From NCBI GenBank assembly GCA_029964075.1, contig CM057149.1, positions 20,350,197 through 20,414,196 of the forward strand: a DNA stretch of 64,000 nucleotides, read 5' to 3'. This stretch comes from Patiria pectinifera (Eukaryota > Echinodermata > Asteroidea > Valvatida > Asterinidae). Positions 1 through 64,000 of this stretch are shown here, in pieces (the first letter of the stretch is position 1; every line of letters starts with the position of its first letter). The notes beneath the pieces are model-generated. The model was not told the DNA's origin. It searched no databases and worked only from the letters and a program-made list of their open reading frames with translations. A program made the position numbers and the translations under genes.

Positions 1-485
1 TTGCAAAAAAGGTCATGTCATGCTTTCTTCAGCATTCCAGTTTTGATTAAACATATTGTACATATGTATGTGTGCACATGAGTGCCTGTACTATGTACAT
101 GTGTTTGTCTTTCATACTCATTGAGGAGTTGTGCTCTTACACACACCAACGCTATGAGGAGTTTTTATTGTGTGACCAGTAATTTGAGGAGCTCCTCGAA
201 CTTTCATGTGCATTAAATCGATTCCAGAGGGCGCTGTTCATCAATTTTTCGTCACTTTAAAAAACTCCTCAAATTTACTAGAGTCAACATAATTTTTCTC
301 GAATTGAACGCTTACGCGCGAGCAGTGTGTGTTTTTCTGATGGACTCGTGTTGAATAGCGCCCTCAGGGAAACTCCTCGTTGTGGTCGTTTTATTTCGCG
401 CGCTTTCATGCATGCCAGATATCCGAGTTCTAGTGTAGCGGCCGGGAAGGCTGCTGAGCCGAGTGCTGTAAAAAAACAACGAAAA

Positions 486-606
486 ATGGCACCAGTAAGA
501 CGAAAACAGCGGAAGAAAAAGGACCAACAGGAGGAAGCCCTGCAATATGTTAGATCAAGCAGCGATCGTGTTGGAGACTTCAGTGTCCGCGACACAAAAC
601 TAAAAG
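486..606 (+). CDS. SET-domain methyltransferase-like gene, exon 1
   Basis: This exon encodes a basic N-terminus (MAPVRRKQRKKKDQQ) that leads into the first strand of a KMT5A-type SET domain. It ends in the middle of a Gly codon at the donor GTAAGG (607), a phase 1 intron. Exon 2 supplies the other two bases, so the junction reads LKG-RGVFA, the expected GxG start of a SET domain. I chose the ATG at 486 because it has A at -3 and G at +4. The frame is open further upstream, and an in-frame ATG at 408 is an alternative start. KMT5A-family enzymes monomethylate lysine on histone H4 or other proteins. Whether this copy is active is unknown. Confidence 0.72.
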
Positions 607-649
607 GTAAGGCCCTACACTACAGTGGAAAAGGATATTATAAACGGTA

Positions 650-912
650 AACTCGCCCCTTACGCCATGCTTACTGACTCGCCCCTTACCGACTCGCACT
701 TTTGCAACTCGTCCCCTGGCCGACTTGCCCTTTGACCCTGGGGAGTTTGATGGCTATAGGGCCTAGCCTAGGCCTACAATGTATTGGTAAGAATTCAAGA
801 ATGAGAATAGGCCTAGGCCTACCGGCATGACCGGTAGGCCAACTCGTACACGAGTCAACTCGTACGCAACCAACTCGCACGCAGGACGACGCGTATGTGA
901 ACCAACTCTAAC
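650..912. repeat. Degenerate array of ACTCG/CAACTCG words
   Basis: The sequence is dominated by short words such as ACTCGCC, CAACTCG and ACTCGTAC, in no strict period. An internal AGGCCTA-rich patch covers about 760-840. It lies just inside intron 1 and shares the word ACCAACTCG with the arrays near 2380-2500 and 3985-4560. Confidence 0.55.
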
Positions 913-1166
913 GCATGAGTTAAAAAGTAGCTAAATTGAGTAGGCCTACCCGCGGAAATTTTGATTTTATTTTATAAATGGTCTTTTGATTTGTGACTGG
1001 GCCTACATGTATGTTTCATTAAAGTTAATTGGTGGGAACTTTTTTTTATTTTGGGGAAATGCCTTCATGATTAATAATAATATGAATTAAATAGACCTAA
1101 TAAATCTCTTTTTCAAATGATTGTTGGCTTATTTTGGGATGGAAGTTTATGTTTTGTAGCCTAGTA

Positions 1167-1926
1167 GTACTATACGGTCCTAATAAAGCGCGTCAACAAG
1201 CGTCAACAAGTTTTAGTAGTCGTTAAGTGCGCGTCAACAAATTTTGTATAGGCCTTTGAACAATAAAAACAGCTTTATATGGTAGAAAAAGCAATAATGA
1301 ACATCTTCTGCATATCAATTAAAGTTAAAATTACTTAAAAGTGGTTTTCCAGCCGAAATCTACAACGGATTTTTCGATTTAGTATTGGCCGCCATCTTGT
1401 TTGAGATCTACGTACTACGCATGCGTGGAGTGTACCATTCACGCATAGGGTTTCTTTATAGGAAATTAGGAAAACTATTTTTTTTTCAATTATAAATTAT
1501 GCAAAACTTGGTCACGGTACTTGGCTAATTATTTGAAAAATATGCTTACCGACACTCTTTACAATGTCTGCCAAAAAATCCCAATGCAAAAACCAAACGA
1601 GGTATCGCTAAGCGTATCGTATAAAGAAACCCCTATGCGTGAATGGTACACTCCACGCATGCGTAGTATGTAGATCTCAAACAAGATGGCGGCCAATACT
1701 AAACCGAAAAACCCGTTTTAGATTTCGCGCTGGAAAACCACTTTTTAAGTAATTTTAACTTTAATTGATATGCAGAAGATGTTCATTATTGCCTTTTCTA
1801 CCATATAAAACTGTTTTTATTGTTCAAAGGCCTATACAAAGTTTGTTGACGCGCACCTAACGACTACTAAAACTTGTTGACGCTTGTTGACGCTTGTTGA
1901 CGCGCTTTAGTAGAACCCGTACTATA
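1167..1926. mobile_element. Foldback DNA transposon with 8-bp target duplication (hAT- or P-like size)
   Basis: Two arms of about 280 bp (1175-1458 and 1622-1918) are near-perfect reverse complements, separated by about 160 bp of AT-rich sequence. The element is flanked on both sides by the exact 8-mer GTACTATA (1167-1174 and 1919-1926). The outer arms carry CGTCAACAAG subterminal repeats, two on the left and three on the right, plus one diverged copy on each arm. There is no coding capacity. The 8-bp duplication fits hAT, P or Merlin transposases. The termini (CGGTCC and its mate GGGTTC) are not the usual CA start of hAT, so the superfamily is open. Confidence 0.82.
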
Positions 1927-2169
1927 GGCCCAAAGTTGTATTTTTGGGGATTAAAGATGTTGGCTTACTCTATAGTATCATGAGTATTGTGAAACCTCAC
2001 GAGAATGGATGAACATTACATTGTATAGAGTACGGGGAAGCAATTTAGATTAATGAAAACTTTGGAAACGTTCACAACTTTTGTAAAGGAACTCACACAA
2101 GCTGTCGGTGTTTTCATGAAGGGAATTTCGTAAATCAAATTTTCCGACATCCCTTTTTCAGCTGAAATA

Positions 2170-2242
2170 AAATAGCCCTAACAGTCCTGAATCCTCCAAT
2201 TTCCATATGATTTTGCACACCCCTTAGGGAGTTAAGGTTATG
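2170..2242. repeat. Short cassette with CCCTAAC / TTAGGG-like ends
   Basis: It starts CCCTAACAGTCCTGAATCC and ends CCCTTAGGGAGTTAAGG. It is closely related to 6266-6345, and its ends match the longer cassettes at 26423, 29181 and 30934. Confidence 0.55.
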
Positions 2243-2379
2243 TGAATATGGTTTTGATTGTTTAAGGAAAACACTGTTCACAATTACAAAGAAATTTCAT
2301 TCAAACGGAGAGAAGTCTGCTGTATTGGAAGAGTATAACTTAATTTTTTTCCCCTTAACTTTAACTTTTTGTTTGTTCC

Positions 2380-2500
2380 CGCGTACGAGTTGGTTCACAT
2401 ACGAGTTTGCATGTGTACAAGTTAACCAACCCGCATACGAGTTGTTCGCGTACGAGTTGGTTCGCGTACGCGTTGACCTGTCCCCAAATTCAATAGGCAT
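2380..2500. repeat. Array of TACGAGTTGGTT words
   Basis: About six diverged copies of a 16-24 bp unit built on GTACGAGTTGGTTCGC. It is the opposite strand of the CAACTCG words in the arrays at 650-912 and 3985-4560. Confidence 0.55.
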
Positions 2501-2573
2501 GCAATTAAAGACCAACTCAGACCCAGATTAACTTGGACCCAGAACAATTTTGGCCTACCCCTACACAGCTATA

Positions 2574-3225
2574 GGGTTAGACCTAGTCCGAGTAACTTGG
2601 ATTCAAATATCGCCTGTTTAACGTTGTTAATGTTAAAGCATCAGACCTGCATAATGTTTTCCTGGTGATAGTAGGGTCCGAGCCGATTGGCATATAATGT
2701 GGATTCTGGAATATTAAAAAATGACTAACAACCAAACACTTTACCAAGAAAACATCTGTTTGCACAATCAAAACGACCACATAATTACTAAATACATCCC
2801 ATGAGATACTATGTAGGCATTCATTGTTAAGACTGAGGTGGTAAGGTTTTCTTATGATCAGGATAAAAAGTGAAATTTATCGTTCAATTCCAAGAGCTCC
2901 TCGTGCAACATGCGATTGAATGATGTATTGCGATGCATTGTGGTTGGTCGATACTCCCAGTTCATAAAATGGTCCCAACCGCAATGCCGTTATACAGTGC
3001 ACGATGATCGGTCGAGACCATTTTATGAACTGGAAGTATTAAACTGGTCATTTTGATGGTGAAATCGTATGGTTTTTGGGTAAAGTGTTTGGTTGTTAAT
3101 CATTTTTTTATATCGTGGAATCTGCATGATATTCCAATCAGCTCGACCCTGCTTTTGCCAGATACCACAACCGAATGTTGAAAAAGCAATACTTGGGTCC
3201 AAGTTACTCGGACCAGGTTTGCCCG
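2574..3225. mobile_element. Foldback element, family A copy 1
   Basis: The terminal inverted repeats read ACCTAGTCCGAGTAACTTGG on the left and the complement of ACCTGGTCCGAGTAACTTGG on the right. The arms extend inward through AAATAT and TTAACATT(C)GG-type sequence. No convincing direct repeat flanks it, and the boundaries are good to about 10 bp. It is related in sequence and arrangement to the element at 3363-3979. Confidence 0.65.
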
Positions 3226-3362
3226 AACTGAAACCCTATCAATCGTTATCAATATGAATTAAACTACATTCACAAATCCATTCGATGGTACAGGTCACTT
3301 TCAGCCAATCCACTAAATGTTTTGCCCCTAAACACTGTCATGACTGTTGAGTTACTGTCTCT

Positions 3363-3979
3363 GCTAGTCCGAGTACTTGGACCCAAATATCACATTTTCA
3401 ACATTCGGTCGTGGTCTGGCCATAGTAGGGTCCAAGCTACACTCTTACGCTGTCAGACCTTTGCTCGAAATGAACAACAACCCAACACTTTGCCACAAAA
3501 ACATCTGATTTCAGATTACACCATCAAAATGGCCTCAAAACTAGTAGGGGATTGATGACTAAGACTGAGTTGCTAAGGTTTACTTACATGTATGAACAGG
3601 TTGAACAATTAAAATTTACCGTTTAATTCAGAGAGTAGTGCATTTTAAAATAATTTTATGGCTGCGACAACAATGTGATTTGGAGCTCTCTCAGAATTAA
3701 ATGGTAAATTTCACTTTTGCATCTGGATCGTTCGTAAACCTTAGCACCTCAGTCTTAATCATCAATCCTCTACTTGTGTCTCATGGGACGTTAGTAATTC
3801 TGTGGTTGTTTTGATGGTATGGTGAAATTGGATGTATTCTTGGCAAAGTGTCTGGTTGTTAGTCATTTTTTAATATTCCAGAATGTGCTGTTGGCAATTG
3901 GCTCGGACACTACTATCGCCAGACCACGACCGAATGTTAAAAAGCAAACATTTGGGTCCAAGTTACTTGGACTAATAGC
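3363..3979. mobile_element. Foldback element, family A copy 2
   Basis: The ends are GCTAGTCCGAGTACTTGG and CCAAGTTACTTGGACTAATAGC. The inner arms share TTCGGTCGTGGTCTGGC with its complement near 3925. The interior carries a second pair of arms (AAGACTGAGTTGCTAAGG and complement). It shares both ends and interior words with copy 1 and lies 138 bp from it in intron 1. Confidence 0.65.
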
Positions 3980-3984
3980 TGACT

Positions 3985-4560
3985 AGGGGAAATTTAGGCC
4001 CAGGCCCAGACGATCTCGGACCCAGACCAACTCAGACCTAGACCAACTTGGACCCAGACCAACTCAGAGCCTACATTTGTACGTGTACATGGTAGCCCAA
4101 TACAGGCCCAGACAAATTCCAACCCAACAACTCAGATCCAGACCAACTCGGATTCAGACCAACTCGGATCCAGACCAACTCGGATCCAGACCAACTCGGT
4201 TCCAGACCAACTCGGATCCAGACCAACTCGGATCCAGACCAACTCGGTTCCAGACCAACTCGGTTCCAGACCAACTCAGTTCCAGACCAACTCGGACCCA
4301 GACCAACTCGGACCCAGACCAACTCGGATCCAGACCAACTCAGACCTACATTTGTACGTGTACATGGTAGCCCAATACAGGCCCAGACAAATTCCAACCC
4401 AACAACTCGGACCCAGACCAACTCGGACCCAGACCAACTCGGATCCAGACCAACTCAGACCCAGACTGACTCAGACCTACATTTGTACGTGTACATGGTA
4501 GCCAAATACACGCCCAGACCAATTTTGACCCAACCACTCTTACCTAGACCAACTCACGTG
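3985..4560. repeat. 15-16 bp minisatellite (CCAGACCAACTCGGAT)
   Basis: Tandem units CCAGACCAACTCGGA(T/C) vary at the last bases. They are interrupted by three copies of a longer block that begins ACATTTGTACGTGTACATGG (near 4073, 4349 and 4481). Both strands stay open over 300 bp because of the short period, and I do not regard those frames as genes. The unit resembles the AACTTGGACCCA end of the neighbouring foldback family. Confidence 0.85.
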
Positions 4561-4936
4561 GTGGTAGCCCAACACAAACCTACATGTAGCCCAATTCAGT
4601 TTAAATAATAGAACATACCGGTAGGCCTACATGTAATCTCTTCATGTACAATTTGGTAATTCTCATTACAGTAGCTTGCATTTATGCAGTTTGTTCGTCG
4701 TCTTTGGCACAAGTTAAACATGTTGAAAATCCATATTTTATCCTTCTTTAGGAAAACAACGATAACCGCCTAAATTTGATACAATTTGGAGCCAATGGCA
4801 CCTTTGATTTGTACATGTGCACTATGCAAATATATTTTAGATGCATGTACAGCTTTAAAGGTATTATAACTTGGGGAAAGAATGTGATTGTGTACAATGT
4901 ACATGTAGGCTCTTAACTGTTAATGCTGGGAAAAAA

Positions 4937-5108
4937 TACGGGCAATTCACAATAGTGTGCCTCCAAGAGTTTGCAACGAGTTGGCCAATCACAATGCGCG
5001 AAATCAGTCGACCTTTTCCAAACGCACATTGGGTCGACCGATTTTGCGCATTGTGATTGGCCAACGCGTTGCAAACTGTTGGAGGCGCGCTATTGTGAAA
5101 CGACCGTA
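4937..5108. mobile_element. TA-flanked 170-bp hairpin element (Tc1/mariner-like size and target)
   Basis: The arms (about 4937-5010 and 5030-5108) are almost perfect complements, including GTTTGCAACGAGTTGGCCAA and its mate. The element starts TACGG and ends CCGTA, so a TA dinucleotide lies at both borders. It has no coding capacity. Confidence 0.75.
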
Positions 5109-5550
5109 TTGTGTTAGAATTTATGAATTCAAGAATAAATGTGAATGTGTAATTTATTAAGTTCAATCACTTTAACAACCTGCAGGCTTTGTTGTTACTT
5201 GAAATATTATTAGTCAGGTTGGCATCCGTTGGCATTCCCTTCTTCCATGTTGTTACCCGCCTTCGAATCCGGCCTGAGCCAACATGGCCAATGTGCGGAT
5301 TTGGTTATCAGTCCTCCAGTGATATCATGGGATTTTTGGTTTTTCCCAATATATTTTTCTAAGGTTAATAAAGCCAGCCTTTAAAACTCTACCGTCTTCT
5401 TATCCAGAAAGAATTAAAGATGGTACTTTCAACATGTATGAAAGGATAGACATTTGAATATTCAAGCACATGTGGATACAGTGAACTTCTTGGACACACT
5501 ATTTTTCTGTATTTCTTGGTTGTAATGTATTTCATAACTTCTGTTTACAG

Positions 5551-5704
5551 GGAGAGGGGTGTTTGCTGACAGAGATTTTGATGCAGGGGAGTTTCTCATG
5601 GAAAATGCTGGGGAGCTGATTTCCGCAGCAGAGGGCGAGCGCAGAGAGGAAACTACAGACAGTGTCTTCCGGTATTTCTTTACCAGCAGGGGCAAAGGTT
5701 ACTG
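5551..5704 (+). CDS. SET-domain gene, exon 2
   Basis: The exon encodes GRGVFADRDFDAGEFLMENA, then GELISAAEGERREETTDSVF and RYFFTSRGKGY. This is the N-terminal half of the SET fold with the Gly-x-Gly cofactor loop and the EGERREETTDSVFRYFF stretch typical of KMT5A (SET8). The acceptor is TTTACAG ending at 5550. I place the donor at GTACGT (5705), because only that site lets exon 3 continue in frame and recreates the family's GK-x-YC followed by (V/I)DAT. The nearby GTAAGT at 5709 would lead to an immediate stop. The exon is 154 bp, phase 1 in and phase 2 out, with no stop or frameshift. Confidence 0.88.
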
Positions 5705-5869
5705 GTACGTAAGTTGTGAAACTGTCATCAGTCAAATTTTGTAGTAATCGGTCATCATGTTTGTGGATTAAATTAATTTAGTCCTATAACTGAGCCAAAC
5801 TAAGTGTTGCGATCTGTTAACTGGTTGACAGCAGTACTTTCTAATCTCTAGATAGTGCGGGAACCAACC

Positions 5870-5924
5870 AAAATACCCAGATGCGTAAAATAATAAAATA
5901 TTATTGTACGCATCTGGGTATTTT
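5870..5924. repeat. Small perfect hairpin
   Basis: AAAATACCCAGATGCGTA (5870-5887) is repeated as its exact complement at 5907-5924, with a 19-bp AT-only loop. It lies in intron 2. It could be the remains of a miniature element, but no target duplication is visible. Confidence 0.7.
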
Positions 5925-6156
5925 AGCTAAATTATTATTGCAGTCATCCGTACGAAGGCATACAATATGCTGAATAATAATAGAGAAAATAAGTCGTGCA
6001 TATGCACCGTCGTTCTCAACTTTAGTCACAAAGAGCACTGGCCAACATCGGCTGTTGCTATGCGCATTGCTCAACCACTGCCCTTGCCTCCCAGCCATGT
6101 GCGACCGAAGCACGTGCTTCCACAGAAAAATCAGGGTGACACATACATGTATCGTC

Positions 6157-6157
6157 N
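6157..6157. other. Ambiguous base (N)
   Basis: A single N inside intron 2. It does not touch a coding exon. Confidence 1.
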
Positions 6158-6265
6158 AGTACGCGTGAAAAATCAGCCACATAATTCCATTATAATGGAG
6201 GGAAAAAAATGTTTTTGCATTCTATAGCATTTTTGTGTAAAAAAGTTGATTCATTTTAAAAACCA

Positions 6266-6345
6266 TGATTAACCCTAACAGTCCTGAATCCTCCAAAATC
6301 AATATATATAATTTTGCGCAGGCCTTAGGGAGATTAGGGTATGGT
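6266..6345. repeat. Short cassette with TTAACCCTAAC / TTAGGG-like ends
   Basis: It starts TTAACCCTAACAGTCCTGAA, contains TCCTCCAAAATC, and ends CCTTAGGGAGATTAGGGT. It is close to the cassette at 2170-2242. It lies in intron 2, about 200 bp before exon 3. Confidence 0.6.
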
Positions 6346-6548
6346 TGCTTTGCCTTTGACAATAGCCCCAAAATGCAGGGTAGAAAGGCCAATTACAGTA
6401 GACACCAAGGCCAAGGGCTCTTTTGTAAGGGCTTTTTATTTTTAATAAAAGTAAAAATTAGGAACAAAATAACAATTATTGCTCTTTTATTTTATGTATA
6501 CAGTGTACATGTACATTGTTTTTCTTTTTTGGATTGTATTCATTGCAG

Positions 6549-6756
6549 TATTGATGCAACATCTGAACCAACAGAGGGGAAGCAACTTGGGCGCTTAGTT
6601 AATCATGGTGATTTGAAGGAGGCCAATTCCAAGATGAAAGTCATCATGGATGGGGACAAACCAACACTCTGTCTGTTCTCCATTAAACCCATCCAGAAGG
6701 CAGAGGAAGTGTTATATGATTATGGGATCAACAAGTCTCCGTGGAAGACTGAAATG
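6549..6756 (+). CDS. SET-domain gene, exon 3
   Basis: After the acceptor CATTGCAG the exon encodes IDATSEPTEGKQLGRLVNHG and later EEVLYDYGINKSPWKTEM. RLVNHG corresponds to the R(L/I)(I/V)NHS motif and LYDYG to the catalytic tyrosine motif of KMT5A-type SET domains. The serine of NHS is a glycine here. The post-SET end keeps the PW found in relatives of this family. Phase is 2 in and 0 out, with the donor GTATGA at 6757. The preceding 280 bp are open by chance and are intron. Together the three exons give 161 codons with no lesion. Confidence 0.88.
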
Positions 6757-7377
6757 GTATGAACACGTAGTTTTACAATGTATGGGCATTAGGAAATAAC
6801 ATTGTGAGGGCCTGGTTGAGGCGAGGACCATTAAAATTGGGTTGCGTTCAACTCACACGAACGTTTGCAAACATTTGCCAAATTTTTATACACATCCTAT
6901 AGAAAGCTGTTCATGTAGTTGGCAAATGTTGGTAAGTTAAACACACCCCAGGTCTGTTGTGACGCAGTGAAGACATGGTCGTTACACTGTTTATTCCCTT
7001 TCGCCTAATAAATACCATTTTAATGAAATGAACAGTGATAATGCTAAAAATGTGTGACTTTTTTGTTAGTGCTTGTGTTTTGTTAGTGTTCAGGGACCAT
7101 ATTTCAGCTAAATACACGGTACCCTGTCTCTTCAATCTGTGTTTGTATTATTACTCACATGTTGCCAGAATCTGGCCAGTAATACAATAGGATATGAGGC
7201 TGATATGCTGTGAAAATTGTCTGTACGCTTCAAATTTTCATAGCAGCTTTGAAAATTGCACACTGCACTTCCTTCCAAAATGTCTACATTGTGTTGACTG
7301 TCTTTGCGATTGAAAACTTGGATTTTTGACCTTATTACTTGTACTTTTGTAAGTTTTGTAACCTTCTTAGGACAAAA

Positions 7378-7485
7378 CCAATAGAGGTTATGCGTTAAGG
7401 CGAAGTTAGAGGGCAAACCTTTGTATAAATTAAAATAACACACGAAACCCTCTAAGATGGCCGCAACGCATAACCTCTATTAGCA
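7378..7485. repeat. Inverted repeat in intron 3
   Basis: AATAGAGGTTATGCGTT at about 7380 is mirrored by AACGCATAACCTCTATT at about 7466-7482. The arms extend to GTTAGAGGG and CCCTCTAA. It looks like a 105-bp miniature foldback element. No target duplication was found. Confidence 0.6.
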
Positions 7486-7778
7486 ACTATTGCAACAAAG
7501 CAAGATGTTTTAATGCTCTCTTGTCAGACTACACATGGTGTTTGAATGTTATATATTATATGGTACATACCTGCACAGTTGGAACACTGTACTATTTTTT
7601 AATTGTCATTTTGTTATTAAGTTGGTTTTGGTATCAGTATGTGCCAAGTCCGATTCCTGTATGATGAGTCGGAACCCGAGTCAACAGGTGAAGTCTTAGT
7701 TTCAGAACTTGCTTTGTCTTACACTTATTTCTACACTTGAACAATTATAAATGATTATTATTATTTTATTTTTTTCAG

Positions 7779-8804
7779 AATACACCAGCTTCAAGTAGAA
7801 AACCCGAAGCCTCAAGTGAACCACCTGAGGCTTCTAGTGGACAACCTGTGGCTTTCAGCGGAACACCCGAGGCTTTCAGCGAAACATCCGAGGCTTTCAG
7901 CGGAACACCTGAGGCTTTTAGCGGAGCACCCGAAGCCTCAAGTGGATCACCCGAAGCCTCAAGCGGAACAACCGAAGCCTCAAGCGGAACAACCGAAGTC
8001 TCAAGCGGAACAACCGAAGCCTCAAGCGGAACAACCGAAGCCTCAAGCGGAACAACTGAAGCCTCAAGCGGAACAACTGAAGCCTCAAGCGGAACACCCG
8101 AAGACTCAAGCGGAACACCCGAAGCCTCAAGCAGAACACCCGAAGCCTCAAGCGGAACACCTGAAGCCTCAAGCGGAACAACTGAAGCCTCAAGCGGAAC
8201 ACCCGAAGCCTCAAGCGGAACAACCGAAGCCTCAAGCGGAACAACTGAAGCCTCAAGCGGAACACCCGAAGACTCAAGCGGAACACCCGAAGCCTCAAGC
8301 AGAACACCCGAAGCCTCAAGTGGAACACCGGAAGCCTCAAGCGGTACAACCGAAGCCTCAAGCGGAACAACCGAAGCCTCAAGCGGAACACACGAAGCCT
8401 CAAGCGGAACATCCGTGGCATTCAGCTTACCACCGGAGGCTTTCAGCGGAACACCCGAGGTTTTCAGCGGAACACCCGAGGTTTTCAGCAGAACACCCGA
8501 GGCTTTCAGCGGAACACCCGAGGTTTTCAGCGGAACACCCGAGGTTTTCAGCGGAACACCCGAGGCTGTCAGCGGAACACCCGAGGCTTTCAGCGGAACA
8601 CCCGAGGCTTTCAGCGGAACTCCCGAGACTTTCAGCGGAATGCAACAGCTGTCTGTTGTCATAGAAACATCAGAGCATCTTCCTTGCACATGTAATCCTG
8701 TTGATTTGTCAGAAATTGCACTGGACTCGGATGATTCATTGACATTTGCTGAGAGATTAGATGACAGGTTTATCCACCTCAATGGATCAAGAATGTCCAC
8801 GTAG
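7779..8804 (+). CDS. SET-domain gene, exon 4: Ser/Thr/Pro/Glu heptad-repeat tail
   Basis: The acceptor TTTTTCAG ends at 7778 and the exon enters in phase 0, matching exon 3. It begins NTPASSRKPEASSEPPEASS and then runs through about 40 heptads of the types EASSGTT and EAFSGTP. It ends in an acidic unique stretch (EIALDSDDSLTFAERLDDRF) before TAG at 8802. With exons 1-3 this predicts a 502-residue protein: a SET domain of about 150 residues plus a long, probably disordered tail rich in possible O-glycosylation or phosphorylation sites. The same frame continues beyond the TAG into conserved-looking sequence, so the TAG is probably a nonsense mutation in a once longer exon. Confidence 0.7.
   Translation, partial: NTPASSRKPEASSEPPEASSGQPVAFSGTPEAFSETSEAFSGTPEAFSGAPEASSGSPEASSGTTEASSGTTEVSSGTTEASSGTTEASSGTTEASSGTTEASSGTPEDSSGTPEASSRTPEASSGTPEASSGTTEASSGTPEASSGTTEASSGTTEASSGTPEDSSGTPEASSRTPEASSGTPEASSGTTEASSGTTEASSGTHEASSGTSVAFSLPPEAFSGTPEVFSGTPEVFSRTPEAFSGTPEVFSGTPEVFSGTPEAVSGTPEAFSGTPEAFSGTPETFSGMQQLSVVIETSEHLPCTCNPVDLSEIALDSDDSLTFAERLDDRFIHLNGSRMST
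7806..8647 (+). repeat. 21-bp coding minisatellite, about 40 units
   Basis: Units read GAAGCCTCAAGCGGAACAAC(C) with small changes. Three blocks are visible: mixed units to about 7925, GCCTCAAGC units to about 8410, and GCTTTCAGC units to 8647. A higher-order duplication is visible at 8095-8165 and 8266-8333. As the period is a multiple of three and has no stop in most frames, long shadow frames exist on both strands. Confidence 0.95.
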
Positions 8805-10770
8805 GCAGCTGGAACTGCCCAAGTAGACATCTATAGAGACATCTCTAAACAAGTATCAGGACCAGAGAACCCTAAGGTAAATTTGTTGGTTCATGTATCT
8901 GACAACACAGCTCAACTTGGTCTAGGTCCCCATAAGCCACTTGCTGGTAGTGGAAATGAATCTGATGCTGATGGGATGTCTGTCGAGGATGAGGATGAAT
9001 CCAGTGTGTATGAACCCTCAAGATGGAGTGAAGAGGATTCAGTGTCATCTGACAGCAGCGAGTTGTCAGACAATTTGGATGAATTTCCACAAAAGAGGTC
9101 TTGTACAACCAAGGCTAAGGTTCCAAAATCTGGGATTGTGTCTTTTTCAAGTGAATCTGATTCTTCAGAATCAGCTGAACAAGGCACAACTACCAGTAGT
9201 TCCAAAGTAACACCAGCCAGCACTTCTTGCGGTTCCAAGCGTACATGTAAGAACAAAGAGAATATATCACCTCGAAAAAGAGGGGAAAAGTGCAAAGGTA
9301 AACAGAAATCTGTTGTGCAAGAAAATATGCTTGGGTAGTGTCCTCAGCAAACACTGCCAAAAAGGACAAAGGGTGTGGGACAAAAGACATTACTGCGTGT
9401 TTTGTCTAAAACCTACAAAAGTTGTCGAAACATTGGGAGGACAAACATTCAGAAGAAAGTGAGGTCGGAAAAATATTTGCGCTTGAAAAAAACCAAAGAG
9501 AGAAGTCACCTCATTGCAAATTTGAGAAAAGCTGGTGACTACGAACATAATAAGAGAGTGTTGGCTGGTGAGGACAAAGGTGAGCTAATTGTTCATAAGC
9601 GGCCGAACTACGGTGACAAGTCTAAAACCAATGAGTACATGTTTTGTTCAGATTGCCGAGGCCTTTACAAGAAAAAGGCTCTCTACAGACATAAAAAAAT
9701 GTCCTCAGCGTAAAAGGTACAAAAAGGGTTCCAGACATATTAGAGCAGGGGCAGCCCTTCTGCCAATACCGCATGATGTCTCCAGTTGTCTAAAAGGTGT
9801 ACTCAGAGGAATGGAGCAAGACCATATCACCATAGTTGCCAGAATGACCCCCTAATTATGAAACTTGGTGAGCATTATGCTGCTGCTGCAGGGCATACTA
9901 ATAATAGTAACCACTACATTGCTCAGAAAATGAGGAAGCTTCACGTTTACTGTCTGCTGCACGTAGCCTCAATGAACGAATCTGTACTGCAAAGGACTTA
10001 GTCCTTCCAAGAAACTTTGACATTGTTGTTGATGCTGCCTTGAAATGTTCAAGGTTTGATGACACAACATTTCAGTTTTCCACTCCATCATTGGCAAGGA
10101 AACATGGCCACATACTTAATAGGTAAATAGTAGACGCTGAAGCCCTGAAAACGGGGGTTTTTGTTGATGATGGGCAAAGTGCAGCAGGCTTTAAACGACT
10201 CATGCAATCAGAATGGAGTACAAGAGTCTCAGGTCATGCATTAAGACAGGCGAGCGAGGCCAAATGGAATGAACCACAAAGGCTGCCGCTACACAAGATA
10301 TAATGAAATTGCACAAACACATGCGTGAAGAAGAGCACAGGCTAAAATCTCAAATACGACAGTCTGGAATTTCAGGGGAGAGTTTTACAAAGTTAGCGCA
10401 AGTAACACTGGCACAGCTAATTGTGTATAACAGAAGACGGCCAGGAGAAACACAGTTTCTGAAAGTGGAAACTTACCAAAAGAATGTAGCACGTGGAGTA
10501 GATGCTCATGGTGACGTTATGGAATCATTGTCCCTGTCAGAGAAACTGTCTATTGACAGGTTGTCCCTAGTGTATATACGAGGGAAACGAAATAGAGGAG
10601 TGCCACTTCTTTTCACTCCAAAGATGAGAGAATCTGTTGATATCTTGGTTAGTTCACGAGAGCAAGTTGGGGTTCATCCCGAAAATCCCTATGTTTTTGC
10701 ACGGATAAATGCAGATGCAATGGGTCCACACAGGGGATGTGACTGTTTGCGGATGCTTGCAAAAATGTAA
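8805..10770 (+). pseudogene. Decayed zinc-finger plus tyrosine-recombinase-like 3' part of the SET gene
   Basis: The frame of exon 4 continues after TAG 8802 through an acidic Ser-rich linker, a second TAG (9336) and a basic segment to 9700. That segment has a C-x2-C...H...C finger (CSDCRGLYKKKALYRHKK, then CPQRKRY in the next frame). The finger is broken by an A7 run at 9696-9702. Further single-base losses near 9842, 9940 and 10290, and TAA at 10124, interrupt a recognisable protein. Its last open part (10303-10770) contains LIVYNRRRPGET, resembling the box I arginine motif of tyrosine recombinases. It also contains IRGKRNRGVPLLFT, resembling the beta-hairpin lysine segment, and ENPYVFAR and GCDCLR. 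The HxxR and Tyr part that should follow is absent. From memory, the same order (SET, finger, recombinase-like) occurs in multicopy fish proteins. That recollection could not be checked here. Confidence 0.72.
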
Positions 10771-11500
10771 AAAAAAAAATCCTAGCACACTGATTTTCTA
10801 GATTCAGTCAAGAACTGTGAAATATAAAAACACCTGTAAGTGCATGTATGTATCATGTGCTGGGATGGTTTTGTTCATGTGTTCATTCAAGATACATGTA
10901 ATTATAAATACATGTAATTATTAACAGACCTGTTATTTGTTGTATTTTCTCCTTTTCACTCATCCCTTCAATCGATCTTGATTTCTGTTTTTGACATCAG
11001 AAAAGTTGGAACCTACAGTGTATTCATTAATGTGTGTTTTAATTAGTTTATAAAAAAAAAACATAATTAATTACTTTAATGTTCAAGAAATATGAGTTAC
11101 CAAAGAATTTGAAAACGCTGTTTCCTAGTTACCCCAGAACTTGGAAGGAAATAATGACACATTTCAGTTTAATGTACTTTAAAAATGGTTGTGATGATAC
11201 ATGACAAAACAGGGAATTATACATGTAGTTCCACATGTTGAGATGGTCATAGAATACAAGTTGAGTTTTATTTTGTATAGTTATGTTAACTCACAAGAAT
11301 GAGTGAATGAGTGAGTTTCAGTTTTAAGGCGAGTCTCGACACAAAACAAAATTAGTTGTATCATATTGAGGAGTTTTGACAGTGTGTTGCTAAAAGTGTC
11401 TTGAGTACAAAGTATCTGATTACTATGAGATCATTTTTTGCAAATTTTTGATTATGCAAAAATGCTACATGTATATCCTTCTCTTATTCCCCTTAAGCAT
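10771..11500. other. Non-coding spacer after the pseudogene
   Basis: AT-rich sequence with an A12 run right after the last open frame, and ATG-rich ACATGTA words. I searched it by eye for the missing recombinase C-terminus (an HxxR-like or R-x-Y-like coding stretch) and saw none. Confidence 0.5.
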
Positions 11501-11776
11501 CACTACGCTACATGTCAGTTGATTGCAACATTTTTGGACATTGTGACCAGGTTCATTGTGACCGTAATGATTTCAGTGCTGTGTTATGAAAGCTGTTGAA
11601 GATCATTTTTTTGTGAAAAGGGCTGCAGTCGGGATTAGAATCATCTGCCTGGTTATTAAATTGACGGATCATTCCAATTGCAAAGTATTCTAGCTTTTTT
11701 TTCCACAGCATCCAGGATTTTACGCAGCTTGGTCACAGTGTTCAAAATGTTGTGATCAACTGACCATTGCGCAGTG
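11501..11776. mobile_element. Foldback element of 276 bp
   Basis: The left arm GTCAGTTGATTGCAACATTT (11514) continues to GACATTGTGACCAGG. It is mirrored by GGTCACAGTGTTCAAAATGT and TGATCAACTGAC ending near 11764. The outermost CACTACGC and GCGCAGTG also pair. There is no coding capacity and no clear target duplication. Confidence 0.6.
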
Positions 11777-12004
11777 TTGCGTGACTAAAATTAATTGAAA
11801 CTTGTAAGGATTTTTCACGTTGGCAAGGATAGGGAGTATCTGCTGACTAAACAAATTTCAAAATATACCAGGCACATGTATATTGTGGGATTTGATACAC
11901 AGGACAAAGTGAGGAGTTGTAGTTTTAATTGTTTTGATTCACAGGACAAAATGAGGAATCGTAGTTTTAACTGTTGATTCACAGGACAAAATGAGGAGTT
12001 ACAG

Positions 12005-12357
12005 TTTTTACTGTGTTATTATAGTTGGGAGATTTGTGATGTGATTGACTTCTATGATAAAGGCATGGAATTTGGCACACAGTCATAGTATGTCATTAGA
12101 ACTGGCTATGGAGCCATCAAAGATTTTTACTTTGAAAAATATAAGTATAATAGCATAAAATTTTCAAAATGGCTGCCATTGCATGTTATCCTACCCATAT
12201 TTTTCAAACAACAAATCTGCGATGGCTCCATATCCAAATATCTTTCCCATGACATACTAGGACTGTGTGCCCAATTCCATGCCTTTATCATAAAAGTGAA
12301 CAGTTCACATAACATTATATTGAGCACCGATCTCCTCGACTAATACAAGGGACAAAA
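12005..12357. repeat. Hairpin-bearing block, copy 1, inside the minisatellite
   Basis: The block holds an inverted repeat. ATGATAAAGGCATGGAATTT with CACACAGTC and ATGGAGCCAT at 12054-12119 is mirrored at 12219-12297, with a loop of about 100 bp. It is about 90% identical by eye to 12778-13140. The block looks like an element that was carried along when the minisatellite was duplicated. Confidence 0.8.
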
Positions 12358-12777
12358 TAAGGAGTTGTACATGTAGTAAACTGTGTTTATACACAAGACA
12401 AAATGAGGAGTATAGTTTTAATTGTGTTTATACACAAGACAAAATGAGGAGTTTAGTTTTAATTGTGTCTATACACAAGACAAAATGAGGAGTTTAGTTT
12501 TAATTGTGTTGATTCACATGACGAATGAGGAGTTTAGTCCTATTTGTGTTCATAAACAAGACAAAATGAGGAGTTTAGTTTCAATTGTGTTCATACACAA
12601 GACAAAATGAGGAGTTTTATGTGTTAATACAAAAGACAAAATGAGGAGTTTAGAATTTAATTGTGTTTATACACAGGACAAAATGAGGAGTTTGGCTTTA
12701 GTTGTGTTCATACACAAGACAAAATGAGGAGTTTATATTTAATTGTAATTTTACACAGGACAAAATGAGGAGTTACC

Positions 12778-13140
12778 GGTTTTACTGTGTTAATATAGTT
12801 GGGGAGATTTGTGGTGAGATTGACTTTTATGATAAAGGCACAGAATTTGGCACACAGTCGGAGTATGTCATTAGAAAGATAATTGGCTATGGAGCCATCA
12901 AAGATTTTTACTTTGAAAAAATATAAGTATAATAGCATGAAATTTTCAAAATGGCTGCCATTGCATGTTATCCTACCCATATTTTTCAAACAACAAATCT
13001 GCAATGGCTCCATAGCCAAATATCTTTCCCATGACATACTAGGACTGTGTGCCCAATTCCATGCCTTTATCATAAAAGGGATCAGTTCACATAACATTAT
13101 ATTGAGCACCGATCTCCTCGACTAATACACGGGACAAAAT
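12778..13140. repeat. Hairpin-bearing block, copy 2
   Basis: Same sequence and same orientation as 12005-12357, with flanking minisatellite units on both sides. The arms here are slightly better conserved on the left (GGAGATTTGTGGTGAGATTG). The antisense reading frame of 133 codons across it is a by-product of the repeat. Confidence 0.8.
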
Positions 13141-13561
13141 GAGTTGTAGTTTTAACTGTGTTGATTCACAGGAGTTGAGGAGTTGAGTTTTAATTGTGTT
13201 TATACACAAAACAAAATGAGGAGTTTAGCTTTAATTGTGTTTATACACAAGACAAAATGAGGAGTTTGGCTTTGTGTTTATACACAAGACAAAATGAGGA
13301 GTTGAGTTTTAATTGTGTTTATACACAAGACAAAATGAGGAGTTTAGTTTTAATTGTGTTTATACACACAACAAAATGAGGAGTTTAGCTTTAATTGTGT
13401 TTCACATACATGACAAAATGAGGAGTTGCAGTTGTACTTTTAATTGTGTTTACAAATCTGACAAAATGAGGAGTTATGGTATTTTGTGTTACATGCTTGT
13501 ATTTATTCTACATACATGGAAGAATATTAGACATGACTCTCGCTTATTTTGTATCCCAAAG

Positions 13562-13727
13562 GGCATGGGTGTTAGTTAAAATGGTCGAGTTGTGTAAAGA
13601 ATTTGGTATCGAAGGAGTATGTGGACAATATCAACAAGATTACTGGATGATTTTATATGACGAGTTGCAGGTTGCCTTCCTTGAATTTAACATTGTCAGA
13701 CGGGGATGGCCATGCAAAATTTACAAG
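13562..13727 (+). CDS. Unrecognised gene, penultimate exon
   Basis: A pyrimidine-rich tract ending TATCCCAAAG precedes an open exon encoding AWVLVKMVELCKEFGIEGVC, then GQYQQDYWMILYDELQVAFL and EFNIVRRGWPCKIYK. The donor is GTTTGT at 13728. The next exon joins in phase 0 and ends in a stop. The alternating hydrophobic and charged pattern (YWMILYDE, AFLEFNIV) would suit an alpha/beta fold of RRM-like size, as seen in some retroelement gag-like proteins. I do not recognise the family. No upstream exon was identified, because the minisatellite lies directly before it. It could also be a further 3' exon of the SET gene, though nothing in its sequence suggests this. Confidence 0.45.
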
Positions 13728-14053
13728 GTTTGTTTACAACTTTTATTTTTTTACATGTACTATTTATGTTTAAATTGATCCTGCATGGTTACATTAAAAA
13801 TCCACACATGTACTGTACATGTTAAGATAAAGTGCTGATTCCGAGGGTTTTTTTTCTTTTTCGAATAACCCTTTTTATAATTTATATTATATTGTTTATA
13901 ATCATGAATCAATGGACATACAGTGATTTTTCCCTTAATGTTGACTTATTTTGCTATTGTATCTAGTTTGATTGTGCTGATTGAGGTTCTGTATACTAAT
14001 TTTGACATTTAAGACAAAAGTAGCAGAAATTGTAATTCCTTTTTCAAATATAG

Positions 14054-14128
14054 CTGGACGATTTGTTGACACAGTTGTCAGCTAGCCACACTGCCAGACT
14101 AGATGTACCTGTACATGCTCCAACTTGA
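14054..14128 (+). CDS. Unrecognised gene, terminal exon
   Basis: After the acceptor CAAATATAG the frame reads LDDLLTQLSASHTARLDVPV then HAPT and TGA at 14126. It joins the exon at 13562-13727 in phase 0, giving a C-terminus of about 80 residues. A polyadenylation signal follows 380 bp later, as expected for a last exon. No function can be given. Confidence 0.45.
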   Translation: MDDLLTQLSASHTARLDVPVHAPT

Positions 14129-14505
14129 GAGTCATCTTGTTCCTTGTAGCGGAGCCAGTTCTTAGCCAGAGTTTCAATGGAGTCATACAAGTCCTGAACT
14201 TTTTTCTCGTTTTTAACCCGTTACGATCAACAAAATGCAATACATCAGGTTGTACTAATTTGTTTACTGATGTTAAGATTAATAATGTTTTGATGTGCTT
14301 CACAGTTCTTGATTATGTCAATGGGATACAGATTTTTTTTCTGAAGGCTTAGGCCACGTGACTTCAGATTGGGGTCGGGGAGTTCACTGCATTTATGAAA
14401 CACTTTTGTTCAATCATACTTGAGATGAATGCAACTGGTGTCCATGTACATGTACCAAGACTTCTGTAATAGCCTATTTGGAGTTGTGACAAAATGTGAA
14501 CTTGG

Positions 14506-14511
14506 AATAAA
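14506..14511 (+). promoter_or_regulatory. Polyadenylation signal AATAAA
   Basis: AATAAA about 380 bp after the TGA at 14126. A second AATAAA lies at 14592. Either could end the transcript of the unrecognised gene. Confidence 0.4.
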
Positions 14512-14599
14512 GTTTTGTACTTTTAATGTTTTGGGGAAAATAGTTTGTACCAGTTTTGAGCAGATATTTTGTAATTTCTCCGTTTTTAGAAAATAAATG

Positions 14600-16170
14600 T
14601 TTTCCTGTGTTTCACTGATAATTAAGTAACCAACTAATCATGTATCACTAACCGTTATTGTAACAACAATTGACTGAACGTGTAGTAATATATACTACAC
14701 TCTGCCTATCACTACTTATAGATGATACAAGAGAATTTGATCAAGAGTTTTGTAGTAAATGCTACACTGTCGGTCATTTGTTGTTACATCGGTTTGTGAG
14801 AGATAATCTTTCAAAGTTTTTTTATGAAGGCTTTAACTTCATTATAAAACGTACCCTTTTTCAATCATACATGAAGTGTACATTTTGACCATGCTTAAGG
14901 GTCTTTAAAATGTCCAAAACTGTTAGAGAATTAGAATGACAAATGGTGTTCATGAGAAGTGATTATAAAATAAAACTTCAGTATTGGTTACATTTCAATA
15001 ATTTTCACTGTGGTTTGTTTATGGAGTTATTTATATTTCACTTTGTCTAGAAAAATGAACTTCCTGCCATATAAACGTATTTTACATAAATATTGCCCCT
15101 TGTATCTGTTCTGACACCCCAGTACAATCACTTTTGAAGTTGTTTTTGACCGTTAAGTCCAGAATTCAATCCCTTGTGAAATATGGTGCAGTAACAAATA
15201 AGTCACGTGATCCGTGCGGCTGTATGTCATATTTCCTCCAATGAGCATTTACATTCACACACACTCACACACACAAGCTCACACCGTCATAATATTGGTA
15301 CAGTTCGAGACCACCTCGAAATGTAGGTATTGTGCTTAGGGCCTCGAATGGTATGCGGAACAAGTATGTGTGTGTGTACGTGTATGCACATTGTAATTAA
15401 AGTTGAGGTTTTCAATTTAGGGATTGAATTTACATGTAACTAATATAATACTTGAAATTGTAAGAAAATAGACAAAAAGGCATATAACCGGTATTTTTTC
15501 TACAATATGTGAGCTTTTTTTCAGAAGTTGACTTTTGTAATTTTTTTTAGGCAAAACTGTTTGAATAATTCACGATTTTGACATTTTTGCACAAGTGCTC
15601 ATCGGTTAAAAATAAATATATGCGATATAATGCTATAATTAGTATCCTGGAAAAACCCTGACAAATACAATGTACACTGTAGATAATCTCATCACATTGC
15701 ACAATAGTTATTTTTTGACAAAGTTGTCACAAAGCATGCATATTTTCGAGCAGTCCCCTTTGGTTGGCGCGATAGCTGTGTACAAAGTCCAACCACGGTG
15801 GAAATTCCCTCGAGACAAAATGCCAAATAGGAAAAATTGACTCCTTCGCATATTTAAGATCCTTCTAGGCTTGTAGGCAATATTTATTCAGCTTTAACTG
15901 AACGTTGATGTCTTTTTTATTTTCTTCAGTATATGACTACATGTATATAACAACCATGGAGTCGGGGGGGGGGAAGGGTAGGGGGAGATACCATAGGGTG
16001 TTTTTTATCATCTTGATGTTGCAACTGTTGTCTTTTTTTATTATTAAAATGACAATTAAATTATGGTTCCCGTCCCCCCAACCAGTGGGTTGCAGACATT
16101 AATTTAAAAAAATAAAACATTTGTTAAGAGGGGAAAAATTAATTTGTGGAAGAGCATGGGGAACACAACT
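14600..16170. other. Intergenic or intron sequence, no gene seen
   Basis: AT-rich. It contains a CA-rich microsatellite at about 15253-15290, GT words near 15367-15385, and a G-run at 15964-15971. No exon-like frame with splice signals was found on either strand. Confidence 0.5.
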
Positions 16171-16697
16171 TTAAAGGGAATGTGCAACATTTGCTGCTGC
16201 TGCAATTTTCAGAAATAATGGATTTGGAGGATTAGTATGTTACAGCAAATATTGTTGAAAAGACTTGTTTTACGTTTTGGGCTTGTAGATGCTGGAAAAA
16301 AAGCATGAAAACCAATCATGTTCTTGTGGTCTGGTTCCCTGACCCCACTTTAGATGAAACGGAGCAATCATGACTTTGGGAAATTGTAAGGTCAGAGAAT
16401 CAGTCTAGCAGGTTTGTACCCCTTCACAGGTGTGAAATCAATTGCAAAGAAAACGTGGAATAACTAGTAATGAACAATTAGGAACAGTTTTTGAAAAAAG
16501 CCAGTTTTCTCCAACGCTGGTTGGCCGACCAGCATTGGAAAAATACCATTTTTCTTGAAAACGATAGCACACCAGGAGCCACAATTTTACTTTACAGGAT
16601 ACTTAAGACTGTCATTCCCTAACAATCTAGTGAGGTATTTCGTGATTATTTGTCATTTCGTTTTGAGATGTTTGCAAATGTTGTATCTTCCCTTTAA
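16171..16697. mobile_element. TTAA-ended dispersed repeat, copy A
   Basis: It begins TTAAAGGGAATGTGCAACAT and ends ATGTTGTATCTTCCCTTTAA. The termini are therefore inverted and both borders carry TTAA. The interior contains a palindrome-like core (TTGGCCGACCA) and TCTGGTTCCCTGACCCCACT. Other copies are at 24916-25431 and, in the opposite orientation, at 41191-41577. The TTAA target suggests piggyBac- or Kolobok-type mobilisation. It is non-coding. Confidence 0.75.
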
Positions 16698-19600
16698 CTA
16701 GCCTTCACAAGTGAACAGCTACAGCAAAAGGCACATTTATATTGCAGCTTTGTCACCATGCCATGTTTTTCAATCCTCCTGCAACTCCCTTCCGTGGAGG
16801 GGGCCCCTTTCCATACATCCGACCTAAGATTGGATCCCTATCAGTGCAGTCTGGAGTTTGAAGCAACACATTTCTTGAGTGAATCAGGAAGTGTTTGATA
16901 TAAGGGGGGTCAGGAAGTAAGGGGGACTGTGTGTCAGGGGGCGATAGTCACTGCCTGCATCATGGAAACTAGCGACAAAGTACGAGAGTCTTGGGTGGAA
17001 GTTACGCATGTTTAAAATGTGTTTCGGTGCGTAATTAAATGGTTCCCATAACTGTGCAGGTATAGTATATTCATAAAGAGTATATGGTACGTTGTTTCAC
17101 CCCAGAAATGTGTGTTTCTAAATGTCTATTTTTCTAGCAGTACAAAAAGAGTTTTTTGAACGAGACATTGAAAAAAATTCCTAAATAAAGGCATATATTT
17201 TCAGAAAGTTGAAAACATCCGAAATAGAAGGAAAAAAAATAGTTCTTTTTTTCTTTTTAAATAAAACATACAATTTGAAAAACATTTTGGAGCAAAAAGA
17301 AAGAATTGAATATGTTTATTGTTATGGGAACTTTCTGCTGTCATCTCCACAGCGTCTTCAGTCCCCATAGTACCATGGGAGAACTTGTGTGTTGTCCCCA
17401 GAACTACAGAACAAGAAATACATACACATGTGTACATGTGGTACATCATACATAATGTGTGTACCTGTACATCAGGTAGAAAACCAAGCATGCACTCTAT
17501 TACAAAGAAAAGACCCTTCACTCCTTGTTGATGCCCACAAACAAAATCCACATTGCATGACCTTGCATAGTCAGGTCTTATGCAAGTTCAATACAAAGTA
17601 CTGACATTATGCATACAATCCTTGCATGCATGCATGCCTGCCTGCCTGTTGAGGAATGTGTGTGTTTGCATGGGCCAGTGAAGGTTATCAATTGAAGTCT
17701 GGGCTAGCGGGTGTCGAGGGAAAAGACAGTTATGCTGTATTGTTGCAGTGCCATGTAAGCCGCTTGGCATTGCCTCCAAGGCCACGGGAGAATCAGTCAA
17801 AGACGTTTTGATACACGTCCCCAACAGCAAAAAAAACCCGCCAGGAATGTTGACTGGTAGTCGCCGGGTACTGAATTGAATGAATGGATTTAGGATTTCT
17901 GGAATAAGAAATCAATCCTGAGTGGAATCTGGAAAAACATGATGAAGGAGCTGCAATTTGGAAATTGCAAATTGATATTGATAGGTCAATGTGCTATTCG
18001 CATCAGACCAGAGTTTGACATTAACCTGAAAATGCGAGTAACCTTGCATGCAGGGGATTTGAGTACAGTTGAATGCCTTTAACAAAGCAATCATGACTGA
18101 CCTGGTTACGGTAGATCAATCAGACACCCACGCCACGCGGCACACGTACCATACGCTCACATGGCTGAACTTTTACTGTCTGGCTTTTTTTGGTTGTGCT
18201 GTCTGAACGTGGCAATTAGGGTGGAAAAAGGCGGGAAATACACGCGTGATATGTTTGCAGCACTACGCAGTCTGTAAAGTAGAAAACTTACATCGTGCCA
18301 ATTTACACGAATGCAAATCATGCCAAATTGTGTTTTATTTCAAACAAATGTTCCAATCATGAAAATTTACACAAATTTATTTACGTACTGGTATGTGTAC
18401 AATATGTTTTCAAAGTGATGTGAAATAAAACCCACCAAAATTGTGTGGAATATTCAAGCTCACATTCGTTTGAATTGTCTTTTTTTGAAAACTGTGTGAT
18501 TTCTTGAGTTAGTTTAACACAATCGCCAACTCAGACTGTATGATGTTTAATGCACATGTACATTGCACAATACAAAGCTTCATGCTATGACTGCTTTTAC
18601 TATACAGTACCGGTAGCTGTACTTTTAAAGACGCATTCCCTGTGCTCTTTTCGACATCCGTCCCGAAAAATAGATTCTTTTTCTAAATTGCTATATTTCT
18701 GGCAATATAGAAGTTATACACTTTTGAATGAGATGTACATCCAAAAAAAAGGGGGGGGGGAGGAGGTTTTTTTGTTGTTGGAATAAAACATTTATAAGTT
18801 GAAAATTTATTAGTAGCGAAAAATAGAATTTGTTGAGGAATAAATTTATGTCTGTGTAGTTTGCATGAAACTGAGGTAAAAAAACCAACCTTGTGGAAAT
18901 TTCGAAAAGGTTAGGCGACCCCTTTAACTGACCTAAATTGCGAACTGAGACAGTGGCGTCCCAGGCTCTTTATTAGATCACGGTGCAGGTTTGCCAAGCT
19001 CATCACAGCCTTAATTTGGCCAAATTAACCCCTTCCACCGTGCAGTGGCAAACATGTTGCCACGAAGAGCGGTACTGTTACGGATTGACCTGTATTTACT
19101 AGGAATAGCCCCGGCGTGTATGTGATTTCCCTTCACACGTTGGCCAGGGAAAAGGTATGATTCCAAAACCATATGATCATTGGCTGATGAGGTAATTGAT
19201 GTGCTGTCAACAGGTGGATTTTAAATGCTAAATTTACTAATCCATACCTGCTAATCATCCCTATTTAATAGAAATCGTCCCTATTTGGAAGTTTTCAGAT
19301 TGAAAACAAAACAAAACAGAATGTTCTGATTTCTGTAAAATATGGGGGGAACAGTTTTCACCCATTCTATATATTCAGGAACTGCTGATGTCAGGAACCA
19401 GGTCCAAATTATGTGATTGGATACCGGTTATCAACTTTACAAATTATGAAATTAAGTTCTCAGACAATGAAAAAGAAAGGTTTTGAATGCCATTCATGGG
19501 GAATTTTCAAAATGGAAACCAGGCTATGCATGGAAAACCAAAACAATTTTCACGTTTATGGGCGTTTTAAAATTGCAATCCTTGGACGCCATCCAGTAGT

Positions 19601-21954
19601 CTCTAAGGGGTATTTCAGGCTTTCAAATGTTGGCAGGTGTATGCTAATCATGCTGTCATGCATGTTGTGGGGAAATCACCATGCTAGTGAATGATGATCA
19701 TGAACTGTTTTTACAACGTGTATGCAAGAAATCTATTATCCTGAATTCTATATTTCTGTATTCATCGTGTATTTGTACAGGTGTTTAACCATCCTTTCTT
19801 TAACTTCAAAGGGTTGGCCTCCTGTATTTGCTGAAGTATTCGTATTATATAGTTCTGGTACGTGTACATGTACAATTACAGTACAGTACCGGTACATGTA
19901 TTAAACTTTACAGTAACAAACATGTACATACTTATGTACATGTTCATGTATCAAAAAAGATAGAGGTAAGATGTCACTAAATTGTACCAATGTATTTTTT
20001 ACATGGACAAGTATTATGAGAACACATTTACATGTATGTACATGTATACACAGTGTTGGGGAAGGGGGGTATAATTTGTTTTGAAGTTAAATATGGACAT
20101 GAAATACCCATATCACACGTCCATTTGTTTCACTTCAGTTCATTTTGCATTAACCTACGGTATTTAACTCCTAGCAAATCGAAGCTGATCCACTGAAGCA
20201 GAGTTGTTGTTTGCCGAGCACCATAGCTCTGTGAGTTCAAGTGTTTGCCCAGTTTCTGGGTTGTGCAGGAAATACAAACACGATCGCAGAAACATCTGCC
20301 ACACTGCGGTGAAAAAAAAAATCATTGGAGAAAGTTATGGGCCAAAAACCAACAAAAACTGCGACCCAGCCACAGCTCTTGTCCCCCCTCGGGTCAGACA
20401 AGATTTGGGCTCACAATCTTTTGTGGAATTATCCCCGCATCATTAGGTTTTGCCTGCACCAAACCAGTGGTGGCCCCGAACCAATATTTGGTACTGCTGC
20501 ACTGTCTGGGAATTATTGACTGCCGGTCATGCATGGTGCTTCCCTACAGCCCTGGAATTGTATGGACCTAGTAACAAGATCACTCTGCCAGCTGTGGCAC
20601 AAGAAAAACTTTCATTTGATGATGTATGGTTGTGTTGTTGGCCAAACCTCCACATTCATGTACGTGTACATACCCTAGACCTCTACACAAGTACCATATG
20701 CACATGTAATTTGTTATTGTAACATGTAAATTAATCTTTGAATGAGAAAAGTACTCATGAAATTATGTTGTTACTGTAATGTACTTGTCTGTCAAGGTCA
20801 ACTGTTGGTGTCAACTCAGTACACCACCTGTTCATTTGGACACATATATGGTAGTGGCACCGTGTGGACATTAGGATTTTTATACATGTACATTTATTTA
20901 ATATGATAGACATGCGGACAGATGTATAAGTCATGTACAGGTGTATAGTCATTTATTCACACTGTACATATCTTTGGTCCTGTGCCCTTTACGTGTCCAT
21001 GTACATGTACCCTATGATCCCTATGTGCAGATGTGCTTGTACGATCTCATTTGAATTTGTACACTACATTGTATGTATTTGGGCCATTGTACCACCAGTA
21101 GGGTCCAAAGTGTGACATAATCCTATCCCTGTTACCTCTGATCTTTGCGCTTTGCCATTCACGTATTCAAAAGACTTCAAACATTGATTTCAAAGAAGTA
21201 CCGGTACATGTATAAAATGACTTCGATTTCAAACAATGTTTATTTTTTGAATAGAAATTTTTTTCCAAAAAGTAAAAATTGTGTGAAATATAGGCCCTAC
21301 ATAAATTTGCTTTTTGGAAAAAAAAGGCATAAAAGAAGTTCATCCAGAATTTATAAAGTCATGTCAGGTGTAACACCGACAGGGAAAAAGTGGACCTCAT
21401 ATCCCAAGCCATTGTACATATTCAGCTTTTACACAATGCATCTCTTCCTGCCAAGAATGATCATTGCTGATGACAATCAGTGTAGTGAAAACAACAAAGT
21501 AGTCGTGTTTCCCTGGTAGAGGGTCCATGATAACAATGACAAGCCTTTCCAAACCCTTTGAAAAATGTGGCTACCCACTTTAACCCAACAAGTGACCTCT
21601 AGTTCATATAGGTTAAGCCATCCAAGAAGGGGCACAACTAAGGGCAGGACACATGTGCTTTTTTTGTTAGGGGAAAAACAACTTGTAGTTTTGAAAGCAC
21701 TTTCCCCTTTTCCTTTTTGCCATTATTCCTTGGACTTGCTTCTGTAAACTCACAGAGTGGGTGGTCAGGGGATGTTATTGGGACAGCGGGAGACGGACAA
21801 ATAGTTAGGGATGAGGATAAAAGAAGGGGTTATTTGTACAAGTCTTGTTAACAGGCTGGCACCTGCTGTGGTTGATAACGGATCACATGGCTGATTGGTG
21901 CTCTGATTTTTTGCTGCATGAAAAACTGGGACTTTTATGTTTGGCCGATAGCCC
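16698..21954. other. Long non-coding stretch, no gene seen
   Basis: AT-rich with many ACATGTAC palindromes (dense at 19856-20050 and 20880-21015), a CATG/CCTG-rich patch at 17620-17648 and an A/G run at 18746-18765. None of the frames here has domain-like content with matching splice sites. It probably includes the large intron upstream of the plexin exon at 30177. Confidence 0.5.
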
Positions 21955-22212
21955 TGTTTGTTCATGACTCATGAATAACGGCTCCGTGCGTGAACAGAAG
22001 AGGGCGCTTTTAACCACTTTGGAGAGCCCAGTGGATGGGATACACTGCATGCCCGTGCTGGTTCACGCGTGTTTAGCGCGAAGTCCGCAAGGCTACCGTA
22101 ATTATATTCTAAATGTGCACAAATCCATGGCATTATCTCATGTCGTTGACAATGCGTTCAATGTCCCTCCAAGTGGTCTGTCCCAACTCTCCCTTTCTTA
22201 CCGTTGAGGGGG
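21955..22212. repeat. Dispersed repeat family B, copy 1
   Basis: It carries AGAGGGCGCTTTTAACCACT, GAGAGCCCAGTGGATG, TTGACAATGCGTTCAATG and CCAAGTGGTCTGTCCCAACT. The same blocks in the same order occur at 59757-60205, and the last two also at 24104-24155. It is non-coding. Confidence 0.65.
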
Positions 22213-23103
22213 TACTTGTGTATGGAGTCTATAGTCCATGGTTTTTATGAACCTATGGCAGATGTACATTGTACATGTCAGGAGTAGTACCGGGACATAA
22301 TGTACAATGACAACATTTGAATATTGCCATGTACAGCGTGACAACATTTGAGCGTATACAGTGAGTGAAATGTTGAGAAAAGGTCCCAAATCTTTTAGAA
22401 ATTTACGTCATCTTCTTAATGTAATTTTATAATGATGTACCTGGAGAAAATTGGTGGGGGGGGGGGGGACCAAGCTTGTGTACAATGTAGGTTGAACTCA
22501 TCCTCTGAATGTGCCTTCAACCAATAGGGCATTCAAATTCAAAATACGTGCAAGCTGCAAATTTATGAGCGCATGTGATGTGCCTGTTAGCGTGGTTTCA
22601 CCTCACTGACCTCAGTAATTTTCCTTTACAAACTGTAAGTTTTTGTTGCAGTACCCAAGCATGTACTACCGTACGTCATTTTCTAAATAAAGTGCATTTG
22701 TGTGGGTTATTAAAACAATTGTCCTGTTAAAATGATTGTGTCAGAACCACTTCATGTGTTGTACACGAACATGCTGTGTAAACAGCGCATACTCGTTTCC
22801 TGTATGCTCACATTCATGTGTAGCCTGTAAATACGTGTTCATTATTGCAACATGGATGGCTGACATTATCATTAACGTGTGCCTGCATCACACAGTGTAA
22901 CAGACACAGCCACACCCTAAGCTAGACAGATTATTCATGTAGTGACATCAGTGATGTTTATCAGAAAGGCAAAATTTAGTTCAACAAACTTGTAATGTGG
23001 ATTATTGTTTCAAAAGAAAAAAGAGTGTTATTTCATACCAGTAGAAAAAGTCACACATTTTCTGGGAGTTTATTTGAACACAGTCATGGAACTCTACATG
23101 TAG
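22213..23103. other. Non-coding spacer
   Basis: It has a G16 run at 22454-22469 and GTACATGTC-type words. No gene was seen. Confidence 0.5.
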
Positions 23104-23683
23104 TGACCTCCGCCGAGGAGGTTATGTTTTCATCGGCGTCGGTTTGTTTGTTGGTTGGTTGGTTTGTCTGTGAACAGGATAACAACAAAAGTTATGGACG
23201 GATTTTCATGGAATTTGTTTTAAGGGTGGTCCTTGGTACAAGTACATGTACAAATCATTTAGATTTTGGAAGTGATCCTGATCTGGGTGTGGGTTTAGGA
23301 TTCTTCACCATTTTAGACCATGAACCTCTGTGTACAAAACTGGTGACCCTGTATCACCCACATAATCTAACCACACAGGTCAATGGACTAGATCATTTTA
23401 TTCAATGGGGGAGTGCAGAGATAGACCAACATAGGCATATACCGGTACATGTAGACTACAGAATGTTTGAGTTTAAGAATTTGTTATATTAAATAACTAA
23501 CACTGTACAACGTTGCTATTTTTCGATAAATTCAGAATATGACCAATCCTGTTGATATTTTCAATGTTCAATAAAATATGGAAGTCCAGTGGACATGCGA
23601 TTATTTCTTTCGGGTGTACTGACAATATATGGCGGGGAATTGTTCAGCCTTGGCGGAGGTTTGCGCTCTCTGAGTGCTTAGTT
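23104..23683. repeat. Dispersed repeat with CCTCCGCCGAGG / CCTTGGCGGAGG ends
   Basis: It begins CCTCCGCCGAGGAGGTTATG and is followed by TTTTCATCGGCGTCGGTTTG, GTTATGGACGGATTTTCATG and later TTGGCGGAGGTTTGCGCTCT. These words recall a repeat I know from many marine invertebrate genomes. The terminal CCTCCGCC and GGCGGAGG are inverted. A partial frame exists but ends quickly, so it is annotated as a repeat. Confidence 0.65.
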
Positions 23684-24075
23684 TACTTTGTGTTTACAAT
23701 ATCATGCTCATCATGCGTGTGTTTGGGTAGGTACCCGAGCTACTTTGATACTGTGTAGATTAAACAAAATGACTAATAATATTATTATTGGCTTGTAAAT
23801 GAACAATAGAAAGACCAAATTTCAAGTGTGTGTTTACATACCATACAATCCACTGAAGATAAACTGGATTTTTGTTTCCATTCAATTTCATTGCTGTGCT
23901 CATAAATATTAAATTTACTTTGATATGAAAACAAGTGCAAAAATAAAAAGGGTCCAGAAACAATTGAACTTGAGCAGAATTATAAATCTACTACAACCTA
24001 TTGATAAACAATGAATTTATATAATTTATTGCACAGTTTGAAGTGGATATCATGTCCATGTTTTTTAAATTATTT

Positions 24076-24261
24076 CTGAGAGTGCAAAAAGCATAAGCGT
24101 CGGGCATCATTGACAATGCGTGTCTCTCCCAGTGGTCTCCGCCAACTCTCCCTATTGTACACATCAAGATTTGACCATTTTTCTTTCGGGATAAACATTT
24201 CATTGTATGCGTGCAAAAGCATAGCAGGGTACCAGCAAAATTGGAGAGATCGTTGTGTTCT
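24076..24261. repeat. Dispersed repeat, left part, split by an insertion
   Basis: It contains TTGACAATGCGTGTCTCTCC, CAGTGGTCTCCGCCAACTCT and ATAGCAGGGTACCAGCAAAA. The last block also occurs at 58811 (TATAGCAGGGTACCAACGAA). The repeat resumes at 24643 after the inserted element. Confidence 0.6.
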
Positions 24262-24642
24262 TTAGGCAAAAAATAAAAAAGTCTCCGGTTTCTGGTATGC
24301 GCGCGTCAGTAGCCATGCGCGTCGGTAAAATGAAAACGTTTTTTTCTCAATACAAGATGATGTTTCAAACCGCCAAACTCACTGGTTTGACTGGAATTCT
24401 GCTGCTGCACAATTTTAACGTGTTTTTAGATGGGGTTATGATCGAGAATAAGATTTATGTGGCCTCTCTGGACTCCCATATATTTGCACTAAGTTTAGTC
24501 GGGCACCATTTGCAGTCATCAGCCGACATTTGAAGCCAAAAAAAAAAAAACAGATAAAAAAAATTTAAAAAGCCGCGTCGCCGCACCACTTTTGGGGCAA
24601 GCTCCATACCAGAAACCGGAGACTTTTTTGTTTTTGGCCTTA
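24262..24642. mobile_element. Harbinger/PIF-like miniature element with TTA duplication
   Basis: The arms GGCAAAAAATAAAAAAGTCT and CCGGTTTCTGGTATG on the left mirror CATACCAGAAACCGG and AGACTTTTTTGTTTTTGGCC on the right. The trinucleotide TTA lies directly outside both ends (24262-24264 and 24640-24642). A 3-bp TTA duplication and GGC(C) termini are typical of PIF/Harbinger elements. The 270-bp interior is GC-richer than its surroundings and has a partial frame, but no transposase. Confidence 0.72.
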
Positions 24643-24790
24643 GTAACTTTTATTTAAAAAAAAAATGGACAGCAAAGTGTTTTTGAGGTGTCTGAAAAAT
24701 CACACAGAATGCCGATTCGGTTACCAAGTCCCCCATAGCCTTGTGTACATTTATCTGCCGCGTTTATCCCGAAAACAAATCGTCAAATCT
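24643..24790. repeat. Dispersed repeat, right part after the insertion
   Basis: It contains GGTTACCAAGTCCCCCATAG, CTTGTGTACATTTATCTGCC and GCGTTTATCCCG. These parallel GGTTTCCAGGTGCCCCATAG, CTTGTGTGCATTCATCTGCT and CTGTTTATCTC at 58949-58996. The match lies to the right of the same AGCAGGGTACCA block at both loci. Confidence 0.6.
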
Positions 24791-24915
24791 TTTTATGCAC
24801 CAGACTGTTTTGCAATACTGAACTGGCTTATTGTCACATTGGAACAAAAACGAGGTTGCACATGCAAAACAAATTTATACATGTACCCTTTCACGTTGAT
24901 ACATGTACCGGTAGT

Positions 24916-25431
24916 TTAAAGGAATGTACCGGTACATCATAGGCTTTTGCTGTAATTTTCAGAAATGAACTATTTGAGGGTTAGTATCATAGATCAAATA
25001 TTGTTACACTGACTTGTTTGAAATTTTGTGTTCGAAAATGCTGGAAAACCAAGAAAAACTAAAATGTTCTAATAGTCTGGTTCCGTGACTCCACTATAGA
25101 TAAAATGGATCAATTTATGGATGCCAGAAAATTGTAAGATAAGGGATCCAGTCTAGCTGGCCTGCACCCGTTTTCATGAACATGTAACTAATAGCAAACA
25201 AAATTTGGACAGAAAAAAGGTAAATATGGAGCAGTAACTGAACAATAGTTAGGTTTTTCCAACGGTGGTCGGCCGACCACCGTTAGAAATGTATACAAAA
25301 ATACAATTTTCTTGAAAATGACTTCACACCAGGTGCCATAATGTTACAGGTTGCTTTAGACTGTCATTTACCAACATGCTAGTAAGGTATTTCGTAAAAA
25401 CTTGTTTACAAATGTTGTATATTCCCTTTAA
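24916..25431. mobile_element. TTAA-ended dispersed repeat, copy B
   Basis: Same orientation as copy A (16171-16697). It begins TTAAAGGAATGTACC and ends ATGTTGTATATTCCCTTTAA. It shares the GTCTGGTTCC, CAGTCTAGC and GGCCGACCACCGTT words. An ACCGGTACAT word replaces part of the left end. Confidence 0.72.
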
Positions 25432-26422
25432 GCAGATAATTGTTACACATTATATTGGTATATATGTAAGAATCCATTCATACATGTATACATGTAGCAA
25501 CATCTTGCTAGTGCAGCCTCTTTTTCAACCTAAATGTGCCACAACAAAGATTTACGCATTGCAGTTCCTCCAAATGTGAAGGTGTACTTACGTATGTACA
25601 TACAGGTATGTGCATTGACCTTAGAATTGGGGTCACCTCTTTTTGTTTATGTCTCATTGCAGTAGAGATTAAGTGATTAGCTGAATTAAATAGGTGACTG
25701 TCATATGTCACAATAGCCTTAATTGAGGGCAAGGGTGGACCTTTTTAATGTAATTATGCGTACTGGAATCACCCACAGCAGCATTAGGCCGTTGGTGCTG
25801 GTATTCTGAGCATGCCACTACAGTAATTCACTTACACGTTTAAGCCAGCTTGGGTGAGTAATCCCTGCTCATTTGCATGCTATTTATAGCATTCCAGGAG
25901 CATGTTATTTATAGTATTCAAGGAGCAATATAAATTATAGCATTTTACTTTAGGAGAAAAGAAAAACATCGCAATATCTTGGTGACAATAAAATGTAGCT
26001 GTCCCTTACAGTTAGTCAATATATTACACAACTTTATGAGTTGTGTAAATTGGCTAGCCCCGGCTACAAAAGAAGCTGTCTGTTCCACAATATCCCCCCT
26101 TTATCCACTTGTACGTGGAGAAGTCGTAGCAAACATTTGACAGACTAGCAACCGACAAATGCCAGTTGCCTGACAGACAACTAAAATATTGCTTCTTGTG
26201 GGATATTGGTTGGACCAGTGGTTTCTGTTTTAAAAGAAACTGTAATTTGCTAGCAATGGGAGATACACTTTAGAATTAAAATTAATGCTACATGTTTAAT
26301 GGATTTTTTCTTCAGTTAACAAACATGATTTATAATTGGTTGTGGTATTAAGAAAAAGACGTTTAAGAGAAAATCTTGTTCAGCAGTAAGTTGATGTTGA
26401 TGATCTACAGTATAAACACATA
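25432..26422. other. Non-coding stretch, no gene seen
   Basis: It includes a duplicated ATTTATAGCATTC / ATTTATAGTATTC word at 25873-25920. No exon-like frame was found. Confidence 0.45.
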
Positions 26423-26807
26423 TTAACCCTAACCCCTTGAGCACTTTTATTAGAAAGTATCCTGAATCCGCCAAAATCCACCAATTTTGTCATGCAAAAA
26501 AATGTTCGTGTCCTGAGTCCATCAGAATCCACCAGTGAGTCCATCAGAGTCCACCAGTGTAGTACATATCGGTACCTCGTACACACCACGTAACTGTTGA
26601 GATCCTGAATCCATCAAAGTCCCCCAACTGCTTAATATGGAGGTATCCTGAATCCATCAAAATCCGGCAGTACCGCTCGGCTTACTGTCCTGAATCCAAT
26701 AAATCCCCCAACACTTTCAATATGGAGGTATCCTGAATCCATCAAAATCCTCCAAAACAGGGTTGTGGATTTTGATGGATTTACACTTGTAGGTATGTTA
26801 GGGTTAA
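26423..26807. repeat. Cassette with TTAACCCTAAC ... GTTAGGGTTAA ends and CCATCAAAATCC words
   Basis: The ends are exact mirror copies (TTAACCCTAAC and GTTAGGGTTAA). The interior holds at least six copies of TCCTGAATCCATCAAAATCC or close variants, mostly on the + strand. One inverted copy, GGATTTTGATGGATTT, lies at 26767. TATGGAGGTATCCTGAATCC occurs twice. Confidence 0.8.
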
Positions 26808-27050
26808 AGGTAAAATGCAAAATCCTATTTTCCCATCTATTACCAGAAAAATTTGATTGAACTGAAAAATTTGAATTTTTGTAAGCAATTTCACTACGTG
26901 GGTGATAGCATTTCTGGTCGTACCGGTACGCACTGCATTTGTGGATACACTCTAAACAGTAGAAGCAAATTCAGAGAAAACTGCAGGATTAAGAACTGTA
27001 AAGCCCAGTAAAAAATACCTGCTTCTATGCCTTCAGATAAGTCCAGATAA

Positions 27051-27287
27051 TAGGGAGGTTTCGCAAGCGAACGGATACGCTTACACTTACGTTTAGCTAT
27101 CCGTATCCGTTTTTTTACATACGTGTAGCGAGCGAGACATGCGTGTCGTCTGCACGTTTAGCGGATAGTGAGTGGCGTATGACGTCATGCGTGCAGACGA
27201 CACGCTTATCTCGCTCGCTACAAGTAAAAAACGGAAACGGATAGCTAAACGTAAGTGTAAGCGTATCCGTTCGCTGTAAACCTCCTA
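27051..27287. mobile_element. Near-perfect palindromic miniature element, 237 bp
   Basis: The left arm (GAACGGATACGCTTACACTT, ACGTTTAGCTATCCGT, GTAGCGAGCGAGA, GTGTCGTCTGCACG) is mirrored in order on the right. Only about 30 bp of loop (TTAGCGGATAGTGAGTGGCG) separates the arms. TA lies at both borders next to GGGAGGTTT and AAACCTCC. The local GC content is well above the flanks. Confidence 0.82.
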
Positions 27288-29180
27288 ATCTCCTAATTTT
27301 ACATGTAACTACCTAAGCAGAATGGTTTCCATCAAAAATGTTGGAAAACAATTTCATAAAGCATTTCGATCAATCGTGACCAAATTTACAAAACAAAAAT
27401 GTCATAATACTAGCGATTCACAATACAATATGCCGTCGAGCATTTGCCTCAGAGATGCCACTTTTTAATTTCACGGACGACATCCTGCATACATCCTGCA
27501 GTTATTCCCTTCCCCTATTGATTACGTGCGGTATACCACACAGACACAAAAGCATTTGGAAGCCTTGTCAATAAAACCATTGGTATTCACACAAACACGC
27601 ACAAATATCAAATCTTAAATCAAGCTTGCTACCGGAACATGTAAAAGAAAAAAAAAAATTGCCAGGAAATCTCAGGCACATTTTGGCGGTCGGTCGTATT
27701 AACCAAAAAGTGGTTTGGTTGGTAGTGGTTCTTGGCTATATCAAGTACCGTATCAATACTGTAATTGAGACTTTTGGTGACATGGATGGTGAATTCATGT
27801 ATTTTATTATTTTCAACCAATGTAAAACAACAGATCCATGGTTTACATACGGTTATGAATGCTAAAATGCCCTCTCCCATTTCCTTGTTGACTCTAATTT
27901 GAAGTGCTGCAAGTGTTTAAATTTTGAACTCTTGTCGCATTCAATAAATTAGGGATCCTGTCCTGATATACATGCAGAAACAAAACTCGGTCTTATAATT
28001 CTCAATGTACATTATGTACATGTAGGTACATGTACACGATGTGCATGTATTGGTACAATTAAGATGTTTTCCTGTCCGTGTGCTCGGATACTACACTCCA
28101 AGTACATGTATGCGAGAGTAGCAATGGAAGGAAAGTGCAGGCGCGGGGGCTTTGATGGCTGTCTGCCCTAGGGCCAATTTCATGCATGCATAGGCTTCTG
28201 TTTTACAACATGGACCCCTCTCCCCTACATGACTGTACCACTACAGGAAAGTCTGTCCGAGTATAAAACGCATTGCCAGACCTACACACATATTATTACC
28301 ATACATGTATGCACTACAGGTACTGTGTTGCCTGAGGAGTGTACATGTACATGTACGTGGCAAGTTTTTTTTTAGGTACAATTTGATAAGGCTTCTTGTG
28401 TATCAACAACAAAATGATAAGGATGTTTCAATCATCGAAGAAGAATCAAGACATTTGGTTAAGATTTGTATATAGCATCGTTTAATTTGGAAGACGATTT
28501 GGCAACATGCTTTTTAAATAAGTACCAATGAAAATTCTTGCAAACTTTTAATTGTTTTCTGACATTAAAATTGTTTTAGATTACAAAAATCTGGGTTTTT
28601 CTATTTACAACGTACAGCACAATTTTTTGGCAATTGTTTAGAATGAGGAATATTGCAATGTTTTACTCGGGTGACCTGAAATAGTTTGTTATCTTTTAAA
28701 TACCTTTCCAGTTGTACATGTACAAATGTACATTGCAAGTGAGCACGATACATGTAAGCACATGTTGGATTTTAGATGAACTGTAAAAATTGGCTTGTAA
28801 CAAAATCTTAGAAAGACACTAGTTCTGCATGCAGAAAACCAATAGATTTTGAAATATATGTACAAGTGGGTTTTCCCCAGATGCTTGGATGATAGGGGAA
28901 AACCAGGACATTGCGTCAACAATTCATGTGGGGGGTCTTCAATGAAAAACAATTGTGTTACATCCATGGTTACATGTGTGTGCCAAGAAATATTTGGGGA
29001 ACAACCAGGACATGCCAGCTGAACAGCTTGGGATTTTTCCAACCGACGTCCTCTTTAGAAGCGTGATCCCATATTTCCAAGTAAACAACAGTACATTGTG
29101 TAATTTTACATGTTCATGGAATTATCCAAAGATACTGACTTTTGGCACAATTTCTATCAAAATCTTTATGAAAAACACTA
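27288..29180. other. Non-coding stretch, no gene seen
   Basis: It has dense GTACATGTAC words at 28010-28045 and 28340-28358. None of the short frames has domain-like content. Confidence 0.45.
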
Positions 29181-29460
29181 ACTAACCCTGCTGAATCCAA
29201 CAGAATCCAACTCCGTTGGAGCCTGTTGGATTGACCAGTAAACCGACAGTAAACCTCTGGTACAAATTTACATAGTATATATTCGGAGTCGGATTCTGTT
29301 GAGCACTGAGAGAAAACGCCAAGTTGGACCCTGTTGGATCCAGCAGACAATAAAAATTAGGCAAAGTTGGATTCTGTTGGATTGAGCAGGATTGAAGTAA
29401 CCGTTGGACGCTGTTGGATTTAGCAGGGTAGTCCTGAGGAACCCTTAGGGTGTTAGGGTT
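29181..29460. repeat. Cassette with CTAACCCT ... GTTAGGGTT ends and GTTGGATTCTGTTGGATT words
   Basis: The interior is made of AATCCAACAGAATCCAACTC and its complement GTTGGATTCTGTTGGATT, repeated about eight times in both directions. The right end CCCTTAGGGTGTTAGGGTT matches the short cassettes at 2170 and 6266. Confidence 0.75.
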
Positions 29461-30176
29461 GGGGCGCACTATGTGGGATATAGGAAGGGGATGTACCGAT
29501 ATGAAGAGTTTACATAGGAGCAAGAAAATATCAAGGTAGCCCTGGAAAAGACACCCTAAGAAAAGGCAGAAAAAGATGTACATTGTGTTTTCCACATGAG
29601 AAATCTTGGAATGTGCCGGGGAAGGTCCAGGAGCGGTGTTTTATTTTCCTGATTGAGATACATGTTGTACAAAGGCAGGGTCTGTGGCACTAATCAGATG
29701 TAGACGGTCCCTGAGTGTCAGGGAGGTTGAATTTTATGGCAGCCATTGTTTAATTCTCAAGACAGGAAATATTTGCTTCAGTGGCTTGGGGGAAGAGGTT
29801 GGGGGGTAGTACAGACGCTGTCAGTCTTGTGTGTGTTACCTGGGTGATGAGTAAATTAAAGGTGCTCATTGGTTTGAGTGATACATGCACTGTATGTGAA
29901 ATGTTTCGATATAAATTTGGGATTCATGCAATTAACACATTTCATGTTTTGTGTTCGCTCGTATGACACTGTTTCGTGTTCGTGATTGACCTGTGATGAA
30001 CTCGACCACATCATTGCCAAAATACTTGCCACGACCTCACAAATGTGTGTCGGCATTCGAATCATCATTCCTTAAGTGTTCACATGTGCTGTATTTGTGC
30101 AGAGTTGCTAAGAAAATGTGTTCAATAACGACGTTTTAAAAACTTTTACCTTTCTTGTTTTTGTTGTCATGCACAG

Positions 30177-30289
30177 ATCCATAAGATTCCCGTGGAGGAC
30201 TGCTCCGCTCACACAACCTGTGAGAAGTGCCTGGGTGGTTTCAACGGTGTAGGAGATCCCTACTGTGGCTGGTGTTCACTCCAAAAGAA
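30177..30289 (+). CDS. Plexin, PSI-domain exon (first part)
   Basis: After the acceptor CATGCACAG the frame reads IHKIPVEDCSAHTTCEKC, then LGGFNGVGDPYCGWCSLQK. PVE-C, the spaced cysteines and DPYCGWC are the hallmark of the first PSI domain of plexins, the semaphorin receptors. In that family this domain follows the extracellular sema domain and PVE-C marks the junction. The exon ends two bases into a codon at the donor GTAAAT (30290). The next exon at 35908 completes it. The upstream sema exons were not found in this window, so they must lie further 5' or in exons too short for me to see. Confidence 0.85.
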
Positions 30290-30789
30290 GTAAATATGAC
30301 ACATGGACCAACCCGGGCACGCTAGCAAATCTACCATTAAAGCCCCCTGCAAATGGCGAAAGCATTGTGCTAGCTATTGTACAGATAATCCGTCACTGGG
30401 AAGTTGCTTTGTACAATAGCATGCACAATGGTTTCTCCATTGAAGGGGGCCTCGTTAGTGTATACAGCGATCACTGTGCCCAGATTTGTCTATACTCTGT
30501 CTATTCTCAAGATAAACTTGTGTTGAAACCTGCACTTAGACTACATGTAATCAAAATAGTACCGTTTTGTTGAATCAAAGTATAGGTAGCTAGATGTTGA
30601 GTAGTTTAAAACCATAAACAAAAACCGGGAAGTGTATACCCTTTTCACAGGTTTGCAGCATTGCTAATGTTGCTAGCATCGTGACTTTGGGCATGATCCC
30701 TGGCTACATGGCATATATACGGGTTTATGGCTTCTGACTAGCGCACCTTAAACAAAGAAATTGACAAAATGGAGGAACCACAAACACGG

Positions 30790-30861
30790 GGCTGCATAGC
30801 TCAGTTGTTAGAGCACCGGAACGGTAATCCGGAGGTCAGAGGTTCTCAAATCCCTGCAGTC
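30790..30861 (+). tRNA. tRNA-like sequence, apparent anticodon GGT (Thr), probably a pseudogene
   Basis: The 72 bases fold with a complete 7-bp acceptor stem (GGCTGCA with TGCAGTC), a D stem (GCTC/GAGC), an anticodon stem (CCGGA/TCCGG) and a 5-base variable loop. The A box (TAGCTCAGTTG) is good. The T arm (AGAGGTTCTCAAATCCC) pairs poorly and breaks the B box, and position 33 is C instead of T. It lies in an intron of the plexin gene. A decayed tRNA or the head of a SINE is likelier than a working tRNA gene. Confidence 0.5.
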
Positions 30862-30933
30862 AATTTCTTAAAACGCACCAGTGGCACCTTTATTTAAAAG
30901 TTCTTTACTCATTAACCAAAATGCAAATATATC

Positions 30934-31160
30934 GTTAACACTAACTCCCTTGTATCTGTTACTAAGTACTGACCAAATCCTCCAAAATCCATCACTGACC
31001 CTGCTTCACATAATGCTTTAGGACCAAATCCGGGCTGAAATCCACCACAAGACCACAACTGCTATAGGTGGATTTTGATGGACTTGGTGCTCATGGCTTG
31101 CCTTCAAAATCCCAAAAATGGGGAATGGATTTTTGATGGATTTGGGAAAGTATGGGTTAA
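30934..31160. repeat. Cassette with GTTAACACTAAC ... GGGTTAA ends and CAAATCC words
   Basis: The interior has ACCAAATCCTCCAAAATCCA and ACCAAATCCGG on one side. GGTGGATTTTGATGGACTTG and GGATTTTTGATGGATTTGGG lie inverted on the other. Same plan as 26423-26807. Confidence 0.65.
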
Positions 31161-31685
31161 AACACATTCAGCTCATGTGAGCAGACCTCCCCAAACACCA
31201 CAATGCACACTTATTTTATTGAACCAAATGTAACCAGAATCCAGTGTCTGTCATCATTGATAATGTCAGAGCTCTTACTGTTCACGATGAAACTGGATAT
31301 GTCTCTGAATAGAGCGTGGAAGTTGATCTCAAATACAGCACATCCGGGCACCGTGTGTAGGATCTACAACGTGTGCAACGCCCAATTTTTTAGCAAATGC
31401 AAAATTATGTTGTCTTCTGAGAAGGCATATCCAGTCCAGGGCAATGAATGCGCTCAGTTTAAGAAGAAAGCATTACAATTTACAACATTATGAACATATT
31501 GCGAATCGATGACTGTAATAAAACGAAACATTTTGACCTCGACTTCCATTCAATCAATCACGCAGATAACAAATGGGTGAATTCTAACAAGGGAGTCTGT
31601 GACTAGACTAATCAGTTTTTGGTACCAAGACGTTCACATGTTAACAGTGAATGCTCTATTAGATAATTGATTGTTCTAATTAATC

Positions 31686-31840
31686 TTAACCCTAGCCCCC
31701 TAAGAGTTCATTGGGGGGTCAAGTACCAAATACAAATGTACCACAGAATACTACATGTGTTGTGCACTTTGTTTGGAAAGAAATGCATACTACAGGTTAC
31801 TACTCAGTAGTATTTTGTAGCTTTAGATGTGGCTAGGGTT
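31686..31840. repeat. Cassette with TTAACCCTAG ... GGCTAGGGTT ends and GAATACTAC words
   Basis: The ends match the same family, including CCCCCTAAGAG next to the left end. The interior words are different: ACAGAATACTAC and, inverted, GTAGTATTTTGTAG. Confidence 0.5.
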
Positions 31841-34800
31841 TGCTCCCAGGTTCTCCAAATCCTTTTGCAGGGTTTGGCAGGTTAAAAGAAGGTAGATCCC
31901 AGTCCAGTATAAGTCGAAGAAACAAAATTTGCAAAATGATGGATTTTTGAAGATTCAAAAAGAGTTTCTCAGAAATGGTTTAAGTTAAGAAAATATTGAT
32001 CATTTTTTGTAAAAAAACAAAAAAACCCAGTTGAATAAACAACAAATTCATGAGTTGTTGCAGTTTGTCAGCAGTACATGATAATTAGGTGAAAAGGAGC
32101 TTACATTCATAAAAACTTCCTTTTATATTTTGGGGGAAAAAATTCTCCCGTCATTGAGTCCACGCAGTAATTGTGTTTTCCCCAACATCCGCAGGGTACC
32201 GTATCTCAGCTAGAAATTCATGAACATCCCAACTCAAATGGACAAACTCTAGATGCACATTGAAAAATGTCTGCCAGTGTGAATCCTTCAGCAGGTTATC
32301 CCAGTAACTTGACACAATTACTGAAATTTCCCTCACAGAACAGGCCTAAGCAGATGTGGCATGGAAATGCTGGCATTCTGGTGCTGACCCCCACCGAGAC
32401 CGCCAGAAGAATATTCAGACGTCGCTATTACTTAGGTGTCTCTTTTCTACTCATTGGAAATTGACAAGGTTTTTTCCCCCGATAGACACAACACAGCGAT
32501 ACAGCACATTCTCGCTTCCTACCCGCCTATTACTTAGGAACCATTCTCTGTGGATAAACATTCCAACCCTGTTGGAGATGCTAGTAATCTAGCTGTCAGT
32601 CACCACACAAATATTCAGCCATATACTAAAAAAAAAAATAGGCCTCCCTTCCAGTTATGAGACACCCACGGCAAATTCCTCCAGAGAATTCAAATATATG
32701 GGAAACAATTCCCTACTTCCCGGAAACGGATTTATATAGAAATCGGAAACACTCCCCCCGGTCACCCTTTTCTCATGCAGGGCAAAAGCTCACAATGTTG
32801 CCAAGTCTATAAGGTCAGAGGTTATTCTGACTGATGACATTTTTGCAGCAGAGCAGTAAGGCACACAATAATACATACCGTGGGGCCTGCAGGGGTTTTT
32901 CCAGCCAGCGTTCAATAGCTGCTGCATTTTGATAGTGTCGTTCATGTGCCATTTTCACACATTGGCTTGAATGTTATTTTCATAGAATGTTTTGTTTTTC
33001 CTGCTGTATTTGGTTTGAATATATCTATGTGGTGCAGCTGTTAATTCTGTGAAACCGAAGTCCTTCCTGATGTGTCAAATTATCAATATTGTTTTTATTA
33101 TGCACTTCTCATCCAGATATGTATCGCTTTAAAAATCCAATTTGGCATTTCTATTCAAATAGAAGCCAAGAGAAAAGGAGAAGAGCAAAATGTACATCGA
33201 GCTAAATGAAACCCAGAAAAAAATAAGAGACAATTTGAAACTACACAATTAAAGTACTAGACATAATAGGCCTTTGCATGTTGGTGACAAACAAATATCC
33301 GAAAGTTAACAATATCTGAGAGTTAACTTTAAAAAAATCCAAAAGACGGTAACAAGAAATGTGCATGTAAGGTTGAGAAAAAAAAATGTGTGTTGATGGT
33401 AACGCCCTTAATAATATTATCCAGGTAGGCAGGTAGGTAGGAAGGAAAATAATTTGATTAACAATTTTTTTATTTTTAATGTTTGGCTGTCGGTCATTTA
33501 TACTTACTGGGTTACTTAAGGATTCCTTTAACAGCATTCTGTTTAATTAACAAGTTTTATTATTTAACTATTATACCAATAACACACACACAAAAAGCAT
33601 CTAGGGAAGTCATTTTTATTTTTAAAATATACAAATGTACTTGTTTAAAAAAATTTGCCAAATGTGGAAATAAAAAGGTTGAGGTCAGCAGCTTGGCCTT
33701 TCAAATTTTTTTTTTAGGTACGTCGGGTTAAACAAATTTAAATACCGTAAACACACAATTTGTTGGTTTAGGCCTAAATGAAAGCAATCAAATTAGTAAT
33801 CATGCGAACATTTTGTATTCTACCGGTACTACATGAGCATATAATTGACAAATATGATGCATTATTGTTGCTTGTTGCCAATTTTATAAGGCGTGGCCCC
33901 CCAGCCTCCCCATAAATCACTACATGTATGTGCGGCGACGATGCATCAAATCATCTCAGTGTAATCGAATATCAGCGCCTAACCATGAAGCCTAATAGAG
34001 TGTCACTTGATACTGCAGTTTGCTATCACAAGAAAAAACACGCAAATGTAAAGAATCCGAAGAAACCATCATCTAATCCTGCCCCTGAATTAGCTTAAAG
34101 ATGAGAAGAAAATTAAAACCATTGTATTGAACTCATTGTAAAAGCATATGTGCTTTCATTTTTCCTCTCTATTTTGTAAGAAGAATATTTTTTGGCACCG
34201 TGCATTGTGATTGATTTGTTGTTACCGGCACACGCGAATGCAACATGAGAACCCATGTATACAACTGTAGACCATTCATCGCAGGGCTTGGTCTAAACAT
34301 GTGTATTTTTCATTTTAATAATTTTTTTCCCCTGAGCATTGTTGGAGCAAGAGATCGGTTTCACTTTTGATAATTGATCGTCGTCGTTTGTTAATGAAAA
34401 GTCTCGACTATCAGAGAATTCTGGCAGCTTATTCCATTCATCATTATTTGCTTTGGAGCAACAAAGGCCTTAAAAAAAAATATGATCTGACGAAAGTTAA
34501 GGCATCGCATTGTGGTTGTTTTTCAAGGGGCAATCTATTTGTGTGCTGCTTTTTTTTCACCAAATTAGTCAAACGAGTAAATATGTCCACCTGGGTTTAT
34601 AAGCATCAAGCTTGATATCAGAATTAAACAATGAAAGGTTTATGAAACACTATGTGCGAAGAATTTCAACTAAGAGAATGGTTCTGAGAAGAACCAGAGG
34701 TATGAATCCGATCGCCCGGTCAGTATATACCTGACCGTCTTCAGGAGAGTGCCTAAACTCTAAGATATCAGAATTGTCAATAATTGATATATCAGAAATC

Positions 34801-35907
34801 CAATATCGAGAATATTCGATATATCGATTATCCCGTGTAAAAGTTAAAGACCATAAAGATGACACTTGATTTAAAAAGCCCAAAATCTGTAACGGGGCCA
34901 GACAGAGAAAAAAAAAGTGGAACCCAAATTTATAGAATGACCCATATAACCCGTGCAGTTGCCGTAATGGGCCAGTATGTGAATAATTTGTGACAGACAT
35001 GTACATGACATACATGACACCGTGTTCATGTCTTGTCTTGAAAAGTCAATGGTTTCCTTCCTCCCTGATCCTCAAAGTCTATCGAAGTTTTGGAAGATTG
35101 TTGAGGATTGAGGAATGTAAATCCTCGTCAGTATTACTTTAAATGGGACTTGATGCCCTTCGAAGTTCACAGTAACATATATTGAAGGCACGTAGGAGCA
35201 TTGTTAATCAGGCGGAATGGGACTTGCTGAATTTTAATGAGAAAATCCTGACTCAAAGTGAATATAGGACTGGTACCAAATACCCAATGAAACTTTTCTG
35301 CCTGAAATGGTATTGTTGTTTTAGTTCTACAGAAAGTCCTGTATATTTTTGTACACTAAATCATTAAGGCCTCAGGAATGTACAGGGGGAAAATTCATTA
35401 AATATCTCGCTTTGTTGTAACCTCCAATGTCCCACTCTCATATCCCAAAATTGCAGTCAATTAGAACCCATTATTGTGGAAAGAACCATAAAGGGGGAAT
35501 CAAAAAGAAAGTGACCAAATTAGAACAACAAAAAAATATTGTTAACCGTACAGAGTCCAAATCATGGAACTGCTACACAGCTTAAAGCACAGAAAATACT
35601 TGCTTGAAGAGCAAAATGGTTACCAGCCAAAATGGCATGTGACATATTGCTTCCAGCCGGTCCTCAGCTGATTTCTGCTTAGCACACAAAATTTGCACCA
35701 TAGCATTCTAGCTCAGCAGCTCGAGAAATTGGACCAAAGTTTAAAAAAACAAATTCCCTTGAAACTTGCAGCTGTGCAAGATGGAATTGGAATTAGTCTA
35801 GAAATTGCTTAGCACAGACAATATTTTCTGAGCAAAAACAGCCAAATGTACAAGTGTACTTGCTCCTAGCAGGTTCTTAACAAATTGTTTTTCTTTGAAT
35901 CTTGCAG
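31841..35907. other. Plexin intron sequence, nothing coding seen
   Basis: AT-rich, with an A-run at 32629, a CAGGTAGGTAGG patch at 33424 and a GATATATC-rich patch at 34760-34830. The short frames do not resemble plexin domains. Confidence 0.5.
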
Positions 35908-36039
35908 CTGCACAAGACGGAGTCAGACCGAGTGTGCCGGGTCCGAAGACTCCCTTCCAATCTACGCTGGCTGGGCAAACTGGACTCAGTGCATCGCCAT
36001 CCTATCCGTGGAGCCACCCAACACACCCAGCACCAGAAC
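35908..36039 (+). CDS. Plexin, PSI-domain exon (second part)
   Basis: The acceptor AATCTTGCAG ends at 35907. Joined to AA from exon 30177-30289 the sequence reads K-N-CTRRSQTECAGSED, then SLPIYAGWANWTQCIAILSV and EPPNTPSTR. This supplies the last cysteines of a plexin PSI domain (CTRRSQTEC and WTQC) and the start of the linker to the first IPT domain. The 3' border is uncertain. GTTAAG at 36040 is the likeliest donor, and an in-frame stop follows at 36054. No further plexin exon was recognised between here and 54 kb. Confidence 0.78.
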
Positions 36040-37500
36040 GTTAAGAGTGTAATTTAGATAGGCAAATTATGCGGTAATCCCAGGCTGGAAGGCTAGCCGA
36101 CTTGGAGGGATTTACCCGCCTAATTTCTTGTCATTTTATCTGTGCGTCCAATCAAACCGTTGCAATCTGCCCGCCCGTAGGGATTTTATTCCCGCCTCCC
36201 TTGTGGCAGGGATGAGCAAGCAAACAGTAGAATCAAGTTTCTTTTTTTTTTCCCCAGGTCTAATGGGATATGCATTCGGTTTGGTCCATCGTGGGATATA
36301 TCTTGTCAGTAATGTACCGGTACACATACCAAGTAATTGTTAGCGTGGTACATGTATGCATTTTAGGTTTGTTCAGGAGCGTACTTCTTGGGAATTGCAT
36401 GCTCCCCAAAAATAATCAAAATGATCATAACATTGCAGAATCCAGCTTTGAAATATTACACGCACATTATATGTATTTGTAAGGCAAAATTACTGATTGT
36501 ATATTGGCTTAAAAAAAAACATAAAGGTGGCTTAATCTTTTGATCTGATTATTTTCAAAGACATCGCCTTTTAGGGAGATTCTGCTTTGATCAAATTATT
36601 GGGCCCTCTGATTCTTACTCATACTTGTGAATTTCAGGTCATGTCCATTCGCTAAACATTTTGCAAGGAGCTTTGGCTACCCGGCATTTTATGGCTGAAA
36701 AAAACAATATACCTTTTATAATAGAAAGCCTTTATACTTTGAGTGTACATGTTATTTCCATGATAAAGTCTGAAAACACATTAGCAATCTGCAAAGCTGC
36801 TAATAACTCACTGTTTAGATTGTCAAGGAAAGCGAGACGGGTTTAAACCAAAAAAAAAAATCCCTGTAAAAAAGAATAAGGGTAGCCACTCTCCACACAG
36901 GCTGTAATGCAATACACGTTGATTACCAGTGATATCTATCCATCTCAAATCTTGAGTTGACTAGCAAACAACCCAAGCACTTCCTATATGATCTCATTGA
37001 GCCAACACACTAGGCAGGCTACGGGGTAATATATCACCTGCGTCCCCACAATGCTGGAGTGCACTGTCAACAACGTCTTTGTCTTTTGTACACAATCCTG
37101 TGATTAAATAATACGCAATCAGAATTACATTTCAGGGAGGCCTTTTTTAAGAAATAAGCCCTTAGATCAGGAGTCAATACACATTTTTTGGAGTGTTTTT
37201 TTTACTGGACAACTTGTTGAGGCTGCTTTGAGAAATCAGGAAAATTTAAGTTTTATGGAAGCCATTGCCATAATCTGCAGACTAAAAACAGTGATATCAC
37301 TTTGACAAACAGGTCTGGAAAAGAATTGGTCTTGAAGAATAAATAGAACAAACAAGAATATTGAATTCATAGAATAACAATAGGTTTTACAAAGCCTAAC
37401 ACCTAATACGTTGTAATGTTACTGGTTATACTTTATTACCTTGGATTTGACATTTGGAGACATCCCCATAGACTTATGCAAAAAAAAATTTCAAACTTAA
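36040..37500. other. Non-coding sequence up to the assembly gap
   Basis: No exon-like frame was found. Plexin IPT exons would be expected downstream of 36039 but are not visible here. Confidence 0.5.
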
Positions 37501-38000
37501 NNNNNNNNNNNNNNNNNNNNNNNNNNNNNNNNNNNNNNNNNNNNNNNNNNNNNNNNNNNNNNNNNNNNNNNNNNNNNNNNNNNNNNNNNNNNNNNNNNNN
37601 NNNNNNNNNNNNNNNNNNNNNNNNNNNNNNNNNNNNNNNNNNNNNNNNNNNNNNNNNNNNNNNNNNNNNNNNNNNNNNNNNNNNNNNNNNNNNNNNNNNN
37701 NNNNNNNNNNNNNNNNNNNNNNNNNNNNNNNNNNNNNNNNNNNNNNNNNNNNNNNNNNNNNNNNNNNNNNNNNNNNNNNNNNNNNNNNNNNNNNNNNNNN
37801 NNNNNNNNNNNNNNNNNNNNNNNNNNNNNNNNNNNNNNNNNNNNNNNNNNNNNNNNNNNNNNNNNNNNNNNNNNNNNNNNNNNNNNNNNNNNNNNNNNNN
37901 NNNNNNNNNNNNNNNNNNNNNNNNNNNNNNNNNNNNNNNNNNNNNNNNNNNNNNNNNNNNNNNNNNNNNNNNNNNNNNNNNNNNNNNNNNNNNNNNNNNN
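37501..38000. other. Assembly gap of exactly 500 N
   Basis: All bases are N. A round size of 500 suggests a gap of assigned rather than measured length. Frames that cross it are artefacts. Confidence 1.
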
Positions 38001-38324
38001 AGTGTATACAGGATGCTTAATAGCCATGCTCGACAGCGTGTGAAGTGGGAGACTTCAACGGTAATTCAAATCGACGGTGAGTTTCAATATTAAACCGCAG
38101 GCAGGTGCCTTGTCAACTTGTTAAACTGTAAAGGCTTGGCGAGCACAGGTGCGAAAACATAATTACCAAAAATGTGGCACGGCCACACAGTCGATGTACG
38201 GTATCATTTCGTATTCCCACTTTCGGTTGTTCAACCGTGGTTCGACCTGTTTTGAAGCAACCACACAATCTCCGGGTAGTAAAGGGAATGCCGTTTCAAA
38301 TTTGTCCAAATCTAAAAGACCATT

Positions 38325-38616
38325 GTGATATGCATGGGCGTCGCCAGGATTTTTTATAGAGGGGGGCAAAAAAAATTTTTGCCAAAAAATGAGTGTATTT
38401 CTCAACACATTCTCGATTTATCAGTTTTAGAGGGGGGGCAGGGACATTTTGCCCCCCCCCCAACTCAATAAATTTACACCACTTTGTCTTCGCGCCTCTT
38501 TTTTTTCTTTTTCTTTTTTTCTTTTTCTTCCTTGTTTTTTGTTTTTTTGCTTTTCCAGGGGGGGGGGGGGCAAGTGCCCCCCCTTGCCCCCTCCTCGCGA
38601 CGCCCATGGTGATATG
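38325..38616. mobile_element. hAT-like miniature element with exact 8-bp duplication
   Basis: GTGATATG flanks both sides (38325-38332 and 38609-38616). The element (38333-38608) starts CATGGGCGTCGCCAGG and ends CTCGCGACGCCCATG, so the tips are inverted copies. The interior is extreme in composition: G-runs, a C-run, T-rich tracts and a second G12 run, with GGGGGGCA and TTGCCCCC also pairing. An 8-bp duplication with a CA...TG start and end is characteristic of hAT elements. Confidence 0.85.
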
Positions 38617-39870
38617 AGTGGTAGAAAAAAAGGAAATTTATTAATAAATAAAAGGTTATCTCGCGTTCACATCCCAAAAAACATTGAGGTTAACTTTGTT
38701 TAAGTTTTTTTTTAAAATATCTACTGGAAAATTACCTAATTGTTTTCCTCAAACATAAAGTAATTTCATTGCAAATTAAGCAATGACAACCAATTGGATC
38801 ATTATCAACAAGAAAGCAAAAAGTGCGATGTCCAGGAAAGCTGGATTCTTTTGTAAAATGTGTCAAAAGGAACATTTCGGAGGTTTCTTCCCACACTCTT
38901 TTTCGCACTCGGGTAGAAAAAAAAGTGAACATTTAAGAAAACTGCTTGTGTAAAACTTGAACTGTGACCTCAAACTACTTAACCAGTGACACACTTCGGA
39001 CCTAATTTAAAATGAGAATGCCCGACATGTTTAACAAGTTTCTACAATCATCAAATCTATATCTCAGTCTGGGTATAGTCCATAGATGAAAAGACAATAT
39101 GCCTTCTTAAAAATTCCAAGCTACACCACGTCTTTACCAGGTCAGTGCTATAACACTTTACAAGGCATATTCACCCGGGAGCCCCGATACCTTACAATCC
39201 ATGCAGCAACATGAGATGAATCCATCCAGCAACATGAGATGTAATACCGCTTGCAATGATGCCACACAGCACGAGCACGAGACCCTTGCGTCTTGTGATG
39301 CTTTGTTACATTCTAATGCCCCGGGGGAATTAACCGGAGAACTGATGTTGCGAAGCCTGCCGGCATCATGTGTTGGACAAAACAAACAGCATCTGGTCTT
39401 CTGGGAATGACATTTGCAAACTCGTTTTTGTTTTTCTAAAATTACTGTGTGTCATTGAACCCGAACTAGTTGATTGGATGTGTTAAAGTCATGTGCGTGT
39501 TTGTAAAAAAAACTAACATGAATCTAGTGGAAATGCTCTCTTGTTTTTTTTACAAGGGAAAATTTACCCCGTCCAATTGAAACTATTTATAAGGACATAA
39601 CAAAAGTGAAATTCACTCGGTCAAATATATCAAGTTTTGATTTGAAGCGCGTCTCTTTCAACGTATTACGACCTAAAAGTCCCTAGATTCACTCTGGAAA
39701 AAGTTGCACTCATTTTCTTTGAAGATTCTAGAATTCATGTGATGCGACCGACTCAACTGTTTCCCAACTCCCCCTTTCCCTCCTGTCTGTGCCCAACACA
39801 GACTCGGTGCCCCTGGGAGGGGATTTGTTCTAAAAGTGACAATCTCACCTCTAGAGGGCTCTGTAGGGTA
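38617..39870. other. Non-coding stretch
   Basis: It contains a short direct repeat CAGCAACATGAGATGAATCC / CAGCAACATGAGATGTAATA at 39204-39245. No gene was seen. Confidence 0.45.
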
Positions 39871-40061
39871 AGGTAGCCCAGAGCCGTATATAGAGAGAGT
39901 TGCGACAACTTCAGACTGTTGAACCATATAAATGGCCGTTTATTATGTGTACAGTGCAGCATGCGACTATTGTGTACGAATTATATGTACAATCCACCAT
40001 TTTGATTCCAAACAGTGCGACCCTTGTCGCAACTCTCTCTATATACGGCGCTGAGGTAGCC
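39871..40061. mobile_element. hAT-like miniature element with exact 8-bp duplication
   Basis: AGGTAGCC flanks both sides (39871-39878 and 40054-40061). The 175-bp element (39879-40053) starts CAGAGCCGTATATAGAGAGA and ends TCTCTATATACGGCGCTG. Its terminal inverted repeats are about 28 bp and include GTTGCGACAA. There is no coding capacity. Confidence 0.88.
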
Positions 40062-41190
40062 TGGGCGGGGGAGATAATTTTATTGAAAGGTGCAAAATCA
40101 AACAATATTCTTGGAGGAGTACCGTTCCAGTGGTTTCAGTTTAGACATAGGGCTTACAACTTTAATAGTATCATTCAAGAGGGAAAACAAGTTGTTTACC
40201 TTTTTAAATTCTGTTGTTAGCTTATCAGATGGGTTTTTGTGTGAACCATATTTATAAAACTCATAAATGTTGGGAAAAACACAGATGGCTGCCATTATGA
40301 CTAAAAGAATCCCCCAAAATTCGCCGTAAAATCTACGCAGTGACTCATTTCAGTTCTTGAAAACACTGGATTAACCCGATCCTCTATGACATGATTGACT
40401 GCCCTGCGGTCTATTTTTCCACCGAAACCTCACCGGCACAAAACGCCGAGTCCCAAAAATAGACACCGTCTTCTGTTAGTTGGTACACCGAGCACGGCCG
40501 GCCAAACATAGCACCTCTGCGACCCGCGTCTGTCATCAGATTTAATTACTCACCCTTCTCGTCAGCGGCACGCTTAAAGTGATGACCACGTGCTGACAAT
40601 GCTATAGATATAACCAGTTCAGTTTTTTTTTAGGGGTTGTTGATTTTTAAGTCTCTACTCTCCTGGAAGAAAAACTGTTATATTTCAGAAACCAAAAATG
40701 AAACAATGCAAGTTAAATTCTTCATGCAAACCATGCAACAATTATTCTACTCTTTGCAGGGGAGATGGAAGTTGGAATGAATTCTGCATCCAGACTTCAG
40801 GATTTTAGTTATGCTGGACATGATGCGGGAGTCTGATATTTTCTAAATTTAAACTCTTCTCCGTGAGTTGGCAATCACGGTTCCTTCTTTGATCACAGTT
40901 TGGATCCGTGTCGTACAACTGCATTTCAACTGAAGACAATAATGTTATTAGTTATCCCGCTAGCGCGAGTGGAACACGGAATAATGTAGTGCGTCTGTGT
41001 CCCACATATCACGAGGCCGAATTTCTGTTGGTTTACTTATTTGGAAAGGGGTAAATTATCTCAGCTTAATGTTATGGCTTTGATATTCGTAAGAAAAAAA
41101 AACACTCTTAAACGTAGCAGAAAATGTAATGAGGGTTCAGAGGTTAACAAAATTGACTTCCTGTGCATGCAAGCATCCCATAACAAAGGA
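40062..41190. other. Non-coding stretch
   Basis: No exon-like frame with splice signals that I trust. A TTTGCAG at 40754-40760 is followed by a frame of 25 codons (starting EMEVGMNSASRLQDF) that ends in a stop, which I could not support as an exon. Confidence 0.4.
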
Positions 41191-41577
41191 TTAAAGGGAA
41201 TATACAACATTTGCAAACATTTCCGTTGGAAAAACCTAACTATTTTTCAACTACTGCTCCAAATTTACAATTTTTTTTTCAGTCCGAATTTTGTTTGCTA
41301 TTGGTTCCATGTTCATGAACGGGTGCAGGCCAGCTAGACTGGTTCCCTTACCTTACAATTTTCTGACATCTATAAATTGATCCATTTTATCTTTAGTGGA
41401 GTCAGGGAACCAGACTACTTAAACATTTTTGTTTTTCTTGGTTTTTCAAGCATTTTCGAACACAAAACTTCAAACATGTCAGTTAAACAATATTTGATCT
41501 ATTATACTAACCCCTCAAATGGTTCATTTCTGAAAATTGCAGCAAAAGCCAATGATGCATAGGCCTATTCCCTTTAA
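41191..41577. mobile_element. TTAA-ended dispersed repeat, copy C (reverse orientation)
   Basis: It starts TTAAAGGGAATATACAACAT and ends CTATTCCCTTTAA. Its interior is the reverse complement of copies A and B, for example TGGAGTCAGGGAACCAGAC. It is about 130 bp shorter than the others and lacks part of the region next to the GGCCGACC core. Confidence 0.75.
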
Positions 41578-42312
41578 AGGCATATAGATCATTTACATTT
41601 TACCCCTAAGGTAACCTATCGAATTATTATCAAACAGCTTACTTGGATTAAAGATAAAGTACTGGTACTAAACACCCCTTGAAATCATTCCGTCTGGCTT
41701 GCTGTCATTTAGAAGAAATCAAGAAATGTATTGGTGATTTCCAATGACCAGTCAATTGACTGAATTTTTTTTTTTTAGAAATAAAGAGTGCTGTAGAAGA
41801 AATCGTGTTTCGTGATCAAAAGGTTGTGCATGGTTTTTCAGTGTTTCCTCGAAGAGTGTAGCATCCATCCACTGAGCTGAAAAGTTCAACGGGTTAGATT
41901 TTCAACATTCTTCTTTGGATTTTGGATGGTGTTATTATCGGAAAATGAACAAAATGCAAGGAACGCAAATGATCATATGCCTTTTAATTGGAACCTGAAG
42001 CCACATTTATTATATGACATAATGTATGGCATCACTGAAGCCTTAACCTCGTAAACCATGATGTTTCTTTCAACACTTCGCAACTCTTCGTCAGTTTTCT
42101 CTTTAAGGTTCCGTTCAAAGCAATTTGGTTTACTTTTTTTTCCCATGGATGCTAATAAACCACACTAATTGGAGAGGGGGTGGACGTATACAGCCAAGCA
42201 ACAAATTAAAGGAATCACTGTCAGCCGTAAGAGAGTCTTTGGGAGATTGTTACATTAAAGCAACAAGAAGAAATGCAATGTCTTCTCTTTTAATATAATA
42301 GTAATAAATATC
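41578..42312. other. Non-coding spacer
   Basis: AT-rich with T-runs. No gene was seen. Confidence 0.45.
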
Positions 42313-42642
42313 TGTGTTTGAAATAATTTGAGGGAGTGTGGCCTAGTGGTCAGGGTTTGTGACACACTGCAGGATCAGCGAGTCAGGGGTTCGAATCCAG
42401 CTGCTGGTCATACGTTGTGTCCCTGGGCAAGCCACTTCACCCCCACTTGCCCCTCTCCACCCAGGAGTACAAATGGTTACCGGCATTTGCTGGGGAGTAA
42501 CCTGCGACGGACTGGCATCCCATCCAGGGGGAGTAGAAATATTCTCAGTCGCTTCATGCCAAGGAAACTGGAGATAAACGCCCGCCTGATGGGCCACATT
42601 GGCTCGTGACAGACTTGACTTTTACAATTGTGTTTGAAATAA
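42313..42642 (+). mobile_element. tRNA-derived SINE with 14-bp target duplication
   Basis: TGTGTTTGAAATAA occurs exactly on both sides (42313-42326 and 42629-42642). The element has a tRNA-like head with an A box (TGGCCTAGTGG, 42349) and a B box (GGTTCGAATCC, 42389). A conserved body follows (CCTGGGCAAGCCACTTCACC, TAACCTGCGACGGACTGGCA, TCCCATCCAGGGGGAG), then a tail ending near TTGGCTCGTGACAGACTTGA. Pol III boxes plus a long target duplication mark LINE-mediated insertion. The exact duplication suggests a fairly recent event. Confidence 0.92.
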
Positions 42643-44880
42643 CACTTTTTTAGGGTTGAAGAAATTCAAGACAAACCACTTTGAAATAACAGTCTCTGAT
42701 GATCAATCACAGTGTACTGGAAGAATATACGTGTATATACTCCTCTCCAACCACCTTTAATTCGTTCCTCATCAACTTTACACAAAAGAAGTGCATCTTT
42801 GGTCCCCAATACGTCATCAACTTGAATGGTTTCCATTGTTCACCCATCCAAGTATAAAAAATATAGGTCCACACACTTCTGGGAATTGGTCAACTTTAAA
42901 TGCCTGTATAACTTATGGCGTGAAAATCAGATTTAAAGTTCTTGAAACGGCGTGACTTTTCACCAACATAAGCTAGCTTTTACAAAGACTACATAACACA
43001 TTTGTATTGGTTTGGTAAGGCAAATGCAAAGTTTAAGAATTGTGTCTTGGTCTTAGACCTTGCTTTTCTTCTGAAGAAACCACCACAACTTCCCGTCTCA
43101 ACCCAATCCTCATGCACCAAGCATCCTTATCAAATCCCCCCTGGTTGGACAAACCAGCTCTGATTGCCACACATAACGTATTTACAAAGAAATTCTGTCG
43201 CAGCCAGCTGTGAAGAAATTCTGTGCCAAGGTGAAATCTAAATTTTGCTCCTAACCATCCCTGAATGCGTTACCGGCACTTCGCAGACAAGGTTCTCGAC
43301 TGATTATTAAGTTTTGTCTTTTTGCTTTTTGTGGATGGCTTATAGCTGGAAATTATCACAAAGGCATATCACAGAGGTCGCGAGCTGCCTGTCAGTCATG
43401 ACGGAAACGCAACTAACCAACCAGCCATCATATAATTTGAGTATGGAAATACAACAACCCTTGGTTTTCTTTTACTGGCGTAAAATGGGGATGAGTTTGA
43501 ACCATATAGAGCAAGGAACAGAGGTAAACACCCCACCCCCTCTTTTGAGTTGGTCATTGTGTTACCAGAATCTCAGGAATTCTTTTGAGATATTTAGGGG
43601 GATGTGTAAGGTAACAATAGTCTAGGGTTTGTATAGAGTGTAGGGCGATTGGGGGTACCCCCTGTCACACATCGTGCTGGATATACTTTTCAAGCTATAC
43701 AAGCTTCAAATATCGCCAAAGGGAAAAAAGAGAAAGTCTCAGAAGATCTTGGCATAAATAAGGCGCATGGACAGAACTGCTTAGATTAGAACTTTTTTTC
43801 TCAACAACCACAAAGGAGCATTCTTCATATGACTACAATTAAATACAAGCACACAAATTTAAGCACAATACAAATTTGAAACGCTACACTTCGCTGTGTT
43901 TACATACAAAGCATATTGAATTGAAATTAAACTACGAATATAATATTACCAAGGCTGACATATGATCTAAAAGCCGAGTATTAGATAACAGCATGGCGTG
44001 CAAAATGCAATATATATATCTGTGCAATAATACACGCGCAAGGTCTCAATTGCATAATATTCCATATGGTATCTCTTAGACTCTTTGCAGCATAAACTTG
44101 ACATTTATACAAAAGTGAACATTTTTAGCTTACTAGCAACGTTGGCATGTTCCAGTAACATGTCAACATGAACAGAAATGTTCTGGCAGACTTTTTAATT
44201 TTTTTGTTCGAAGTTCAAAGTCTGAACAAGCGTTCAGAAAGGTTGAGGTAAAAATAAACAGAAGAAAAACACAAAGATGTCTAAAAAAAAAATGTAGACA
44301 TGTCCGTGTGAAATAGACTAATCCGTTTTCGAACCGACCAATCATGATCATTAGCATTCCATTGATTTTAAAAAATAATTTAGGCTTTTTCTGGACATAA
44401 AAACTACATTGGTAAATATAAATATATATATTGCAAAGCCTTTGAAGCTCAATGCGCCCCAGACTTCCTGTAGCATTTCATTATATTTTTTTTTACAAAG
44501 TGTTAAAAAATCTTCAAAATGTGCAGATACAAAAGCTACTTTTGTTTAAATATGGAAAACAAGGGGATTTGAATAGACTAAAATTACAACAAATCCACAA
44601 ATTAAGGTAGTTGAACTTTCTTTTTTCTACACATAACTTCAGATACACAAAACTACAGATAACAGGAGCACATAGAATCAATCACTACTTATACAAGCTA
44701 AGCTTCTTAACTGCTCCGATAAAAATACCATGTTTTTAGTCTTGCATATTGTTTTCAGGCAATGTATACAACGGTATTCGAAAAGCAAAAATTCCCATCC
44801 CACGCAAAGTACTAGCTTCACCATGAGAATTTTGACCAACTTAGCCTTGGTGAACACAGATGAAATAATTATCATTATAA
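42643..44880. other. Non-coding stretch, no gene seen
   Basis: AT-rich. It may be intergenic sequence or 3' flank of the convergent genes. No exon-like frame was recognised on either strand. Confidence 0.4.
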
Positions 44881-44924
44881 TAATTCATGTTAATGTACAA
44901 TAAGGAGACATTATTTTGTCATTA

Positions 44925-45125
44925 GTTATACCTTAGGGAGACACCGGACATTAGGGAAACATTTCATTGTCTCCCTAATGTCACAACTCCTATTTGGAGG
45001 CAACATTTTAATGTCGCAAATGGGCTAAATCGTTTGCTCGTGGTCCAAAACATAAATAGACCAAAATTCGTGGGGGTAGGATAAGGGAAAATTGGGGTTA
45101 TGGGTCATTAAAGTTGGGAAAAAAT
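44925..45125. repeat. Dispersed repeat family C, copy 1
   Basis: It contains TTAGGGAGACACCGGACATT, TGTCTCCCTAATGTCACAAC, TTTGGAGGCAAC and ATTTTAATGTCGCAAA. The last blocks recur in the same order at 51150-51260. It starts with a small hairpin (TTAGGGAGACA / TGTCTCCCTAA). Confidence 0.6.
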
Positions 45126-45896
45126 GTGCACAACCCCATGGGAATGTCCCTCTGAGGTACCATTTCTCGTAATCACAATCATGAATTATTAATATTATTT
45201 TGGCAAAAATGTGTATGATTCTTTTGCAATCAGCCTCATTATTTATAACCAAACAAAAACACTTTCCGATTGTAAGGGTACGATAAAGCAAACTTTGTTT
45301 TATCCACGTTAGTGTGTTTTGAAGAAAAAATACGACACCTAATTCAAATGTGAACTAATATTATAGTGATCATTGGAAAAAGCAAACATGCTTATAATAA
45401 ATTAGATTAATGCAATCATGGTTACGATGATCAATACATAAAACAAATTAATATTCTAACTTCAAACCCACAGTTATTCTGTGATAAGCAATCTTTGCAG
45501 TAACCTTTCTCACCCAAAAATATAATTCTAATGAAAATTTCAACAATATATCTTTCGATAATTGTTTTTTTCAATGATTTTCTCCAAGTTTGATTTATAA
45601 TTTTACTCTCAGAAATTTATATTGTATCAGATAAAACACAGATTAATAAATAAATAACATTAGCAAGACCTTACTGTGAGGGTACATATTTCATCACTTT
45701 TTTCTTTAAATGTTTTGATTACATATAATAAATTAATCAAGCTCCAATTTTTTTTTTCTGTTTTAAACCACAGACATAAAGGTTCATTATAATTATGTTG
45801 TAAACTTCATTTACATATCATAAAAACTGTATCAACAACTTCTTTTAAATTGGTAAGACAATACTGAGCACAGGCGGGTGATTGAATGGATGAACA

Positions 45897-45942
45897 GAAC
45901 AAACAAACAAACAAACAAACAAAAAACAAACAAAACAAAGCG
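45897..45942. repeat. CAAA microsatellite
   Basis: About 11 units of AAAC or CAAA with one slip. Non-coding. Confidence 0.9.
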
Positions 45943-46556
45943 AGGGAAGTCTATGGTCAACAAACCGGATGAAAAAAGAAGATAGTATCACAATAACTTC
46001 ATTCGTTCACAATAATATTCCCCGCTATTTCAAGTCAGGATTGCCAGACTGTTCATCCAAAAAAAATATATATAACTATATAAAAACCTATAACAGTTTA
46101 TTTCTCGTAGTTCATCTTTTTGTCAAATTACTTTGTGTTAACAAGGAATCTACTAATTACTACTAGATTAGAAACAAAGTATTTCCCCAAGGCTCTATGG
46201 GCTTATCTGTCTCATAATAGATAACCACAAAACGAAAAAGACGATTCAAGGAAGCCTTATTGTATAAATGACCACCAGCGTGGCGTGACTTACTTATCAC
46301 ATTCATCAAATTTAATTAGCCATCACAAGGGTGATAATAGAAATGTTATTTATGTACAAAGCGATAACTCATCCCTGGCTATATTAAACATACGGCTGCA
46401 AGTGTTGTGAAGGGACTAATAAGTCAAGGGAAAACAACAGACTTGGAACAGAAGGTATGCTTTGGTACAAACAAACCAAATAGTGCAGTTATGTTTACCA
46501 TGTCTAGTAAAATGGAAGTTATCAGGGAATAGTATACAAATAATGAGTGTTTGTGA
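45943..46556. other. Non-coding spacer
   Basis: No gene was seen. Confidence 0.4.
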
Positions 46557-46669
46557 GTGCAATGGTAAGAATAATTTCATGAGGTTACAGATGGAATGTT
46601 CCATTCCACGAGGCGATGGAACATTCCAACTGTCGCCGAATGAAGTTATTCTTTCCATTGCACGAATGT
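46557..46669. repeat. Foldback repeat with GTGCAATGG tips
   Basis: GTGCAATGGTAAGAATAATT and its mate GAAGTTATTCTTTCCATTGC form the outer arms. ATGGAATGTTCCATTCC and GATGGAACATTCCA form an inner palindrome. Confidence 0.6.
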
Positions 46670-46697
46670 GAAACATTCATTTTTTGTTGTAGAGAAC

Positions 46698-46876
46698 ACC
46701 TGAATAAATCCTCGTCATCTGATTGGTCAGAGCCACCAATAGTGTGAACCTCTATTTACCATGGAATAGAACTTCTATTTTTTTTTAGGTGCGGCAGGGG
46801 CCGTTGGGTGGGATGAAGAATTCAATAACATGTGATCGACGAGCTACCAATCAGACGACGAAGATTTATTCAGGCG
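46698..46876. mobile_element. Foldback element of 179 bp
   Basis: ACCTGAATAAATCCTCGTCA with TCTGATTGGT on the left mirrors ACCAATCAGACGACGAAGAT with TTATTCAGG on the right. It lies 28 bp after the repeat at 46557-46669. Confidence 0.65.
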
Positions 46877-49800
46877 ATGTGTAACCGGGACTGATGACTG
46901 AAGTGACAGGAACGCTCATTACAAGATCGTTAACATTAGAACCCTATGCACCGTTGACGTCATTTGTGGGGGCGCAAGGGATCAGACAGAATCTATTCAA
47001 ATCAAGTTAGGTGGTGAAGGTTCCGCTCAAAAATCATTAGACGGGGCAGCCGCTCAAACTTGCCCACTGAAGGAAGGGAAGGTGATTGAATAAGTAGTGA
47101 CCATGCGCCGGTCACGTTGGTACCCCGTGGCTGTTAAGAAAGAAATGAGGCGTTAGGGGAAGGGAGGGCAAGTTAGCGCATTGTGTGTTTGTTGGTCTCT
47201 ACTCAAGCCTGACTTGTCTACAAAGAAATGCTTCTTCCTGAAGCTGCTGAACAGCAATCAAACCATAAGGTGCATCAGATTTGAAATGAGTCTACCATCA
47301 AATTGAGCTGTGGTGTGCAGAGGGATCGTAAGGAGTAAAGAAATTTCTCATCCAGACATGTCCCCATATGTATTAATTCAAAAAGACGTACGTAACATTT
47401 ACATTTCCACAATGTTGAACACATCAACCTTTAAATTCCTTCAAGAATTTATGTTTGAAAACCAATATACTGCCGTGTACTGGTAAGGAATTTGTACTGT
47501 GATATTGTCAAAATGTTTTAAGTTGTTAATTGAATGTACAAAGTCTTTCTAGAGTTTATAATTATTTCATTTTTTCTCGAACAAAGAAGTGGAATTTGAC
47601 CATGTGACCACTGGAAAAACAATTTACCAAGTGAGTTGGTTACGTAGTCATCTGGTTTATAGTGCCGACGAAGACTTCCAAATCGTTTTGAATTTGTTTC
47701 TGATTCTTCAGTCATTTTCTCTACACCTTACAAAGCCACAACGAGGACCCAAAAGACATCGAAAACACAAGAGGACCATTACACTGCTGTCCACAGTGTT
47801 CATCGTTGACTCAACTCGTTTTACTCCGTGCCCACAGTAATCAGAACCAAACGTGGGCTTTCTGATGGATGACAATGGCCCAGGAAATTGGATTGTATCT
47901 GGCCGTGATGCGAAGAAGAGTAACGCGACAAGGTGCTTCATCACGACGACGTGCCGCAAACAAAAACCAACCACTGTAGATGAAAAAAGTCGCTCCGTGG
48001 TTCCTGCCATGAAGGAAATCAAATTTGACTCTGTCCGGTAACTATTTCAGATGGATTAGCATGCAAGTGTGCTATCACTTCTGAGGGGGAAAAACAGACA
48101 TGCAATAGTGGTAGAAGGGGTGTGCATGACAGGTCGTATACGGGAATTGGGTTCCCGATTGAAAAAAAAAGCATGGGTGCCCGTTAAAGAAACCCAGCCC
48201 CACAATTTAAATCTTGGAAGTTGCTGTTCAGATTGTTCATAAAGGTCTGCACGATAATACTACCACATCAATACAGCGAGATGCAAGTTTGTACACTGAG
48301 CTCAATATGTAGCATTGTGGTGTAAATTGCATTTTTGCAAACGTCATAATCGTGAATCTGTTTTGTTTTCCCATGTATAGCTGGTTTTCATTTTGAAAAT
48401 TCCCAATACATGATATTCAACACCATTGTCAGAGAAGTTACTAAGTAATATGTCAAATTTATTACGGGTACTCGATTCCACAATCTGGAACCCGTTCCTG
48501 ACATCAGCGGTTGGGTACTCGTTTCTGACGACAGCCCTATGTGGTAGGGCAAACCAACTCCGTGCATCTCAAGTTACAACCTTTTTCATAGCGCAACTGT
48601 TTACTAAGCTAATTCAGGGCAGCAATAAGCAAAAATGATGTAATCAAACTAGTTTGAACATTACATATTCTGTAATCACTTAGATCTAATTGTTTCCCAA
48701 ATGAGGATAATTAGTGCAAGCAAGGTGAACTTTCCACTTCAATTTCCAAAGTGCAAATATTCCACTTCAATTTCCAAAAACTAAATGAATCAACAAACAA
48801 ATTGTGTACACGAGCTAGTGCCAATGTCTTGGTATAGCAACTGTTACATTACAATGCAAGAATAACCAGCTTAAAAAAAAATAAGCACTGGGCTTGACTT
48901 TATTCCCCTTCGCAAATATGAGGAACCCTGACTAAATCTCCAAGGACCACACCATTCTCCTTAATCATGAGATGCAACGGTGAGTGGTATGGCACCCTGT
49001 CTCCCCACGGTCAACAACTGATCAGCTTACAGTTGAGTGCGTCACACAGACACTCAAGAAACTGTCTAGAATTCCAAATGTGTACTTTTATTTCTGGAAA
49101 TGAAAATGGCCAAGCTCAAACCAGAAAGCAATCCTAATTTGTGGTCACCCAAAACCGTCTGGATTTTGTGTCCCAACGTGCCTATAAATCTGAAATGTAT
49201 TAAGTGGCGTGCACTTTTGCAACCCACCATCGCCAACCAAGGATTGCTATTAATGCACCACTTTCCCTTCTGCACTTTCAGGGATGGACCTTGCTTCAAT
49301 TTCAGGAAACCGCAGCCCAATTTGATGACGCTCCTAAGCGTACAATCATCTGATATCAGCCTCCATCCATTCCATGGAGACTGTAAGCATAGACGCTCAG
49401 AAAAGAAACAACGTTTCTGCAAACTGTTAAGCAGTGGTTTCCAAAGTGGCTTGCGGTGGTACTTAAAGCACCACTTTGATCCTAACAGTCAACCAAATTT
49501 TATACAAAAATTCTTATTTTTCAGTTAATTTTCTTCCTTCTTTCCAGGTTTCAATAAAACCGGGCATCAGTACTAAACTCCACATTTGTTAGTCCAAAAT
49601 CAGTCACCACCATACAAATTTTCGTGTAACATAATTTTGTTTTTCTCACAAAGGCATTTGAAATGCTTGCTTCCACAGAGTGAAAGTGACGCAATACGTA
49701 AGTTTAAATATCAGGTTTAGTCCTTAAACCGACTTTAAATTTTGTAAGCATAGCAGGCTCACTGCTGTGAGAAAGCATCATGTATTAGCTGCTAAAAAAG

Positions 49801-51140
49801 TACATGTTCGTGACAGGTGTCAGTGATTAATTTTTTCCCTGAACCAAAAATAAAACCCTCTGATGCTCAATGCAACAACCTTTTCTGAAAACCACATGTG
49901 CTCCTCCTAAGACCCCCTTCTCCTTTTAATCGGCTGAACGTCAGGAAAAATGGGACGTGAAAATTGAAGCGACGTGTTGGAAATCCTTGAGCTAAAAGTG
50001 CGAGATAGTGTGACTACCCAATGAGCTTAGAGACAAATCAAGAAAGGCTTGATAATATAGGTATATGGGTCAGTAATAGGTAGCCTGATACAGGCAGCAT
50101 AGCTAAGCTGGGGTAGTCGGGACCCCTGGTATCCAGGGTTCTGCAAATTCCACTGTCTTGCTTCGTGAATACATTCAACTTGTGTGTCGTAGTTTTGCGT
50201 TAAATTTCGTTCTCTCTGCTTCTTTAGCTTCTTTTGTGTTAGGCTTTGTCTTCTTCATGTTTTTTTTATGTAAATACAGTCACACTTGGAAGTTCCTGCT
50301 CTAAACTCAACCCTTTCTTGTGACTGCAAAAAAAAATTAAAAAGTATTATTTATTTATTTATTTTTAATATTTTCATGCCAGACTGGTTATGGCCATGTA
50401 CAACGCTGCTTGAATTGACTCATTTATTTTCCAGCTTTCCTGCTTTTAATACAATCTGTTTTGACTGAAGCGTGAAGGCCGGCAATCTGCCATTATGAGC
50501 CTGAAATTGTGATCATCAGAAATTAGCAATGAAAACCTAAAAAAAAAAAATAATAACAATAAAATAAAAACTCTCCAGGGACGTCAAACAAATAGTCTAC
50601 GTCAAAACAACAGCGAGTGACATGCCTGGCAAATGCATTATGTATTGTCGTCTCTCCCCTGGATGTGCAATTGTGCTTGAAATGGTAACCACAAACTGCT
50701 ACCCTTTAAATAATAATTGTATTCGCACCGTCTGATGAACGCTTCCCTTGGCAGACTGCCGAATGACTGAAAATAGAAACTCGAGATGACAGCCCCACCT
50801 TGGGAGTCGGCAAATCGGAGGAAAACATGGCCAGCGAGTGTTCCATCATTAATTGCAACTCTGATTAAGAATTTGCAGAAGACAAAAACAAGTAGGATAG
50901 ATGAAAATTAAAAACAAAACCAAGAAATTTGATATCGCTATACAGAACTCAAAGAAACTTGTTGGAATTGGACAGTCTTCCAGCTCTATAGCTGTCTGAA
51001 TGTTAAGTCATGACAAGTTGATGGAGTTCTGTGGCAACTGTTGTTGGAAAATGTGACCATTCTAGCTTATGATGAAGCCAATGGTTTTGCATTCTTTCTC
51101 CAAATATGCATCAAGGTTGTAATTATACATATGTAAAAGT
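46877..51140. other. Non-coding stretch, no gene seen
   Basis: Several open frames of 60-142 codons exist (for example 49100-49528 on + and 49066-49422 on -), but they overlap one another, lack domain-like content and have no supporting splice signals. Confidence 0.4.
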
Positions 51141-51415
51141 ACCATTAAGGAGACATGTTATCGTAATTCCTTCGCACGATGGGAACATCGGTCATTAGGG
51201 TCATGTCTCCCTTATGCCACAGCCCCCCTTTAGAGGCAAAATTTTACTGTCGCAAAGTTACTGTTACAAAGCCAGTCTTCCGAAAACTTTCAGCAAGAGT
51301 GCATTTATATGACCACGGCATGGCATTTGGTCAATTTTTGGTCAAATATTTTTGGTCAATTTTCGGGGGCAGACAGACAGACAGACTGACCGACCGACCA
51401 CCAAGTGACATGTAG
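51141..51415. repeat. Dispersed repeat family C, copy 2, with CAGA/CCGA microsatellite tail
   Basis: It contains AAGGAGACATG, CATGTCTCCCTTATGCCACA, TTTAGAGGCAAAATTTTACT and GTCGCAAAGTTACTG, matching copy 1 at 44925. It ends in CAGACAGACAGACTGACCGA units at about 51368-51398. Confidence 0.6.
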
Positions 51416-52252
51416 AAGCTCCTGCCAGAGCTTAAAAAATGATGTTAGCTGGATAGAATGGGGATGGCTATCCAACCAAACCACATGCCTTAACTTAGCC
51501 CTTTAATGCTCTGCTAATGCCCAGCCCAATGCTTAATTTCAAACGTCAAACCACCTGACCGGCATTCTCACTCAAAATCGCAGTTCCAATCAACTTGTCT
51601 GTGTGTTCGTTATAAGTCAGGAATGACGACAACTCCAAAATATTATTGCTTGACACATTCACACGTGCAAGACTCCATCTCTCTCCCTCACCCCCCCCCC
51701 CCACCCCCAGGGAACAACAGAGTAGTGACGCACTGGATGTTACCTGATGGCTTTCTCACCATGGCCAGTTTAACACCTCCCCCAAACTGCCCAACCTGAC
51801 TGAACCGTATTTATTATTCGAACGTCACCGGGGAGCAGAGCAAATGTGTTAAGGAACTAAGGCCTGACGTGAATTCAGGAAAGGTCGCCAAGAGTTTGGA
51901 CGGGAAAACCATCAAGTGACTTTTAACACCTTGGCCTTGCTGTGTCAGGAGGGATGAATATAATTGGAAGTTTGCGCGAGGTGACGACTACAAACAAGCT
52001 ATACTTCTTGTGGTTAATCAACATTGATAAAAAGAGTTCAATCAAAGCAAATACTTATTGATTGGGTGGGGGTAGGGGAGAACAACCTTGTTTTCTTGGG
52101 AGAAAAATTTAAATCAATTTCTCACAGTGCTTGTTACTAGAGTTGATTCATCTATCATGATCACCTGACCAAAAATCCTGATCTAATTGGTCACTGCACG
52201 TTGTCACCGTCTGATTGATGGACAGAAAGGATCCATCGTTATAGACATTCAG
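51416..52252. other. Non-coding spacer
   Basis: It includes a C-run at 51691-51702. No gene was seen. Confidence 0.4.
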
Positions 52253-52400
52253 GCATGCAACTGGGAATTAAGAAAAAACGAGGAAATTTCTGACCACACA
52301 AGACTTTGTGCAGTGTTTTTCAATTTGTAATGGCATTCATGAGAAGTAAAAAACGAGGAAATCAGTGGATCCGAGGAAAAGTTGCATGGGGCATGCATTT
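52253..52400. repeat. Dispersed repeat family D, copy 1
   Basis: It shares GCATGCAACTGGGAATTA, ACGAGGAAATTTCTGACCAC, AGTGTTTTTCAATTTGTAAT and GGCATTCATGAGAAGTAA with 54381-54517. The two copies are about 90% alike by eye and lie on either side of the last ITPR exon. Confidence 0.75.
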
Positions 52401-53065
52401 CTTCGTTTTCATCATTACACACACGCAGTTGTGTTTTTATCGTTTTTCTGAGGACCCTAATTGTTCCCTTCTTTTGTTCCTATTATTTGGACTTCAACTT
52501 TTCTGGACATGTCCCATAAGGTTTCTACATAAAAACCTCCCGAGGACTTGGCTCGGTCCTCGGGGTTATTGTTGTTGCAGGTAAAACCCTGTCCCAAGTC
52601 CTCAGGTGTAAACCACAACAAAATCACACAAACAGGTGCTGCCTTTGTTGTAAAAAAAAAGCACTTGTGAATGAGGGAAATTGGTTATCGAGGAAGGTAG
52701 AACAGTCGCGGTGCATAGCAGCCATACCATGTCAGATCTGTCACATTCAGTCACCATCCCTGGCACGAGATTAATTATTACTTACAAACATAAAGAAATT
52801 ATTATACAAGGCCCATTGAAATTTAAATGCCGTTCATAAAAACTGCTGATAAAACACTGCTGCATTCTGCACCACACTGTGCAGTATGCGCGCGCCAATT
52901 TGCATATGAGGAGATGTTTAGCATTACGCGCCCGAGGCACATACCATAGATATATGGCCAGAGGGGTGTTTCACAAAACATGAAGTAAAATTGTTGAACA
53001 AAATCGTAGAAATTTTTATGAATTTTGACTTGTTTTGACTTTTTGACCGAAAAATATTTATGAAT

Positions 53066-53388
53066 GGGAATAAATATGTGCTTGGTCGGTATTAAACAGG
53101 TTTGCTTAAAACTGGCTAGGGGCCAGTGACCAGGCCCCTAGCCAGTTTTAAACATACCTGTTTAACCCCTTAACGCTGGTATCGTTCGGCCGCGGACAGC
53201 TGCGCTTTAAGTGGAATGTGTACATGCAGGCATTCGGCCGTTGTCTATGAATGAATGTGGCTATGCAGCAGGAATGCAGCTATAGCAGTACCCCAGCTTA
53301 TCAGCTTTCATCAAGCTGCGTCTATAGCCGTCTTTAGCCGTCAGCCGGCGTTGAAGGGTTAATACCGGCCAAGCACATATGTATTCCC
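53066..53388. mobile_element. Hairpin element interrupted by a second element
   Basis: Outer arms GGGAATAAATATGTGCTTGG and CCAAGCACATATGTATTCCC enclose a second arm pair, TTAAAACTGGCTAGGGGCC and GGCCCCTAGCCAGTTTTAAA. If 53166-53362 is removed, the sequence TACCTGTTTAATACCGGCC is restored. It pairs with the left arm GGTCGGTATTAAACAGGT. The uninterrupted element would be about 126 bp. Confidence 0.85.
53166..53358. mobile_element. piggyBac-like miniature element with TTAA duplication, nested
   Basis: It starts CCCCTTAACGCTGG and ends CCGGCGTTGAAGGG. TTAA lies directly outside both ends (53162-53165 and 53359-53362). CCC...GGG termini with a TTAA duplication are the signature of piggyBac-type elements. 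Its interior is GC-rich (TTCGGCCGCGGACAGCTGCG). Confidence 0.85.
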
Positions 53389-54026
53389 TAATTAAACATC
53401 ATCAGACACAATGCAAATAAACCTCCTACACTCTTTTGTTCTATAACTTTCAAAGGAGAACTAGTCCATTGTAACGTAATAGTAGCTGGGAAATATCTTA
53501 CTAAATCCCCAAATAGTTTTGAAGAATCTGGGTTGGGAGCAGTTGACGTTCTAAGCTACAAACACGATCTTTGCAAAATAAGAATAACACCTTACAAATG
53601 ATCATTCCTTTAAATCCACTAGTAGTCACATGATAGCAAGGTAAAGCTTAATATTATTAGAAAAATCTACAAAAATAGCATCAAATATATATATATCTTA
53701 GCTATCACTTACAAACATGAGACAGACATAAAATGGCTACAATTACACAATTTTCCGACCTCTGTTTAAAATAGTCTTTGAATCCTGAGCTAGAAAACTA
53801 TTCTCACTTTCTGCAAAGAACATCATTTTTAGAAGACACTCAGGAGAGCAGAGTCTCGGACGGATTTGCTTCACACGGGAGAAAAAAAAGAAGAGGAAAT
53901 ATATGGAGCACCTGTGTTTACATCTTGAAAAAAAAAGGTGAGAAATCTTAGCTTGATGATGCTGCTGTTGTGTTTGCCAGGATGAGTGGTTGCTAGGATA
54001 CAGGGCTGCTAGGAGACGGAGTGGAT
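53389..54026 (-). other. Probable 3' UTR and flank of ITPR
   Basis: This lies directly after the ITPR stop codon on the minus strand. It is AT-rich with A-runs on the + strand at 53882-53889 and 53928-53937. I could not fix a polyadenylation site. Confidence 0.35.
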
Positions 54027-54104
54027 TCAGGGCCCGCCCATCTGGGGGATGCTGGGAGAACTGAGGAGGTTGATGCGTTGCTTCTGTTTGCGCTGCTCTG
54101 TCAT
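54027..54104 (-). CDS. ITPR: Inositol 1,4,5-trisphosphate receptor, last coding exon
   Basis: On the minus strand, after the acceptor TTTTACAG, the exon encodes MTEQRKQKQRINLLSSPSIP then QMGGP and TGA (54027-54029). The MTEQRKQKQR stretch is the strongly conserved end of the C-terminal helix of IP3 receptors, the IP3-gated calcium channels of the endoplasmic reticulum. It joins the exon at 55393-55554 in phase 0. The tail after the helix is short and ends MGGP. I cannot say which vertebrate paralogue it matches, and invertebrates usually have a single gene. Confidence 0.93.
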   Translation of the reverse strand: MTEQRKQKQRINLLSSPSIPQMGGP

Positions 54105-54380
54105 CTGTAAAAGGAAACGACGATTAGAAGCAACGTCAAAAAGTGGATTATGAACTCCAGTCGATGGTGCCACCTCTAGGGTTTTCATGAATAGTTTTTT
54201 TTCTGGATGTGAATTAATATGTATCATTTTCACTTTGGCTTTGGAACATTGGAACAATACGTCCGGCTTTTTTATAATGGAGGTGGGGCCATTTTTTGTG
54301 CATGGAGTCAAATTGAAAGTAATCCCAATGCCCCGACTGTAATTATTCCGTGGAGAAAAAGTCCAAATCCTCCAAAAACA

Positions 54381-54517
54381 TGCATGCAACTGGGAATTTA
54401 GGGAAAAACAAGGAAATTCCAAACCACTCAAGACTTTGTACAGTGTTTTTCAGTTTGTAATGGCATTCATGAGAAGTAAGAAATCAGTGGATCCGAGGAA
54501 AACTTGCATGCCTGATT
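54381..54517. repeat. Dispersed repeat family D, copy 2 (in the last ITPR intron)
   Basis: Same sequence and orientation as 52253-52400, with GCATGCAACTGGGAATTTAG, CAGTGTTTTTCAGTTTGTAA and ATCAGTGGATCCGAGGAAAA. Confidence 0.75.
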
Positions 54518-55392
54518 AACCCTCCTGCTGTCTGAACAGTCACAGACAGTCTAAAAATCAATCCTCTTCCCCTGCCTTTTACACAGGCTAGTCACCAACA
54601 GTCAAATCACATTTCAAGCACGCACTGTGACTAGTCAAATTCAATCAACAGACAAATGCAGGCAAGTGGTAGGAACAGCTGGCTTATTAATCATCTACAG
54701 TCAAAGCATAGCCGTATCAAGTTACATAAACAGTCACAGCCAGTCAATCCTGCTTTATGTAGGCTGGGAGCTCTAAACTGTTAAAAACAGTCTCTTGACT
54801 GATTTCGACTGAAAAGACAACTTTGCACAGAGTGTATGTTTGCATAAGAGGGGGGTTAATGTGTGGAAAACACAGCCCCTGTTCTTTGGCATACTGTAAA
54901 TTTTGATCCCAAATTTGTTTGCACCGAATGCTGGCTACTATTGCTATGCTTTATTTCACATCATGATCTGGTACACGGTACCCTGTGGAGACATGTGCAC
55001 AATAGGCAACAAAAGATTGTATACGTCCCACAGGGCAATTTCTATAGGTGAATACGTCTCCACAAGGTTATCACGCAATAGATATATGGATTTTAATACT
55101 AAATAAACTAGGAATTTCCAAGGTGTGTTGATCTGTCGCAAATTGAAGTATTTTATGTAAGGGATATTAAGTCCAAATTTCAGCCCAGGAAATTAATTCT
55201 GGTTAAAATAAGAGCATTTTTAAACTACACTTTCAAACTCGATAACATTAGCACACGAGAACAAAGAAATGACTCCACAAGGATGCAAATTCCAGTGTGT
55301 GTGGCCCTTAATAGTGCTGATACCTTTGGATATTTTTGTTAGTTTTTTTGTTTAATTCCTCTGAAAAATTATATAACATTTGGCGAAGTTAC

Positions 55393-55554
55393 CTGGTCTT
55401 TGAGTTCTCTGAGTTGGCCAGACAGGACCTTGACTAGTGAGTTCGTGTTCTCTAGCTGATTCTGTAGGATTCTCATCTCATTCTGTTCACTCTCTCCCTC
55501 GTCAGAGTCTAGCGACATGGCTCGCATCCTGGGGAACCAATCCTGGTTCTTCTC
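55393..55554 (-). CDS. ITPR: ITPR, C-terminal helix exon
   Basis: The minus-strand acceptor is CTATTCAG. The exon encodes [20 protein letters not shown], then [20 protein letters not shown] and [14 protein letters not shown]. The donor is GTAACT. It is 162 bp, phase 0 at both ends. [13 protein letters not shown] is a signature of IP3 receptors. The following heptad-like run ([20 protein letters not shown]) is the cytosolic C-terminal coiled-coil helix, which in known receptor structures bundles in the tetramer and transmits ligand binding to the pore. Confidence 0.95.
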
Positions 55555-55642
55555 CTGAATAGACAGACAAAAACAAAATCAGTTGATCAATCAATCATCA
55601 GTTCTTAGCCCATCAGCACTTATAGTACATTGCACTGCACTG

Positions 55643-56121
55643 TACAGGGCGAGTAAAAACAAAAGAGGAAACCCAAATGTCAGGTAATGAAGTTCTGCAT
55701 GCAGCACTTTCAAAATCTAGGGTCTGAAAGCCCAATTAATAAGCTTTCTTTTAGTTAAAGAATCATTCAAATCACTCATGTACTTTTCAAGATAGGGAAC
55801 TTTAAACACAAACACTGTTTGAAAGTTCTGTCCACGGATCACAGAAACAACTCACATACATCCCTATGTGAAGTGTTTTCGTTTTGCTGAAAGAACACTT
55901 AACTTTTTCTGTGATCAGTGGACAGAACTTTAAATTGGCATGCGTGTTCAAAATTCCATAACTTGAAAAGTACATGAGTGATATGAATGATTCTTGTACT
56001 AAAAAGAAAGCTTATAAGTTGGGCTTTCATATCCTAGATTTTGAAAGTGCTACATGCAGAACGTCATTAAATAATTGGTCCTGCCATTTGGGTTTTCCTT
56101 TTTTTTTTGGCTCACCCTGTA
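55643..56121. mobile_element. TA-flanked foldback element (Tc1/mariner-like) in an ITPR intron
   Basis: It starts TACAGGGCGAG and ends CTCACCCTGTA, with TA at both borders (55643-55644 and 56120-56121). The arms are about 200 bp (AAGTACATGAGTGA..., GTTCTGTCCAC..., CTGTGATC...) with a 70-bp loop. There is no transposase frame. It lies between the ITPR exons at 55393 and 58406. Confidence 0.82.
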
Positions 56122-56872
56122 TTTACTCCTTCTTGACAGTTCAATGACATGGAAAATGGGTTTCCAAGTTTCTGCAGGTCAGGTTTTGACTTTCAGACAA
56201 ATAGAAATCACACCCATTTTTGACTGATCAAAATGAGAGAACAAAGCAACAAAAGGCGGCCATTTTGTACACAGAGTCATCTGCAAGATTTCTCATATGA
56301 AACAATGAGCTAGAAATTCAAACTTTGCATTGGCGGCAGAATGATTTTTTATTTTTAAAGATTATAAGGTTTCAGGTCTTTAGGAGGCCACAGTCCCTCG
56401 CTCATGTTGTAAAATGTTAATAGATGCCCCGAATGGAAACCAGGGTTCATGACTACCTAAAGCCGGTCCCACTTGTCTGCTGCCGGGATACATAATGTCC
56501 AATCAGTATTCAACCTCGCGTACATTACTGTCCCAGCAATTCCACTGAGACACGCAAGAAGTAAACCCATGGGGAAACACGGAACAAAAAAAAGGTACTT
56601 CAAAAGACATTTGGTTTTTGCCTTGAGCAAGAGTACTTCATGACTAGAATGCTCAAATTGTGTACGTTTATTCACTCCTAGCCACGGACAATTAGCATGC
56701 CATTCTACAACAAGTCTCTCCCACAATAAAATTCAACTCGCATTATTTAATAGTAATAGCAATAATAACAATGAACAGTTCTTATACATGGTGGATAAAA
56801 AAAACCCGAAACTGAAATATTATTGCACAGAAGTAGGGCAATATGTGAAATTAAGGCAGATATCCTCAGGCA

Positions 56873-57276
56873 GGTATATGTAGCCTAAGGTGTGATGAAA
56901 TAAAAACGACTATTGTTTCTGTCATAAAATGAGTACAAAAGGTACTTTTAAGAGCTGTTTTTCAAGTCCTGTCATGCCTGTTTCGACCCGAACGTGCAAT
57001 TTGTGTAAAAGTCGTCGTTGCGGGCAGCAAACAAAACACAGTAAATCGTGACATAATAAACAGGACTCCCGATGCAGAGTAGCATAAACGAGTCTTGTTT
57101 ATTACGTCACGATTTGCTGTGTTTTGTTTGCTGCCCGCAACGACGACTTTTACACAAATTGCACGTTCGGGTCGAAACAGGACCTGAAAAATTGCTCTCA
57201 AAAGTACCCTTTGTACTCATTTTATGACAGAAACAATAGTCGTTTTTATTTCATCACACCTTAGGCTACATGTACC
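56873..57276. mobile_element. Foldback element with about 190-bp arms in an ITPR intron
   Basis: GTAGCCTAAGGTGTGATGAA on the left mirrors TTCATCACACCTTAGGCTAC on the right. The arms continue through GTTTCGACCCGAACGTGCAA and GTCGTTGCGGGCAGC to a loop of about 40 bp near 57065-57090. No target duplication was recognised. Confidence 0.8.
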
Positions 57277-57799
57277 CCAAAAATGACGGAAATGTCTTCG
57301 AGCATTCCACAACCTCTTTAAGGTTTTTTTTTTTTTTTTTTAGGGTACCCATTTTTTTTTTCAATCGGGTACCCCATTCCTGTACTACATGTACCTGTAA
57401 ATGTACACCCCAACTAAAGGCCGACTTGCGGGGTCCCATTGAAGAGTTTATTTCCAAAACATGATTTACGCTGTTTTGTTCTCTTTTAGAATCCTGCTTT
57501 CTGCTGGCTGCCCAAAAGCAATTTCGACGGCTGTTTTATATTTAAACAGGACTTAAGAAGGCAATAAATTAAAAAATAAAGTTTACAAAACAGCTTTTAG
57601 ACTATTTTCGTTCATTAAAGTTTCATTACCTTGCAAAATGTTCACCTTTTTTCCAATACAATGGATGTATCGCGTTTCGGAAACAAACTCCCCCATTGTT
57701 CCTATTGCTGCACTTCCTGGTACCCCATAAGGCTCATTGTAGGAACAGACAAGGGAATTCCTGGATGACTTGTGATTAACTTTTTTATATATAGTCAAG

Positions 57800-58169
57800 T
57801 ATAGTCAATGACCATAATGCGCATGCGTCAAATGGTTAAGGAATGGTTCTCGGACTTATCTTCCCTTTTAAAAAAAAATCCTCCAGAGCCACGAATGAGA
57901 AGAAAAGGCTGCATTTCATTTTAGCGATTACCAGGTGTTGATTAAACACAATTTAGGGAAGAAAATTCACTTTTGGGGGCAAAAATGAAAATGTAAAATT
58001 CCCTCCTGGAATTGAACCAGGAACCTCCAGCATTCAGGTCAGCGATTTAATGCACACACCACTGTCGTGGAATATATAAGCTGTAAGAACTTATTCCGAA
58101 TCAGGTGACATATTTAGTTGTTCACGTGATATGTTGTTTCACGCATGCGCATTATGGTCATTGACTATA
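57800..58169. mobile_element. Foldback-ended element carrying a tRNA-like segment
   Basis: TATAGTCAATGACCATAATG (57800) with CGCATGCGT is mirrored exactly by ACGCATGCGCATTATGGTCA with TTGACTATA (58141-58169). The 310 bp between the 29-bp tips are not inverted and include a minus-strand tRNA-like stretch at about 58005-58075. Confidence 0.75.
58005..58075 (-). repeat. tRNA-like or SINE-head fragment
   Basis: On the minus strand it reads GTGGTGTGTGCATTAAATCG and GGAGGTTCCTGGTTCAATTC. The latter is a B-box-like GGTTCAATTCC. The acceptor stem is not complete, so it is a tRNA-derived fragment rather than a gene. Confidence 0.45.
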
Positions 58170-58405
58170 ATTACAGGCCGGCTGGCTGGTTTTTATCCAA
58201 TAAAACAGTCGGTACTTCAATCCATGCTTTTGTTGTAAATTCTCTCTGATGCAAAATTCCTTCAAAAGTCAATGTCTTTTTTTGGGGGGGACATAATGTT
58301 ATCAGACATTTCTTCCAGGGAAACAAGATGTATTTTTGCTGCAAATTTTTTTATATATTTCTTCTTGTGCCAAATGCCCTGAATACAGACAACTTTATCT
58401 CGTAC

Positions 58406-58566
58406 CTTGATCATGTTATAGACGTAGCTCTCTGGCCCAGTAAATTCCGTCGGGTCCTTCACTTTGACCAAGACGATGAAGTACAAATAGTGCCACATGC
58501 TGTGCTCCTCTTTGTAGTGTTCCTCAAAAGAGACAGATTTGTTGTCGAAGGACGAGCGGTTCAGAC
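58406..58566 (-). CDS. ITPR: ITPR, zinc-binding linker exon
   Basis: The minus-strand acceptor is TCTGTTCAG. With the G left by the previous exon it reads [20 protein letters not shown], then [18 protein letters not shown] and [16 protein letters not shown]. The donor is GTACGA. It is 161 bp, phase 1 in and 0 out. The two histidines in [13 protein letters not shown] pair with the CFIC cysteines of the previous exon to make the zinc-binding linker known from IP3 and ryanodine receptor structures. WHYL, KVKD and TGPESYV are family-conserved. No lesion. Confidence 0.96.
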
Positions 58567-58807
58567 CTGAACAGATGAGGTAAAACGGGAGGTCCAGGAG
58601 TTACATAAACAGGATTTCTGGGTTATCTTCATTCATTCAGAATTCTCTGGTGCTAGTGGGGCCCAATATACGGAAGAAGTACAGTATTTGAGGCCCATTT
58701 ATGGGGCTAGTCATTTGTCATTTTTTCCAAAGGTTACAAAACACATGTGAACAAATCATCTCCCGAAATAAACCAACAGCACAAGCGCAGTTGAACTTGT
58801 GCAAAGG

Positions 58808-58996
58808 CTTATAGCAGGGTACCAACGAAATCAAGAAAAGTTTTTATTTTGAACTATTATTGAAGTAAATGCAAAATTTTGATATTTTTACAGCAAAAAC
58901 TTCCGTCTTCTTTTGATTAGATGAAAAATTGCAAAATATGAATCTGGTTTCCAGGTGCCCCATAGACTTGTGTGCATTCATCTGCTCTGTTTATCT
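58808..58996. repeat. Dispersed repeat copy matching 24076-24790
   Basis: It carries ATAGCAGGGTACCAACGAAA and TTCCAGGTGCCCCATAGACT in the order seen around the split repeat at 24 kb, but without the inserted Harbinger-like element. Confidence 0.55.
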
Positions 58997-59756
58997 CTCG
59001 TTACGTAATGTCCATGACAGGGCTGTTCAGAGCTCAGTGAATAAACCTGAAAATGTGTTTTTCAATCTCATACACATCCATCATCTACTAATAGTCAAGG
59101 AGATTACAGACTAGGAGTTTGGGATCAGATATCATGGTTAATTGGCCCATAATGCTGGTGTTACTTCTCTAAATTCACCACTTTGCATGAGGTTCTATTG
59201 TTGTGGATTTTCATTGGGCGAGTGTGACGACACAAATACATGCCTGTTGGCGGAACATGGGAAAGGTAATTAACAATATCAAGTTTGACTTCTTCAAATT
59301 TTTGTTGTTGTTGTTGCTCACTGCAAATGTTATGTCCAAAATTTGAACCTTTCTACTTGAATTTCAGTGGATTAAATGGTCTTACACAGTATGTTTCTCA
59401 GGAGCAAGTTCAATTTCAGATCACTCCTTGACTAGTGGTCAACTGGAGACGCAACTTAAGCCTGCATGCAAACAGCAGCGTGTGAACGTCTAGTCAAACG
59501 ATGATCAAAGGGTCATCACGAAACTTCTAGGTTTCTCGCTCCCTACTGTGCATTATGATGCGCGAGGCTATTGTAACAAGCAAACTAACCTCAGTAGGTC
59601 TGGTCCCTAAGAGTTGATTGGTTCTCCTACGGTCAATTAAACATGGGTTCAAGCGAATGTATAGCTGAATTGTGGTTAACGGCAGTTCTCACCCGAACTT
59701 GCTCTAGTTTGTATAGTGCTGCCAAAAACAGTAAGCAAGCCAATACGTGTCCCTTC
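58997..59756. other. ITPR intron, nothing coding seen
   Basis: AT-rich with a TTG microsatellite at 59302-59317. Confidence 0.5.
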
Positions 59757-60205
59757 CCCTACAGTTCACACAGGGAGCCAATGGGCTCCAGGCGCAAACA
59801 GAGAGGGCGCTTTTTTTACCACTTTTGAGAGCCCAGTGAACGAGACACACACAGCAGGCACATTCTCTTGTGTTACGTACATCCCAAGGACAGCCACGCA
59901 GAGAGATAACAAGATATTCTTTGTTGTCCTCGAAGGTAGGAATGTGTGCTTAGTCTATGGGAGAGTGTTACATTATACGGACATATGCCTTGTCCTTAGA
60001 CATAATGGTAAAGTACGACTGTGCGTACTGGTTCTTGTGCCAAGTGCACATGATAATTTTTATTCTTAATGTTCATGATAATTTTTATTCTTAATGTTCA
60101 TAAAGTCATAGCGTTTTTGCATGAGCCTCAGGCGTCGTCGGTAATGAAGTCAAAGGTCTCTCCCAGTGGTCTCCCCCAACTCTCCATTTATTTCCATTGA
60201 GGGCA
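59757..60205. repeat. Dispersed repeat family B, copy 2
   Basis: It carries AGAGAGGGCGCTTTTTTTAC, TTTTGAGAGCCCAGTGAACG and TCTCCCAGTGGTCTCCCCCA in the same order as 21955-22212. A tandem copy of AATTTTTATTCTTAATGTTC lies at 60055-60102. Confidence 0.62.
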
Positions 60206-63200
60206 GTCAGTGCGCAGCCTACTCGATAATGAGCCACACAGCGAGATTTTATTTGCAGCGCGTGGACGGTCTCGGACCGTTCGAGATTGCACGAGGTTTT
60301 GCGAGTGTTCGGTGATGCCCCTGGATAAAGGGACAGGAAACCCGTCTCGTAGCAGTAGCTGACTAAAATGGAGTGGATTCTGAAACTACGATAATTTCTG
60401 CGTCGATTGATACCATTTTTTGCTGATTAATACAAGCTTAAAGTTATAAATAAGCGATGTGAAATGAGAGTTGATTCTCGAACATTTTCGACGATGCCTG
60501 TACTTTTTTGGTGCTCCTGACTGTTTTGGGATATTTGGGGACAAAATTCGTCACTTTCTGGTAAGTTGAAGAGTTACGCTTTCGAACCATACCATTGCCA
60601 TCTCTGCAGGTTCTACTGCCGTTTTTTAATTTGATACGAAATATTTGCGAAAATTGCATGATTGCAGTCGCAATGTGCGATTCGAATGACGTCATACGTG
60701 TATTTTGTGTACGTGTTGTGTGTACTGTGTGCGTATTTTGTGGGTGCATTACCACCGATGTCGACAATAGGTTCCTACCCGTTAGTTTTGCATGTCGCAA
60801 GTACGAACAATGTTTATACTAATACTATACGATTAAAAATCTGATTTTTTTTTTAATTCATGAAATTAAACAGGCATCACTCAAGATTGTCCTTGTCGGT
60901 CAATTCATGTCAGTCATAAAATATGAAGAACAATTCTTTTCTGGTACTTTTTTCAGATCTTGCGGTGGGGATGGGATTTTTTTAAGTAGTCGAAACAATT
61001 CCTTCCTAAATCAGCAAAAAAATACATGTAGATAATTACTTAGATTTATTTTCTCTCTTTCTGTTTTCTTACAGGCCAAGTACGCAGAGTGATTGACCCT
61101 TTTCCCTGTCAAGACTAGTTGAACACAACACCTGAACTTCCAGACAGTTCGCAACTACTTCAATGGAACTTTATTTACCATGAAATGAAACTCAATGCTG
61201 CGACCGGATAAGTGTTGTTCAAATCCGACCAGAAACCGACCAAACTTGCTTAAACTGACTCAGTCTGTTAGGTCGCCATAATTAGTTTGTCCATCATTTT
61301 TGTCGGGCCAAGTTGGTTTCGGTATTGCGTTTGAAGTCTTCTAATTGTGTTGAGTCAGTTCAACCCGAAATAAACCCAAACAGTTTGGATATTCACACGG
61401 AAGAAATGTTGCAACCTGAGGCCACTTTTTTTTTCATAAATTTCCAATGTTGTTAGAAAATATTTAAAATTGTCTTGACTCTACATAGACTTTGTACACA
61501 ATCATGGAAGTGGCGTTAGGTTGCAACATTTTTTCCGTTGGTTTTCCTTAAATTTTTGTCGGGTCGGATCAGGTTGGTTTTAGGGAGTTCAAATTGGTTT
61601 CCGTTCGGATTCCGGTTTACAAAATAATGTTTCGGGATGGTTTGGCCTGGTCAATCTGACCGGACACATCACTAGACCGAAATCCTTATTTTTTGCATGC
61701 CTAAATTCAAAGACGTGTTGTCAACAACCCACAAATCAGGCGTCAAGGATTTTCATGGCATGTTGTATTCAGATCATGTATAAAAAGAACCCTGAAGAAT
61801 CAATTCAATCATTGCTGAATTTCCACTTTCTTTCTTTTTCAATTAAGTCATTTTGTGAGTGTGCTGTATATTTAAAAAACAAAAATATGATGAAAATGTC
61901 TGCAAACAGCTATACACTGCACTCTAAACAAAGCTTGTAAAGATTTGTGTAATTGTTTCCTTATTTAACTATTATTGTCAAGGAATGGAGCAGTTCAATG
62001 GCCTTGTTATTGTCCTAGGTTGAGTTGCTTGTGGGCAAGCTTGGGTAGGGAAGTGATTTTATAAGCTCATGAAATATAGCAAGAAAGTGTATACATGTAC
62101 ATCCTAGAGCGAGCATTATTAACCTCGCACTTTGAAGAAAGTTTGGCTTGCATGTATTTTTAAGTTCATTTTTTTAAAGTTGCTTTATATTTATAATTAG
62201 GGCCTAAGTCATTCTATGTTTTCAGAAACTTTCTTTTGTAAGCAATGTTTTGTAAGTGTAAGTGGTTCAAGTTTCCAGGGTTTTAGTAATATGTTAACTC
62301 ACTGATGTAATGATTAAATCCAGCTCAAAAGTATGTAACTTTGCACTTCTGATTTTATGATTAAATCGTTTTCCAGAATTTCAGTCATGAAAAGAGACAT
62401 GCCTTTGATTATTTGTGTTTATATTTTCATGTTCATATAGTCATACACATTGTTTTTTGTGTTTATATTTTTCATGTTCATGCACATTGAAACTGTCAAC
62501 AAACAAAAAGCATCTAGAAAATGGGAGACATTATTGCCAAAAAATAATGGTTTATTACATTAATCTTAAATCATAACGGTCTAGAAATATGAATAGCATT
62601 GAAAGTATATTATTTTCTTGCACAGCTAGTCGTTGAAACTTTGAGAGAGGACACATCGCCAGTTTATATTCTATAGTCGGGCACATTTAGTTCGAGATTA
62701 TAAGATATCCATAAGCGCGCATAGAACGGGCTACCCGACATACGGAAGCCTCGTGTGCTGTTACGTGATTGGTCAAAACGCGTGTTGGTTGCGGGTCTTG
62801 CCCAATGAGGAATGTACACTCATGCTGTGCGGCGCTTACACGTGCTTCCAGAGTGTAATTTTTTTCGTATCCTGAACGTTCAGAATGGCCGTAAATTTTG
62901 CGTGCTCCTGACTGTTTTGAGTATTTACATGATTCATGGTTATGATAATTGGTGAATTTAATAACAAAGCTTCTCATCAAACTGTAAAATGATGCTGCAC
63001 GGTTTCGTTTTATATAGAAAAAATACGGTTTTCGCAAACCGAAATTTCTCGACAATTTCAGTAAAACTTTCATCCTCATATTTCTTAAAATACTTTATGA
63101 AAATTTTAGAAATCTCATTTCACAATTAGGCTTGAGTATTCTCTACTATATTTGTGAGTAAAAACTGTCTTTTAAAGACTAGTTATCAAAAAAATGAATT

Positions 63201-63391
63201 TTCAAATGTGGTCCCCCGATCTCATGAATATTCATTTTACCAAGCGAGTTATGCATACGCTGCAAATAAACGCAAGCACTTTTCCGAACCCTGCGCACTG
63301 ACTGAGGGGGTACTTGTGCACTTAGCCCATAGAACACAGAGAGTTGCATCAACTACTAAATGACAAACAGGTGCATCAAGGGTTTTCTTAC
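60206..63391. other. Large ITPR intron, nothing coding seen
   Basis: AT-rich. The word GTGCTCCTGACTGTTTTG occurs at 60511 and again near 62903, hinting at another dispersed repeat. No exon-like frame was found on either strand. Confidence 0.5.
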
Positions 63392-63557
63392 CACAGATGA
63401 AGCAGGTGTTTTTCAAGATCTCCTCCTTCTGCTGCTTCTCGCTCCTCAAGTCAGCAAAGGTGTCGATGATGACACCAAAGATGAGGTTGAGGACGATGAT
63501 GATGACCACGATGAAGAACAAGAGGTCGTAGATGACTCGGGCCATGTATAATGGTTC
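63392..63557 (-). CDS. ITPR: ITPR, pore S6 helix exon
   Basis: The minus-strand acceptor is TTCCTCACAAG. The exon encodes [20 protein letters not shown], then [20 protein letters not shown] and [16 protein letters not shown]. The donor is GTAAGA. It is 166 bp and ends one base into a codon, which the exon at 58406 completes. It covers the end of S6, the pore-lining helix with the gate region ([14 protein letters not shown]). It also covers the first two zinc-binding cysteines (CFIC). It is the most 5' ITPR exon visible; the rest of the gene lies beyond the right edge. Confidence 0.96.
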
Positions 63558-64000
63558 CTTGTGAGGAAAACAAGACAACATAGAAAAGGATATAGTGGTG
63601 AATGTGTGCGAGGTAATCTACCTTACTAGAAACGTCGATCAATCACGGATCCTAGACACCAGGATAAACGACTGTTCTGAGCTCTAGTACAAAATGCACT
63701 GAGCGGACTTGCCTTAATTGGTTAGATGCGTGATAACGGGCATTAATACCCGTTGGCGCGTAATCGAGAATTTTCCAGATGTGCCATTGTGTTGGGTTTT
63801 TGCACGACGTCTAAAACGGAAATATTCATAAAACTGTAAGTAAAACTACTTCTTATTTAAGATATAATTGTTCCAAATTATTTTAAAAATAAATACTTCA
63901 GGATATAACAGATGGTATTGTGCAAGTTTTGTTGTCATAGATGAAGTATTTACCCAGGAAATAAACATCAAATTTTGAGGAGAACACCGTTTACCCAAAT
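63558..64000. other. ITPR intron at the right edge
   Basis: No further ITPR exon was recognised. The next upstream exon should encode the selectivity filter and lies outside the window. Confidence 0.5.

Follow-up and report, generated by a model that had tools for sequence, protein, structure and literature searches.

A starfish DNA element that very probably couples a KMT5A-type SET domain with a tyrosine recombinase

The stretch of Patiria pectinifera DNA analysed here (64,000 nucleotides of contig CM057149.1, hereafter the window) very probably carries at positions 100-15377 a damaged copy, probably non-autonomous, of a DNA transposon of 15-18 kb, the gene of which codes for a SET domain like that of KMT5A, followed by a linker (repeat or acidic), a pair of zinc fingers and a tyrosine recombinase (YR). 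The best explanation is in two parts, one being what can be read directly, namely the ends, the copies, the gene content, the catalytic residues, a shared deletion and the one-frame fusion of a relative, and the other a proposed mechanism. An earlier note made from the letters alone had placed a SET domain and a tyrosine recombinase in one unit, and this core claim is borne out by nine copies, by the catalytic residues R-K-R-H-Y and by the relative; the coordinates it gave, 486-10770, were too short for the unit. All features described for the window copy lie on the forward strand.

The window copy is 15278 nt long and its ends are matched in all eight other copies, the match starting at window position 100 (93 in the copy C22) and stopping at 15373-15377, in copies of 15.3-18.1 kb. 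Among the nine copies the end stretches are 98.7-100% identical and the 1-kb flanks mostly unrelated; the SET exons are present in all nine, damaged in two. Each of 15 left-end matches has a SET match 2.9-8.1 kb inside, and 14 of them also a YR match. Multiple copies with defined ends, which the note had suggested looking for, thus exist, and they support the first of its alternatives, capture of a SET gene by a mobile element. The left end reads TGTGTTTGTC in 9/9 copies, and its TGTG (100-103) is a likely recombination core. Comparison of the nine right ends places the other terminus in a TG-rich stretch (15367-15377) behind GGAACAAGTA, variable among copies; because it sits in a TG tract the last base of the element is only approximate. 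Terminal inverted repeats were sought at the element ends and none seen, and the first and last 600 nt have no similarity.

Insertion sites are mostly TG-rich, 13 of 18 junction 20-mers having at least 8 TG/GT steps, a number that 1.9% of control 20-mers reach. The left flank of copy C20a is not (1 step in 20 nt), which counts against TG targeting, and TG richness is moderate only in the flanks of the window copy, C3 and C22. When the flanks of C20b are joined they match continuously at many other places in the genome, and at the four examined the element is absent and a short GT/G-rich tract stands at that point; these empty places are not alleles, being further members of a repeat. The 3' part of the window copy (10772-15377) is non-coding, with tandem repeats at about 11892-13490, and Pfam, run on 10 of this copy's longest open frames lying outside the gene, detected neither another transposase nor a reverse transcriptase.

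Exon 1 (486-606) supplies a start codon and a basic N-terminus, exon 2 (5551-5704) the first half of SET and exon 3 (6549-6756) the second half with NHG and YDYG. The three join in phase, as the note had it, and their splice borders are standard; the joined product holds a SET domain that is complete, matching positions 1-105 of the 105 in the profile (PF00856, E 6.6e-18). Among solved structures the closest in a PDB sequence search is KMT5A/SETD8, the histone H4 lysine-20 methyltransferase (2.7e-18), first by six orders of magnitude and with the SET of SETMAR a weaker match. The NH and YDYG residues are kept in the window copy, and the domain can be classed by this match as of KMT5A type, although it is N-terminal in a dispersed element whereas that of KMT5A is C-terminal in a single host gene. 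Exon 2 of the window copy has Asn at a position where 5/9 copies have Tyr (MEYAGEL). Sequence changes in SET are few among seven of the nine copies (C22 and C20b left out), which suggests constraint. The SET exon of a relative, C20, has NQ and CNYG in place of NH and YDYG, and these residues speak against methyltransferase activity there.

The recombinase frame is open over 900-901 codons in four of the nine copies (C12, C20a, C3 and C7) and broken in the window copy, C1, C22, C20b and C166. Where intact it carries a pair of zinc fingers and the whole tyrosine-recombinase signature, made up of R (NRRRPGE), K (GKRNR), R (TATRLRKH), H (LGHN) and Y (REYY), in the expected order in 4/4 intact copies and in the relatives C14 and C20. 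A profile comparison (hhalign) with a phage YR profile gave E 2.6e-4 and a score of 37.9, reached by 0/200 column shuffles (best 22.9), in an alignment that also spans box II, at a match probability of only 42%. The histidine of the box II HxxR is replaced by Thr, which counts against the assignment, and neither the curated YR models of Pfam, NCBIfam and PHROGs nor PDB chain profiles match the recombinase. Residue order and profile similarity nonetheless support its reading as a tyrosine recombinase, and it appears constrained between C12 and C14 (dN 0.28, dS not computable). Scans of its sequence against PDB, Pfam, NCBIfam and PHROGs returned weak matches only, such as a designed repeat protein at 3e-4, and these were taken as chance; viral and prokaryote contigs yielded no relatives of the window pieces, nor did two motif scans.

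In the window copy the recombinase exon (8805-10771) is broken by stops and frame switches and has lost its 3' part. The open pieces, parted by stops at 9336-9338 and 10124-10126 and by the frame switches, exceed chance, the longest of 8805-10770 being reached by 3/1000 dinucleotide shuffles and the top three summed by 0/1000. The features on which the note had built are in the sequence: a C2HC zinc finger at 9645-9702 (a pattern seen by eye and without library match, with a frame switch inside it), the box I arginine motif YNRRRPGE at 10426-10449 and the lysine hairpin motif GKRNRGVPLL at 10582-10611. A search for box II in the window gave nothing convincing because of a deletion at 10771/10772, by which some 713 nt with box II (TATRLRKH, LGHN, REYYR), and so the last three signature residues including His and Tyr, are gone; the same deletion is found in four copies at different places, the window copy and three others. 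The window piece alone matches the YR profile with a probability of 7% (1/200 shuffles reaches its score), and a single-sequence AlphaFold2 model of 10273-10770 has a pLDDT of 36.

How the two enzymes are joined is less simple than the note supposed. Exon 4 (7779-8804) is an array of 7-aa repeats whose phase agrees with that of exon 3, and its phase-0 join behind the acceptor before 7779 stands, whereas the proposed run-on of its frame into finger and recombinase does not, since a TAG at 8802-8804 ends it. This TAG is present in 9/9 copies, and was for that reason rejected as decay. It also lies on a possible splice acceptor, so that splicing may lead from exon 3 straight to the recombinase exon and bypass the array; the array as the SET-recombinase bridge in this element family was the idea of the note and is at most a candidate. 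It is possible, if rather unlikely, that the element makes SET with its repeats as one protein and the recombinase as another, as the retention of the TAG and of the array frame (length a multiple of three and no internal stop in 8/8 copies measured) would favour. Yet phase 0 is shared by exon 3 and 8805, AG stands directly before 8805, although the polypyrimidine tract there is poor, and the C14 recombinase frame likewise begins behind an acceptor-like TTTCATAG. The note had held that a lack of relatives with both domains would tell against it, and one was found, since the C20 relative (37% identical) has SET and recombinase within a single frame of 1359 codons. Across the genome 28 of 55 SET matches are followed on their own strand by a YR match no more than 8 kb downstream, and 0/55 have one within 8 kb upstream; those without a listed YR downstream number 24/55 within 15 kb and 18/55 within 40 kb, and those with one upstream 2/55 and 4/55 respectively. 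The YR list used comprises 74 entries (81 matches minus 7 second fragments), and the random control used a guessed length for some contigs.

For the fused gene we propose that intact copies probably make two products, one being SET with the 7-aa repeat tail and ending at the kept TAG, and the other, from splicing of exon 3 to 8805, a protein of about 1060 aa ordered SET, zinc fingers and YR. The YR would then probably excise the element as a circle. For reinsertion, strands would be exchanged between TG-rich tracts and a core of TGTG type where the ends of the element meet. Copies that have lost the second YR half, such as that in the window, would be mobilised in trans by intact ones. The weakest step concerns the SET part, for which histone tails, in the chromatin of the donor or the target, are the probable substrate or binding partner.

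A SET domain joined to a transposon enzyme has a counterpart in SETMAR, where the fusion is to a mariner (DDE) transposase and the product is a single domesticated host gene, not a moving element. Capture of chromatin domains by transposable elements was reportedly described in a 2022 study of chromatin-protein evolution, and there are presumably multicopy fish proteins with the SET and recombinase order, a lead only; our literature search found no SET-bearing tyrosine-recombinase transposon. The element resembles Cryptons, as described in PMC3212892, in being a DNA element with a tyrosine recombinase, without terminal inverted repeats, with a likely short shared core and with probable non-autonomous copies, and differs in its 15-18 kb, its introns, its SET domain and its zinc fingers. 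Of the 4-6 bp end repeats of Cryptons only the left TGTG is constant; animal Cryptons are described there as having neither a C-terminal domain nor terminal repeats, the Crypton-derived (DUF3504) Pfam model does not match the recombinase, and the element is at most a candidate Crypton in the strict sense. DIRS, PAT and Ngaro retrotransposons share the tyrosine recombinase, and in some of them Gag contains a zinc finger (PMC4157794), but the element keeps its introns, has no reverse transcriptase profile in the 10 frames and no split or inverted terminal repeats seen at its ends.

It is very unlikely that we are dealing with a host KMT5A-like gene family grown by duplication, with a recombinase taken in as DNA-binding module in the manner of ZMYM2/QRICH1 with DUF3504. 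Introns and SET exons are kept, SET changes few, and similar families, many of them embryo-expressed, are treated as genes in PMC10368294; against this stand the dispersal of copies that share exact ends while their flanks are mostly unrelated, the repeat copies found empty, and a catalytic R-K-R-H-Y that is kept where DUF3504 genes have lost theirs (PMC3212892). Also very unlikely is movement by another enzyme in trans (a DDE transposase or a Helitron, for example) with the recombinase as cargo, since, although four copies dispersed despite loss of half the recombinase, the dissimilar ends without inverted repeats, the lack of a further transposase in the frames scanned and a recombinase open in 4/9 copies and constrained all argue otherwise.

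In other animals, expanded KMT5A-like genes number 61 in sea urchin, 65 in Hydractinia and 24 in Hydra (PMC10368294, 2023), and like the element they are multicopy with SET mostly N-terminal, the long urchin and Hydractinia genes having C-terminal ends in common. That paper sees them as host regulators and nowhere in its main text uses the word recombinase; the sea urchin and Hydractinia genes may be the same thing as the element. We give an even chance to an old animal transposon class with a KMT5A-type SET and a tyrosine recombinase, of which the sea urchin, Hydractinia and Hydra families would be copies. Such elements would select or open chromatin, or evade silencing, through histone-methyl chemistry or reading of their own. 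The "extra methyltransferase genes" of other animals may then be transposons and not host regulators, and embryonic expression of expanded H4K20-methyltransferase-like families could be transposon expression. A transposon with its own histone-modifying domain would offer a direct handle on the ways in which an integrating element manipulates chromatin, and recently spread copies with clear ends open both questions to testing.

Two further features of the recombinase region were seen by eye. Its tail behind the YR is helical, basic and Myb/SANT-like, with no library match, and in C14 an open, exon-like piece that lies upstream of the recombinase has a likeness to a B-box finger.

The unit spanning window positions 100-15377 is a mobile element. 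A search of the 613.5 Mb assembly with the last window piece gives 81 matches, nine of them at 97-100% including the window's own, and the eight non-window copies were retrieved together with their flanks. Similarity to the window starts at position 100 in seven of the eight (at 93 in copy C22) and stops at 15373-15377 in all, spanning exons, introns and non-coding tail, with end stretches 98.7-100% identical among copies. The 1-kb flanks share a short common stretch in two pairs only (91% over 144 nt; 74% over 132 nt). At least eight TG/GT steps are present in 13 of 18 junction 20-mers vs 1.9% of control 20-mers, and the left flank 20-mer of copy C20a has just one such step. When the two flanks of copy C20b are joined, they align without interruption to many further sites (40 of 2104 candidates scored), and in the four such matches inspected a short GT/G-rich tract lies at the element's position; these uninterrupted matches are members of a dispersed repeat and not alleles. 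No inverted terminal repeats were found at the element ends, and its first and last 600 nt have no detectable similarity to each other.

In the window copy, the exons at 486-606, 5551-5704 and 6549-6756 are bounded by standard splice sites and their phases match when joined; the resulting protein fully covers the SET profile (E 6.6e-18), its nearest solved structure being KMT5A/SETD8 (2.7e-18; first differently named entry 3.9e-12). The in-phase frame from 7779 runs through a 21-nt repeat array to a TAG at 8802-8804, downstream of which open pieces in changing frame extend as far as 10770. Their lengths exceed chance, the longest being matched in 3 of 1000 dinucleotide shuffles and the sum of the top three in none of 1000. 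The earlier note had joined a KMT5A-like SET domain, a zinc finger and a tyrosine-recombinase-like region in one gene at 486..10770; its motifs are there in the window sequence, and the continuous frame is broken in this copy. SET exons occur in 9/9 copies, with a broken frame in C22 and alterations in C20b. Four copies (the window's, C1, C22 and C20b) carry a SET Asn where the other five have Tyr (MEYAGEL), as does KMT5A.

Judged from its motifs and profile alignment, the element is predicted to encode a tyrosine recombinase (YR). Copies C12, C20a, C3 and C7 hold an open frame of 900-901 codons, starting with an acidic, serine-rich region followed by a C2H2-like finger and a C2HC finger, then NRRRPGE, GKRNRGVPLL, TATRLRKH, LGHN, REYYR and a basic tail. 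These recombinase motifs are kept in two relatives, one on C14 (recombinase region 78% identical) and one on C20 (37%). Searches of Pfam, NCBIfam, PHROGs and PDB did not recognise the region. Aligned by hhalign to a profile of 72 viral-contig recombinases plus XerD, the family (four rows, three left after redundancy filtering) scored 37.9 (E 2.6e-4, probability 42%) with hairpin and box II aligned; none of 200 column shuffles attained this score (best 22.9), and with the window piece alone 1 of 200 shuffles attained its score.

SET and recombinase travel together. Among 55 SET exon-3 matches in the genome a same-strand YR match lies downstream of 28 within 8 kb, 31 within 15 kb and 37 within 40 kb; the upstream counts are 0, 2 and 4, and the opposite-strand counts 0, 0 and 1. 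Random placement over the 15-kb range pairs a mean of 0.29 (maximum 3 in 500 trials). Among the matches listed, 18 of the 55 have no downstream same-strand YR within 40 kb. Of 15 occurrences of the left-end DNA, 10 are near-identical and 5 stand at 76-78%; a SET match lies 2.9-8.1 kb inward of all 15 and a YR match 10-41 kb inward of 14. At C20:15719512-15723588 a single 1359-codon frame contains the last SET exon, the repeats, both fingers and a full YR. The SET exon of this relative reads NQ and CNYG vs NH and YDYG in the window, and its sequence suggests that methyltransferase activity was lost with the recombinase intact. More than half of the SET and YR matches, among the matches listed, lie on the chromosome-size contig C7, where they are a strong cluster of older copies. 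Upstream of the C14 recombinase (L115, reverse strand 792-1124) an open piece resembles a B-box zinc finger and is perhaps another captured domain.

How the two parts are joined may be a matter of splicing. The TAG at 8802-8804 is conserved in 9/9 copies and the array is in frame in all eight measured; the AG of that TAG directly adjoins the recombinase exon, whose phase suits exon 3, and in the C14 relative the recombinase frame opens just past an acceptor-like TTTGTTTCATAG. We infer that the element gene could be alternatively spliced, yielding SET with repeats or SET with recombinase.

Across the four intact YR frames 15 changes are non-synonymous (about 2115 sites) and 10 synonymous (about 588 sites); for seven SET copies the figures are 4 (about 381 sites) and 3 (about 102 sites). 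These counts, with few changes in them, point to constraint on both. Between C12 and C14 dN is 0.28, with dS not computable. The box II deletion of the window copy is identical in C1, C22 and C20b, and a stop at window 10124 is common to these four and to C166. Since the four box II-deleted copies, probably non-autonomous, occupy different genomic places, their dispersal most likely followed the damage and was driven by the recombinase of another copy.

Capture of chromatin domains by transposons has reportedly been described in one study. Among the papers listed from open-licence PMC text, judged by title and abstract start, none describes a tyrosine recombinase or Crypton element bearing SET, KMT5A or SETD8, and PMC9406493, as far as its available text goes, is unrelated to such an element. 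By mechanism the nearest transposon group appears, from the accessible portion of PMC3212892, to be the Cryptons. According to the available sections of PMC10368294, Hydractinia has 65 KMT5A-like genes, Hydra 24 and sea urchin 61, with SET mostly N-terminal in those of Hydractinia and urchin and a common C-terminal part in the long ones; these expanded genes fit the element by description, and the word "recombinase" is absent from the main text.

Outside the element, window 30790-30862 matches tRNA in Rfam (37.3 bits) and is uncalled by ARAGORN. Within intron 1 of the element, a 16-nt tandem repeat of AGACCAACTCGGATCC type (3992-4603) yields long, repetitive open frames, and at 4935-5110 an inverted repeat of 79 nt around an 18-nt loop forms a MITE-like hairpin. 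A longer inverted repeat at 1176-1917, with 151-nt arms 97% complementary and a second 100-nt pair within, resembles a foldback or MITE that inserted into the element.
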